Source of the DNA: Kiritimatiellia bacterium
GTDB lineage: Bacteria > Verrucomicrobiota > Kiritimatiellia > JAAZAB01
Reading direction: 5' to 3'
DNA: 47,485 nucleotides
Assembly: GCA_028715905.1 (NCBI GenBank)
Contig: JAQUQV010000012.1
Span: 1-47,485 of the forward strand
Below are positions 1 to 47,485 of the stretch, piece by piece (the first letter of the stretch is position 1; each line of letters opens with the position of its first letter). The notes under the pieces were generated by a model that saw only the letters and a list, made by a program, of their open reading frames with translations, did no database searches and was not told the origin of the DNA. The translations under genes and the position numbers were made by a program.

Positions 1-585
1 CCGGGCTTGCTTGATTTCATCGCGATCAAGCGGGCGATCGGGTGCCCCGATAATTCAACGATTCTTGAATTCATCGTCGGGCTTTCATCGGAAAAGGAAC
101 AGAAAAAAGCGCGTGCCGTGCTTGCCGCGCACGAAAGAAAAGCCGCCGAAATGGCGGAACCGAACGAGGCCGCCGAAGAAACATTGCTTTACCTCAAACG
201 CCGTAAACTGAAACTGGGCATTCTGACCCGCAACAGCCTTGACTCGGTCAAAACCGCCCTGAAAAGTTTCCGCCGCGTGCGGCTTGAGGATTTTTCCGTT
301 GTCATCACCCGCGAGCACGATTTGAAGCTGAAACCGCACCCGGACGGAGTGCTTGCCGCCGGCCGCATGTTCGGCGCCGCGCCGGATGAAATGATGATGG
401 TCGGCGATTATATTTATGACATTCAGGCCGGCCGGAAGGCCGGGGCCCTGACCGTTTTCCTGGAAAGCGCCCATACCGCCAAATGGCCGGAACCGCCCGC
501 CGATTTCACGGTCCGGCGGCTGGATGAATTGCGGGGGATTTTCTTTGATAGGCACAAAGGGACAAAAGCAGAAGGCACAAAGTGA
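1..585 (+). CDS. HAD-superfamily hydrolase (phosphoglycolate-phosphatase-like), 5' end cut by window
   Basis: The frame is open from the first base, so the gene starts before the window. The missing N-terminus should hold the first HAD motif (DxDxT). The visible part begins with 'LLDFIAIKRAIGCP', which usually follows that motif. It then has a helical cap, motif II 'LGILTRNS' and a C-terminal motif 'MMVGDYIYDIQAGRKAG' that supplies the acidic Mg-binding residues and the Gph-type GD(x)3-4D signature. The lysine in 'LKLKPHPDG' fits motif III. The family removes phosphate from small phosphorylated metabolites; the substrate here cannot be told. The stop overlaps the next gene by four bases (GTGA), which suggests one operon with the two ABC ATPases. 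Confidence 0.85.
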   Translation, partial: PGLLDFIAIKRAIGCPDNSTILEFIVGLSSEKEQKKARAVLAAHERKAAEMAEPNEAAEETLLYLKRRKLKLGILTRNSLDSVKTALKSFRRVRLEDFSVVITREHDLKLKPHPDGVLAAGRMFGAAPDEMMMVGDYIYDIQAGRKAGALTVFLESAHTAKWPEPPADFTVRRLDELRGIFFDRHKGTKAEGTK

Positions 586-1531
586 TAAAAAGGGACGAAA
601 TATTATTGGCGGTCAACGGATTGAAGGTTTATTTCCGCACGCGCCATGAGCCGATTCGCGCCGTGGATGGCGTCAGTTTCAATGTAACCGACGGCGAAAC
701 CGCGGCGATCGTCGGCGAAAGCGGCAGCGGTAAAACCATAACCGCGCTGGCGCTGGCGCGCCTGCTTCCCGCGCCGGGTTATTTTGCCGGGGGGGAAATA
801 TTTTTTGCCGGCCGAAACATCGGCCGCCTGGATCAGGCCGGACTGCGGAAACTGCGCGGAGCCGAGATGTCATACGTTTTTCAGGATCCTTCCAGTTCTT
901 TGAACCCGGTCTTTACCGTCGGTTACCAGATTGCCGAGGCCCTGCGTTTGCACCGGCGCGGTTTGGATGTCCGCGAGGAGGCGCAACGCCTGCTGGATAT
1001 GGTCGGCATTGCCGACGCGCGCCATCGCCTGCGTTCCTATCCGCATGAATTGAGCGGCGGCATGCAGCAGCGTGTCATGATTGCCATGGCGTTGGCCTGC
1101 CGCCCGAAACTGCTCGTGGCCGACGAGCCCACCACCGCGCTGGATGTTACAGTCCAGGCGCAGATTCTTGACCTGCTGGCGCGCCTGCAGAAAGAGCTGG
1201 GCATGGCGGTTCTGCTGATCACCCATAACCTCGGCATTGTCGCCGGACTGGCGCGGCGCGTGAACGTCATGTATGCCGGCCGTATTATTGAACGGGGGCT
1301 GACGGCAGAGCTGTTGCGGGAACCCAAACATCCCTACACGCGCGGCTTGCTTTCGGCGGTGCCGCGCCTGCGCGCCGCCGTGAAACGGATGCCGGGCATT
1401 CCCGGAACGGTGCCCGACCCGTCCGCGCTTCCCACGGGCTGCAAATTTCATCCCCGTTGTCCGCTGGCCGGGGAAATCTGCCGGCAAAACGAGCCGGAGG
1501 AGGAAAATGTTTCGGAAACACACGCCGTAAA

Positions 1532-1550
<19 letters not shown>
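582..1550 (+). CDS. ABC transporter ATP-binding protein, OppD/DppD type
   Basis: A 322-residue ATPase of the dipeptide/oligopeptide (or oligosaccharide) importer family. Visible are Walker A 'GESGSGKT', the ABC signature 'LSGGMQQR', Walker B with D-loop '[13 protein letters not shown]', and a switch histidine in 'LLITHNLG'. The C-terminal cysteine-containing extension '[15 protein letters not shown]' is the oligo_HPY tail found in Opp/Dpp ATPases. The GTG start is chosen because it overlaps the upstream stop (GTGA). It would pair with the next ATPase to power an inner-membrane permease; permease and binding-protein genes are not in the window and may lie upstream. The substrate is not determinable from the ATPases. 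Confidence 0.93.
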
Positions 1551-2491
<941 letters not shown>

Positions 2492-2528
2492 CATTGCCAA
2501 CTTCCCATATCAGAAAAAGATTGCATAT

Positions 2529-2556
2529 ACACATTAGATTGTGTCATTCTATGTGT
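2529..2556. promoter_or_regulatory. Possible VapBC operator (inverted hexamers)
   Basis: ACACAT at 2529-2534 is the exact inverse of ATGTGT at 2551-2556. The half-site centres are 22 bases apart, two helical turns, immediately upstream of the ribosome binding site GGAGGTG (2557-2563). VapB proteins usually repress their own operon from such paired sites, so this is a candidate operator. No strong sigma-70 promoter was recognised around it. The repeat is short and could be chance. Confidence 0.35.
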
Positions 2557-2573
2557 GGAGGTGATTGATCAAT

Positions 2574-2774
2574 ATGGCAACGAATTTACAACTTGATAAC
2601 CGGTTAATTCGGCAGGCGGTAAAACTTGGCGGTCACAGGACGAAAAAGGCGGCCGTAAATCAAGCATTAACAAACTATATCCATCATCTGCGACAGGGAA
2701 AAATTCTTGCTCTGTTTGGCGGAGTGGATATTGACCCTGGCTATGACTATAAACGGCAAAGGGCAAGGGGATGA
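2574..2774 (+). CDS. vapB: Type II antitoxin, VapB family
   Basis: A 66-residue protein beginning 'MATNLQLDNRLIRQAVKLGG', with the DNA-binding ribbon-helix-helix pattern and 'TKKAAVNQALTNYIHHLRQ' helix typical of VapB antitoxins (VapB_antitoxin family). The C-terminal 'FGGVDIDPGYDYKRQRARG' would thread into the toxin active site. The ATG at 2574 is preferred over a TTG at 2565, because GGAGGTG at 2557-2563 is correctly spaced for it and too close to the TTG. It overlaps the toxin gene by four bases (ATGA). It binds and neutralises the neighbouring PIN-domain RNase and probably represses the operon. Confidence 0.88.
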   Translation: MATNLQLDNRLIRQAVKLGGHRTKKAAVNQALTNYIHHLRQGKILALFGGVDIDPGYDYKRQRARG

Positions 2775-3241
2775 GAGTCCTGGTTGATACAAGCATCTGG
2801 TCGCTTGCTTTGCGCCGCACGGAACAGCACCGGTGTCCTGAGGCGCAGGAACTCCGCCAGCTTATTACGGAGCATCTGGTTGAGATCATGGGCCCCATCC
2901 GGCAGGAAATTCTTTCCGGAGTCAGGGAGCAATCCCAGTTTGAACGTCTTGAATCGCATCTCGCGGCTTTCCCGGATGTAAGTATTCAGACCGAAGACTA
3001 CATAACCGCGGCCAAATGCTTTAACCTGTGCCGGTCAAAAGGCATCCAAGGCTCAAATACGGATTTCCTGATTTGTTCTGTGACTGTAAGACGTGATTTT
3101 TCCATTTTCACGACCGATCAGGACTTTTCTCTTTTTGCCAGGTGTCTCCCGATAGTTCTGCATTCAGTCAGGAAGGAAGTTGGGCAACAGCGCGCCGTTT
3201 GGAAAGCAGGCCGGCTGGCTGAAAAGAAGCCCCGGAGATGA
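2771..3241 (+). CDS. vapC: Type II toxin, VapC-like PIN-domain RNase
   Basis: A 156-residue PIN-domain protein. The acidic metal site is visible: D6 in 'VLVDTSIW', E46 in 'PIRQEILSG', D98 in 'NTDFLIC', and D116/D118 in 'FTTDQDFS'. VapC toxins are Mg-dependent endoribonucleases that usually cleave tRNA or rRNA. VapC proteins are normally about 130-140 residues; this one runs on through 'KEVGQQRAVWKAGRLAEKKPRR'. Its last codons and stop (3239-3241) lie inside the second copy of the oppF 3' end, read in a different frame from oppF. The C-terminal tail is therefore probably acquired from host-gene DNA. It is co-transcribed with vapB. Confidence 0.9.
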   Translation: MRVLVDTSIWSLALRRTEQHRCPEAQELRQLITEHLVEIMGPIRQEILSGVREQSQFERLESHLAAFPDVSIQTEDYITAAKCFNLCRSKGIQGSNTDFLICSVTVRRDFSIFTTDQDFSLFARCLPIVLHSVRKEVGQQRAVWKAGRLAEKKPRR

Positions 3242-3281
3242 AAAAAGTGGCCGACGGCCACTTCAGCCGCTGTCATTTTGC
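3232..3281 (+). repeat. Direct repeat, copy B: displaced oppF 3' end downstream of VapBC
   Basis: Matches 2435-2484 at the end of oppF. Read in the oppF frame it encodes 'PEMKKVADGHFSRCHFAGD', close to the usual C-terminus of Opp/Dpp ATPases, but an in-frame TGA at 3220-3222 and the absence of an ATPase body show it is only a 3' remnant. It also contains the stop of vapC on the plus strand and the last codons and stop of the AraC-type gene on the minus strand. Confidence 0.8.
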
Positions 3282-4195
3282 CGGCGATTATTGCCCAAAA
3301 TTTGCTTTCTATAAACGGATGGCTTGCATCCGTAATGGCGCAAAAACGCGTGATGAAAGTGGCTGTGATCCACAAAACCCCAATCCGCGGCGATTTTCTT
3401 GATGGGATCCGGCGTGGCCAGCAGTTGATTGCGCGCGCCGTCCATGCGGTTGCTCATGACAAAATCGCCAAAATTCAAGCCCATGACTTCACGAAACGCC
3501 TCACAGAAAGAATCGTAAGCCATGCCGCAGGCTTTGGCCGCCTCAGCCGCCGTGATAAACCGGCGTTGATGAAACACTAACTCAACGACGCGATTGATCC
3601 GGTCATAAAGCGTGGAAGGGCGCGGATTGCCTGATGGCGGCCGCCACTTCTCTGTCAGCATCAGCAGTGTCTCCATGAGGCAGACGCGCAGTTTCAATCT
3701 TGCGCGTTCCCTGATTTCCGGATTTTTCGCGGCGTCCTGCGCGTTTTGCGCTTTAACCGCCGCCGCCATGCGTTTCCCGAGGGCAATCACCGGCCGCCGA
3801 AGGAAATCATGGATGCGCGGCCGGTCTTTAATGTTGGCGATGAACGGCGCCAGCCAGTCAAAATGCGGCGCTTCCGGACAGGCCATTTCCATCAGCGCGG
3901 CCGGCCGGATGACGAAAACCGCCACTTCGCACGGCGTCTCAAGGATGGCCCAGCCATGCGGTTCCCAGACCCCGCACAGCCATATTTGGCCCGGTTTCAG
4001 AATTTCTTTCCGCTGCCGGCAACGCCGTTCCATCCGGCCGCGCAAAACAATGCCCAGTTCCAGCGCGAAATGCATGTCGTAAATAAGGCGTTTCTGGGGA
4101 TGCAGATATTTTGTGCAAAAGGCGATAATGGGCTCATCCGGGGTAACCGGCACGTTCATCCGGTTGATATGCAACGGCTGAACAGTTTGTTTCAT
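3263..4195 (-). CDS. AraC-family transcriptional regulator
   Basis: A 310-residue regulator. The N-terminal half is a cupin-like sensing domain ('YDMHFALELGIVLRGRMER', 'LKPGQIWLCGVWEPHGW') typical of AraC regulators that bind sugars or other small ligands. The C-terminal 100 residues hold two helix-turn-helix motifs: 'FITAAEAAKACGMAYDSFCE' and 'PIKKIAADWGFVDHSHFHHA', the latter being the conserved AraC signature helix. It is transcribed away from the deacetylase-GH4 operon, so it is probably the activator or repressor of that operon and of itself. The last codons lie in the displaced oppF tail repeat, so the C-terminal 'NNRRQNDSG' may be a recent extension. Confidence 0.93.
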   Translation of the reverse strand: MKQTVQPLHINRMNVPVTPDEPIIAFCTKYLHPQKRLIYDMHFALELGIVLRGRMERRCRQRKEILKPGQIWLCGVWEPHGWAILETPCEVAVFVIRPAALMEMACPEAPHFDWLAPFIANIKDRPRIHDFLRRPVIALGKRMAAAVKAQNAQDAAKNPEIRERARLKLRVCLMETLLMLTEKWRPPSGNPRPSTLYDRINRVVELVFHQRRFITAAEAAKACGMAYDSFCEAFREVMGLNFGDFVMSNRMDGARNQLLATPDPIKKIAADWGFVDHSHFHHAFLRHYGCKPSVYRKQILGNNRRQNDSG

Positions 4196-4243
4196 GGTTG
4201 CCGCTCTGCCATTCTTCTTGTTCTATACAATTTTTTACGGCAG

Positions 4244-4273
4244 ATAATACACGCTGGACGGCTTGAATTGCAA
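4244..4273 (-). promoter_or_regulatory. Probable sigma-70 promoter of the araC-type gene
   Basis: On the minus strand TTGCAA (4268-4273) is followed after 18 bases by TATTAT (4244-4249), four and five matches to the consensus -35 and -10 boxes. Transcription would start near 4237 and leave a leader of about 40 bases before the ATG at 4195. Confidence 0.45.
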
Positions 4274-4289
4274 GATTCTTCTGGTACAG

Positions 4290-4301
4290 TTCTGATCAGA
4301 A
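4290..4301. promoter_or_regulatory. 12-base perfect palindrome, possible operator
   Basis: TTCTGATCAGAA is a perfect 12-base palindrome in the divergent intergenic region, just upstream of the proposed araC-type promoter. It could be bound by the regulator or by another factor. Position and symmetry are the only evidence. Confidence 0.3.
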
Positions 4302-4307
4302 AAAGAT

Positions 4308-4446
4308 AAATTCAAAGCATAGGAATTTCAATCTTGCCGCAAAAAAGCGCGCAATCAAGGTAGGAGCCGAACCCCTGTTCGGCGATGTATCGGAATCGCC
4401 GCATAGGGATGCGGCTCCTTCCATCGATCAAATGCAATTGCCGCCT
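4308..4446. repeat. REP/BIME-like dispersed repeat, copy 1
   Basis: About 140 bases that recur at 28951-29129, including the AT-rich left flank and the right flank 'CATCGATCAAAT'. The core is two inverted units. The forward unit (4360-4386) is GTAGGAGCC followed by the hairpin CCGAAC-CCCT-GTTCGG and GGCGAT. The reverse unit (4395-4421) read on the minus strand is GAAGGAGCC with hairpin CCGCAT-CCCT-ATGCGG and GGCGAT. A GTAG-type head plus an imperfect hairpin, arranged as an inverted pair, is the hallmark of REP/BIME elements mobilised by RAYT (Y1) transposases. No RAYT gene is in the window. A further GC hairpin, GCCGCC-TTT-GGCGGC, lies at 4440-4454. Confidence 0.8.
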
Positions 4447-4502
4447 TTGGCGGCCTATTTCATGATTTGGTAAAAAGCCTTTCAGTTAAGGAGGAGGGAA
4501 AA

Positions 4503-5267
4503 ATGGCAAAAAAAACACTGCTGGTTTTCGGCGCGCACATGGATGATTGCGAGATCGGCGCCGGCGGATTGATTTGCAAGGCGCTGGCAAAGGGGCATCA
4601 GGTGGTTCTCGTGGTTTTCTGCAGTGATTACTCCACCTGGTGTTCCACCAAAGGCCGGGAAGATGAGGTCAAATCCAGGGTAATGGATAAGGCCAAGGCC
4701 ATGGGAGTGGAAAAACATCTGCTTGGTTATGGATATCAATCAATCCCGAACACGCTGGATACAATCCGGCGAGTGGCGCGGATCGCCGTGGACGTCAAAC
4801 CGGACGTGGTTCTTTTTCATAGCAGGCGGGAACGCGAGCCGGGGCCGGCGGATCATGCGGTCGTGGGAGAAATCGTTCAGTATGCCATTGGAACAGCCGC
4901 GACGGTTTTGGGCGGTATTCGCACGTCTTACGCCGGGGAGATGTATGCGTATGAGGTTTATCCGCGCTCGCCTTTTAATCCTGACACATATATTGATATC
5001 GGCGACGTTATCCGGCCGACGGTTGAAAATATTGATTATTTTGGACGCGAAATTTACGGAGGACATAGCGCCGAAATGCGGAGCCGCATATGCCTGGGCG
5101 ATCAGGAAGAGGAAGTAAAACTCTGGCATTACGGCGAAGTCAAGCTGGCGCTTTCCGTCTACCGGGGTACGCAATGTGGTTGTAGATTTGCGGAAGCATA
5201 TGAATCGGTCTATGTGTCCAAATTAGTCGGCAAGAAGAGTCAATTGGAGGAAATGATCTGTTCATGA
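4503..5267 (+). CDS. PIG-L/LmbE-family N-deacetylase
   Basis: A 254-residue protein with the zinc-binding motif in 'FGAHMDDCEIGAGG' (H12, D14, D15; the usual form is HPDDE, here HMDDCE). The second region 'REREPGPADHAVVGE' corresponds to the family's conserved histidine/aspartate segment before the third ligand. Members remove the N-acetyl group from GlcNAc-type substrates. The ATG at 4503 follows the strong ribosome binding site AAGGAGGAGGG; a TTG at 4467 upstream would include that site and is rejected. It overlaps the GH4 gene by four bases (ATGA), so the pair is translationally coupled. Context suggests it acts on an N-acetylated sugar before or after the GH4 enzyme. Confidence 0.9.
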   Translation: MAKKTLLVFGAHMDDCEIGAGGLICKALAKGHQVVLVVFCSDYSTWCSTKGREDEVKSRVMDKAKAMGVEKHLLGYGYQSIPNTLDTIRRVARIAVDVKPDVVLFHSRREREPGPADHAVVGEIVQYAIGTAATVLGGIRTSYAGEMYAYEVYPRSPFNPDTYIDIGDVIRPTVENIDYFGREIYGGHSAEMRSRICLGDQEEEVKLWHYGEVKLALSVYRGTQCGCRFAEAYESVYVSKLVGKKSQLEEMICS

Positions 5268-6649
5268 AATCATTGAAAATAGCTTGTTTGGGCGGTGGCA
5301 GTCTTTATTTTCTGCGGGTATTGGGCGACCTGGCGTGGAGGAAAGACCTTTCCGGCTCGGAAATTGTTCTTTATGATCTTGACGAGGAAAAGGCCGTGCG
5401 TATGGCAAAAAAAGGACAGGATTACGTCCGCCCGGCCGGCGCAACCCTGACCATCCGGGCCGTGTCAAGCCTTGGGAAAGCGCTGGATTCTGCGGATTTT
5501 GTGGTTACCTCAATCGGCGGGAGCGGCGCTGAAATCACCACGGAGGTGTATTGCTCAACCTATCATGAGGCCGATATTTCAATTCCGCGGAAATACGGGA
5601 TCAATCAAATCGTGGGCGACACCTGCGGTCCGGCCGGCATGATGATGGCTTTTCGCTCAATACCCGCCTATCTGGTGATTTGCCGGGAGATGGAAAAGCG
5701 CTGTCCCCGCGCAATTCTGATCAACCATTCCAATCCCATGGCGGTCTTGTGCCGTGCAATGCGGAAATATACCCGAATAACCATCATCGGATTGTGTCAT
5801 GGCGTGCAGGCCGGGATTGGGCATGCGGCGAAAATTCTTGGGATACCGGCGCGGGAATTGGAATGTGTCTGGATCGGGACCAACCATTACTACTGGTTCA
5901 CCCAAATCAGGCACAATGGAAAAGACGTGTATCCTGAACTGATGAAACGGATTGCGGTCCAACCTCCGGAAAAGGGAGGCGTATTGAGCGCGCAATTATC
6001 CGGAATTTACGGCTATCAGATCGTTTATCCCGAAGATGACCATGTCATTGAGTTTTATCCTTTCCTGGCCCATGTTCCGCGCGGCAGGGATGATTTGCCG
6101 GAAGGTCTCGCCGAGAGTGACCGGAAATTCAATGGGGAAGCGGGCGCAATCCGCGACGTGGAAGCATCAGCGACAAATGTTCGTGCGGAGTTTATGAAAA
6201 AATATCAGGCCGCTTTGGATAAAATTCCATTGCCAAAACAATCATCCGATTCAATTGCCGGGGAAGGCTTGGCGGGCATGATCAGCGCCATTGCCCATGG
6301 AAGACGTGAAGTCTGCATCGCAAACATTGCCAACCAGGGCGCTGTTTCCAATCTGCCGTTCAGCGCCGAAATTGAAACGGAAGCGGTAACGGATTCATAC
6401 GGCGTGCGCCCCATCCACGTCGGCGAGGCGCCGCTGGTGTTGAAAGGCATATTGGAAAAGCGGTTTGTGTGGCAGGAATTGGTGGCCGATGCCGCCGTCA
6501 AGGGCGACCGCCAAATTGCGTTACAGGCGTTAATGTCGGATGAAATGGCCATCTGGCCCGATAAGGCCGGGAAAATGCTGGATGAATTGTTGAAAGCTTC
6601 CAGGGATTTGCTGCCGCAGTTTTATAAGGGTGTGAAGCGTTCCTCGTGA
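5264..6649 (+). CDS. Glycoside hydrolase family 4 (NAD- and metal-dependent)
   Basis: A 461-residue GH4 enzyme. The N-terminal Rossmann motif is 'IACLGGGSLYFLRVLGDL'. The metal/substrate motifs are 'NHSNP' (about 154-158), 'GLCHG' with the metal-binding C178-H179 pair, and 'GTNHYYWF' (about 205-212). GH4 enzymes hydrolyse alpha- or beta-linked glucosides, galactosides or glucuronides, often phosphorylated, by an NAD/Mn redox-elimination mechanism. They are cytoplasmic, consistent with the absence of a signal peptide. Sugar specificity cannot be assigned. It overlaps the upstream deacetylase, which points to an N-acetyl-amino sugar glycoside as substrate. Confidence 0.92.
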   Translation: MKSLKIACLGGGSLYFLRVLGDLAWRKDLSGSEIVLYDLDEEKAVRMAKKGQDYVRPAGATLTIRAVSSLGKALDSADFVVTSIGGSGAEITTEVYCSTYHEADISIPRKYGINQIVGDTCGPAGMMMAFRSIPAYLVICREMEKRCPRAILINHSNPMAVLCRAMRKYTRITIIGLCHGVQAGIGHAAKILGIPARELECVWIGTNHYYWFTQIRHNGKDVYPELMKRIAVQPPEKGGVLSAQLSGIYGYQIVYPEDDHVIEFYPFLAHVPRGRDDLPEGLAESDRKFNGEAGAIRDVEASATNVRAEFMKKYQAALDKIPLPKQSSDSIAGEGLAGMISAIAHGRREVCIANIANQGAVSNLPFSAEIETEAVTDSYGVRPIHVGEAPLVLKGILEKRFVWQELVADAAVKGDRQIALQALMSDEMAIWPDKAGKMLDELLKASRDLLPQFYKGVKRSS

Positions 6650-6722
6650 CGCGTAAAGCGCAAGAATCTGATACGATACGCTGCCGGGGCCGCATAAAAA
6701 CAGGAGGAAAACAGAAAAAGCC

Positions 6723-7622
6723 ATGATCCGGACAATTATTGCGAATATTATTGTGTCGTTGATAGGAATTCCGGCGGCGGTTGTCGCGGTTGAAAAAAAC
6801 GCCATGAAAACGAATATTCTCACATCATCCAGCATTTCGCCGGCGCGGCAGTTTGTTTCTGCCGCAGATTTTGGGGTCCGGCAGCAGGATAACCTCGTTA
6901 TCCTGGCATCCGGCGGCCAGCAGTTTGACGCTGACAGCAAATCGGAAATTCCGGGATGGCTCCATATTGCCCCGGCCGCCGAAAAACCGGAGAACACCCT
7001 GAACTCCAACCTGCAGGATTTCAGCTACAAGAAATGGACTCATTTTGATGCCAAAAATATCAAAAAAATGCAGGTGGTCAAAGATGCCGCGGACGAAAAA
7101 ACGGTATATCTGAAAATTAAAAACGGACGGTGGTATCATGAAAAAGAGGATGTCGTGGTCTATTGCCTGGAAGTCAATCTGACCGTCAGGAAAGACATTC
7201 CCTGTCTTTTTGTTTACCAGCGGATTGTCAATCCGGCGGAGCCGCCGCAGAAACTCTGCTATGGAAATTATATCAGCGATATCTTGTGCTACGCCGGTCC
7301 GGACAGCGCCGTCCAATCGGTTGATCAGACGGAAAAGAAATGGCATACCCTTTTCAAGGGAAACTGGATCTGGATAAAGCTCGCCGCCGGCAATCCGGCG
7401 GAAGAAAAGAAAGGCCTGGGGATCATCTCTTTTGCGCCCACCAGGTTTTGCCTCAGCGGTCCCAACCGTCTTTTCTGGGGATATGAAACAAAAAATGTAA
7501 AAAAATACGATGCCTTGGAATACAAAATGGCGGTGTTTTCCGCCCAAACGCCGGAGGAAGTTAAGGCGTTATACGAAAAAATCAAGGACGTTCATTTTGC
7601 CCCTTTTCTTTCGGCCAAATGA
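6723..7622 (+). CDS. Exported protein of unknown family
   Basis: A 299-residue protein that I do not recognise. It begins with a hydrophobic signal-like segment 'TIIANIIVSLIGIPAAVVAV' and is otherwise soluble, rich in alternating beta-like segments and aromatic residues ('KIKNGRWYHEKEDVVVYCLE', 'FKGNWIWIKLAAGN'). This resembles the beta-sandwich and supersandwich domains of carbohydrate-active proteins, but no catalytic signature is evident. GGAGGAAAA stands 14 bases before the ATG, slightly far. It lies 73 bases after GH4 and 48 before a putative hydrolase, all on the same strand, so it is probably part of the same glycan-use operon. Confidence 0.7.
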   Translation: MIRTIIANIIVSLIGIPAAVVAVEKNAMKTNILTSSSISPARQFVSAADFGVRQQDNLVILASGGQQFDADSKSEIPGWLHIAPAAEKPENTLNSNLQDFSYKKWTHFDAKNIKKMQVVKDAADEKTVYLKIKNGRWYHEKEDVVVYCLEVNLTVRKDIPCLFVYQRIVNPAEPPQKLCYGNYISDILCYAGPDSAVQSVDQTEKKWHTLFKGNWIWIKLAAGNPAEEKKGLGIISFAPTRFCLSGPNRLFWGYETKNVKKYDALEYKMAVFSAQTPEEVKALYEKIKDVHFAPFLSAK

Positions 7623-7670
7623 GAGTGTTATCAGCGAAAGGAAAATATCGAGACAAACAGGAGGTTCATT

Positions 7671-9302
7671 ATGCGTTCCTTATTTCAATGTTCGGTGCTC
7701 TGTATTATTTTGACAACTCCAATTGCAGGGCCGGGAGAAGATATAAAGAACGCCCCAGAGGATTCCATGGCAACCACTAATTGCCTGGTTCGCCATGAAC
7801 GATTTGACCGTTATCTGGGACGGCAATTTCCAGTCGGTTTTTATATTTACCCGTACCACTTCAAGCAATCTACAGACCCAACGGTTCGTGATTTGGATGA
7901 AGCAATCAATCGCATCGCTGATTTGGGGTTTAACTATTTGTATATTGGCTTACCGGACGACCATGATTGGGATAACCTGCTTGAGCTTTGCACGACTCGT
8001 CATATCGCGATGGTTCCACAACTTAATTTCGCCTACTTTCGCCCCGATTCCCAGATTAACTCTCTGCTTGAACGCGCCATGCCTTTCATCAGAAAATACA
8101 AGGATCATCCCGCCGTCATTGCATTCAGCGTAAAGGAGGAACCCAACGAGAAGATGTTCCCGTTGCTTACGCAGTATTATCAAGGCATATTAAAAGAAGT
8201 TCCTGACGCGCCGTTGCATCTCACATATGTTAATCATTTTCTGAAAACACCGCCCTATCCGCAAATTGCCGGGGCGGATCGCTACGGCTTTTGGTGGGAA
8301 TGCGGCGCAGGGGGAAACAATCGGGCAACTCCGGCTTCCGCCTTAAAATGGTATCATACCCAGTTGGATTTTTATTATCAACATGCAGTTCAACAAAACG
8401 CCGAATTCCAGGCGATATTCAACCCCAGTCCTCTTGAGATGTTTACTTCTGAAGAAAAGCTTCGTTCGCAGTTCTATCCCGAAACAATCACGGATAGCCG
8501 CCGCCAAGAGTTGACTGAAATGGTGATCCGATTGGCGGAGAAAAAGAATCAGGGGTGGAACAGGGAGGAACCGGATCTGTTTCGATTCTGGAAATATTAC
8601 ACGCCGCCGGCAAATTGTGTGCGCGCCATGAGCTGGCTCTCCGTGATGGAAGGCGCAAAATCGGTTGCCGTATGGTATTGGGGGCCTGGAGTTGAAGAAA
8701 TAAACCGTAAAAAACGCATTGAAAGGAAGGATAGCCTTGTGTCTATTACAGGTTGGGATGGCAAGGGATCTCCCCAACTGGACGAATATGCGGAGTTTGC
8801 TTCTGAAATCCAACGATATGGCAAGCTGATCCGTTCCATGATGAAGGAGATTGCCCCTCTTGTTGGCAATTCGCTTGGGCACGAGATTGTCCGGATGGAA
8901 GAACCTGTCAGCCCGCCGTTCAAGATCAGGAATCCTGACGCTGTCTGGCGGTCTTTCCGCATACCCGGCTACCAGGGACGAGTGATTATGATTGTGAACA
9001 CCTCGGTGGGAAAATGGTGTAAAGGGCGTTCGCCATTTATGCTGTCTGAACATGACCGGTTCAGAATTGATGATAATGGCAACCTCGTGGATTATAAACC
9101 TTTCGTGCGCGAACAATATTTGGAATGCGCCTTGTTAATGAGGGATATGAAATGTGTTGACTTGGCAACCGGTGATTTCATCGCCATGGATGAAAATGAC
9201 ATGTTCTCCATATCTGTCCGCCCGGGTGGCGGACAGTTCCTGTTTATTTGTCCGAAAAGCTCCAGTGAAGATCAAAAAATAAAGCGTCAGTTTGGTTTTT
9301 GA
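7671..9302 (+). CDS. Putative exported glycoside hydrolase (TIM-barrel type)
   Basis: A 543-residue protein with a signal peptide ('MRSLFQCSVLCIILTTPIAG'). The body has 'FPVGFYIYPYHFKQS', 'INRIADLGFNYLYIGLPDD' and 'HPAVIAFSVKEEPNEKMFP'. These resemble beta-strand 1, the first helix-strand pair and the acid/base strand of clan GH-A barrels such as GH2/GH42-like enzymes, where the glutamate after a strand is the proton donor (the E-E-P here). A second region 'CVRAMSWLSVMEGAKSVAVWYWGP' fits a late barrel strand. The C-terminus looks like a beta-sandwich ('GYQGRVIMIVNTSVGKW'). Family number and substrate are not assignable. ACAGGAGGTTC precedes the ATG. Confidence 0.65.
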   Translation: MRSLFQCSVLCIILTTPIAGPGEDIKNAPEDSMATTNCLVRHERFDRYLGRQFPVGFYIYPYHFKQSTDPTVRDLDEAINRIADLGFNYLYIGLPDDHDWDNLLELCTTRHIAMVPQLNFAYFRPDSQINSLLERAMPFIRKYKDHPAVIAFSVKEEPNEKMFPLLTQYYQGILKEVPDAPLHLTYVNHFLKTPPYPQIAGADRYGFWWECGAGGNNRATPASALKWYHTQLDFYYQHAVQQNAEFQAIFNPSPLEMFTSEEKLRSQFYPETITDSRRQELTEMVIRLAEKKNQGWNREEPDLFRFWKYYTPPANCVRAMSWLSVMEGAKSVAVWYWGPGVEEINRKKRIERKDSLVSITGWDGKGSPQLDEYAEFASEIQRYGKLIRSMMKEIAPLVGNSLGHEIVRMEEPVSPPFKIRNPDAVWRSFRIPGYQGRVIMIVNTSVGKWCKGRSPFMLSEHDRFRIDDNGNLVDYKPFVREQYLECALLMRDMKCVDLATGDFIAMDENDMFSISVRPGGGQFLFICPKSSSEDQKIKRQFGF

Positions 9303-9350
9303 CGCATATTGCCGGAGGACATAACGCATAACGAGGTATGGGAAAAAATC

Positions 9351-10778
9351 ATGAAAACAGAAATGCTGTCCAAAAAACAAATAGATAAAATCAATTTGTC
9401 CTCCCTGGCCATTTTGGAAAGAGTCGGCGTGGAAGTGCCGCATGACGAAATACTGCAAAGGTTTGCGGATTCCGGCGCAAAAGTTGATTGGGAAAAGAAA
9501 CGCGTCCGTATTCCGCCGGAATTCGTCAGCAGTATGTTGAATACGGCCGGGAAAAGTTTTACGTTATACGGTCGCGATCCAGGCAAAACTGCCCGCTTCG
9601 GCCAGGGGAAACGGAATTACAACAGCATTGCCGGGGAAGCATCATGGCTGGATACGGTCGGCGGACAGCGGCGTTATGCGACTTTGCAGGATGTGGCAAC
9701 GGCAGCCAGATTGGGCGACGCGCTGGACGAATTGACGATTGTCGGCGCCATGGCGGACCCGCACGAGATACCATCGGCATATCGCTGCGTGGAAGTCGCG
9801 GCAACCATGATCAAGAACACCACTAAGCCAATTACCTTCTGGTTCCATGATCGGGCTTCCGCAAAGTATATTATTGAAATGCTGATTGCCTTGCGGGGTG
9901 ATGAAAAACGGGCGGCGGAAAAACCGCTGTGTTATCCGTTCCTGGAGCCGATCAGTCCCCTGCGCTTTCCATTTGACGGGATTGACCTGTTGTTTGAAAC
10001 CGCCCGCTTGAACCTGCCCGTGCCCATCGGCCCCATGGCGCAGATGGGGGTTTCCGCCCCGGCCACGCTGGCCGGGACCATGGCCTTGGAAAATGCGGAA
10101 ATCCTGGCGGGAATCTGCATCACCCAGTTGGTCCGGCCGGGCATGCCGGTCTGTTACGGCGGCATTTGCCATGCGTTTGACATGGGCACAACCCAGATGA
10201 TCTTCGGCGGGCCGGAACAGGCGATTTTTGGCGCGGCCATGACCCAGATGGGCAAATTTTACGGCCTGCCGGTTTATATCAACGTCGGTTTGACGGATTC
10301 CAAACGTCCCGATGGACAGGCCGGTCTGGAGGCCGGCATCACTTTGGCGATGGGGGCGGCGGCCGGCGCGGATATTTTCGGGCACATGGGCATTTGTGGC
10401 GTGGATCAGGCAACTTCTCTTGACATGCTGGTTTTCCAGTGCCAGGTCATTGCATACGCGGAAAGCATGATGCGGGAAGTTGATTTCACGGATGATGCCG
10501 TCGGCTTGAAGGAAATTGAGGCAGTCGGCCCGGGTGGGACATTTATTGACCGCGACCATACGGCGGAACATTTCCGCAGGGAGTTGCATTTCCCGCGCCT
10601 GCTGGACCGGCAATATTACCAGGCCTGGATGGATTCCGGCGCAAAGACGATGGAGCAAAGATGTGCTGAATTCAAGGCTAAAACGCTTGCCGGATATGAG
10701 TCTTTGCCGCTGAACGGCAAGGTCGCAAATGAATTGGATGATATCGTGCGTAACGCGCGGACGCAATTGGCAATATGA
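9351..10778 (+). CDS. MttB-superfamily (trimethylamine methyltransferase-like) protein
   Basis: A 475-residue member of the MttB family (COG5598). Recognisable segments are 'LAILERVGVEVPHDEILQRF', 'GRYATLQDV'-like 'RRYATLQDVATAARL', 'MAQMGVSAPATLAGTMALEN' and 'GLTDSKRPDGQAGLEAGI'. Classical MttB contains pyrrolysine read through an in-frame TAG; this gene has none and so belongs to the non-pyrrolysine branch, whose characterised members demethylate glycine betaine and related quaternary amines onto a corrinoid protein. No corrinoid protein or RamA-type activase is in the window. The ATG at 9351 is chosen from similarity of the N-terminus; a TTG at 9309 is possible. Confidence 0.85.
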   Translation: MKTEMLSKKQIDKINLSSLAILERVGVEVPHDEILQRFADSGAKVDWEKKRVRIPPEFVSSMLNTAGKSFTLYGRDPGKTARFGQGKRNYNSIAGEASWLDTVGGQRRYATLQDVATAARLGDALDELTIVGAMADPHEIPSAYRCVEVAATMIKNTTKPITFWFHDRASAKYIIEMLIALRGDEKRAAEKPLCYPFLEPISPLRFPFDGIDLLFETARLNLPVPIGPMAQMGVSAPATLAGTMALENAEILAGICITQLVRPGMPVCYGGICHAFDMGTTQMIFGGPEQAIFGAAMTQMGKFYGLPVYINVGLTDSKRPDGQAGLEAGITLAMGAAAGADIFGHMGICGVDQATSLDMLVFQCQVIAYAESMMREVDFTDDAVGLKEIEAVGPGGTFIDRDHTAEHFRRELHFPRLLDRQYYQAWMDSGAKTMEQRCAEFKAKTLAGYESLPLNGKVANELDDIVRNARTQLAI

Positions 10779-10790
10779 TAAAATCAGAAT

Positions 10791-10815
10791 GCTCTTAAAT
10801 TTAATATTTAAGGGC
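10791..10815. other. AT-rich hairpin between mttB-like gene and hicBA
   Basis: GCTCTTAAAT (10791-10800) and ATTTAAGGGC (10806-10815) form a 10-base stem with one G-U pair and a five-base loop. It lacks a following T-run, so it is not a clear rho-independent terminator. It may be a weak terminator or a binding site. Confidence 0.35.
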
Positions 10816-10852
10816 TGTCCCCGATCTGTTGTTAAGACGCTTGAAAAAACAG

Positions 10853-10882
10853 TTGCCATTGAACCTGGTTAAAGACTATACT
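10853..10882 (+). promoter_or_regulatory. Promoter of hicBA, predicting a leaderless mRNA
   Basis: TTGCCA (10853-10858), an 18-base spacer and TATACT (10877-10882), each box with five of six consensus matches. The predicted start of transcription is at about 10889, which is the A of the hicB ATG. There is no Shine-Dalgarno sequence before that ATG. The two facts together suggest a leaderless transcript. Confidence 0.5.
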
Positions 10883-10888
10883 GCCATT

Positions 10889-11095
10889 ATGAAATACATG
10901 ATCGTAATACATGAGGATATTAACGGCGGATACTGGGCTGAAGCCCCGGAGCTTCCCGGCTGCGTATCGCAGGGCGAAACGCTTGATGAACTCAAGGCCA
11001 ACATGCGCGAGGCCATTGAAGGCTACCTGGAAGTCATGCAGGATGAAGGCAGAAAGCCTGAAGCCAGCGTGAAACTTGACGAGGTGCTGGTGTGA
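10889..11095 (+). CDS. hicB: HicB-family antitoxin
   Basis: A 68-residue protein 'MKYMIVIHEDINGGYWAEAP' followed by 'ELPGCVSQGETLDELKANMREAIEGYLE', the partial RNase H-like fold of HicB antitoxins. There is no C-terminal DNA-binding domain, so this is the short HicB type. The ATG at 10889 is preferred; the 20 extra upstream residues that are in frame look non-coding. It overlaps hicA by four bases (GTGA). The antitoxin-first order is the less common of the two hicAB arrangements. It sequesters HicA. Confidence 0.9.
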   Translation: MKYMIVIHEDINGGYWAEAPELPGCVSQGETLDELKANMREAIEGYLEVMQDEGRKPEASVKLDEVLV

Positions 11096-11334
11096 ACCGG
11101 GTCTATTCCGGAAAGGACATGTGCCGGTTGCTTGAACATCAGGGGTGGTCCTTGCGCCGGATAAAAGGCAGTCATCATATCTACTCGAAACCCGGCGAAC
11201 GCTGGATAATAACCGTGCCGGTGCACGGTAATCAAAGCCTGAAACCGGGACTGTGCCGCGCAATATTGAAAATGGCCGGGATCGAAGAACTAAAGCCGTG
11301 TTCTTCAGTTAACCGAAAGATAAACCAGAGGTGA
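11092..11334 (+). CDS. hicA: HicA-family mRNA interferase toxin
   Basis: An 80-residue protein starting with GTG. It has the dsRNA-binding-like HicA fold with 'LEHQGWSLRRIKGSHHIYSK' and 'ITVPVHGNQSLKPGLCRAILK'. The catalytic histidine lies in the conserved 'GSHHIY' (H28/H29). HicA toxins cleave mRNA. The C-terminal 15 residues ('ELKPCSSVNRKINQR') are a little longer than usual. Its stop codon overlaps a possible GTG start of the next gene (GTGA at 11331-11334). Confidence 0.9.
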   Translation: MNRVYSGKDMCRLLEHQGWSLRRIKGSHHIYSKPGERWIITVPVHGNQSLKPGLCRAILKMAGIEELKPCSSVNRKINQR

Positions 11335-11336
11335 GA

Positions 11337-12493
11337 ATGCTTCATTTCATCAAGCGTGTTTTGGTTTTGTACGTTGCCTTGCTCTGGTCCGGTGTTTTTG
11401 TCCTGCAGGCCGCGGATCGCTACGTGGTTGAGCCGGGGACGATCGCCGTCGGCCACGGCGGGGTTTATACCGATTGGTCAATCGCCGCCACGCAGATTCA
11501 ATGGGCGGTGGATGTGGCCGATACTGCTAACGATACGGTCTGGGTCTCCAATGGAGTGTATGTGCTCACCAATCAGATAGAAATTACCAACACCTTTGTC
11601 ATTAACCTGCGAAGCCCCAACGGGCCGGATGTAACAATTGTCAACGGCGGATATATGCCCGGAACACCGGAAGCGACCACCAATAACCGTTGTCTTTTCG
11701 TGACCAATGCGCCGTCGTTTGTCCACGGTTTCACCTTTTCCAACGGCGCCTCCCTGGGTTATGGCGGAGGAGTGCAGTTGCGTTCCGGAATTGTGAGCAA
11801 TTGTATTGTGTGTAATAATAAAGTCTTTGTGCCGTCCGGCGTGAGCGAAGCGGGGGGCGGTGGCATTTATTTGCGGGATGGCGGCACGGTTACGGCCTGC
11901 CGGGTGAACGGCAATACGGTAACTAATCTTTCAACCGGGGTCGCCGGCGCCGGCGGTGGAATTTATGCCAAGGGAGGGGGATGTTTTATATCCGATTGTA
12001 TTGTCAGTAATAATAGAATTTTTACCCAAGGTGAATCATTTGGCGGCGGTGTGTTTGTTTATTCTTGTAAAATGATTTCATACAATACCAGGCGTGTAAC
12101 TTACGGGGCTCTTTATATGCGGCCTAATGCCGTAACCTATGCCGTCTGTGTGGATAATACTCTTCCTGCATTATTTATTCCAACGGAGCGGGGGGAACGG
12201 ACGACGTGTTTGACGCTTCCGGAGTCAATGCCGACAATCTCCAATATTCGTGCGTCGGGACCAACCCCGGCTTTACCGGGGCGGGGATCATTGTGACTGA
12301 TCCGCGTTTCAAGAATTTTGATGCCGGGGATTACCGGTTGGCGGCCGGTTCACCCTGCGTGAACGCGGGCGACAACCGGGACTGGATGACGAACGCGGTT
12401 GACCTGGACGGCCGTACGCGCATCCGCTACGGCCGGGTGGACATGGGCGCCTATGAGCGCATTCACGCCGGCACGTGCTACGGCGTCCGCTGA
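11337..12493 (+). pseudogene. Exported beta-helix protein with choice-of-anchor Q-type tail, frameshifted
   Basis: The first frame (11337-about 12160) has a signal peptide ('VLVLYVALLWSGVFVLQAA'), the N-terminal motif 'WSIAATQIQWAVDVA..DTVWVSNGVY' and glycine-rich beta-helix repeats ('GYGGGVQLRSGIVSNCIV', 'GGGGIYLRDGGTVTACRV'). The second frame carries on with 'IIYSNGAGGTDDVFDASG', 'TDPRFKNFDAGDYRLAAGSP' and the C-terminal anchor motif 'DLDGRTRIRYGRVDMGAYE', ending at 12493. The frame changes between about 12120 and 12170, so either the gene is broken or the sequence has an indel error. Such proteins are normally secreted and surface-bound. The 126 bases after it (12494-12619) contain no gene I can support. 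GTG at 11331 is an alternative start coupled to hicA. Confidence 0.75.
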
Positions 12494-12619
12494 ACCGGGC
12501 GAACTTACTTCATGTCCACCCCGGCAACGCCAGGTATGTGATCCCAGCCCGGATGGCTTTGCGCCGCAGAGGTTTTCGCTGGAACTGGCCGGGTGTATGA
12601 CATGGTAAACCGCCCTTAT

Positions 12620-13909
12620 TCAGGAATTAACGTTGATGGCTGCAATTTTTCTTTTGATGATGATGTCCAGTCCATAGGCTGCCAGAATTCCAAGGGCTAT
12701 CTGGAAAACATGCAGGAACTTGTTCGGGTTGCGGATGGAGTTTACCAGCGGCAATTGGTAGAAAAGATAGTAAAGCGGAAAATATTTGCCGAAGGACAGC
12801 AGAAGCGCAACCGCGGCCGCACCGGCCCAGAAAATAATCTCCGCACGGTTTCCGTCTGAAGGGTTCAATATTGAATGGGCATTTGCTTGTTGCCGGACCA
12901 GCGCGGCAGCGATTGCGAAAAGCGCCAGGAAAACCGGGATGGCGCCGAGGTAATGATTTTCCAGCTTGAAATTCATGAACCCCTGCCCGGTTCTTTCCCA
13001 GCCGGCGGAACGCCCCATCCGCCCCCAATAGGGGCCTTCCGGCTCGCCTGAGCGCCAGCCCGTGTAACCCGGCGCGATGAAATCAACGCATTCCTCCGGC
13101 GGCCAGCTCCATTGCGTGGCAAACTCCCATTGCTGCGCCGGCGATTCGCGCTCGTCCGGCGTTGTCTGGGCTTCTGATTTTTTAGCGCCGCCGACATTGG
13201 CGGCGTAGACCGACAGGGCGTTCGGTCCGCCGATCATCAGGGCACAGAGCGCCATGGGCGCGAAAATTCTGAGAAAGAGCGGCAGATTGAATTTCTCAAA
13301 ACGGTAAAACTCATAAAGCGCGAAGGCGGCCAGAAAGATGCCAATGAACAAGGCCACGTCCTGCTGTTCCAGCATCATGAATCCAATCGTTCCCCCGGTA
13401 ACGAACGACCATAAAAAACTGCGCTGTTGAATGGCGCGGTCAAGGCTCCAGAGCGAAACCATGGCCAGGAACATGGTGGCGTATTTTAAAATATGGCCGG
13501 CGTAAATGAGGGTAAAATTTGAGCCCAGCCAGAAGGCGGTCAGAGCCGCCAAAATCTGCGCCGGCAGGCCGAGTTTTCGTTCACGGAGGAACATTGCCAG
13601 AAACAGGGAAGCGCCGGCCAGGTTAACGGCTTGAAACCAGTTTTTGAAGGCAATTGCCGGAAGGATGTAAAAACAAAAATTGGTCCATGTAAACAGGTTT
13701 CTTCCGCCGCCGAAACCGAAGAGCGGCGTATCGTACCAGCGGCCGGCGAAAAAATTCAGCAGGGATTTGTTTCGGGAAACGTCGCCGAGGTTGTCGTCCG
13801 TGGAAAAAAGGACATTCCCCGGCCCGAGCAGGGGATGGAAGACCAGCAGGACAAGAAAAGCAATAATTAGAATTACAATGCCTATCGTATGTTTTTTAAG
13901 ACTGTTCAT
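12620..13909 (-). CDS. YfhO-like membrane protein, N-terminal half
   Basis: A 429-residue polytopic membrane protein. It opens with 'IGIVILIIAFLVLLVFHPLL', then 'FSTDDNLGDVSRNKSLLNFF' and many hydrophobic segments, and stops soon after 'NSIRNPNKFLHVFQIALGILAAYGLD'. In the YfhO family (GT-C-like, about 860 residues, linked to glycosylation of surface polymers) that motif lies near the middle of the chain. What should follow, a further membrane segment and a C-terminal soluble domain plus last membrane helix, is missing here but present on the other strand at 29260-30546. The last 14 residues ('IIIKRKIAAINVNS') look like replacement sequence. The start overlaps the upstream GT4 gene by 14 bases. 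Confidence 0.8.
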   Translation of the reverse strand: MNSLKKHTIGIVILIIAFLVLLVFHPLLGPGNVLFSTDDNLGDVSRNKSLLNFFAGRWYDTPLFGFGGGRNLFTWTNFCFYILPAIAFKNWFQAVNLAGASLFLAMFLRERKLGLPAQILAALTAFWLGSNFTLIYAGHILKYATMFLAMVSLWSLDRAIQQRSFLWSFVTGGTIGFMMLEQQDVALFIGIFLAAFALYEFYRFEKFNLPLFLRIFAPMALCALMIGGPNALSVYAANVGGAKKSEAQTTPDERESPAQQWEFATQWSWPPEECVDFIAPGYTGWRSGEPEGPYWGRMGRSAGWERTGQGFMNFKLENHYLGAIPVFLALFAIAAALVRQQANAHSILNPSDGNRAEIIFWAGAAAVALLLSFGKYFPLYYLFYQLPLVNSIRNPNKFLHVFQIALGILAAYGLDIIIKRKIAAINVNS

Positions 13910-15173
13910 TGCATATTGGTTTTTCTAATGTTTTTAGCGGAACTTTCAAAATATCCAAATATTTTGCTATCATGTTATCCCAGGAAAAATCTCTTCTAAT
14001 CCTGTCCAGTCCTGTCTCAATCTGCTTTTTTTTATCGCTGTTCATTTCAAGAAAATTACGCATACATTGCGCAAGCTTTTTGACGTTTGCATTATGATAT
14101 TGAAATCCAACGTCATAATGCGCGAACAAATCGTTAAAAAACGGAGAATAGGTGGTGATAACCGGTCGGTTATATTGGCATGCCAGAAAAAAAACGCTCG
14201 AACCTCCAATATCATTTGTTCCCGGCACATAAGGTAGAACTACGACATCGGATGCGCAAAAGTAATATTTAACATCTTCATGTGGAACGAATTGATTAAA
14301 AAATAAAACGGAATTATAATTATATTTTTTCGCAATGATTTGCGGATTATTATCAACAACTGGGCCGGCAAAAAGCAAACATGGCGAAGGAAATATTTGA
14401 CGGGCGGCATTAAACGCTGTGTCGTAATCCTTTGACAGACGGTGTGCGCCAAAAAAAAGGAAAATGACTTGGTCTTCTTTGATGTTAAGACATCGTCGGC
14501 AGGCCTTTTTTTCTGGCAAAACGTCCTGTACGGTTATTGCCTCCGGAATATGAACGGCAGATTTTCCCAAGCCGTTTACGCTGTCGTTTTCCTGTGTGTG
14601 CTTGTTTTCAAAAATGAAATAAATCCGGTTTGTTTTTAAGGCCTGAAAGGTAAGCCATCGCTGCATCAAGCTTAAAATTTTTTGCTTTAAGCCTGAATTG
14701 GGAAGAAAATAAGAAGTGCAGCATTGATGTAAAACAACAGTATGACGCAACAAGGCAAATAGAATGCTGATTGGACTGAATCCATCGCTAAAATAAACTC
14801 CGGAGTATTTTCTGTGCTTTAACATAAAAAAAGCGCGGATTGAACAGACAAACGACGAAAGTGCCAAGTCCCAGAAATGTTCAAAAGATTGCAGTGATTT
14901 ATACTGTTGTTTGGTGGTTGCCGGATTGATCGCGCGGAACCAGAAGGGGGTTTTTTTAAAGACGCATGTGGTATGCGGCATATATATCGGATCAGTTTTC
15001 ATGTTTTCAGCGGTAAGCATGACAATATGGTATAAAACGCCCTTTTTAGTCAGAGCATTGGCTATATCTTTTGTGCTGTTCCAAAAATGACCTTTGAAGT
15101 GAGCGCGTGGGCAGATGATTAAGATGGACAGATCATCAGGTTGCATTTTTTTACTGCCTGGTGCGTCATGCAA
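13896..15173 (-). CDS. Glycosyltransferase family 4-like
   Basis: A 425-residue GT-B glycosyltransferase. The C-terminal half shows the family pattern: 'VIFLFFGAHRLSKDYDTAFN', 'LLFAGPVVDNNPQIIAKKYN', 'VPHEDVKYYFCASDVVVLPY' and 'GTNDIGGSSVFFLACQYNRPV', which includes the nucleotide-sugar loop. It is cytoplasmic and should add one sugar to a lipid-linked glycan. It is more AT-rich than its neighbours, with runs of lysine and isoleucine codons, which may mark separate acquisition. It sits in the minus-strand polysaccharide operon before the YfhO-like gene. A second possible start lies nine codons downstream. Confidence 0.85.
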   Translation of the reverse strand: MHDAPGSKKMQPDDLSILIICPRAHFKGHFWNSTKDIANALTKKGVLYHIVMLTAENMKTDPIYMPHTTCVFKKTPFWFRAINPATTKQQYKSLQSFEHFWDLALSSFVCSIRAFFMLKHRKYSGVYFSDGFSPISILFALLRHTVVLHQCCTSYFLPNSGLKQKILSLMQRWLTFQALKTNRIYFIFENKHTQENDSVNGLGKSAVHIPEAITVQDVLPEKKACRRCLNIKEDQVIFLFFGAHRLSKDYDTAFNAARQIFPSPCLLFAGPVVDNNPQIIAKKYNYNSVLFFNQFVPHEDVKYYFCASDVVVLPYVPGTNDIGGSSVFFLACQYNRPVITTYSPFFNDLFAHYDVGFQYHNANVKKLAQCMRNFLEMNSDKKKQIETGLDRIRRDFSWDNMIAKYLDILKVPLKTLEKPICNEQS

Positions 15174-15211
15174 GTTTGGGTGATTCCTGTAATGATGGAC
15201 TATTACGTTGC

Positions 15212-16132
15212 TTAAACTTGAATGGATTGACGGGCATTAAGGTACCATTCTATAGTCTGTCTTAACCCTTTTTGCAGCGGTGTGTGTTGAAAGGATGGCA
15301 TCAGGCTGAATAATTTTTCAATTATCAGCACTTTTGATCTGGCGCCAACATAGCGCGAGGGATCGTATCGGATGAGTTCCTGGTCATAGCCGACAATTTC
15401 GCAAATAAAGGATGCAAATTCGCGGATCGTATATTCTTTGCCGCCGCCGATGTTGACCAGTTCATTCTGTACATGGCCGGAAAGATAAAACATGGCGTCA
15501 AGGAAATCATCCATGTAAATCAATTCTCTTTTCTGGTAACCGTCGCCCCAAAGAACAACTTCAGTCCCATTTTGTTTGGCGTCAACAATTTTGCGTATAA
15601 TGTCAAAAATAAAATGCATTTGCCGGCCGGCAAGGTGATAGCCGGAACCGTAAAGAGTGGAAGGCACCAAGCATAGATAATTCAGGCCGTACTGACGGTT
15701 TAGCGCCATCAAGCCGGCGTAAAGCATTCGTTTGGTCATGGCATAAGTGAAGAGGCTGTCAATCGGTTCGCTTTTCATAAAATTTTCTTCGTGCAAGTCC
15801 GCTTCGGGAGCATAACAGCAGCTGCTGCCCATGGCAATCAGCTTGGCCTGCGGTTGGCGTTCCAGCCACCAGGACAACACGTGCGTATTAATCTGTTGAT
15901 TAATAACCCATTGGTCGCCGGAATGTTTGAGGCAGAAATCACCGGCCTGGGTCCAGGCCGCCAGATGATAAATGCGGTTGAATTTTTGTCCGTTAAACTG
16001 GTTGAGAGCGTTTGGATCGCGGAGGTCGCCGTTGCTGGTGCTTAAACGTGAAACCTCATGGTGCTCCCGCTCAAGACGCGCGCAAAGATGGGTTCCGAGA
16101 TAGCCGCTCGCGCCGGTTACAAGCAGTTTCAT
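15212..16132 (-). CDS. NAD-dependent sugar-nucleotide epimerase/dehydratase (extended SDR)
   Basis: A 306-residue SDR protein. The nucleotide-binding motif is 'LLVTGASGYLGTHL'; the catalytic region is 'AMGSSCCYAPEADLHEE' with 'YAMTKRM', the YxxxK pair; 'ELIYMDDFLDAMFYLSG' and 'VNIGGGKEYTIREFASFICE' are standard later motifs. It resembles GDP-fucose synthase-like epimerase-reductases. Its exact substrate is unknown. It overlaps the preceding methyltransferase gene by four bases (ATGA), so they are coupled and may act on the same sugar nucleotide. Confidence 0.85.
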   Translation of the reverse strand: MKLLVTGASGYLGTHLCARLEREHHEVSRLSTSNGDLRDPNALNQFNGQKFNRIYHLAAWTQAGDFCLKHSGDQWVINQQINTHVLSWWLERQPQAKLIAMGSSCCYAPEADLHEENFMKSEPIDSLFTYAMTKRMLYAGLMALNRQYGLNYLCLVPSTLYGSGYHLAGRQMHFIFDIIRKIVDAKQNGTEVVLWGDGYQKRELIYMDDFLDAMFYLSGHVQNELVNIGGGKEYTIREFASFICEIVGYDQELIRYDPSRYVGARSKVLIIEKLFSLMPSFQHTPLQKGLRQTIEWYLNARQSIQV

Positions 16133-17334
16133 GCCGTCTCCTTGGGATTGATGGGAAAATAAAACTCCACGCCCTGTTTGATCAGAGCGGCGTAACGGAT
16201 TAAAATTTCCTGTTTGAAGTTCCAGGCCAGGACGAAATAAACATTTGGTTGGATTTTTACTTCGCTTTCAATAATAATCGGGATGTGCATGCCAGGAGAG
16301 ATCAGTCCCGCCCGCATTGGATTGCGCTCAACCAGGCAGCGAATGCGGTCGGCGTCAATATTGCAGTAATTCAGCAGGGTATTGCCCTTGACCGGTGCGC
16401 CGAGTCCATAAACCGTTTTTCCGCTTTGAAGCATGCGCTCCAGATAAGCGCATATATTTTTGCGCAGTTGTGCGGCTCTCACGGCAAAAAGGCGATAGGT
16501 GTTCGGATTATTAGCCCCGGTGTGATCTTCGGCTTCACGCATTTTTCTAAGACGCACGGATGGTTTGGCCCTCGCGGCATGCGTAACAAACAGAATGACT
16601 GAACCGCCGTGCACTGGGGAAAAATAGGCGTCAAAGGAGGCCAGTCCATGACGGTTGAGGAGCGTTTCAATCGTTTTAAGATTATAATAGAGCAGGTGTT
16701 CGTGGTAAATCTGGTCAAAAGCGCAGTTTTCAACTATCTGCTTCATGTAGAGAAATTGTACAACAAATACGCCGTTGGGCTGAAGGGCAGTCCGGATGCC
16801 GGCCGTAACGGAATGTAAATCCTCCAGATGAAAAAAAATGCCGGATGCGTTAATAACTGTGAACCGACGGTTAAGCGCCTGCGCCAGTTCTTCGTTGAAA
16901 AAAGCGATTTCAGTTGGCACGTTGCGTTTTTGCGCCATTGCGGCCACGCGCGCGCAGGATTCCACACCTAGAATGTCGTAGCCAATTTTTTTGTACTCAA
17001 GCAATTGTGTGCCGTCATTTGACCCAATATCCAGGACGCTTTTGTCTGGGCGACTGGCAAAAAAGGTCTTATTCACATAGGCGGCTGTTTCAGCGAAATG
17101 ACGGGTAAGGGTGGCGGTTGTGCCCGAAACGTACGTGTGATCTGAAAACATCACCTCTTTCGGTACGGTATAATCAAGTTGAGCTGTCTGACACTTTTCA
17201 CAACAGACGAGGCGCAGGGGGTATTGTGGCTCGCGGCCGACTTCCTCCGGACGCAGGAAATGATTACCCCACGGCTGGATGCCGAGGTCCAGCACAAGCG
17301 ACAGTTTGTTGTGATCGCATATCCGACAGATCAT
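16129..17334 (-). CDS. Sugar C-methyltransferase, three-domain SAM-dependent type
   Basis: A 401-residue protein with three recognisable parts. The N-terminal zinc-binding domain has 'CRICDHNKLSLVLDLGIQPW' and a second pair in 'LVCCEKCQTAQLDY' (Methyltransf_13 type). The central SAM domain has 'SVLDIGSNDGTQLLEYKKIG'. The C-terminal domain has 'VYGLGAPVKGNTLLNYCNID' (Methyltransf_14 type, 'GxGAxxKGNTLLNY'). This order is that of NDP-sugar C-methyltransferases such as TylC3-like enzymes, which methylate C-3 of keto-deoxysugars. It implies a branched-chain deoxysugar in the polymer. Confidence 0.9.
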   Translation of the reverse strand: MICRICDHNKLSLVLDLGIQPWGNHFLRPEEVGREPQYPLRLVCCEKCQTAQLDYTVPKEVMFSDHTYVSGTTATLTRHFAETAAYVNKTFFASRPDKSVLDIGSNDGTQLLEYKKIGYDILGVESCARVAAMAQKRNVPTEIAFFNEELAQALNRRFTVINASGIFFHLEDLHSVTAGIRTALQPNGVFVVQFLYMKQIVENCAFDQIYHEHLLYYNLKTIETLLNRHGLASFDAYFSPVHGGSVILFVTHAARAKPSVRLRKMREAEDHTGANNPNTYRLFAVRAAQLRKNICAYLERMLQSGKTVYGLGAPVKGNTLLNYCNIDADRIRCLVERNPMRAGLISPGMHIPIIIESEVKIQPNVYFVLAWNFKQEILIRYAALIKQGVEFYFPINPKETA

Positions 17335-17387
17335 ATAAAAAAAAATAAAATTTCAGAAAAACAGAAGGCCATTCAATGAGCGAAATG

Positions 17388-18728
17388 TTACAATAAAATA
17401 ATCAGCGTTACCACATCTTTCTTTCTCATCGGTTTTCCGGAAAGCCTGTTTTTCCAGAGGAACATGATAACAAACATAATCAGGGTTAAAAACGATACGC
17501 TGATAAATACCTGCACCACCTGCCTAAGCGAATCGTGAAAGAGAACGATCCCGCCGATAAAAACGGCGGCGCAAGCAGCCAGCGGAAACACGCACGCCAG
17601 GCGGTGCTGGGCCAGTTCAAAATTCATCAGAATAAACACCAGCCCGAGCGGTGCCATTGCCCAGCAGACCAGCCGCACGAGAGAGAGCATCTCCGGGGAC
17701 GGCGCAAAGTCGCGGTAAAGGATTAAAAGCGGGATTTGCGGGAAAAAAGTGCAGAAGAAAACCGCTCCGCCAATAATCAGGCCCGCCAGCGCCAGCGCCC
17801 TGAAGAGTGTCCCTTGCTGTTCTCCGTTCAGGCCGCCGCGCGAGACCACTTTCGGGAACATGGCACCGGCAATGGGTTGCACCAGGAAAACAAGCGTGCG
17901 GGCGATTGTGGATGCGCGCGCATAATTTCCATAGTCTTCCGGGTCGGTAAAATAACGTTTTACCAGGACAACGTCCATGTTCATCAGCACCGCGAAACTG
18001 AATAATGCCGCTGCGGACGCCCAGAAATATCTGTCGGTCTTTTCGTTTGAACCGTCGGTTGGCGCGGCGATTGGCATTTGCCGGCGGTAAAAAAAATAAA
18101 TGAGCGCGGTGCCGCACAAGGCGCCGGCGGCATGCGCCGCCAGGCCGGAAACAGCTCGGGGAGTTACCGCGAGAACCAGCGCCGCTCCCAGCAATAAGCG
18201 CGTGAATGCGCTTGCCAGACCGGGGAAACCCAGCAAAACAAACTTTTGCATGCTCTGCAGAACGCCCCCGAAGACCGGCGCCAGGACGGAGAGAAAGAGG
18301 GCCGCTCCGACCAGCAGGAGCGGCCAGGGGCTTGCTAAATGAAAGAATGAAGCCAGAGGATGGCGCAGGATAACCAGCAGGGCCATGAGCGGAACGCTGA
18401 CCAGCAGAATACGGTTCAGCCATTGGCGCGTAAGCGCATGAACGTTGCCGATTCTGTTTTCCCGGATGAGGTTGCCGGCGAAATGCGCCAGCGTGTTGGA
18501 AACAGCGGTCATAGGCGTGGCAACCACCATCAACAATCCCAGCATTGAGCAAAGAACTCCGTATTCCGCCACGGAAAGGTTCCAGCCCATGACCATCTGG
18601 AAAAATATATTGGCGGCGCTGGCGGCGTGCGTGAAAAAGAAAACAATCAGGCTGTGCCGGAAGAGTTTGTCGGAATCAAAATCCAGCCAGGAAGCAAAAA
18701 ATGCAGAGCTGTTTTTTTCAGATTTCAC
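17388..18728 (-). CDS. Polysaccharide flippase, MOP superfamily (Wzx-like)
   Basis: A 446-residue protein with about twelve hydrophobic segments and short loops, starting 'KLFRHSLIVFFFTHAASAANIFFQMVMGW' in its first membrane region. Segments such as 'VAEYGVLCSMLGLLMVVATP' and 'DPEDYGNYARASTIARTLVF' match the O-antigen flippase/MATE-like family. Its likely job is to flip undecaprenyl-linked repeat units across the inner membrane. It lies in the middle of the minus-strand operon, 53 bases after the methyltransferase start and 80 before the end of the radical SAM gene. Confidence 0.88.
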   Translation of the reverse strand: MKSEKNSSAFFASWLDFDSDKLFRHSLIVFFFTHAASAANIFFQMVMGWNLSVAEYGVLCSMLGLLMVVATPMTAVSNTLAHFAGNLIRENRIGNVHALTRQWLNRILLVSVPLMALLVILRHPLASFFHLASPWPLLLVGAALFLSVLAPVFGGVLQSMQKFVLLGFPGLASAFTRLLLGAALVLAVTPRAVSGLAAHAAGALCGTALIYFFYRRQMPIAAPTDGSNEKTDRYFWASAAALFSFAVLMNMDVVLVKRYFTDPEDYGNYARASTIARTLVFLVQPIAGAMFPKVVSRGGLNGEQQGTLFRALALAGLIIGGAVFFCTFFPQIPLLILYRDFAPSPEMLSLVRLVCWAMAPLGLVFILMNFELAQHRLACVFPLAACAAVFIGGIVLFHDSLRQVVQVFISVSFLTLIMFVIMFLWKNRLSGKPMRKKDVVTLIILL

Positions 18729-18808
18729 GTCAAATAAATGGTAATAATCAGGTATTCAGGAGACGGCATTCAGAATAAAACACAGGCGAACCGCGAACCA
18801 TGCCTCCC

Positions 18809-20149
18809 TTATGAATCGCGCATCCCGGCGGTTAATTGCTCCCATTTTTTGCGGCCGTCCGTGGCCGGCAGGTATTGCTTGTCAATGGCCGCGTTTTCAA
18901 AGCCTGGAAGGCGGCCGTGTTTGCGCAGGTGGTGCAGGGGGGTGCCCTCAATTTCGGCGGCGCCTGAAATCTGCTTGGAATCAAGCGGCAATGATTCGGC
19001 GAAAAAAACAGTTTCCTTCATCTGTTCCCCGGTTTCTCCGGGCAGTCCGATGGTGAACGTGCCGTGCACGGTCAATCCCAGTTTTTTCAGGTGGAGAACT
19101 ACTTCGCGCGCTTTTTTCAGGTCCAGATGTTTATTGACGATTTTGTCAACCACTTCCTGGTTGCCGCTTTCAAATCCCAATTTGACGCCGTAACAGCCGG
19201 CTTTTTTCATTTCTTCCCACACGCCCATTTCTATCGTATCGGTCCGGCACATCGCGCTCCAGGGCAGCCCGATGCGTTTCATCATGGCGCAGATTTCAAG
19301 CGTATGGCGCGCGCCGAGGTTGAAGGTATCGTCGTCAAAATAAATTGAGCGGAAGCCGAAGCGCGCGGTTCTTGCGCGGATATAAGGCTCAAGGTGGGCC
19401 GGGGTGTAATAGCGAACCAGGCGTTTTCCCTTTCCATCGGGGTCGCAGCCGGTCATGGTGGCGGGCCAGACGCAAAAAATGCATTTAAAGGGGCATCCCC
19501 GGCTGGCCCAGACCTGCAAATTGGGCAGTTTGATGCCGCGTGGATTGCGGTCGTAATAAGACCGAATCACGTTTTCGTCGCACATTGGCGCCGGGGCGGC
19601 ATTCATTTCCTCGTCGGTCAGGAAGTCATAATCTATGACGCCGGTCTGGCCCCGGGCGGCTTTTACCGAATTTTTGTCGTATTCGCCCCGGATACAGGCG
19701 GTTACAGGGCAGGCGGCGATGATTTCCTCCGCCTTTTCCGCGGCAATCGGCCCGCAAATCACTATTTTTAATCGGGGTTGCCGGCGGTGCAGTTCCGTGA
19801 TCAGTTTCCGGTCGTGTTCCCAGCTTGGCGTAGCGGTTTCAATAAAGATATAATCAAAGCGCTGCTGGTCTATAAAATCAAAATAGCGGCGGCAGGATTC
19901 GCGCCGGGCGATGCTGTCGCGCAGGACAACTTCGGCGCCGGTCTCTCGCTGCAGGAAGGAGGCGGCATACCCCATGAAGAGCGGCAGCGGAAGATATTCA
20001 AACGGCATGCGCCATCCCGGAAAGCTGAAAGTGGGATAGGTAAAAGGCCAGCGCGAGCCGGCCCGCACTCCGGCCAGCCGCATGGGGATAAAACCGTATT
20101 TGAACTGATTCCCGGTCCACCAGGGAGGATTGGAAAATAAGACTTTCAA
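18809..20149 (-). CDS. Radical SAM protein with B12-binding-like N-terminal domain
   Basis: A 446-residue protein. The N-terminal 160 residues ('VLFSNPPWW', 'FDYIFIETATPSWEHDRKLI', 'IVICGPIAAEKAEEI') resemble the cobalamin-binding domain of class B radical SAM proteins, although the usual DxHxxG histidine is not clear. The radical SAM core has the cluster motif in 'SRGCPFKCIFC' (C219, C223, C226) and later motifs 'YFDDDTFNLG' and 'GVKLGFESGNQEVVDKIVNK'. Related genes in polysaccharide clusters modify sugars or lipids, often by methylation. The TTG start stands two bases after the stop of the preceding epimerase gene. Confidence 0.88.
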   Translation of the reverse strand: MKVLFSNPPWWTGNQFKYGFIPMRLAGVRAGSRWPFTYPTFSFPGWRMPFEYLPLPLFMGYAASFLQRETGAEVVLRDSIARRESCRRYFDFIDQQRFDYIFIETATPSWEHDRKLITELHRRQPRLKIVICGPIAAEKAEEIIAACPVTACIRGEYDKNSVKAARGQTGVIDYDFLTDEEMNAAPAPMCDENVIRSYYDRNPRGIKLPNLQVWASRGCPFKCIFCVWPATMTGCDPDGKGKRLVRYYTPAHLEPYIRARTARFGFRSIYFDDDTFNLGARHTLEICAMMKRIGLPWSAMCRTDTIEMGVWEEMKKAGCYGVKLGFESGNQEVVDKIVNKHLDLKKAREVVLHLKKLGLTVHGTFTIGLPGETGEQMKETVFFAESLPLDSKQISGAAEIEGTPLHHLRKHGRLPGFENAAIDKQYLPATDGRKKWEQLTAGMRDS

Positions 20150-20150
20150 C

Positions 20151-21176
20151 TTAAATCGCGCCTTGTTTGATTTCTTCGCGCACCCAGGGAATCACTTCGT
20201 CAAGAATGTCGTTCAGAGATGTTTTTGCTTCAAACCCGAGAATGCGGCGCGCTTTGTCCACATCCGGCACGCGTCTCTGCACATCGTGTTCAAAAGGCTT
20301 GTCAGAAAAATAACGGAACGGCTTGGCCGGATTGATTTTCTTCCAGATAAGTTCCGCCAGCTCAATGACGGTTGTTGACTGCGCCGTTGAAAGATTAAAA
20401 TCGTTGTTGACGGCCTCGGGATGCTCTATGGCCAGCCGGATGCCGCGGGCCAGGTCGGCGCCGTAGGTGTAATGCCGGATCTGGCGCCCGTCGCCGAGGA
20501 TATGGAGCGGATCCTGGCCCTTGATTGTTTTCTGGACCAGGTCCGGAATGACATGGCTCATTGCCAGGCGGATATTACCCGAAAGCACCTCGCGGTCGGT
20601 CAGGGCTCTTTTTTCTCCGATCCCGGCGCAGTTAAACGGGCGGATAACGGTGTAGGGCAGACGGTATTGCTGCCAGGCGCCTCGGGCGAAGTATTCGCAG
20701 GCCAGTTTCTGGAATCCGTAGGTGCTTTTGGGAGGCGGCGCCCGCAGTTCCGCGCCTTCCGGGGTCGGAAAAACCGCGGTGGATTCAAAAACCATGCTGG
20801 AACTCAGAACGATGATTTTTTTCAGCTTGTGGTTGCGGAAGGCGTGGATGGCGGCGTCAAAAGTGGCGGCCATAATGCGCTCGTTTTCGGCCAGAAGGTC
20901 ATAGGCAAACTCATGGAAGTAAGTGATGCCGCCGATCATGGCGGCGCCGGCCAGCAGGTGGTCGCAGTCTTTGAGGAGCTCCTTGAGAAGAGACGCGTTT
21001 TTGGCGTCGCCTTCCGTGAAGTGATAGGCGGGATTGGCGTCGTATGATTTTTTCAAGGGGCCGTATTTGGAATAATTGTCAAGTCCGGCGACCTGCCACC
21101 CATTGCGGAGCAGTTCTTCCACAACGTAGCCGCCGATGAATCCGGCTGAACCGGTAACCAGAATTTTTCCCTTCAT
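20151..21176 (-). CDS. NAD-dependent epimerase/dehydratase (UDP-glucuronate/GDP-sugar type)
   Basis: A 341-residue extended SDR. It starts 'MKGKILVTGSAGFIGGYVVE', has 'IIVLSSSMVFEST', 'PPPKSTYGFQKLACEYFARG' with the catalytic YxxxK, and 'QIRHYTYGADLARGIRLAIE'. The ATG at 21176 overlaps the stop of the upstream dehydrogenase gene (ATGA), which decides the start; an in-frame extension to 21350 lies inside that gene. Placed directly after a UDP-sugar dehydrogenase, it may epimerise or decarboxylate the resulting uronate. Confidence 0.87.
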   Translation of the reverse strand: MKGKILVTGSAGFIGGYVVEELLRNGWQVAGLDNYSKYGPLKKSYDANPAYHFTEGDAKNASLLKELLKDCDHLLAGAAMIGGITYFHEFAYDLLAENERIMAATFDAAIHAFRNHKLKKIIVLSSSMVFESTAVFPTPEGAELRAPPPKSTYGFQKLACEYFARGAWQQYRLPYTVIRPFNCAGIGEKRALTDREVLSGNIRLAMSHVIPDLVQKTIKGQDPLHILGDGRQIRHYTYGADLARGIRLAIEHPEAVNNDFNLSTAQSTTVIELAELIWKKINPAKPFRYFSDKPFEHDVQRRVPDVDKARRILGFEAKTSLNDILDEVIPWVREEIKQGAI

Positions 21177-22411
21177 GATGAACGTCCTTTTTTTGTTTTC
21201 CGGCCCGTTTTTTTCAGGCCGGGTAAAATGGCAACTTGCGTTTTTTTTATGAATCCCCAGATGTCCACGACGGGCTTGTTTGTTTTCAGACGGGCGTATT
21301 CCGCGTGCGGCGTGCAGAGAATCAGGGCGTCCGCGCGCGTTACAAGGCATGACAACGGGACGCCTCCCGCAACATAGGGGTCGTGAAAAATGACGCTGGC
21401 CCCTTGGAATTCCAGGGTCTTTTTGACACGGAAACTGAGCGATTCGCGCGTGTCGTCATTGCCGGCCTTGAAAGACATGCCGAGCAGTCCGATCGTTTTG
21501 TTTTTCAGCCCGCCCAGCAGTTCGCCGGCCCTTTTCACGGCGAACATTGCCAATCCCTCGTTGACTAGCATGGCGGAATGCCCGAGATAAAACTGGTGTT
21601 CAAAATAGCTGGCCAGCTGCATGGTGTCCTTGAAAAGACAGGGGCCGGCGGTGAATCCGGGCGATTTGTATCCGCGCGCGCGCGGATACTCATGCCGCAT
21701 GGCCTCAAAAATTTTATGAAAATCCACCCCGTTGCTTTCGGCGATGATATAAAACTGGTTGGCGATGGCGAACTCCAGGTAACGCCAGGCGTTGGTCATC
21801 AGTTTGGCCAGCTCGGCTTCCAAAGGCGCGAGCCGTATGATTGCCGGCGCAATGCGCGCAAATAATTTGCAGGCGGCCCGGAAACTCTTTTCGTCAAAGG
21901 CCGAGACGATTTGCGGCAGGGAGCTGATTTCCTCAAGGGCCGCGCCCTGGGCAACCCGCTCCGGGCAGAAGGCCAGCTTGATTTTTATCCGTTCCCGCGC
22001 CAGGCGCCGGCGCAAATAATCCATGGTGCCCGGGAAGAGGGTGGAACGCATGATGACCAGAGATCCCGGCCGGAAATATTCCTTATAAATGTCAAAAACT
22101 TTCAGAACGTCATCCAGCTTGGGATTAAGGTGTTCATCCACGGGGGTGCCGGTAACGATAATATACGCGTCGGCGCCCCGGCCGGCCGCCGGATCGCTGA
22201 CGGCTCTCATTCCTCCGGCCAGCGCGGCGCGCAGTTCTTTTTCCCCGCCTTTTTCAAGAAACGGGAAACGGCCGCGGTTGACCATTTCAACGGCCTGGCG
22301 GTTGATGTCCAGCAGCAATACGCCGGCTCCGGCTTGGGCGAACCTGACCCCCAGGGGAAGCCCCACGTGGCCGCATCCGCCGATAATCACCAGTTTTTCG
22401 GGTCGCGACAT
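21173..22411 (-). CDS. UDP-sugar 6-dehydrogenase (UDP-ManNAc/UDP-glucose dehydrogenase family)
   Basis: A 412-residue nucleotide-sugar dehydrogenase. The NAD domain has 'LVIIGGCGHVGLPLGVRFAQ'. The catalytic cysteine is C258 in 'GFTAGPCLFKDTMQL', and the central domain has 'EAELAKLMTNAWRYLEFAIAN'. The C-terminal UDP-binding domain has 'TIGLLGMSFKAGNDDTRESL'. The family oxidises the C-6 hydroxyl of UDP-ManNAc, UDP-GlcNAc or UDP-glucose to a uronic acid in two NAD-dependent steps. The tail is lysine/arginine-rich. It supplies an acidic sugar for the surface polymer. Confidence 0.9.
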   Translation of the reverse strand: MSRPEKLVIIGGCGHVGLPLGVRFAQAGAGVLLLDINRQAVEMVNRGRFPFLEKGGEKELRAALAGGMRAVSDPAAGRGADAYIIVTGTPVDEHLNPKLDDVLKVFDIYKEYFRPGSLVIMRSTLFPGTMDYLRRRLARERIKIKLAFCPERVAQGAALEEISSLPQIVSAFDEKSFRAACKLFARIAPAIIRLAPLEAELAKLMTNAWRYLEFAIANQFYIIAESNGVDFHKIFEAMRHEYPRARGYKSPGFTAGPCLFKDTMQLASYFEHQFYLGHSAMLVNEGLAMFAVKRAGELLGGLKNKTIGLLGMSFKAGNDDTRESLSFRVKKTLEFQGASVIFHDPYVAGGVPLSCLVTRADALILCTPHAEYARLKTNKPVVDIWGFIKKTQVAILPGLKKTGRKTKKGRSS

Positions 22412-22423
22412 GATGTTTGAAAT

Positions 22424-23671
22424 TTAATGTTTTTGGCCGGTTTTTTCATGATCAAGAATGTGTTGAAACAGCGCCAGGTATTGCGCGGCTATCTTTTCCC
22501 ATGATCTTTCCTTGACCAGTATTTCGGAATTCCGGCGGATTTCAGCGAACCATTCATCCGGCTTTGCGGCGAACTCCCGCAGGCAACGCGCAATCTCCGG
22601 CACGTTTTCCGGCTCAAACAACAGTCCTACCTTATAGTTTTTTACTATGTCTGTAAAGTGATATTGGTCCGAAGCCAGAATGGCCTTGCCCATCTCGCCG
22701 GCCTGGCGCAGGTTGCTGCTGATGGTGGAGAACCCGCGCCGATACGGAAAAATGCAGGCGTGCGCGGCGGCAAAATAAAGCTCCATTTCATCCTCCGGGA
22801 TAAATCGGGAAACAATTCGCAGATTGTCTTTCCACCCGGTATTTTGCAGGCGTTCCAGCGGGCCCCACGACGATTCATAAATTCCGCCGGTTTTGCCGGC
22901 AATATATACCAGAAAAGCCGGCGGCACCTCTTCAAGGGCTTTAATGAGCAGGTCGGCGCCCTTCATGACCGTCGCTGTGCCGAAGAGCAGTACCATTCTC
23001 TGGCCGGGGGCTATGCCAAGTTTGCGGCGCGCTTCGGGAAGGGAAAACGATGCCATTCTGTTGGTATAGCCTTCGGGAATGATATGAACATTATTTTTGC
23101 GCGTCAGCCGCAGGCCTTCGGCATAATGCCGGTTTTCTATGACAATATGCGCCAGACCGGCCAGCCGCCGGGCCGCATAAGCATTGAGAATCCCGCGCAG
23201 GCGGCTTCTGGCCCTGGTTATGTTTTTTGCGCCCACTTCAATAAATGCCATGGGGAGAATCACAACCGTCGGTGTGTAGCGGCGGATAAGGCGCAACCAC
23301 GCAACAAGGGGCAGCAGCACGCATGGTTCGGCGTGGTGCATGCATATAAGGTCAAATTTTTCTTTCCGCGCAATGCGGTAGGCCGCCAGCTTTACAAGGA
23401 ATGAAACGGCAAGGAAAGTCCACCATATCCCGAAATATTTCCGCATTTTTTCCCATCGCCGCAAGGTGCTTGATGAAGCGCGTTTTTCAAGGCTTATGTA
23501 AGGAAAGGGAAGCTGGACATTGGGCAATGGATAAATTTCAGGAAAACCGAGGAGCACGACCTGCGCCCCGGTCTTTTGCAGCGCTTCGGCCCTGTTTTTT
23601 GAATTGAGCGGCGCGTCGGCCTGAACGGAAAGCGACGGGCTCGTAAATAATATCTTCATGCCGTGTTTCAT
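22424..23671 (-). CDS. Glycosyltransferase family 4
   Basis: A 415-residue GT-B enzyme. The C-terminal domain shows 'MVLLFGTATVMKGADLLIKA', 'FLVYIAGKTGGIYESSWGPL', 'IPEDEMELYFAAAHACIFPY' and 'RRGFSTISSNLRQAGEMGKA', the usual acceptor-donor elements of GT4. The chosen ATG (23671) overlaps the stop of the preceding methyltransferase gene (ATGA); an ATG four codons later ('MKILFTSPSLSVQ') is equally possible. It should transfer a sugar from a nucleotide donor to the growing lipid-linked glycan. Confidence 0.87.
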   Translation of the reverse strand: MKHGMKILFTSPSLSVQADAPLNSKNRAEALQKTGAQVVLLGFPEIYPLPNVQLPFPYISLEKRASSSTLRRWEKMRKYFGIWWTFLAVSFLVKLAAYRIARKEKFDLICMHHAEPCVLLPLVAWLRLIRRYTPTVVILPMAFIEVGAKNITRARSRLRGILNAYAARRLAGLAHIVIENRHYAEGLRLTRKNNVHIIPEGYTNRMASFSLPEARRKLGIAPGQRMVLLFGTATVMKGADLLIKALEEVPPAFLVYIAGKTGGIYESSWGPLERLQNTGWKDNLRIVSRFIPEDEMELYFAAAHACIFPYRRGFSTISSNLRQAGEMGKAILASDQYHFTDIVKNYKVGLLFEPENVPEIARCLREFAAKPDEWFAEIRRNSEILVKERSWEKIAAQYLALFQHILDHEKTGQKH

Positions 23672-24210
23672 CGCTCGCAGTAAATGATAATGCCCGTGCC
23701 GGTGAGCGCGGGACATAACGAACCGATGAAATTTATGCATCGGGCCGCCGGCGACCATTTGCCGAACTGGTATTCAAAACGGGTCGGCCTCCAACCGCCC
23801 CGTTGCAGCAGGTTTGCGGCAGTCCGGCGGGTAAATGAATACAAATGTTGAACGCCAGACCGGCATTCAATCCTGCGCGCAAACCAGGAAAGCGCGTTGG
23901 GGAGCGAGATGATAAGTCTTGGCGCCGGAATCCAGCGCAGCACTTCCGTCGGATGATCAAGGTGTTCCAGAACGTCAAAAGCCGTTGCGATGTCATAGGT
24001 TCCCGCAAGAGCCGGGAGGGGAAGCGCGTTCAAGTCAAGCAATATATCCGGCTGGCCGAATGCGTCCACGGTGGTTCGCGAGCGGCATTGACCCCACGCG
24101 CGTTTTAATTCCCTTTCGTACGGATTGTCGCCGCCATATCCCGCCCCGCCGATATCAAGCACGCGCAGGTTATACAATTCACGGGCGATGATCTCGGATT
24201 TTGACCGCAT
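23668..24210 (-). CDS. Class I SAM-dependent methyltransferase
   Basis: A 180-residue methyltransferase of the Methyltransf_11 kind: 'LRVLDIGGAGYGGDNPYERE' is motif I, 'DILLDLNALPLPALAGTYDI' and 'ATAFDVLEHLDHPTEVLRWI' are motifs II-III. It is preceded by a good ribosome binding site (AAAGGAGAAC). It is the first gene of the polysaccharide operon after the TA-rich segment, and its leader lies in what looks like a scrap of a GH172 3' end. Substrate unknown; it probably methylates a sugar or the glycan end. Confidence 0.87.
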   Translation of the reverse strand: MRSKSEIIARELYNLRVLDIGGAGYGGDNPYERELKRAWGQCRSRTTVDAFGQPDILLDLNALPLPALAGTYDIATAFDVLEHLDHPTEVLRWIPAPRLIISLPNALSWFARRIECRSGVQHLYSFTRRTAANLLQRGGWRPTRFEYQFGKWSPAARCINFIGSLCPALTGTGIIIYCER

Positions 24211-24221
24211 GTTCTCCTTTC

Positions 24222-24479
24222 TTAATTTCTGCGAACGGATGCGGCTCCGGCCGGATGAATCCGGTTCCGTGCCGGCGGTGGATCGTGTTGATCGGCGCCG
24301 GTCTTCGCGCGCGGTCCGCGCCGGAAGACGCCGTGGGAATATTCGTCCCGGTCCAGGTCATTCGTTGCCTGCGCCTGCTCCAGCCATAACTGCCACCACG
24401 CGAGCAATTCCTCCCGCGTCATGTTCCGCAGGTCTAAATCTTCTTCGCTTAAAAAATGATCGGCGCGGGGTGAAATCAT
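24222..24479 (-). CDS. Small protein paired with nucleotidyltransferase-like gene, possible TA partner
   Basis: An 85-residue protein. The first 45 residues ('MISPRADHFLSEEDLDLRNM', 'TREELLAWWQLWLEQAQATN', 'DLDRDEYSHGVF') look like a real acidic, helical small protein. The rest ('RRGPRAKTGADQHDPPP...') is arginine/proline-rich and looks like out-of-frame reading of other DNA. The ATG overlaps the stop of the upstream gene (ATGA at 24476-24479), which decides the start. Bases 24230-24259, within its end, resemble a piece of the GH172 gene in another frame. Function unknown; the coupled small-plus-larger layout resembles TA or abortive-infection pairs. Confidence 0.55.
   Translation of the reverse strand: MISPRADHFLSEEDLDLRNMTREELLAWWQLWLEQAQATNDLDRDEYSHGVFRRGPRAKTGADQHDPPPARNRIHPAGAASVRRN
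24230..24259 (-). pseudogene. Scrap of GH172 (DUF2961) gene 3' region
   Basis: On the minus strand these bases read 'FIRPEPHPFAE' in one frame, like 'YIWLEPHPFVE' near the C-terminus of the GH172 protein at 26566-28890. About 23 of 30 bases agree with 26689-26718. It is short and could be chance, but its place directly after a TA-like pair fits the pattern of host-gene 3' ends seen elsewhere here. Confidence 0.4.
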
Positions 24480-25261
24480 GACGTTTGCATTGGCAAATGG
24501 GTTTCGGCTTCCTGCGCGACGATACGATGGGCTTTCCGCAACGGCAAAGGTTGAATTTGTTCCGCTAATTTCGGCCAGCGCTTCATCCACAATCCGGAAG
24601 CCGCTTCATATCTGGAGAGCCGCTCTTCATTAAGATGAATTAACTCGCGCCGTTCTGCGTCAAGCGCCGCTTCCAGCCGTGCGCGTCCTTCCTTAACCGC
24701 CTGAAGCGCCGGGCGTTCGCCGGCCAGCCGGTCAAACAATGCGGGATGACGCTCTTTCAGACGCATCAAATCCAAGGCGCTGCGGGAATAGCGGATTTGA
24801 TCCGCCGGATCCCGCATCCGCCGGGCAAGTTCTCCGATAATCACGTAATCTTTTTCACGGTCCGTTTGTTTCATGCGGGCCAGTTGCGAGAGGTTGACAA
24901 AGGGAGGATGGCTTGCGGATTGTTCTTCCCAGAGCGCTTTCAGTTCCAGTTCATTTAAACGCGGAGGACGCGTGAAAAAATCAGTCCGCACCCTTATAGC
25001 GCCGCAAGGAAATTCAAAATGCGCGCTCCAGCCCTGCGCGAGCCAGCGCGTATCCAACGGGGCGCCGAAGCGGTAATGGGCGCCATGTTGTTCCAGCACT
25101 TCCAGAATATGGCCGAGGCATTCCTGGTCCTCGCGTAGAATCCAGTCCCCGTCCTTGCTCATAATGGCCACCTGATGAAGAACCGCGGCCTGCCCCGAAC
25201 AGATAATCGCCCTGAGTCCGCCGGCGTTAAACTCATCCGTGAGCTGGAGGTAAATATTCAA
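24476..25261 (-). CDS. Nucleotidyltransferase-like protein of unknown function, possible TA/Abi component
   Basis: A 261-residue protein. 'LRAIICSGQAAVLHQVAIMS' and 'DGDWILRED', with later 'PCGAIRVRTDFFTRPPRLNE', look like the core of a minimal or AbiEii-like nucleotidyltransferase fold, though the classic GSxxxxxxDxD motif is not clean. The second half is helical and charged ('LARRMRDPADQIRYSRSALD', 'ARLEAALDAERRELIHLNEE'). The start is TTG, with GGAG seven bases upstream, and it overlaps the stop of a 26-codon leader ORF (25258-25338). It is coupled to the small gene downstream. I infer a TA or defence-like pair, but no family is proven. Confidence 0.55.
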   Translation of the reverse strand: MNIYLQLTDEFNAGGLRAIICSGQAAVLHQVAIMSKDGDWILREDQECLGHILEVLEQHGAHYRFGAPLDTRWLAQGWSAHFEFPCGAIRVRTDFFTRPPRLNELELKALWEEQSASHPPFVNLSQLARMKQTDREKDYVIIGELARRMRDPADQIRYSRSALDLMRLKERHPALFDRLAGERPALQAVKEGRARLEAALDAERRELIHLNEERLSRYEAASGLWMKRWPKLAEQIQPLPLRKAHRIVAQEAETHLPMQTS

Positions 25262-25338
25262 GCGCAGTCTCCAACCGTGTATGTCGGGGCAATCGGGCCG
25301 TTATAAGGCATTTTGGGCTGGAACTGCATGTTGAGCAT
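25258..25338 (-). CDS. Possible 26-residue leader ORF coupled to the nucleotidyltransferase-like gene
   Basis: ATG at 25338 to TGA at 25258-25260 encodes 'MLNMQFQPKMPYNGPIAPTY' and six more residues. Its stop overlaps the TTG start of the next gene (TTGA). No good ribosome binding site is seen before it, and an in-frame TAA lies six codons upstream. It may be a real translational-coupling leader or a chance ORF. Confidence 0.3.
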   Translation of the reverse strand: MLNMQFQPKMPYNGPIAPTYTVGDCA

Positions 25339-25416
25339 AGGTGATAATTTTCTTTAAGAATTATATCCGGATAAAGCTCCATAGCAAGGCAAATTATTCT
25401 GAATTTATGATGCGGA

Positions 25417-25935
25417 TTACGGCGTCTCAAACGTGGTCCGGAGCACTGCTTTCTCGTTTTTGTTTTTCCATTCGCCCGCGGGCCCGATCCCCTTCGCCTT
25501 TGACTGCATCTCCACAAACGGGTGCGGCTCCAGCCAGATATAAGGATCCATCGGCGGCCCCTTGCTTTCCTCAATGCCGCCGATTGTTTCCCAGCCGGAG
25601 TCGTCATAATCCGGGGCGGACCAGTTGCCTTTCGGGGCGTAGGCGGATTTCCAGCGCGGCGAGGTGCAAATGTCTCCGGTGTGCGTGCGCAGGCAGGCCT
25701 GGGCCCACGAGGGATATTCGCGGTGCACCGTTTGCAGGGCGAGCGCGTGTTTCCCCGGCGGAAGCTGCAAGCCGAAAAACCGCATCCGTTCCGGCGCGCC
25801 CGTCTCGCCGACGAAGCGGCCGTCCAGGTAAACGCCGGTCCGCATGTTGCAATAAACGCCGAGGATGACGTTGGACGGGTTGCTGTTGTTCATCACGGAG
25901 ACCGGCGCGAAGGGGTCGTCTGGCGGCGCGCGGCG
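25417..25935 (-). pseudogene. Second, partial copy of the GH172 gene 3' end
   Basis: Reads as the C-terminal 150 or so residues of the GH172 protein ('NPSNVILGVYCNMRTGVYLD' to 'VLRTTFETP' and stop). Bases 25420-25889 match 26596-27065 with about nine differences and no gaps. The next 45 bases (25891-25935) match a more upstream part (from 27298) at only about 85%, so 232 bases of the complete gene are missing between them. In the correct frame it reads 'RAPPDDPFAPVSVM' fused to 'NNSNPSNVILG'. An ATG-initiated frame exists (25896), but with no signal peptide or catalytic domain it is best called a fragment. Its simple end 'FETP-stop' is probably the native GH172 terminus. Confidence 0.85.
25420..25889. 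repeat. 470-base direct repeat, copy B (after VapBC)
   Basis: Pairs with 26596-27065; constant offset of 1176 bases, no indels, about nine substitutions counted by eye (98% identity). The VapBC module lies between the copies. Confidence 0.9.
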
Positions 25936-26300
25936 GGCTTGAAGTTCACATCCAACATGCCGCGGAAATCTTTATCCTGTGTCCATAACACAGCTTTGCA
26001 CTGCCGGGCTGTTGCCAGAATCAAACTGTCAGCCATGGCGATTTTATGTTTGATGCTGATCAGGGCCGCGGAGAGAGCGATTGATTCGGTAATTTCTTCA
26101 ACCCGGCCTTTTTTCATTTGCGCAACGGCCTGTAATGCCCGGTCCTCGTCTGCGACCGTATTGACTTTTTTGAAGACCTCGTAGAGCGAAACCACCGAAA
26201 CCAGCAATGTGTCGGTTGCTTCAATAGGCGCGGCAAAATATTGCGCGTTCGGGCCTTCAAAAAAGTATTCAAGCCATGCGGACGTGTCCACCAGATTCAT
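25893..26300 (-). CDS. vapC: Type II toxin, VapC-like PIN-domain RNase
   Basis: A 135-residue PIN protein with the four-acid site: D5 in 'LVDTSAW', E41 in 'SLYEVFKK', D91 in 'IAMADSLILATA' and D109/D111 in 'TQDKDFRG'. The last 14 or so residues ('PAARRQTTPSRRSP') are encoded by DNA that in another frame is GH172 sequence, so the toxin frame runs into the second GH172 fragment, just as the first VapC here runs into an oppF remnant. It overlaps the antitoxin gene by four bases (ATGA). Confidence 0.92.
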   Translation of the reverse strand: MNLVDTSAWLEYFFEGPNAQYFAAPIEATDTLLVSVVSLYEVFKKVNTVADEDRALQAVAQMKKGRVEEITESIALSAALISIKHKIAMADSLILATARQCKAVLWTQDKDFRGMLDVNFKPAARRQTTPSRRSP

Positions 26301-26506
26301 TCGCGGTCTGCCTTTTCGCGTCTGAAACTCCGGTCATATTTACGAAGAAATCCGCGCGTGTTCTTTATGGGCCGCAATGTAACCATCTCAATCCGATCGT
26401 CAAATCCGATGACCTGCATCTGTTCGCCCGGGCTGATGCGCAGGCGCTCTCTTACCGGGCGCGGGATTACCACCTGATACTTGGGCGATACTGTTACAGT
26501 ATCCAT
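26297..26506 (-). CDS. vapB: Type II antitoxin, AbrB/MazE-fold VapB
   Basis: A 69-residue protein beginning 'MDTVTVSPKYQVVIPRPVRE', the swapped-hairpin AbrB DNA-binding fold, with 'ISPGEQMQVIGFDDRIEMVT' and a basic C-terminal tail ('FLRKYDRSFRREKADRE') that should contact the toxin. The ATG at 26506 follows AAAGGAGAACG; an upstream in-frame start at 26530 is rejected. It belongs to a different antitoxin fold from the VapB at 2574, so the two VapBC modules were acquired independently. Confidence 0.9.
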   Translation of the reverse strand: MDTVTVSPKYQVVIPRPVRERLRISPGEQMQVIGFDDRIEMVTLRPIKNTRGFLRKYDRSFRREKADRE

Positions 26507-26529
26507 ATCGTTCTCCTTTTTGTAAAACA

Positions 26530-26556
26530 ATTATCACAACGATACGGTTTGGTCAA
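26530..26556 (-). promoter_or_regulatory. Possible promoter of the second vapBC operon
   Basis: On the minus strand TTGACC (26551-26556) and GATAAT (26530-26535), 15 bases apart, the latter preceded by TGT as an extended -10. The spacer is short. TATC and GATA flank ACAAC at 26532-26544, a small inverted repeat that could be an antitoxin site. Confidence 0.35.
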
Positions 26557-26565
26557 TGCCGATTT

Positions 26566-28890
26566 TCAATTATTATGTCTCTGGCTTGAATTGAGCGGCG
26601 TCTCAAACGTGGTCCGGAGCACGGCTTTCTCGTTTTTGTTTTTCCATTCGCCCGCGGGCCCGATCCCCTTCGCCTTTGACTGCATCTCCACAAACGGGTG
26701 CGGCTCCAGCCAGATGTAGGGATCCATCGGCGGCCCCTTGCTTTCCTCAATGCCGCCGATTGTTTCCCAGCCGGAGTCGTCATAACCCGGGGCGGACCAG
26801 TTGCCTTTCGGGGCGTAGGCGGATTTCCAGCGCGGCGAGGTGCAAATGTCTCCGGCGTGCGTGCGCAGGCAGGCCTGGGCCCACGAGGGATATTCGCGGT
26901 GCACCGTTTGCAGGGCGAGCGCATGTTTTCCCGGCGGAAGCTGCAAGCCGAAAAACCGCATCCGTTCCGGCGCGCCCGCCTCGCCGACGAAGCGGCCGTC
27001 CAGGTAAACGCCGGTCCGCATGTTGCAATAAACGCCGAGGATGACGTTGGACGGGCTGCTGTTGTGCCACAATATCATTTCCGCCATCCGCCGCGCCATC
27101 TCGTTCGTTTCCGCGGCGCGGAATTTTTCGTATTGCCCGCGCGCCGCGGCAAATCCTTTCTCCCTTTCTTCATAACCGATCCGTCGCAGGCGCAGCACGG
27201 AAGCGAAGGGATAATCCGGGTGTTTTTCCAGGAAGGCGTCAATGTGGTCAACCGCGCCGTTGAAATCGCCCAGCCGCTCAAAATCGTTCAGCGCCATCAT
27301 CACGGAAACCGGCGCGAACGGATCATCCGGCGGCGCCCGCGGTATGTTCGCGGAAATATCGGAATCGGCCCGGGCCGGCGCCGATAAATAATAAAAAGAA
27401 ACGCTCTCCATGTATCCGCGGCTGGCGTGGCCGGGGCCGCGCTCAAATTCAAACGCGGCCGACCTTGCAAATTCAACCGGGTCGGTCTGGTGGACGCGGT
27501 ATTGAATGGTTGTGAAAAAGGCTTTCAGCGGCAGACCGTAAAACGGGCGGATCAGGGCATTGCCGTAATACCAGCCCGCATTGAAGTAATCCTCCAGTCC
27601 CGTGCCGTGCCAGCCCGGGAACGGCTCGTTGTCAACCCGGATTGTTTCGTCGCCTTCCAGAATCCACCAGCTTTGATCCAGGCTGGTTACCGCCAGGATG
27701 CAGCCCGCAACTTTTCCGCGTCCCTGCGTTTTGAGGATACGATGGGGTTTCCCGGCGTTCTGCGGGAAGCTTCTTGTCCAGCCAGAATGAAAATAGCCCC
27801 AGGCGTTGGTCCAAACCGGCATTTTTTCCAGCGCGCAGGACGCCTGGAACGAGAGCGGGATGTCCATCTCATTCCGGATTTCAATCCGCGCCGAATCGGC
27901 AAACGGCATCGGAAAACGGGAGTAAAATGTTTGATTGCTGGCGCCGAAATAAGCGCTTTGGAACCTCCGCATCTGCCAGAAGCTGCCGAAAAAATTGCCG
28001 AGCGGAACTTCCACGCTCGGGGCTTCGTTTTTGTCCCAATACATGCGCAGGACTGTTTTGAACATTATTTCGTTGCGTTTCAGAACATTGGTAATTGCGT
28101 TCGCGTCCGGTGTCAGGCGCAGTTCCCGGATTACGGCCGGCCCGGACAGGCGAATAATGTTGACTGACTGCCCGGCCGGGATGGTAACCGCGTTTGTCTC
28201 CGCGCGCAGGTTTTGCGGCAGAAGGGGGTCTTGCGGCAGTTGTTTAAGCGCCGTTCCGGCCTGGATTAACGCGTTGCTCTCCGCCGGCGAGAGAATTTTC
28301 GGAAAACTTTCAACCCGTGTGTGTTTCGGAAGGGGACAATAATTGATCTGGAAGAATATCTTTGGGTCTCCGTTCGGCTTGTAACCGCCTTCTTTGGTCG
28401 TAATCACCAGTCGTTTCCGGTAGGGCAGGGGCGCAAAAGAATACCAGCAGAAAGGTTCATAGGCCGCCAGCGGAGGCTGAAAAGGCGCTTTCCCGCCGCA
28501 AAATTCTTCCAAGGTGGCGTCAATCCGCGGCGTTCTTTCATTGTCAAAATAAAAACGCAGCGGATATTTGCCGTTTTCGGCGCCGGTGAACCAGAAACGC
28601 GAGACATAACCCGGGCCTTTTAAATCCGCCATGACCGCCCAACCGTCCTTTTCTTTCCGCAGAAAATTGTTGTAGTCGGTGTTTCCGCCGGAACGGTCAA
28701 ACGAGGTTGTTATCTGTGTGCCGGGTGAATCCAGCCGGGCCGGGCGGCCGAGATCGCAGATTTCGCGCGCCAGAGAGGTCAAATTCACCTGCGGGGCGGC
28801 GTGTTTTTCCGGGGCGCACCCCTGGATGAAAAGCAAGAGCGCCGAAAGTAACGCTCCCGGAATGAAAATCAATTTCATTTTGAGGCTCAT
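26566..28890 (-). CDS. GH172 (DUF2961) lipoprotein glycoside hydrolase
   Basis: A 774-residue protein with a lipoprotein signal peptide (lipobox 'FIQGC', C25). The DUF2961 domain has 'GPGYVSRFWFTGAENG', 'FYFDNERTPRIDATLEEFCG' and the hallmark 'GWHGTGLEDYFNAGWYYG' (about 426-443). Characterised GH172 enzymes act on fructofuranoside or arabinofuranoside linkages. A helical repeat-like stretch follows ('DDPFAPVSVMMALNDFERLG'), then a C-terminal beta-sandwich region ('VYCNMRTGVYLDGRFVGE'). The last nine residues ('LNSSQRHNN') appear foreign: the repeat copy ends 'FETP-stop', whereas here the identity breaks one codon before that stop and the frame runs on toward the VapBC leader. The enzyme should be anchored on the cell envelope. 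Confidence 0.9.
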   Translation of the reverse strand: MSLKMKLIFIPGALLSALLLFIQGCAPEKHAAPQVNLTSLAREICDLGRPARLDSPGTQITTSFDRSGGNTDYNNFLRKEKDGWAVMADLKGPGYVSRFWFTGAENGKYPLRFYFDNERTPRIDATLEEFCGGKAPFQPPLAAYEPFCWYSFAPLPYRKRLVITTKEGGYKPNGDPKIFFQINYCPLPKHTRVESFPKILSPAESNALIQAGTALKQLPQDPLLPQNLRAETNAVTIPAGQSVNIIRLSGPAVIRELRLTPDANAITNVLKRNEIMFKTVLRMYWDKNEAPSVEVPLGNFFGSFWQMRRFQSAYFGASNQTFYSRFPMPFADSARIEIRNEMDIPLSFQASCALEKMPVWTNAWGYFHSGWTRSFPQNAGKPHRILKTQGRGKVAGCILAVTSLDQSWWILEGDETIRVDNEPFPGWHGTGLEDYFNAGWYYGNALIRPFYGLPLKAFFTTIQYRVHQTDPVEFARSAAFEFERGPGHASRGYMESVSFYYLSAPARADSDISANIPRAPPDDPFAPVSVMMALNDFERLGDFNGAVDHIDAFLEKHPDYPFASVLRLRRIGYEEREKGFAAARGQYEKFRAAETNEMARRMAEMILWHNSSPSNVILGVYCNMRTGVYLDGRFVGEAGAPERMRFFGLQLPPGKHALALQTVHREYPSWAQACLRTHAGDICTSPRWKSAYAPKGNWSAPGYDDSGWETIGGIEESKGPPMDPYIWLEPHPFVEMQSKAKGIGPAGEWKNKNEKAVLRTTFETPLNSSQRHNN
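26596..27065. repeat. 470-base direct repeat, copy A (3' end of complete GH172 gene)
   Basis: Pairs with 25420-25889. The identity ends on the left exactly at the last sense codon of GH172 and on the right at 27065, inside the gene. Confidence 0.9.
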
Positions 28891-28950
28891 GGATTAAATC
28901 GTTCCGCCGAGACGCATGGCGGTTTTGTAAAACTTTTATCACTCAGGGCT

Positions 28951-29129
28951 AAATTCAACATAAGAATTTCAATTTTGCCGCAAAAAAAGCGTGAAATTAA
29001 GGTAGGAGCCGGCCCCCCTGTCCGGCGATGCATGTTTTGTCGCCCGGAATCGCCGCATAGGGATGCGGATCGCCCGGAATCGCCGCATAGGGATGCGGCT
29101 CCTACATCGATCAAATACACTTACCGCCT
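28951..29129. repeat. REP/BIME-like dispersed repeat, copy 2, with internal tandem duplication
   Basis: Same element as 4308-4446. Forward unit 29002-29029: GTAGGAGCC, hairpin arms CCGG/CCGG around a C-rich loop, then GGCGAT. Reverse unit 29079-29105 reads GTAGGAGCC and hairpin CCGCAT-CCCT-ATGCGG on the minus strand. Between them a 30-base unit is tandemly duplicated (29041-29070 and 29071-29100, one difference), which copy 1 lacks. The flanks 'AAATTCAA...AATTTCAAT.TTGCCGCAAAAAA' and 'CATCGATCAAAT' are also shared. It fills most of the gap between the GH172 gene and the YfhO-like C-terminal half. Confidence 0.85.
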
Positions 29130-29194
29130 AATTCAAACCGTGTTTACCTTATTCCGGCAAATGTTCGTTGTCAATGCGGGATTCCAAAACCCGT

Positions 29195-29223
29195 TTGACA
29201 TGTCTTCCGCATGCTGGCATATT
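29195..29223 (+). promoter_or_regulatory. Probable sigma-70 promoter for the YfhO C-half/GT2 pair
   Basis: A perfect -35 box TTGACA (29195-29200), a 17-base spacer and CATATT (29218-29223; four of six). Predicted transcription start near 29230, about 30 bases before the proposed ATG. Confidence 0.5.
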
Positions 29224-29259
29224 GGGACAGGAATGCCGGACGCAAAGGATGGAATGGGA

Positions 29260-30546
29260 ATGGAAAAAAAAACGGAGCCCGTGCCCGCTGGAAACGCAAC
29301 GCCTTTATGGGTGAAGTGTTTTCTTGGCTGTGTTTTCGCCGCCGCGCTTGTCATGGCCCTGCGCGCCCTTGGAATCATGACGGATTTCAATGCGCTGGCC
29401 TACCGCCTGTCCGCGGCCGGCTGGGACCATTTCGCCGCGGTTATTCTCCGGAACAAGGTCGCCGCGCTCTGGCATGCCGCCTTCATGACCGTCTGCGCCG
29501 CTCTTTTCATCTGGTTGTTCTGCGCGCGCCGCATCCGGAACAAATATGCTCTGCATGCGGCGCTCTGGCTCCTGGTAACAATCGTTGCGGTGGACGCGTT
29601 TTACCTCTCGCGCCATTACGTAAAAACCATGCCGTTGAAGGCATTTGAGGAAAACGACGTTATCCGCCTGCTCAAAACTCTGCCGGAAAACAGGACGGCA
29701 TGCGTCACTCAGGATGGTTTTTACAACCTCTGGCTCACTTATTTATTTCCCTATCACGGCGTTAAAACTATAAACGTCACCCAAATGCCCCGGATGTCGG
29801 ACGATTACAAAAGATTTTTTGAAGCTGTCGGCCGTAATCCCCTGCGCTTGTGGCGGCTTTCGGCGGTCGGGTTCGTGCTGGCGCCGGCGCAATTCTGGGG
29901 ACAGGTTCAGAACGACCCGGCTATGAAGGACATTTTTGAACTTGTCTACGCTTATAATGTCCGGCCGCTTCCCGCCGGCCGGCAGCGCGGCCAGGCATCG
30001 GCAGGGGTGGAAGTGGTGCCGGCCACGGCCGAACAGCCGGGTCAGCACGTGGTTATGCGTTTTAAGGAGCCGGCCCCGCGCTTTGCGCTGATCGGCTGCT
30101 GGGAGATTGTTGCCGACGCCGAAGCCTTGCGCCGGATCGGCTTGGAAAAACATCAGCTTTCCCGGAAGGTAATGATCGCCCCCGAATGCGTTTCCGGACT
30201 GCCGGATGCTTCCGGGGCCGGCGAGGATGGGCAAGCGCAGATGCTGGAATACCGGCCGGGGAGGATAAAGCTGAAAACCTCGTCCGTAACCCCGGCCATC
30301 CTGCGCGTATCCGAGAAATATGATCCTGATTGGCGCGTCCGAATTGACGGCAAAGAAGGAAAAATTCTGCGCGCCGATTTTATTTTCCAGGGCGTTTATG
30401 TGGAGCCCGGCGTGCACGAAGTGCTTCTTGAATATGCGCCGCCAAAATGGCCGCTTTGCGTTCAAGGGCTTGGGTTGCTGGCGTTTGCCGCGGCGGTTTG
30501 CGTTTTGATCCTGCGCCGCAAAAGATGGTTTTCAGTCCTGCCATAG
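29260..30546 (+). CDS. YfhO-like membrane protein, C-terminal half
   Basis: A 428-residue protein with membrane segments near its start ('CFLGCVFAAALVMALRALGI', 'ALHAALWLLVTIVAVDAFYL'), a soluble domain ('DVIRLLKTLPENRTACVTQD', 'PAILRVSEKYDPDWRVRIDG') and a final helix ('GLGLLAFAAAVCVLILRR'). This is what normally follows 'RNPNKFLHVFQ' in YfhO-family proteins, and it is exactly the part missing from the protein at 12620-13909 on the other strand. The two halves sum to about 857 residues, close to full-length YfhO proteins. The ATG at 29260 has AAGGA ten bases upstream; 29233 and 29254 are alternatives. It is followed after 20 bases by a GT2 gene. Confidence 0.8.
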   Translation: MEKKTEPVPAGNATPLWVKCFLGCVFAAALVMALRALGIMTDFNALAYRLSAAGWDHFAAVILRNKVAALWHAAFMTVCAALFIWLFCARRIRNKYALHAALWLLVTIVAVDAFYLSRHYVKTMPLKAFEENDVIRLLKTLPENRTACVTQDGFYNLWLTYLFPYHGVKTINVTQMPRMSDDYKRFFEAVGRNPLRLWRLSAVGFVLAPAQFWGQVQNDPAMKDIFELVYAYNVRPLPAGRQRGQASAGVEVVPATAEQPGQHVVMRFKEPAPRFALIGCWEIVADAEALRRIGLEKHQLSRKVMIAPECVSGLPDASGAGEDGQAQMLEYRPGRIKLKTSSVTPAILRVSEKYDPDWRVRIDGKEGKILRADFIFQGVYVEPGVHEVLLEYAPPKWPLCVQGLGLLAFAAAVCVLILRRKRWFSVLP

Positions 30547-30566
30547 CACGGCGGCGGTGGAAAATA

Positions 30567-31601
30567 ATGAATAACATGCCAATCCTTTCGGTCGTCATTC
30601 CCACCATCGGTCGTCCGCATGTTTTGCGGGCCGTGGAATCGCTTCTGGCCGCGGAATGGGCGTCCACGCCGGAAATCATCGTCGTTGGCGCGGTCCCCGA
30701 TCAGTTTGTAGCGGAGCGGCTGAAAGACCTGCTCAATCGCAACCCGCACGTGATTCATCTGCCGGTTTCATTCGCGCGCGGCGATTCCAGCGAAAAGAAA
30801 AACGCCGGCTGGAAGGCCGCCCATGCCGGAATCATCGCCTTTCTGGATGATGACGTGGCGGTTGGCAAGAACTGGCCGGCCGCGGTCCTGGAGCCTTTTG
30901 CGGATGAGGCGGTCGGCTTGCTGAGCGGTCCGGGGCTCGTCCCGGACGATATTCCGCTCGTGGCACGGCTCGCGGGCTGGACGCTCGCTTCGCGCGCGGC
31001 CGGCTATGTGCAGGAGCGTTATCAGAAGGGCGGGATTGCCCCGCGGCCGGCGAAATGGTCGCGCTTGATCGGGTGCAACATGGCTTTTCGCCGCAAGGTG
31101 CTGGAAGAAATCGGGGGGTTTGACGCAAATTTCTGGCCCGGCGAAGAAATGCTCGCGGCCCATATCGCAACCGCGCGGAAGGGATGGCGCCTCGTTTTTC
31201 AGCCGCAGGCCATGCTTTATCATTATCCGCGCGCGTCTTACGGGGGGTTCCTTAAACAGATGTTCGGCTATGGCGCGACGCGCATCCGGCTCATCCGCGC
31301 CGGCGCGGAGATTGAGCCGGCGACCCTGGCGCCGATGTTCCTGCTTGTCTCCCTGGCTATCCTGGCGATTGGCGCCTTTTTTTCAAAAATATTTCTGGCG
31401 GCGCTGGTTGTTTGCGCGGCGTTTTATCTCTTTTTCGCGGCCGGCTGCGCTTTTCTTAAATGGCGCGATGAGCGCGATTTCAGGGCGCTCCTGATTTTTT
31501 TCATGGTCCCGGGCATGCATCTCTGTTACGGCCTGGCCGGGTGGATTGAGCTTTTTTTCCCCAACCGCGATTTGAGCGTAAAGCCCGTTGCGCGCGGTTG
31601 A
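30567..31601 (+). CDS. Glycosyltransferase family 2 with C-terminal membrane segments
   Basis: A 344-residue GT-A glycosyltransferase. 'ILSVVIPTIGRPHVLRAVES' is the nucleotide-binding start, 'AFLDDDVAVGKNWPAAVLEP' holds the DxD metal site, and 'MAFRRKVLEEIGGFDANFWP' with 'GEEMLAAHIATARKGWRLVF' is the acceptor/ED region. Two C-terminal hydrophobic stretches ('MFLLVSLAILAIGAFF', 'IFLAALVVCAAFYLFFAAG') anchor it in the membrane. The ATG at 30567 follows GGTGG and excludes 40 upstream residues that overlap the YfhO half. It probably adds a sugar to lipid-linked glycan. Confidence 0.87.
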   Translation: MNNMPILSVVIPTIGRPHVLRAVESLLAAEWASTPEIIVVGAVPDQFVAERLKDLLNRNPHVIHLPVSFARGDSSEKKNAGWKAAHAGIIAFLDDDVAVGKNWPAAVLEPFADEAVGLLSGPGLVPDDIPLVARLAGWTLASRAAGYVQERYQKGGIAPRPAKWSRLIGCNMAFRRKVLEEIGGFDANFWPGEEMLAAHIATARKGWRLVFQPQAMLYHYPRASYGGFLKQMFGYGATRIRLIRAGAEIEPATLAPMFLLVSLAILAIGAFFSKIFLAALVVCAAFYLFFAAGCAFLKWRDERDFRALLIFFMVPGMHLCYGLAGWIELFFPNRDLSVKPVARG

Positions 31602-31612
31602 AATCCGCGCGC
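31590..31612. terminator. GC-rich hairpin between convergent genes
   Basis: GCGCGCGG (31590-31597) and CCGCGCGC (31605-31612) form a perfect eight-base stem with a seven-base loop that contains the GT2 stop codon. It sits between the ends of convergent genes, as bidirectional terminators do, but lacks a clean T-run on either side. Confidence 0.45.
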
Positions 31613-31635
31613 TTAAAATCCGGCCAAATCTGTCT

Positions 31636-32346
31636 TTACGGTCTTTTTTCTGCGAGATAAGCTGCCATGTTTTCCAGCCCCTCCGGCGTGCCCATGTCCA
31701 GCAGGGGCGGGTTGGTTTGAAAAACAAAGATTTTTCCGCCGGCGGCCAGCCGCGGGAAAATTTCATTTTCAATGGATGTGTTTTTGCCGGCGCCGATAAC
31801 CGAGAAAACAGCCGGGTCCATCAGGTATACGCCGGCGTTGATCCAGCCGGCTTGCCTGCTTTTTTTTTCTTCAAACCTGATGATTTTCCCGTTGCCGTCA
31901 AACAGGACGGCGCCGTATCTTCCGGAATCTTCAATGGCGGTGACGGCGATGGTTGCCAGGGCGCCGGATTGACAATGCGCTTTTTCCATCCCGCCGAAAT
32001 CAAGTTCCGGCAGGAGGCTGTCGCCGTTCAGGACCCAGAAGGGGGTTTTTCCGGCGGCGGGAAGCGCATGTTTGATTGCCCCGCCGGTTCCGAGCGGCGC
32101 CGGTTCAATTAAAACTTTCAGGCGCTTGTGAAAAGGCTGCTGTCCGGCCCAGGTTTCAATCATTTCGCCGAGCCGGCCGGCTGCCAGCAGCGCGCAGGAA
32201 ATATTATTGCGGAAAAGCCATTCGGTTTGCCATGCCAGGAAAGGCCGGCCGGCCACGGGGACGAGCGCTTTCGGCAGGTCCGGGAAAAGGGCTCGCAAAC
32301 GCGTGCCCTGTCCTCCGAGCAAAATTATTGCTTTATCGGCTTGCAT
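31636..32346 (-). CDS. hddC: Sugar-phosphate nucleotidyltransferase, HddC-like (heptose-1-phosphate guanylyltransferase)
   Basis: A 236-residue nucleotidyltransferase. The N-terminal signature is 'AIILLGGQGTRLRALFPDLP' with the catalytic lysine in 'LPKALVPVAGRPF'; 'PLGTGGAIKHALPAAGKTPF' and 'WVLNGDSLLPELDF' hold the base-binding and metal-binding residues. Short proteins of this kind that lie beside an HddA-type kinase make GDP-D-glycero-D-manno-heptose. The pairing with the kinase three genes upstream in the same operon supports this; by itself it could also be another mannose/glucose-1-phosphate transferase. Confidence 0.72.
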   Translation of the reverse strand: MQADKAIILLGGQGTRLRALFPDLPKALVPVAGRPFLAWQTEWLFRNNISCALLAAGRLGEMIETWAGQQPFHKRLKVLIEPAPLGTGGAIKHALPAAGKTPFWVLNGDSLLPELDFGGMEKAHCQSGALATIAVTAIEDSGRYGAVLFDGNGKIIRFEEKKSRQAGWINAGVYLMDPAVFSVIGAGKNTSIENEIFPRLAAGGKIFVFQTNPPLLDMGTPEGLENMAAYLAEKRP

Positions 32347-33539
32347 AACTGCAGGAGCGGTTCAACGGTTTGGCGGGTTACGGCCCGCATGTCAAATAGT
32401 TGGCGGACAACGTCCGCCGCCTTCTTTCCGAAATCGCGTCTTAAATCCGGATTATTGGCGAGCGTCAGGAATTTTTTCTTGAATTCCGGCATGTTTTCGG
32501 GTTCAAACAGGAAGCCGTTTTCGCCGTCCCGAATCACTTCCTCAATACTGCGCAGTTTTGCCGCCAGCACGGGCAGGGCGCAGGCCATGTTGTGAATGAG
32601 CGTGCCTGTCATGGCAAAATGGTCGGTCGCCAGCCCGGTGCGCATTGCCAGGCCGATATCGCCGGCGTTGAGGGCGCAATTCACGTCCTCCGGCTTCGGC
32701 AGCCAGCCGGTAAAGACCACGATTTTTTCCAGCATTTTTTCCCTGACCATCCGCCGTAACCGGGGCATTTCCGGGCCGTCGCCGACCAGCAGGAAGCGCA
32801 GGCGCGGACATTTTTCCAGCAGGTCCGGCAAAACCCCGATAATGCGGTCGTTGCCCTTGTTTGGATGAAGAATGCCGTGGTGGACGAGGATGATTTCATC
32901 CGCGGCAAATCCGAACTTGCGCCGGCATTCGGTTTTGTCGGCGGGATGATAGAGCGCGGTGTCGCACGGGTCGTAGACCGGACGGATGATTTCCGGCGGA
33001 ACGCCGGAGCCGGCCAGGAAGTTGCGCGTGGTTTTTGCGCGCGTGAAGATGAGGGGCAGTTTGCGCCAGGCGGCCATGTCCAGCCTGTTGACGGCCCGGC
33101 AGAACGGCCGGAGATACGGTCTTTTCATGGCGTAGATATCCAGGAAAAAATCGGTGATTGTTACGGCCACGTTCGGGCCGAAGAAGATTTTTGCCAGAAC
33201 GGCGCTCAGGGGGAGCGTCTCGTCAATATAAACCGCGTCAATTTTTTTCAGCCGGCAGTGCAGCGCGATCAGCGGCATGAACAGGAGCCAGAACACGGTT
33301 TTAATTATTTTGTCGGTGGTGTTTGCGCGGTCAACGGCGACCGGCAGGATGTGCAGCCGGGCGTTTTTCCGGATTTGCTCCGGGACCGGCTTGGAACTTT
33401 TCAGGCCGTAATAATGAACCGTGCAATCGCGCGCAAGCGCCTCAATTATCCCGGGTAAACAGTGGAAAAGCTCGGCGTGTTCGGCCGGCCCGTAACGGAA
33501 CCAGAAGGCGATTTGCGGGCTGGCGGCGGGATTCGTCAT
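32325..33539 (-). CDS. Glycosyltransferase family 4
   Basis: A 404-residue GT-B glycosyltransferase. The C-terminal domain has 'IILVHHGILHPNKGNDRIIG', 'LRFLLVGDGPEMPRLRRMVR' and 'IGLAMRTGLATDHFAMTGTL', with the late acidic motif 'IEEVIRDGENGFLFEPEN'. It overlaps the kinase gene upstream by four bases (ATGA) and the nucleotidyltransferase downstream by 22, so hddA, this gene and hddC are tightly coupled. That makes it a candidate heptosyltransferase using GDP-heptose, which is an inference from position. Confidence 0.86.
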   Translation of the reverse strand: MTNPAASPQIAFWFRYGPAEHAELFHCLPGIIEALARDCTVHYYGLKSSKPVPEQIRKNARLHILPVAVDRANTTDKIIKTVFWLLFMPLIALHCRLKKIDAVYIDETLPLSAVLAKIFFGPNVAVTITDFFLDIYAMKRPYLRPFCRAVNRLDMAAWRKLPLIFTRAKTTRNFLAGSGVPPEIIRPVYDPCDTALYHPADKTECRRKFGFAADEIILVHHGILHPNKGNDRIIGVLPDLLEKCPRLRFLLVGDGPEMPRLRRMVREKMLEKIVVFTGWLPKPEDVNCALNAGDIGLAMRTGLATDHFAMTGTLIHNMACALPVLAAKLRSIEEVIRDGENGFLFEPENMPEFKKKFLTLANNPDLRRDFGKKAADVVRQLFDMRAVTRQTVEPLLQLCKPIKQ

Positions 33540-34516
33540 GAGTTTTTAAAAATAATGCGGCTGCCTTCCCGGCTGAATTCAAACGGCACTTCCATCAGAT
33601 TTGCCAGTTGCGCGCGCACCGCCGGCTGTTTTTCCGGGGGGACGAAGAGCAGGATAAAGCCGCCGCCGCCCGCGCCGAGCAGTTTGCCGCCCAGCGCGCC
33701 GGCGCTTTGCGCCGCTTCATAGGCCTGGTCAACAACGGAATTGCTGATGCCGTTTGCCAGGCCTTTTTTCAAGGCCCAGGCTTCGTTGAGCATTTTTCCG
33801 AATTCAAGCATGTCTTTTCCTCGTTCCAGGATTGTCTGCCCCCGTTCCGCCATGGCGGCCAGGCGTTCCAGCGCGGGCACGTTCAGCTCCGCGCGTTTCT
33901 TCTGGTCACGCAGAATCTCTCCCGAAGTCCGTTCCATGCCCATGAAGAAAAGCTGGAGATATTTTTTGAAAGCGGCCAGCCGGCGCGGATTCAGGCGGAT
34001 TCGCCGCGGACGCACATCTTTGCCGTTATAATCAATGCGCAGTAATCCGCCGTATGCGGCGGCGTACTGGTCCTGATGTCCGCCGGGGTCTCCGACCCGC
34101 CCGCGTTCTATCAAAACAGCCTCCCGGGCCAGTTGTCCGGCCGCGGCTTTTTCGCCGCGGATGGCATGCAGGGCGTTCAGAAGGCCGACCGTGAAGGAAG
34201 AAGACGTGCCGAGACCTGTGCGGCCGGGCAAATCCGAGACGTGCGCGATTTCAAGGCCGTGGACGGTCGGTAAATGGCGCAGGCATTCGCGGATGAGGGG
34301 GTGCTGGAATTCGGCCGGTTCCTGGACCGTTTCGGTCATGGCGTAACTGGCGCGGAACTTAAATTTAAAAAAGGGCGAAAGATAATGCAGGGAAATATAG
34401 CAGTATTTGTCAATGGTGGTGGAAAGGGTGCATCCCCGGCGGTTTTTATAAAACTCCGGGAAATCGGAGCCGCCCCCGAAAAAACTTATTCTGAATGGCG
34501 TTCTGGAAATTATCAT
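33536..34516 (-). CDS. hddA: GHMP kinase, HddA-like (D-glycero-D-manno-heptose 7-phosphate kinase)
   Basis: A 326-residue GHMP kinase. It begins 'MIISRTPFRISFFGGGSDFP', the start typical of HddA-type kinases, has the ATP loop 'LPGRTGLGTSSSFTVGLLNA', 'GRVGDPGGHQDQYAAAYGGL' and the C-terminal 'GGKLLGAGGGGFILLFVP'. HddA phosphorylates the anomeric carbon of heptose 7-phosphate on the way to GDP-heptose. The isomerase GmhA and phosphatase GmhB needed for the complete route are not in the window. Confidence 0.85.
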   Translation of the reverse strand: MIISRTPFRISFFGGGSDFPEFYKNRRGCTLSTTIDKYCYISLHYLSPFFKFKFRASYAMTETVQEPAEFQHPLIRECLRHLPTVHGLEIAHVSDLPGRTGLGTSSSFTVGLLNALHAIRGEKAAAGQLAREAVLIERGRVGDPGGHQDQYAAAYGGLLRIDYNGKDVRPRRIRLNPRRLAAFKKYLQLFFMGMERTSGEILRDQKKRAELNVPALERLAAMAERGQTILERGKDMLEFGKMLNEAWALKKGLANGISNSVVDQAYEAAQSAGALGGKLLGAGGGGFILLFVPPEKQPAVRAQLANLMEVPFEFSREGSRIIFKNS

Positions 34517-34518
34517 AA

Positions 34519-35331
34519 TTATCGGGCGGCCGTTTGCGGGTTGAGTTTTATCGCCCCGGACAAGACGCTCTTGATAAATTCTTCAACGGTCCGGCGGGTG
34601 GCCGGGATGGCCGCGATTGTTTTGATTTTTGAGATGTTGACCTCGTAATGCTCGGGGGGATTGCCGCAGGGCGCGCCGGCAAGGGGGGTTCCCGGCAGAA
34701 GGGCGGCGATTTCCTTCAGGCTGACGGTGCCTTCGCCGGCCAGGTTGAAAATTGACTTGTGATGGCCGGATTCAATCAGGCTGAAAACAATCGCGGCCAT
34801 GGCGGCGACGTCAAGGTATTGATAGCGCGAGTCAGGGTGCACGCGGATTGTTTGTTTCATTAACATGTCGTAAATGGAGTTCTTTTTCAGGCCGGGTCCG
34901 ACGAACCCGCCCAGCCTCATGATCAGCCATGATCCGGCCTGGCGGCGGACAATCTGTTCGGCCAGAAGTTTATGGAATCCGTAACAGCTGATTTTTTCAG
35001 GCATGGCGGCTGATTTCTCGTGGTTGCAGGCCGGGTTGCTCTTGTCGGCATAAACGTCCACGGAGGAAAGATAAACGTACGTTTTTGCCCGGATATCGCG
35101 CAGGGAAAAGGCGACCGAGCGGACCGACAGATCAAAATCCAGGCCGGCATCCTTGTCGGCCAGGTACTTTTTGGAATTGCCGTCGGCGTTTATCAGCACG
35201 TCGCAGGTCGTTCCAACCAGTTGCGGATATTCCTTGCGTCCGGCCGGGATGGTATCCCAACCGCGTTTTTGCGCTTCGGCGCAAAGCGCCGAGCCGAGAA
35301 ATCCGTGTCCGCCGAGAATGATTGTTTTCAT
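34519..35331 (-). CDS. NAD-dependent epimerase/reductase-like protein (short extended SDR)
   Basis: A 270-residue SDR. 'TIILGGHGFLGSALCAEAQK' is the nucleotide-binding loop and 'YVYLSSVDVYADKSNPACNH' with 'YGFHKLLAEQIV' contains the catalytic Ser and YxxxK. 'RYQYLDVAAMAAIVFSLIES' resembles the later SDR motif. It is shorter than its neighbours. It probably reduces or epimerises a 4-keto-sugar nucleotide made by the partner enzymes of the operon. It lies just ahead of the heptose kinase gene. Confidence 0.8.
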   Translation of the reverse strand: MKTIILGGHGFLGSALCAEAQKRGWDTIPAGRKEYPQLVGTTCDVLINADGNSKKYLADKDAGLDFDLSVRSVAFSLRDIRAKTYVYLSSVDVYADKSNPACNHEKSAAMPEKISCYGFHKLLAEQIVRRQAGSWLIMRLGGFVGPGLKKNSIYDMLMKQTIRVHPDSRYQYLDVAAMAAIVFSLIESGHHKSIFNLAGEGTVSLKEIAALLPGTPLAGAPCGNPPEHYEVNISKIKTIAAIPATRRTVEEFIKSVLSGAIKLNPQTAAR

Positions 35332-35396
35332 GAAAGAATCAAAATTTAAGGCAAGAAAAGTTTTTGGGATTTTTCACGGCAAACCATGGATTACAA

Positions 35397-36368
35397 TCAG
35401 AGCCGCGCCGTTCCTTTTGACCGGTTTTCCAGAAACCAGGCAACGGTCCGGCGCAGGCCCTCCGCCAGCGGGGTGGGGCATTGCAGGCCGAGCTGATGGA
35501 GACGGGCGGGAGAAAATATTTTATCAGCCTGGCCGTCCGGCTGGGATGAATCCCACCGGATTTCGCCCGGATAACCCGCGGTTGTTTTGACAATTTCCGC
35601 GAGTTCGCGGATGGAAGTGCGCGTTCCCGTGGAAATGTTTATCGGGTCGCTTGTGTCATAATTGACCAGGAACCAGGGAATCAGGGCGGCCACGTCGGCG
35701 GCATAGACGAAATCGCGGACGGGTTTGCCCGTGCCGGCGGCGGCGATGAAGGGGGAACCGTTTTCCTTTGCCTCAACGCATTTGCGGATTAAAGCGGGGA
35801 TGACGTGCGCCCGCGTCAGGTTGAAATTGTCCCACTCGCCGTAGACGTTGCCGGGGATCAGCGTGATTGAATTGAATCCGTGCTGCTGCCGGTAGGCCCA
35901 CGACTGGACCAGCAGCATTTTTTTTGCCATTGAGTAGCCGGCGCTCTCGGGCTGGGGAAAGCCGTTCCACATCTGGTCCTCGCCGATCGGGGAAACGGCC
36001 GCGGCCGGGTAGGAACAGCCGCCCATCAATGCCAGGAATTTTTTCACGCCCGCGCGGAAAGCGGCGTGGAACACGTGCGTGTTCATGACGACATTCTCAA
36101 AATAATAATCGGCCTGCTGCCGGCGGTTGTCCATGATGCCGCCTGATTTGGCCGCCAGGTGCACGACGCAATCCGGGCGGAGGTCCGCCATCATTTTTTC
36201 CGGCGCCCCGGGAGAAAGCAGGTCGTAATCGCTCCTTCCCGGGGTAAAAATCTCCGTGGCAAAACCGTTCTGCAGAACGGGGACGATGTGATGCCCCAGG
36301 AAACCGTCCGCGCCGGTTACGAGGATGCGGTGAAATTCTGGCTTCTGACTTCTGACTTCTGACTTCAT
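35397..36368 (-). CDS. GDP-L-fucose synthase-like epimerase/reductase
   Basis: A 323-residue SDR of the GDP-fucose synthase (Fcl/WcaG) type: 'ILVTGADGFLGHHIVPVLQN', 'DCVVHLAAKSGGIMDNRRQQ', 'LMGGCSYPAAAVSPIGED', 'YSMAKKMLLVQSWAYRQQHG' with the catalytic YxxxK, and 'NVYGEWDNFNLTRAHVIPAL'. In capsule clusters with HddA/HddC such enzymes epimerise and reduce GDP-4-keto-heptose, so GDP-heptose derivatives are as likely as GDP-fucose. The N-terminal 'MKSEVRSQKPE' is encoded by a seven-base tandem repeat starting right after the ATG, and no later start codon stands before the NAD motif. Confidence 0.83.
   Translation of the reverse strand: MKSEVRSQKPEFHRILVTGADGFLGHHIVPVLQNGFATEIFTPGRSDYDLLSPGAPEKMMADLRPDCVVHLAAKSGGIMDNRRQQADYYFENVVMNTHVFHAAFRAGVKKFLALMGGCSYPAAAVSPIGEDQMWNGFPQPESAGYSMAKKMLLVQSWAYRQQHGFNSITLIPGNVYGEWDNFNLTRAHVIPALIRKCVEAKENGSPFIAAAGTGKPVRDFVYAADVAALIPWFLVNYDTSDPINISTGTRTSIRELAEIVKTTAGYPGEIRWDSSQPDGQADKIFSPARLHQLGLQCPTPLAEGLRRTVAWFLENRSKGTARL
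36336..36363. repeat. Seven-base tandem repeat in the 5' end of the Fcl-like gene
   Basis: Four units of TTCTGAC on the plus strand (the first is TTCTGGC); GTCAGAA on the coding strand. Seven is not a multiple of three, so gain or loss of one unit would shift the frame just after the ATG at 36366-36368. Confidence 0.85.
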
Positions 36369-37321
36369 CAGATGTTACTGAACTGTGTTCTCCGGATTAT
36401 CCGGTAACCCTTGATGAGTTCCCCGATGCCCCGCGGCAGGGAAACCAGGGGCTTGTAGCCGGTTTTTTCAATTTTATCGTTGCTGACAATATAATTCCGC
36501 TGGTCGGGGTCTTTGCCGACTTTGGCCTCAAGAAAGGTGAAGCCGGGAATTTGCCGGCGGATTTCCTCGCAGAGTTCCTGCTTGGAAAGATTGGCGTCGC
36601 TCAGTCCCACGTTAAAGGCATTGTTTTGCATTGTCGTGAAGTTGGCGAGGGCATGCGAGAACGCGCGGGCGATATCGCGGACATGGATGTAATTGCGCTT
36701 GAAGTGGGCTTCAAAGAGAACGATGAAACGGTCGGTTGCGGCCCGGTAGGTGAAATCGTTCACCAGCAGGTCAAGACGCATGCGCGGGCTGAGTCCGAAG
36801 GCGGTCGCCAGGCGCAGAGAAATGCCGTGTCCGGAGTCCAGGATTGCCTTTTCGGCTTCAACTTTCAGCCGGCCGTAAAGGCTGATGGGATTGAGGGGGG
36901 ATTCTTCCGTGCAGAACGCGCCCGAGCGCCCCACGCCGTAACCGCTGTTGGTGGTCGGCATGACGATCTCCTGTCGGGGGCTGGCGATATCCAGCAGCAT
37001 CTTGATCGCATCAAGATTCACGGCGCGGGCCTCGTCGGGTTTTGCGTCGCAGGCCGGCGCTCCGACCAGGCAGGCCAGGGGAATAATGCAGTCGCAACCG
37101 GCAGCCAGCTTGCGCACGAGAGTTTTGTCGCGCGCGTCGCCGCGCACCACTTCCAGCCGTTCCTCAAAACACCAGTCAAGCAGGGAGGTCTGGTTATACA
37201 TGAAATTATCAAGCGCAACGACTGCGTAACCTTCGCGCAGGAGATGCGGCACCAGGATGGAGCCGATGTAACCGGCTGCGCCGGTTACCAGTATTTTTTT
37301 TGTTGTCTTTTGTTCGTGCAT
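36368..37321 (-). CDS. NAD-dependent epimerase/dehydratase (UDP-glucose 4-epimerase-like)
   Basis: A 317-residue SDR. 'KILVTGAAGYIGSILVPHLL' is the NAD motif, 'VMPTTNSGYGVGRSGAFCTE' and 'SLYGRLKVEAEKAIL' carry the catalytic Thr/Ser and YxxxK, and 'HFKRNYIHVRDIARAFSHAL' is the late motif. Its stop shares one base with the ATG of the next gene (TGATG). It is the first gene of the minus-strand heptose/deoxysugar operon and stands back-to-back with argC across 83 bases, so a promoter for each is expected there; I see a good TTGACA (minus strand, 37353-37358) but no convincing -10. Confidence 0.85.
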   Translation of the reverse strand: MHEQKTTKKILVTGAAGYIGSILVPHLLREGYAVVALDNFMYNQTSLLDWCFEERLEVVRGDARDKTLVRKLAAGCDCIIPLACLVGAPACDAKPDEARAVNLDAIKMLLDIASPRQEIVMPTTNSGYGVGRSGAFCTEESPLNPISLYGRLKVEAEKAILDSGHGISLRLATAFGLSPRMRLDLLVNDFTYRAATDRFIVLFEAHFKRNYIHVRDIARAFSHALANFTTMQNNAFNVGLSDANLSKQELCEEIRRQIPGFTFLEAKVGKDPDQRNYIVSNDKIEKTGYKPLVSLPRGIGELIKGYRIIRRTQFSNI

Positions 37322-37404
37322 GGAGAATATTGGTAGTATGAAACGGTTGCTTTGTCAATAACAAGATCAGGGGATTAATCTGTCGGGGTAAATGAAAGGA
37401 AATT

Positions 37405-38466
37405 ATGATGATCAGAGTGAAAATAGTCGGGGCCGGCGGTTACGGCGGCGCCGGAATTGTTGAGCTGTTGCTGGGGCATAAACAGGCCGAGATCGCCTGC
37501 CTGGCCGATATCAACGACGTGGGCGCGCCCATCAGCCGGCTCTATCCCCATCTGGCCGGGTTCTGCGATTTGCCGATAACGGCCGTCTCGGACGCCAAGA
37601 CGGCGGCGCCGGTTGACGTTGTCTTTTTTGCCACGCCGGACGGGGTCGGGATGAAAGCGGCCGCGGCCGAACTGGAGCGGGGCGCGAAGATTATTGATTA
37701 CAGCGGCGATTTCCGTTTTAACACGCCGGAAGCTTACGCCGATTACGCCGGAAGAATCGGGCGCGACCCCGTCCATGCTTCCGCCCATCTCCTGCCGGAG
37801 GCGGTCTATGGGTTGGCCGAATTATACCGGGATAAATTGAACGGGAAAACGCGGGTTGTCGGCAATCCGGGTTGTTTTGCCGTCAGTTGCATTCTGGGGC
37901 TGGCCCCGGTTGTCAAACGGCGGATCGCGCGGCTGGAAAGCATTATCTGCGATTGTAAAACGGGCGTTTCGGGCGCCGGCAAGAAACCGAGCGCCGCTTT
38001 TCATTATCCCGCCCGTTATGATCACATGAACGTCTATAAACTTGCCGGGCACCAGCACGTCTGCGAAATTGAACGGGAGCTTTCCCTGCTCGCAAAGCAG
38101 GGCGTGAAAATCACTTTCACGGCCCAGGTCGTGCCGGTCTGCCGGGGCATCATGTCCACCCTTTACGCTGAATTGAACAACCCCTGCGATCGCAAAGGGC
38201 TTGTTGATCTTTACCGGGATTTTTACAAGGACAGTTTCTTTGTCCAGATTTATGACCGTGATTCCGGCATCGGCAGTTCCCACGCGCGCGGCACGAATTT
38301 CTGCAAACTGATTGTTGACCTGGATGAAAGGACCAACCGCGTCAGAATCATCTCCCATATAGACAACCTGCTGAAAGGCCAGGCCGGGTCCGCCCTGCAG
38401 AACATGAATCTGCTCTTTGGGCTGGCGGAAAACGAGGGCTTGTGCCAGCCGCCTAAATATCCATGA
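37405..38466 (+). CDS. argC: N-acetyl-gamma-glutamyl-phosphate reductase (ArgC)
   Basis: A 353-residue ArgC of the long (type 1) form. 'VKIVGAGGYGGAGIVELLLG' is the NADP motif; the catalytic cysteine is C157 in 'VVGNPGCFAVS', followed by 'IICDCKTGVSGAGKKPSAAF' and 'HQHVCEIERELSLLAKQ', all typical. It reduces N-acetyl-glutamyl phosphate in arginine synthesis. No other arg gene is nearby; it is followed by a Mur-type ligase gene whose frame begins only 62 bases later. AAAGGA precedes the ATG. Confidence 0.9.
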   Translation: MMIRVKIVGAGGYGGAGIVELLLGHKQAEIACLADINDVGAPISRLYPHLAGFCDLPITAVSDAKTAAPVDVVFFATPDGVGMKAAAAELERGAKIIDYSGDFRFNTPEAYADYAGRIGRDPVHASAHLLPEAVYGLAELYRDKLNGKTRVVGNPGCFAVSCILGLAPVVKRRIARLESIICDCKTGVSGAGKKPSAAFHYPARYDHMNVYKLAGHQHVCEIERELSLLAKQGVKITFTAQVVPVCRGIMSTLYAELNNPCDRKGLVDLYRDFYKDSFFVQIYDRDSGIGSSHARGTNFCKLIVDLDERTNRVRIISHIDNLLKGQAGSALQNMNLLFGLAENEGLCQPPKYP

Positions 38467-38527
38467 CAAAAAAAGAAGTCGGAAGCCGGCAGTCAGGATA
38501 CAGCATGAAGAATGCGGAGCGTATCTC

Positions 38528-40123
38528 GTGACGCATCGCGTTTCACGGGGTAAGAACGGCGCTTTGCGCAAGTTCCATCTGGTCGGCGCGGGCGGGGTGG
38601 GGATGAGCGCGCTCGCGCAATTACTGCTGGCCGCGGGTTGCCGCGTTTCAGGATCGGACCGCTATCATGACCAGGGGCGCGACCTGCCGCTTATCAAGAA
38701 GCTGCAATCGCTGGGTCTGGCCTTGACGGCCCAGGACGGCCGCGCGGTCAGCCGTGATTTGACCGCGGTCGTATTCAGTGCGGCCGTGGAAGACGATAAC
38801 CCCGACCTCCTGGCCGCGCGCGCTCTTTCCATTCCGGTGATGCATCGCGCCGAACTGCTGGCCGCGCTGGCGCGCGGTAAAAAATGCATCGCGGTTACGG
38901 GCACGGCCGGCAAGTCAACCGTCGCCGGCATGATCGGCTGGACGCTTGCCGAGCTGGGATTGGATCCGACCGTGGTCAACGGCGCCGCCGTCTTGAACTG
39001 GGTGAGCGGGCAAAGCCCCGGAAATTTCCGCGGCGGGAATTCGGATATCTGGGTGCTGGAATTGGACGAAAGCGACCGTTCCCTTCTGCATTTTCACCCG
39101 GACTGGGCCGTCATCACGAATGTTTCCAAGGATCATTTTGAGCTGGATGAAGTCAGGGCGCTGTTTGCTGCATTCGCAAAGCAGGTGAAAAACCCGATTA
39201 TCGGTTATGATCCCTTAACGTATAGGAATTTTCCGCCACAGGCGGATCCGCCTGCGGAGGACAATTTTGTAGGGTCTCCGCTTGTCGGAGACCGTTCCGA
39301 AGACCTGCCCATTGCTACGCGAAGCATTGCAGGCGGGTGGGCGCGCGCAAGCGCGGCCCCTACATTTATGGGCATCGTGAAGCCGGCAATTGATTTTCAG
39401 CCCGAGATTACGGAGCGCGGCGTGGCGTTCCAATACCGGAACGTTAAATTCCAGTTATCTTTGCTTGGAAAACATAATGCCGAGAATGCCCTGCATTGCG
39501 TCATGCTGTGTGAAAAGCTCGGCCTTGATTTAAGAAATGTCAGCCGCGCTCTTGAAAAATTCGCCGGCATTGAGCGGCGGCTGGAGGTGGCCGGCCGGAG
39601 CGGGGGTGTTGCCGTGATTGATGATTACGCCCACAATCCGGCCAAGATAGCCGCGGCCTGGCGGGCGGTGGAGCCGCTGGCCGGCAGAATAACCGCGGTC
39701 TGGCGTCCGCACGGGTACGGACCGCTGGCGCTCATGCGCCGGGAACTGGCGGATGTATTTTCAAAACTTCTCCGGCCGGGCGACCGCCTCATTATCATGG
39801 GCGTTTATTTCGCGGGCGGAACGGCCCGCAAGGAAGTTACCGCGGCTATGCTGGTTGAGGACCTGGCGCGGAACGGGGTGGCGGCCGGCTATGCCGAAAA
39901 TTATGAAGAGCTGCTTCCGGTTTTGCTGGAATCGGCATCGGCCGGCGGCGCGGTTTTATTCATGGGCGCCCGGGACCCGGATTTACCGGTTTTCGTCCGC
40001 GGTTTCGTCCTCAAGCTCAACGATTTCATCATGCACCGTGCGGCCGGCCCCGGCGGTATACCCCAGAAAGATAAAGCCGCCAATCAGGCTGATAATGACG
40101 GCGGTGAAATAAACCATGAGTGA
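38528..40123 (+). CDS. Mur ligase family (UDP-N-acetylmuramate:L-alanine ligase or Mpl-like) with in-frame insert
   Basis: A 531-residue Mur ligase. The N-terminal domain has 'FHLVGAGGVGMSALAQLLLA' and 'GSDRYHD', the central ATPase domain 'CIAVTGTAGKSTVAGMIGWT' and 'VLELDESDRSLLHFHPDWAV', and the C-terminal domain 'VAVIDDYAHNPAKIAAAWRA'. This is MurC/Mpl-like. A 48-codon stretch (39221-39366) between the central and last domains is built of palindromic repeat DNA and looks inserted. The GTG at 38528 is chosen for GGAG eight bases upstream. Its last 141 bases overlap the end of a gene on the other strand. It is followed by no peptidoglycan genes, so a dedicated role beside argC is possible. 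Confidence 0.85.
   Translation: MTHRVSRGKNGALRKFHLVGAGGVGMSALAQLLLAAGCRVSGSDRYHDQGRDLPLIKKLQSLGLALTAQDGRAVSRDLTAVVFSAAVEDDNPDLLAARALSIPVMHRAELLAALARGKKCIAVTGTAGKSTVAGMIGWTLAELGLDPTVVNGAAVLNWVSGQSPGNFRGGNSDIWVLELDESDRSLLHFHPDWAVITNVSKDHFELDEVRALFAAFAKQVKNPIIGYDPLTYRNFPPQADPPAEDNFVGSPLVGDRSEDLPIATRSIAGGWARASAAPTFMGIVKPAIDFQPEITERGVAFQYRNVKFQLSLLGKHNAENALHCVMLCEKLGLDLRNVSRALEKFAGIERRLEVAGRSGGVAVIDDYAHNPAKIAAAWRAVEPLAGRITAVWRPHGYGPLALMRRELADVFSKLLRPGDRLIIMGVYFAGGTARKEVTAAMLVEDLARNGVAAGYAENYEELLPVLLESASAGGAVLFMGARDPDLPVFVRGFVLKLNDFIMHRAAGPGGIPQKDKAANQADNDGGEINHE
39221..39366. repeat. Palindromic REP-like element translated in frame inside the Mur ligase
   Basis: Contains the perfect 16-base palindrome CAGGCGGATCCGCCTG (39239-39254); GTAGG head at 39269 with an eight-base stem GGTCTCCG (39273-39280)/CGGAGACC (39286-39293); an imperfect hairpin around 39303-39333; and an inverted GCGCG arm pair ending in CCCCTAC (39357-39363), which read on the minus strand is a second GTAGGGG head. 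Inverted GTAG heads with hairpins are the layout of BIMEs, as in the other two copies here, though the stem sequences differ. The encoded stretch ('NFPPQADPPAEDNFVGSPLV' onward) has no counterpart in Mur ligases. Confidence 0.75.
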
Positions 40124-41017
40124 AAGCGGCAGGGCCTGGGAAGCGCTCACGTTCATGGCGCCCAGCATGGTGACGGCCAGCCCCTCTCTGATTCCCAGTC
40201 CGCCCGGTGTGATCGGCAGGGCCGCGATGGACATGATCAGGGGAATGACGGTGATGTAATCAATAAGCGTGATGTTGATTTGCAGGCTTTTTCCGAGGCA
40301 GTAGCATTGCAGAATGATCAGAAAATGAATTGCAAACGAGAGCAAGGCCGTTTTTAACAGGATTTTTGTGCGCCGGCGGTAAAGATAAATTGAAATAAGG
40401 AGGCGGCGGACCAGCGGCCCCAGCGTGGGATGATGCGCAACAAACCTGAAAACCGGCCAGTTTTTGAATATCCTGATGTTGAAAATAATCAGCATGGCTG
40501 CGATGGTCATGAAAATCATCCCCACCAGGATCAGCGCCGGCAGGTGCGTTGACCAGTGTTGTCTGAAAAAGTTGAAGCGCGCAAGCAGCATAACGCCGGC
40601 GATAAGATCAAGCGCCGCCAGCCCGACCATCCGGTCAATCACCACCGTCGCCACGGCCTCGGTCTTTTTGTGGTGGGTTTCCTTGGCCGCGTAGTAAGCC
40701 CGCGCCAGGTCGCCGCCGGTTGAGCCGAACATGAAGGAATTGAAAAACTGGCCGATGAATGAAACGCAGAAGACGCGCGACCACGCCATGCGCAGTCCCT
40801 GGGCGTTCAGGATTATTTTCCAGCGCCCGATGCCGATCCAGACGCAGACCGCGTAACACAGCGTGCCCAGTGCCAGCCATGGCCATTGCAGGAGGCATTC
40901 GCGCAGAATGGAGAGCATCTCCTTCAGGTTGATTTTGAACAGGAGGAAAAGGATGATGCCCAGGCCGAGTCCGAGCCGCAGCAGCCCGCCGGATAATTTT
41001 CTGATCGTTTTTTTCAT
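39983..41017 (-). CDS. Lysylphosphatidylglycerol synthase TM-domain/flippase-like membrane protein (AglD type)
   Basis: A 344-residue protein with about eight hydrophobic segments and the family motifs 'LGTLCYAVCVWIGIGRWKII', 'FFNSFMFGSTGGDLARAYY', 'VVIDRMVGLAALDLIAGVML' and 'ALPITPGGLGIREGLAVTML'. The family is UPF0104/DUF-type with the TM part of MprF, and is common in polysaccharide clusters. It may move a lipid-linked sugar or lipid. Its last 47 codons, including the tail 'GRTVHDEIVELEDETADENR', overlap the Mur ligase gene antisense. Confidence 0.87.
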   Translation of the reverse strand: MKKTIRKLSGGLLRLGLGLGIILFLLFKINLKEMLSILRECLLQWPWLALGTLCYAVCVWIGIGRWKIILNAQGLRMAWSRVFCVSFIGQFFNSFMFGSTGGDLARAYYAAKETHHKKTEAVATVVIDRMVGLAALDLIAGVMLLARFNFFRQHWSTHLPALILVGMIFMTIAAMLIIFNIRIFKNWPVFRFVAHHPTLGPLVRRLLISIYLYRRRTKILLKTALLSFAIHFLIILQCYCLGKSLQINITLIDYITVIPLIMSIAALPITPGGLGIREGLAVTMLGAMNVSASQALPLSLMVYFTAVIISLIGGFIFLGYTAGAGRTVHDEIVELEDETADENR

Positions 41018-41085
41018 TCCAAAAGCGGCCTTCGGCCCCGGAAAAATTATAGCGCAAAGACCGCTAATCTGAACTATGAACCGTG

Positions 41086-42021
41086 TTATTTATTTCCGGA
41101 GTTGATATATTCCTTCATGATGTTGCGCAAACTCGTTTCCAGGCTGATTTCAGGTTTCCATCCGGTTTCCCGCGTGATTTTTGAGGTGGCCAGCCGCGCC
41201 CTTTGTTCCGGCTGGCGGTAACGCTCCGGCGCGACCTCAATATCCGGGTCAATGCCCGCTATGCGGCAGAGCCGGTCCAGAATGAAACGGATGGATACTT
41301 CGCGGTTTGAAGCGATGTTGTATGCTTCTCCCGCCCGCCCTTTTTCAATCAGCAGACGGTAAGCCCGCGCCACGTCGCGCACATCGGTAAAATCGCGCGT
41401 GCTGTCCAGATTGCCGACCTTGATCACCGCTTTTTTTCTGCGGGCGGCAATCTCTCCCAGCTGCCGGGCGAACGAGGGGACGACAAAATCGGGGGACTGG
41501 CCCGGCCCGATGTGATTGCCCGGCCGGGCGGCCATGACCGGCATGGAATATTGGCGGGCATAAAGCAGGGCGGTCTGGTCGGCCGCGGCCTTGGAAACCG
41601 CGTAGGGGTTTTCGGGGTGGAAAGGACTGTCCTCATCCGCCGCGTCCCGGCCGGTCTGCCGGCCGTAGACTTCCGCGGAAGATATCACGAGTACCCTCGC
41701 CGCGGGCGCATGTTTCCGGCAGGCCTCCAGCAGATGGATCGTGCCGGAGACGTTGATTGCAAAAAGGGTCTCGGCGTTTGTCCATCCCATGGGCACAAAC
41801 GCTATCCCGCTCAGGTGAATGCAGGCCTCGGGGAGAAAAAGTTTGACGGCTTGGTCAACGGCCTGCCGGTCCTGGATATCGCCCTGGTAGTAGCGGATTT
41901 CATTGCCTAGTCCGCCGGGCGCGGGAAGATCAAAAGCGCCGATTGTCCAGCCCTGCCGGCGCAATTCTTCAACCAGATGACGGCCCACGAAACCCTGCGA
42001 ACCTGTAACCAGAACGCGCAT
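41086..42021 (-). CDS. rmd: GDP-6-deoxy-D-mannose reductase-like (Rmd)
   Basis: A 311-residue SDR: 'VLVTGSQGFVGRHLVEELRR', 'VLVISSAEVYGRQTGRDAAD', 'PYAVSKAAADQTALLYARQY' with the catalytic YxxxK, and 'RDFTDVRDVARAYRLLIEKG'. The segment 'RPGNHIGPGQSPDFVVPSFA' is characteristic of GDP-4-keto-6-deoxy-mannose reductases. It stands three bases after the gmd gene, so the pair should convert GDP-mannose to GDP-D-rhamnose. If GDP-heptose from the HddA/HddC route is the substrate, a 6-deoxy-heptose would be made instead. Confidence 0.86.
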   Translation of the reverse strand: MRVLVTGSQGFVGRHLVEELRRQGWTIGAFDLPAPGGLGNEIRYYQGDIQDRQAVDQAVKLFLPEACIHLSGIAFVPMGWTNAETLFAINVSGTIHLLEACRKHAPAARVLVISSAEVYGRQTGRDAADEDSPFHPENPYAVSKAAADQTALLYARQYSMPVMAARPGNHIGPGQSPDFVVPSFARQLGEIAARRKKAVIKVGNLDSTRDFTDVRDVARAYRLLIEKGRAGEAYNIASNREVSIRFILDRLCRIAGIDPDIEVAPERYRQPEQRARLATSKITRETGWKPEISLETSLRNIMKEYINSGNK

Positions 42022-42024
42022 TTG

Positions 42025-42996
42025 TTAACGGCCATTGACTTGTTGTTTGAGCCGCGCCAGGTCGGAATCCACCATCATCCTGGCCAGTCCGGTGCAATCA
42101 ACCGCGGGTTGCCAGCCCAGCTCCCGGCGCGCCTTGGAGCTGTCGCCGAGCAAATGATCAATTTCGGCCGGCCGCATGAACTGCGGGTCCTGGACAACAA
42201 ATTTTTTCCAGTCAAGGTTGACGTGCGCAAAAGCCAGCTCAATAAAATCCCTCACCGAATGGGCGATGCCGGTGGCAATGACGTAATCATCGGCTTTTTG
42301 CTGTTGCAGCATCATCCACATGGCTTTGACGTAGTCGCCGGCGAAACCCCAGTCGCGCGCGGCATCCAGGTTGCCCATGCGCAGTTCCTTGGCCAGCCCG
42401 AGCTTGATGCGCGCCACGCCGTCGGTGATTTTGCGGGTGACAAATTCTTTTCCGCGCCGCGGGCTTTCGTGGTTGAAAAGAATGCCGGAAACCGCAAAAA
42501 GCCCGTAGCTTTCGCGGTAATTGACCGTGATATAGTGGCCGTAGGCCTTGGCCGCCCCGTAGGGACTGCGCGGGTGAAAAGGAGTCAATTCGTTCTGCGG
42601 CGCTTCACGCACTTTGCCGAACATTTCACTGCTGGATGCCTGGTAGAATTTTGCCTTGGGGCAGACCTGGCGCATGGCTTCCAGCATCCGGGTAACGCCG
42701 ATGGCCGTAAATTCGCCGGTCAGCATCGGCTGCGTCCACGAGGTCGGCACAAAGGACATGGCGGCGAGATTGTAAATTTCATCAGGACGAATTTCCGCCA
42801 TCATTTCAATCAAGGACAACTGGTCCAGCAGATCGGCCTGGCGGAGCTTGATTTTTCCGGTCAGGTGGGCGATCCGCTCAAAATTTTCGGTGCTGGAGCG
42901 GCGGACCATGCCGTAGACTTCATAACCCTTTTCCAGGAGAAATTCCGCCAGGTAGGAGCCGTCCTGGCCGGTAATGCCGCTGATTAATGCTTTCAT
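42025..42996 (-). CDS. gmd: GDP-mannose 4,6-dehydratase-like (Gmd)
   Basis: A 323-residue SDR with the Gmd signatures '[20 protein letters not shown]', '[19 protein letters not shown]', '[20 protein letters not shown]', '[20 protein letters not shown]' (YxxxK) and '[20 protein letters not shown]'. Catalyses GDP-mannose to GDP-4-keto-6-deoxy-mannose. It is slightly shorter than many Gmd proteins (about 340-370), but no motif is missing. Confidence 0.92.
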
Positions 42997-43078
42997 AAGG
43001 CAAAAAAATGAGCGCCCAAAGGACGGTTTTTTACTTCACCCTGTCCGCCGGTCGCTGAGTTCCACTCTGATTCCCGGT

Positions 43079-43273
43079 TTAATAACTCATTCGCGCGGCA
43101 ATGCGCGAATTTATCCTGGCGCGCGCCGCTTTTTTGCGCCGTTTTTCGCTTGGTTTTTCAAAGTAACGATGACCGCGGATTTCCTTCATCGTGCCTTCCT
43201 TGTCCATTTTTTTCTTGAGCCGGCGCAGGGCTTTTTCCACGCTTTCGCCTTTTTTAAGTTTTATTTCAACCAC
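43079..43273 (-). CDS. rpsU: Ribosomal protein bS21
   Basis: A 64-residue basic protein: 'MVEIKLKKGESVEKALRRLK', 'KKMDKEGTMKEIRGHRYFEK', 'PSEKRRKKAARARI', the full bS21 fold. Start is GTG with GGTGAGG five bases before it. It lies 82 bases upstream of gmd on the same strand, so read-through into the sugar genes is possible; no clear terminator is seen between them. Confidence 0.95.
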   Translation of the reverse strand: MVEIKLKKGESVEKALRRLKKKMDKEGTMKEIRGHRYFEKPSEKRRKKAARARINSRIAARMSY

Positions 43274-43416
43274 AATGTCCTCACCCTCTCTGTAAAATAT
43301 TGATGTTTATTTAACTAAGCGAACGCTCATACAATTATTACATAAACGGCCGGAAGTCAAATGTTTTTGCGGCAAATATTTCACCGGACAATAATCAGAC
43401 AAACCGGGAAAATTTA

Positions 43417-43451
43417 TTGACATTTCCGTAGAGAAATGTATTTAATATAAT
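43417..43451 (+). promoter_or_regulatory. AT-rich promoter region upstream of the exported TSP3 protein
   Basis: A perfect TTGACA (43417-43422) and a perfect TATAAT (43446-43451) lie 23 bases apart, too far for one promoter; TATTTA (43439-43444) is 16 bases from the TTGACA and could be its -10. ACATTTC (43420-43426) and GAAATGT (43433-43439) form an inverted repeat over the spacer, a possible operator. Confidence 0.4.
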
Positions 43452-43531
43452 TCTGTTTAATTTTGTGTCGTATTATTCTGGCGCCGATGCGCGGAGGTTG
43501 CTGTTTAATGTGGTAAAGCCTGGGATTTATA

Positions 43532-44845
43532 ATGATCCATTGGTTTTTAAAACCGGGGCGGAAAAGGGCGTTGCTGCTGTCCGCGCCGGTGATGGTCTTA
43601 TCCTTTATCCTGCTTAATCCGGCGCTTTCCTCCCGGGAATTTGAGGCGTTTTCCGGTTCCGAGCCGGCCCGGGATGCGGACGGCGACGGCATGAATGACG
43701 CTTATGAGATTTTCTTCGGGCTTGATCCCTCCTGCTCCGATGACGCCGGTTTTGATTATGACGGCGACGGTCTTGCCAACCTTGAAGAAAGCGGGAAGCT
43801 AACCGACCCCTTTTGCCGGGACACTGACCGGGACGGATTTTCGGACAACCTGGATGGGAAAATCAGCCGGGCTTATTTGCGGTGGGGCGCCCCGCAATTC
43901 ACGAGCGGCGACGAATACGAATACGCGCACCCGGCCTGGCTTTTGGGCGCGTACAGGGCCGGCGGGGAATGGTTTGTTGACGCGGCAACAACGCAGTCGT
44001 GCTGGCGCGTAACGGTTGGAACGGCCAGTTTGAATGTTGACCTTGACCGAACCCTTCTGACGAACAATCTCCGCTATGCTGTCCATTATTTTTATGGCAG
44101 GGCCGGGGCGGCCCGCTCCGCCGTTTCTGGCGCAGCGCTTGTCATTAATCTCCTTGACACGAACGGCAATTTCGCCTGCTGTGCCGACGGCGTGACTGGT
44201 GAAAATCTCTTTGGCAACCTCCTGGAGGCCGGCAACGGGGCCGTTGTTTCCTCGAATGCGGGAACATATTCCAATAGAGTAGCCCTTGTTTTCAGCATTC
44301 CCACCGCAGAATTTCCGGAGGCGGCCGTGATTCAATTGAAAGCTTATTGCGCGGGAAAAGAATCTTCCGCGGCCCTCGCGGAGGAGGAAGAGGGGATTAT
44401 TGTTTATGAAGGTCTGTTATATATTGACGAGGATGGGGATGGGCTGGACGCGGACCAGGAACGCCAGCTTGGGACTTCGGATTACCGTCTTGACAGTAAT
44501 AACAACGGCACCAACGATTATGACGAATGTTTTAATACCGGCAGTTCCACCAACCACCCGGACGAGGACGGCGATGATGAGGGGAACGACGAAGAGGATG
44601 ATACGGATAAAAGCGGGAAAATCATCTACGTGGACCAGGCCGTAGGCGACGATCAATTCACCGGCCGCTCGTCCGGCCTGGTTTCGCGCGAGCAGGCGAA
44701 GGGGCCGAAGAAGACTGTCGGGGCGGGCCTGGCGATTGCGGGAAGAGGCGACACTCTCGTCATCAAGCCCGGGAATTATGGCGAAGACCTGAATATTTCC
44801 GGCAAAAACATAAAAGTGATTATAGAAGGGAAGGTGCGATTGTAA
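43532..44845 (+). CDS. Exported protein with calcium-binding DxDxDG (thrombospondin type 3-like) repeats and truncated beta-helix end
   Basis: A 437-residue protein. 'RALLLSAPVMVLSFILLNPA' is the signal peptide. Residues of about 45-105 hold 'DADGDGMNDAYEIFFGLDPS', 'DYDGDGLANLEESGKLTDP' and 'DTDRDGFSDNLDG', thrombospondin type 3-like calcium loops; a further one, 'DEDGDGLDADQERQLGTSDY', follows a beta-rich middle. The end 'GPKKTVGAGLAIAGRGDTLV' and 'YGEDLNISGKNIKVIIEGKV' is the opening rung of a secreted beta-helix that then stops, a form seen in PVC-group proteins. Cell-surface or secreted; function unknown. Confidence 0.8.
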   Translation: MIHWFLKPGRKRALLLSAPVMVLSFILLNPALSSREFEAFSGSEPARDADGDGMNDAYEIFFGLDPSCSDDAGFDYDGDGLANLEESGKLTDPFCRDTDRDGFSDNLDGKISRAYLRWGAPQFTSGDEYEYAHPAWLLGAYRAGGEWFVDAATTQSCWRVTVGTASLNVDLDRTLLTNNLRYAVHYFYGRAGAARSAVSGAALVINLLDTNGNFACCADGVTGENLFGNLLEAGNGAVVSSNAGTYSNRVALVFSIPTAEFPEAAVIQLKAYCAGKESSAALAEEEEGIIVYEGLLYIDEDGDGLDADQERQLGTSDYRLDSNNNGTNDYDECFNTGSSTNHPDEDGDDEGNDEEDDTDKSGKIIYVDQAVGDDQFTGRSSGLVSREQAKGPKKTVGAGLAIAGRGDTLVIKPGNYGEDLNISGKNIKVIIEGKVRL

Positions 44846-44892
44846 GCGATAGCCCGCGAAAGGACGCGAATTATACGTTGCGCAATTAAGCC

Positions 44893-44943
44893 TTTTCCGC
44901 AATTTATTTTCCGTGCTTGGCGCAGAAGAAAAATTGCGGAAAA
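44893..44943. repeat. 13-base perfect inverted repeat between two exported-protein genes
   Basis: TTTTCCGCAATTT (44893-44905) and AAATTGCGGAAAA (44931-44943), with 25 bases between. It lies in the 196-base gap after the TSP3 protein. It may be a terminator-like hairpin (a T-run is present) or a protein site. The next 50 bases hold GCAGGCAGATCCGCC (44963-44977), which resembles the palindrome in the Mur ligase insert. Confidence 0.6.
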
Positions 44944-45041
44944 TATTCGTCTTTTCATGCCGCAGGCAGATCCGCCGCTGGCGGAAAAATTTAGAGTCAA
45001 TTGGCGTGTTTGGCGGGTAAAACAAGAAAGGTCTGAAGAAT

Positions 45042-45713
45042 ATGAAAAAGATGATAATTTTAGCGGCTCTCCTGCCGGCCATCTCGGCTTTCGCGGGCGA
45101 TCTGACGGTGGACAATCTGGCGGTTGAGGAAAACGCCTCGTTTTATGGAGAGGTGAATTCCTACGCGCCCGGCGGCGACGTGCCCATGGGGCCTTATACG
45201 AACCAGTACGGCGGCGGTTCTTCTCCCAACCCGCTTTCCATGATACCCGGCGCCAGTCCGATCGGGGCGATTCATATGTTCGCCGCCGCCAATGCGCCGG
45301 CCGGATGGCTCTTGTGCAACGGCGCGGCCGTAAGCAGGACAAGCTACAGCAATCTGTTCGCCGTCATCGGCACGAGCTATGGCGCGGGAGATGGCAGCAC
45401 AACCTTCAATGTGCCGAACCTATACCAGCGCTTCGCCCTGGGAGCAGTCAATAACCTCGGAGGAACGGGCGGTGTGGAAAGGGTCACTTTGACAACAAGT
45501 GAAATGCCGGCACATACTCATCCTATTGGTGTTGATGCTCGCACTGGAGGAACTAATGCTTGGCGGTATCATTATGTTGCTTCGGATGGTTATAGAGATT
45601 CGTCTTATTCGTGGTTTGCAAATATGCAAGCCAAAACCGCCGGCGGGTCTCAATCCCATGAAAACATGCCGCCTTACCTGAAAGTCAATTTCATCATTTA
45701 CTCCGGACCGTGA
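45042..45713 (+). CDS. Exported phage-tail-collar-domain protein
   Basis: A 223-residue protein with a signal peptide ('MKKMIILAALLPAISAFAG') and a tail-collar domain (PF07484 type): 'PIGAIHMFAAANAPAGWLLC', 'NGAAVSRTSYSNLFAVIGTS', 'YGAGDGSTTFNVPNLYQRFA', 'PAHTHPIGVDARTGG' and a final 'ENMPPYLKVNFIIYSG', all conserved in microcystin-dependent/collar proteins. These usually lack signal peptides in phages; here the domain is exported and placed between two surface proteins, so it is probably a host surface fibre or adhesin component. AAAGG precedes the ATG. Confidence 0.88.
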   Translation: MKKMIILAALLPAISAFAGDLTVDNLAVEENASFYGEVNSYAPGGDVPMGPYTNQYGGGSSPNPLSMIPGASPIGAIHMFAAANAPAGWLLCNGAAVSRTSYSNLFAVIGTSYGAGDGSTTFNVPNLYQRFALGAVNNLGGTGGVERVTLTTSEMPAHTHPIGVDARTGGTNAWRYHYVASDGYRDSSYSWFANMQAKTAGGSQSHENMPPYLKVNFIIYSGP

Positions 45714-45764
45714 ATATCAAGAAGTCGGAAGAAAGAAATCAGAGGATCGGGGTTAAAATTTCCA

Positions 45765-47423
45765 ATGAACAATAAAAATAAACCTATCCTGGTTTCTGCC
45801 TTTCGTCTTTTGTTTTCCTTCTTCCGTCTTCCGGCTTCAGTTTTTCCTTCGGCCCTTCTGATCCTGTTGTTTGCCGCTTTCTGCCTTCTGCCATCTTTTC
45901 TTTCCGCTCAGACCCCGGCCTGGTGGCAGACCCGCGGCCTGATTTCATCCAATGCCGTCCCCAACAATTACGCGCCGCTCGCGCAGGGACAGTTGCAGTG
46001 GATGGCCTATTGCGCTTACTGCGAAATGGAGTCGCTCATGGGCGCCGGGACGGAAATAATGGCCATGATCAACACCTTCTCCGCTACGAACGGATACCGT
46101 CTCGCCAATATCGGACAGCTTAAATATGTCGGCAGCCGCTTTTATGACCGCCTGTATGCATTGAACCTGACCAATACCTTCCCGGCCAATATGCCGGGAT
46201 ATTATCCGTGGGGCAACGCGCCGCAAACCAATGATTTTGCCGTCGCCAACATCGGCCAGGCCAAGTATGTGTTCAGCTTTGACTCGGCAAAAGATACGGA
46301 TGGGGACGGCCTTGGCGATTGGCGGGAAGCGGAACTCGGGATCAATCCATATAATCCTGATTCCGACGGCGACGGTCTGACTGACGGATATGAAGATTCC
46401 CATGGTTTTAATCCTTCGGACCCTTCCGACGCTTCCGAGGACGCTGATTCCGACGGCCTCTCCAACCTCCAGGAATATCAGCTCGGGACCGACCCCCATA
46501 ACCCCGATACCGATGGCGACGGTTATTCCGACCTGGTGGAATTTGAATGGAGCGCCGATCCCCTCTCGGCCTTGTCTTTTCCCCGCGCTTCCATCTCCGG
46601 TTCGGTAACATATTCCGGCCCGCAGACCGGGAACATTTACGTCGTTCTTTCCACGAACTCTGTCCAGGACGCTGTTCTGGAGTCCGGATCACTTGCCCAA
46701 CCCGGCGCGTTTGCCTTCACCAACCTTCCCGCCCTGCGGGATTACTGGCTGGCATCATGGCGCGATTCCAACGGGAATAATTCCAATGATTTCTGGGAGG
46801 CGCAGGGCAACTGCCTCTCCAACCCGGTTTCTCTCTCCGCCGCGGTCGTGAACGCCGATATTGTCCTGGCCGATCCGGACACGGATTCGGATGGATTGCC
46901 GGACTGGTGGGAAATGAAATGGTTCGCCTCGCTGGAATATGACGCGGATGACGACCCGGACGGCGACGGCCTGAGCAATCTCGGGGAATGCCTGGCCGGC
47001 ACGTACCCGCAGGATTCGGATACGGACGATGATGGTATGCCGGACGGCTGGGAAGTGGAAAATGGCTTAAACCCATTGGCGAATGACGCCGACCCGGATT
47101 CTGACGGCGATGGGTTAACGAACCTCCAGGAATATCAGCTCGGCGCAAACCCGCTCAATGCCGACACCGATGGCGACGGGCTGTCCGACGGGTGGGAAAT
47201 TGAGCATGAAACGGATCCGCTGGATGATGGCGATTTTGATGAAACAGCCCGGACCAGCGAGGTTGAGGAGGCCCGCCGGCGCATTAGCCGGCATTGGCTG
47301 TTGTTTTATGGCGGCGTTCCTTCATTCACCAACGTGCCCGGCTCTCCGGCTGATTTGATTGATCTGCGGGACGCGCTGAATGCCTTGTCGGGCAAATTTT
47401 ATAACGAATATTATTGCGAATAG
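45765..47423 (+). CDS. Large exported protein with thrombospondin type 3 repeats
   Basis: A 552-residue protein. A long signal region ('[20 protein letters not shown]') leads to a domain with '[20 protein letters not shown]' and '[15 protein letters not shown]', a motif pair typical of Verrucomicrobia and Kiritimatiellota exported proteins. Then come at least eight DxDxDG loops, e.g. '[20 protein letters not shown]', '[20 protein letters not shown]', '[16 protein letters not shown]' and '[20 protein letters not shown]', broken by a beta-sandwich segment ('[20 protein letters not shown]'). Probably a calcium-stabilised surface protein. The 62 bases after it end in AAAGGGAGAC, a likely ribosome binding site for a gene beyond the window. 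Confidence 0.85.
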
Positions 47424-47485
47424 ACGCGGACCGCGTCGCGGACGGACAAGAATGAGAGCCAACGCAAAAACAACAAAAGGGAGAC

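Follow-up and report, generated by a model that had tools for sequence, protein, structure and literature searches.

Toxin-antitoxin modules are called exceptionally mobile, but how a module of just two genes gets into a chromosome usually goes unexplained. The locus described here raises this question, as a VapBC pair stands in it with a complete GH172 gene on one side and a repeat of that gene's 3' end on the other. The window, that is the whole stretch of DNA analysed (47,485 nucleotides), is an entire contig (C12) of a Kiritimatiellia bacterium whose 2.67-Mb genome lies in 141 contigs. Read along the minus strand, the order is complete GH172 gene, 89 bp, vapB, vapC and second GH172 tail, with the following features:

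26566..28890, minus strand: complete gene of a GH172-type lipoprotein, DUF2961 (PF11175), 774 aa, the final nine residues non-native
27297..27342, minus strand: upstream portion of the duplicated region, in the complete GH172 gene
27066..27296, minus strand: 231-nt (77-codon) stretch of the complete GH172 gene, absent from the tail copy
26596..27065, minus strand: 470-bp duplicated segment, copy within the complete GH172 gene
26507..26595, minus strand: 89-bp stretch from the first copy to the vapB start codon, in which reading of the sequence shows a promoter-like pair (TTGACC/TAATTG) followed in the list by a ribosome-binding site
26297..26506, minus strand: vapB, AbrB/MazE-type antitoxin (PF04014); the ORF is open from 26530 and its likely start is the ATG at 26506
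25893..26300, minus strand: vapC, 135-aa toxin with a PIN domain (PF01850); host-gene DNA supplies its C-terminus and stop codon
25890..25936, minus strand: diverged (85%) copy of the upstream portion, also encoding the out-of-frame VapC end
25420..25889, minus strand: 470-bp duplicated segment, second copy, 3' of vapC, 98.1% identity
25417..25896, minus strand: tail ORF of the partial GH172 copy, 159 aa, to the native stop

Looking at the inserted genes, the toxin scores 63.3 bits against PF01850 (curated cut-off 23.6), and the antitoxin gene (PF04014) lies directly upstream of vapC with a 4-nt overlap. Judged by this PIN toxin and the overlapping antitoxin gene, the pair is a predicted VapBC type II toxin-antitoxin module. 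Like other type II VapBC modules it has a PIN-domain toxin, an overlapping upstream antitoxin gene and its own promoter; unlike the typical VapBC entry, its antitoxin is AbrB/MazE-like and the C-terminus of the predicted toxin comes from the target gene. VapC is 135 residues long as compared with a family median of 125, and host DNA in another reading frame encodes about the last 14 of these. In this VapBC family the sequence preceding vapB is conserved only from about −60 onwards, and 89 bp separate the first GH172 copy from the start of vapB; what lies between the copies (89 bp, vapB and vapC) is a nearly minimal unit. No transposase ORF was found between the GH172 copies, no inverted repeats at the unit ends in the five cases examined, and, by reading, no attC-like palindrome 3' of VapC in the window. 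As to a phage origin, a DNA search among phages gave no match.

The host gene product scores 203.5 bits to PF11175 (DUF2961), over the cut-off. The two copies of its 3' end match over 470 bp with 9 mismatches and no gaps (98.1%), and the BLAST E-value of 0 excludes a chance match. The last sense codon is where identity starts; in the tail copy the end reads RTTFETP-stop, with the native stop at 25417-25419, and the complete gene continues past this point for nine residues (LNSSQRHNN) to a stop at 26566. The nine differences comprise five synonymous and four nonsynonymous changes, the latter being, from full gene to tail, S612N, A638T, A679T and G702D. An earlier note, made from the letters of this DNA, had described the 470-base duplication around VapBC, its start at the last sense codon, the loss of the native stop from the complete gene, the FETP-stop end of the partial copy and the out-of-frame run of VapC into host DNA, and all of these hold. 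It had also seen a far part about 85% similar and lacking 232 bases. The similarity is as stated and extends over 47 bp only, past a gap of 231 nt, which makes exactly 77 codons.

As the contig belongs to a metagenome-assembled genome fragmented into 141 contigs, strain variants or an excised circle could have been misjoined across the 470-bp repeat. We consider such an artefact highly improbable: the longest identical run between the copies does not exceed 92 bases, so that reads of at least 100 bases could separate them, the reading frames are coherent, and G178 and G174, which were assembled separately, share an analogous structure at 96% identity. At the junction between toxin and tail, the vapC stop and the first codon of the tail ORF, an ATG, share bases (TGATG). 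Coupled translation could thus give a candidate GH172 tail protein of about 158-159 residues as a third operon product.

A second VapBC module of the window was compared with this locus. Its features are:

1457..2491, plus strand: host gene of module 1, oligopeptide ABC ATPase, DppF/OppF-type (PF00005, PF08352)
2435..2484, plus strand: host-gene end, first copy
2574..2774, plus strand: module 1 vapB (PF09957)
2771..3241, plus strand: module 1 vapC (PF01850), terminating within the second copy
3232..3281, plus strand: host-gene end, second copy, 84%

Here VapBC is flanked by a 50-bp, 84% repeat of the DppF/OppF-type gene end. The anatomy is the same as that of the GH172 module on a smaller scale, and module 1 also has no attC-like site. 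Elsewhere in the window, the non-coding stretches 4307-4446 and 28950-29129 have segments of 83 bp (86%) and 56 bp (91%) in common; a tandem 30-bp repeat at 29040-29098 lies within this dispersed intergenic repeat.

We then looked for this scar at PIN modules across the class, using 46 homologues of the window VapC from 346 genomes and 80 further PIN loci from 47 relatives, with acetyltransferase (GNAT) loci (n=68) and random intervals (n=400) as controls. A direct repeat hugging both edges was seen at 9 of 123 other PIN loci, at none of the 68 GNAT loci and at none of the 400 random intervals (p = 1.7e-6 against random intervals, p = 0.028 against GNAT). The contrast is thus strong against random intervals and weaker against the GNAT control family, and because the geometry of this tight test was fixed only after a first survey had been viewed, the p values are indicative. 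When an attC case (see below) was excluded, 8 of 123 loci remained (p = 8e-6); the four clean loci alone (4/123 against 0/400 random intervals) gave p = 0.003. The majority of the PIN modules surveyed are without a tight flanking repeat, and the other four PIN hits in the window's own genome had no repeat hugging both edges.

The clean duplications are L112, L229, L265 and L290. In the clean cases besides the window the duplication measures 64-106 bp, as against about 747 bp in the window, which is far longer. At L265 (G003) the PIN module is flanked on both sides by the 5' end of an epimerase-like gene (1686-1748 and 2689-2751), and the downstream copy seems broken; as this repeat is a 5' gene fragment with 84% identity, it could alternatively be a paralogue remnant. 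Some candidates were not retained: the repeat at L119 is an attC-like cassette end and was rejected as a target duplication, L107, L222, L263 and L266 have more repeat copies nearby and were set aside as ambiguous, and the L093/L042 repeat is a dispersed non-coding sequence.

Empty sites were found at two of the four clean PIN loci (L112 and L229), both of them outside the window's GH172 locus. At L112 (G178, with the same insertion in G174) VapBC is flanked by 71-bp copies of a gene end that are 93% identical, and the congeners G175, G176 and G177 have a single copy of the gene end and no VapBC. An adjacent sulfatase gene is also missing in G175 and G177, meaning that there was more than one event at this site. 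At L229 (G015) a PIN module stands between convergent genes, each of which has a 3' end of its own owing to a 64-bp, 92% duplication. VapBC is absent from this site in G307, where the 3' ends of the host gene and the convergent glycosyltransferase gene overlap, and in G308, where the two genes adjoin. Most simply, the L229 duplication arose together with the insertion.

The origin of the GH172 tail itself had been left between insertion and a second paralogue plus gene conversion. A search of the window's own genome for GH172 returned the full gene and the tail, and nothing further. The 77-residue stretch missing from the tail copy is kept in 13 of 13 close GH172 homologues aligned; the nearest GH172 homologue is 51% identical to the window gene. 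Single-copy status and retention of the 77 residues make a decayed paralogue unlikely, and a second paralogue is not supported; the retention also argues that the tail copy underwent an in-frame deletion. On sequence comparison, the tail copy would not derive from any GH172 variant gene known in this analysis. One could still suppose that a tandem GH172 pair came first, that VapBC inserted between its members, and that the second gene decayed to a tail whose similarity was kept up by gene conversion. Such a course would suit the decay of the tail copy (the 231-nt deletion) and its signs of homogenisation. It is nevertheless improbable, for the genome has no second GH172 gene, no spacer separates the module from the last sense codon of one copy or from the break point of the other, the same anatomy is seen at module 1 with a 50-bp tail, and the two empty sites elsewhere hold a single copy.

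Gene conversion between the GH172 copies is plausible, and this part of the earlier proposal stands. The copies differ at 6 of 47 positions in the upstream part versus 9 of 470 in the main block (Fisher p = 0.001). Such a difference fits later homogenisation of the block still alignable. It would also fit the integration of a circular DNA in which VapBC was joined to the diverged GH172 tail of a related strain: a single crossover within the 470 bp would give the same hybrid outcome (full gene, VapBC, partial tail), and would explain, with no need of later homogenisation, why 470 bp are highly identical, why the adjoining 47 bp are less so and why an internal stretch is deleted. We regard this explanation as rather unlikely, since it requires an earlier insertion of like anatomy elsewhere, so that the question is only moved, and leaves the duplications at unrelated genes of other genomes unexplained.

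Taken together, these results make it likely that VapBC inserted at the 3' end of GH172 with duplication of the target, followed by decay and homogenisation of the tail. This insertion, which the earlier note had proposed, is supported by the anatomy of the locus, by GH172 being single-copy elsewhere, by the recurrent scar at other PIN modules of the class and by the single-copy empty sites at two of these. A nearly naked VapBC unit (its own promoter, vapB, and vapC to about codon 121) would have entered the 3' end of GH172, and about 747 bp of the target would have been duplicated on either side of it. The upstream copy would then complete the GH172 gene, and the downstream copy would bear the native stop and the native downstream DNA. 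The duplication may have been made during the insertion itself, either by a staggered break and fill-in or by a template switch to a point upstream of the break. An in-frame loss of 231 nt from the tail copy would have come later, as would homogenisation of the 470-bp block, still alignable, with the complete gene. Insertions in which the host genes stay intact may be favoured by selection. If the direct repeats recombined, vapBC would be deleted and the cell would be poisoned once the labile antitoxin was lost; such recombination would be counter-selected because the antitoxin gene is removed, and the module may in this way help to hold the duplication in place.

To our knowledge, all reported cases of insertion with long target duplication carry a restriction-modification payload, and as the payload here is VapBC we class the event as a variant of a known insertion pattern. 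In the literature searched we found no report of such insertion for toxin-antitoxin modules. Three papers (PMC3874152, PMC1643837, PMC3031569, all citing Nobusato et al. 2000 Gene 259:99) describe insertion with long, variable target duplication for restriction-modification genes, and Furuta et al. 2010, as summarised in PMC3874152 and PMC1643837, also treat it. Going by these descriptions, both systems have a selfish addictive gene pair, no transposase and a position between long, variable direct repeats of the target, and the target of the restriction-modification genes is single-copy in strains without the insert. The present case differs in its payload, which is a toxin-antitoxin module (type II, about 0.6 kb), in the bacterial class, and in resting on between-species and not on strain evidence. 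Makarova et al. 2009 (PMC2701414) emphasise the mobility of toxin-antitoxin systems in a text that contains neither 'target site' nor 'direct repeat', and for Sulfolobus islandicus degenerate IS elements on the flanks were given as the cause (PMC3718332).

Integron toxin-antitoxin cassettes are likewise minimal units of a promoter and two genes; the window modules differ from them in lacking any attC-like site, and a duplication of hundreds of target bases does not result from cassette integration. Within the VapC family, the end of vapC with about 25 bp forms an attC-like palindrome at L110, L115, L118, L119, L121 and L122 (−20 kcal/mol, z = −4.1 at L115), the palindrome at the VapC end being common to six genomes in the L119 subclade. 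The VapBC pairs of this subclade are thus probably integron gene cassettes, and such members of the family are a possible source of minimal units. In Escherichia coli, ccdAB at folA-apaH is also a minimal toxin-antitoxin unit exactly at a gene 3' end, with an empty site in K-12; unlike the window module it replaced about 70 bp without duplication, meaning that target duplication is not universal for toxin-antitoxin modules. The Leptospira and Haematobacter plasmid relatives have no flanking repeats. An AbrB-PIN module whose VapC is 55% identical is found on Leptospira plasmids (including NZ_CP092659 and NZ_CP043889), where these modules neighbour other toxin-antitoxin pairs and ParB genes.

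A broader and tentative proposal is that toxin-antitoxin operons of this class may move as defined minimal units, from promoter to toxin stop, by a dedicated mechanism that would leave long, variable target duplications, with their own addiction blocking erasure of the scar. Altogether, the recurrent scar and the empty sites point to one entry route, without an obvious transposase, that links toxin-antitoxin modules to restriction-modification genes. They also give predictions that can be tested: the moving unit should be a defined one, duplication of the target should save the host genes, and addiction should prevent collapse of the repeats.
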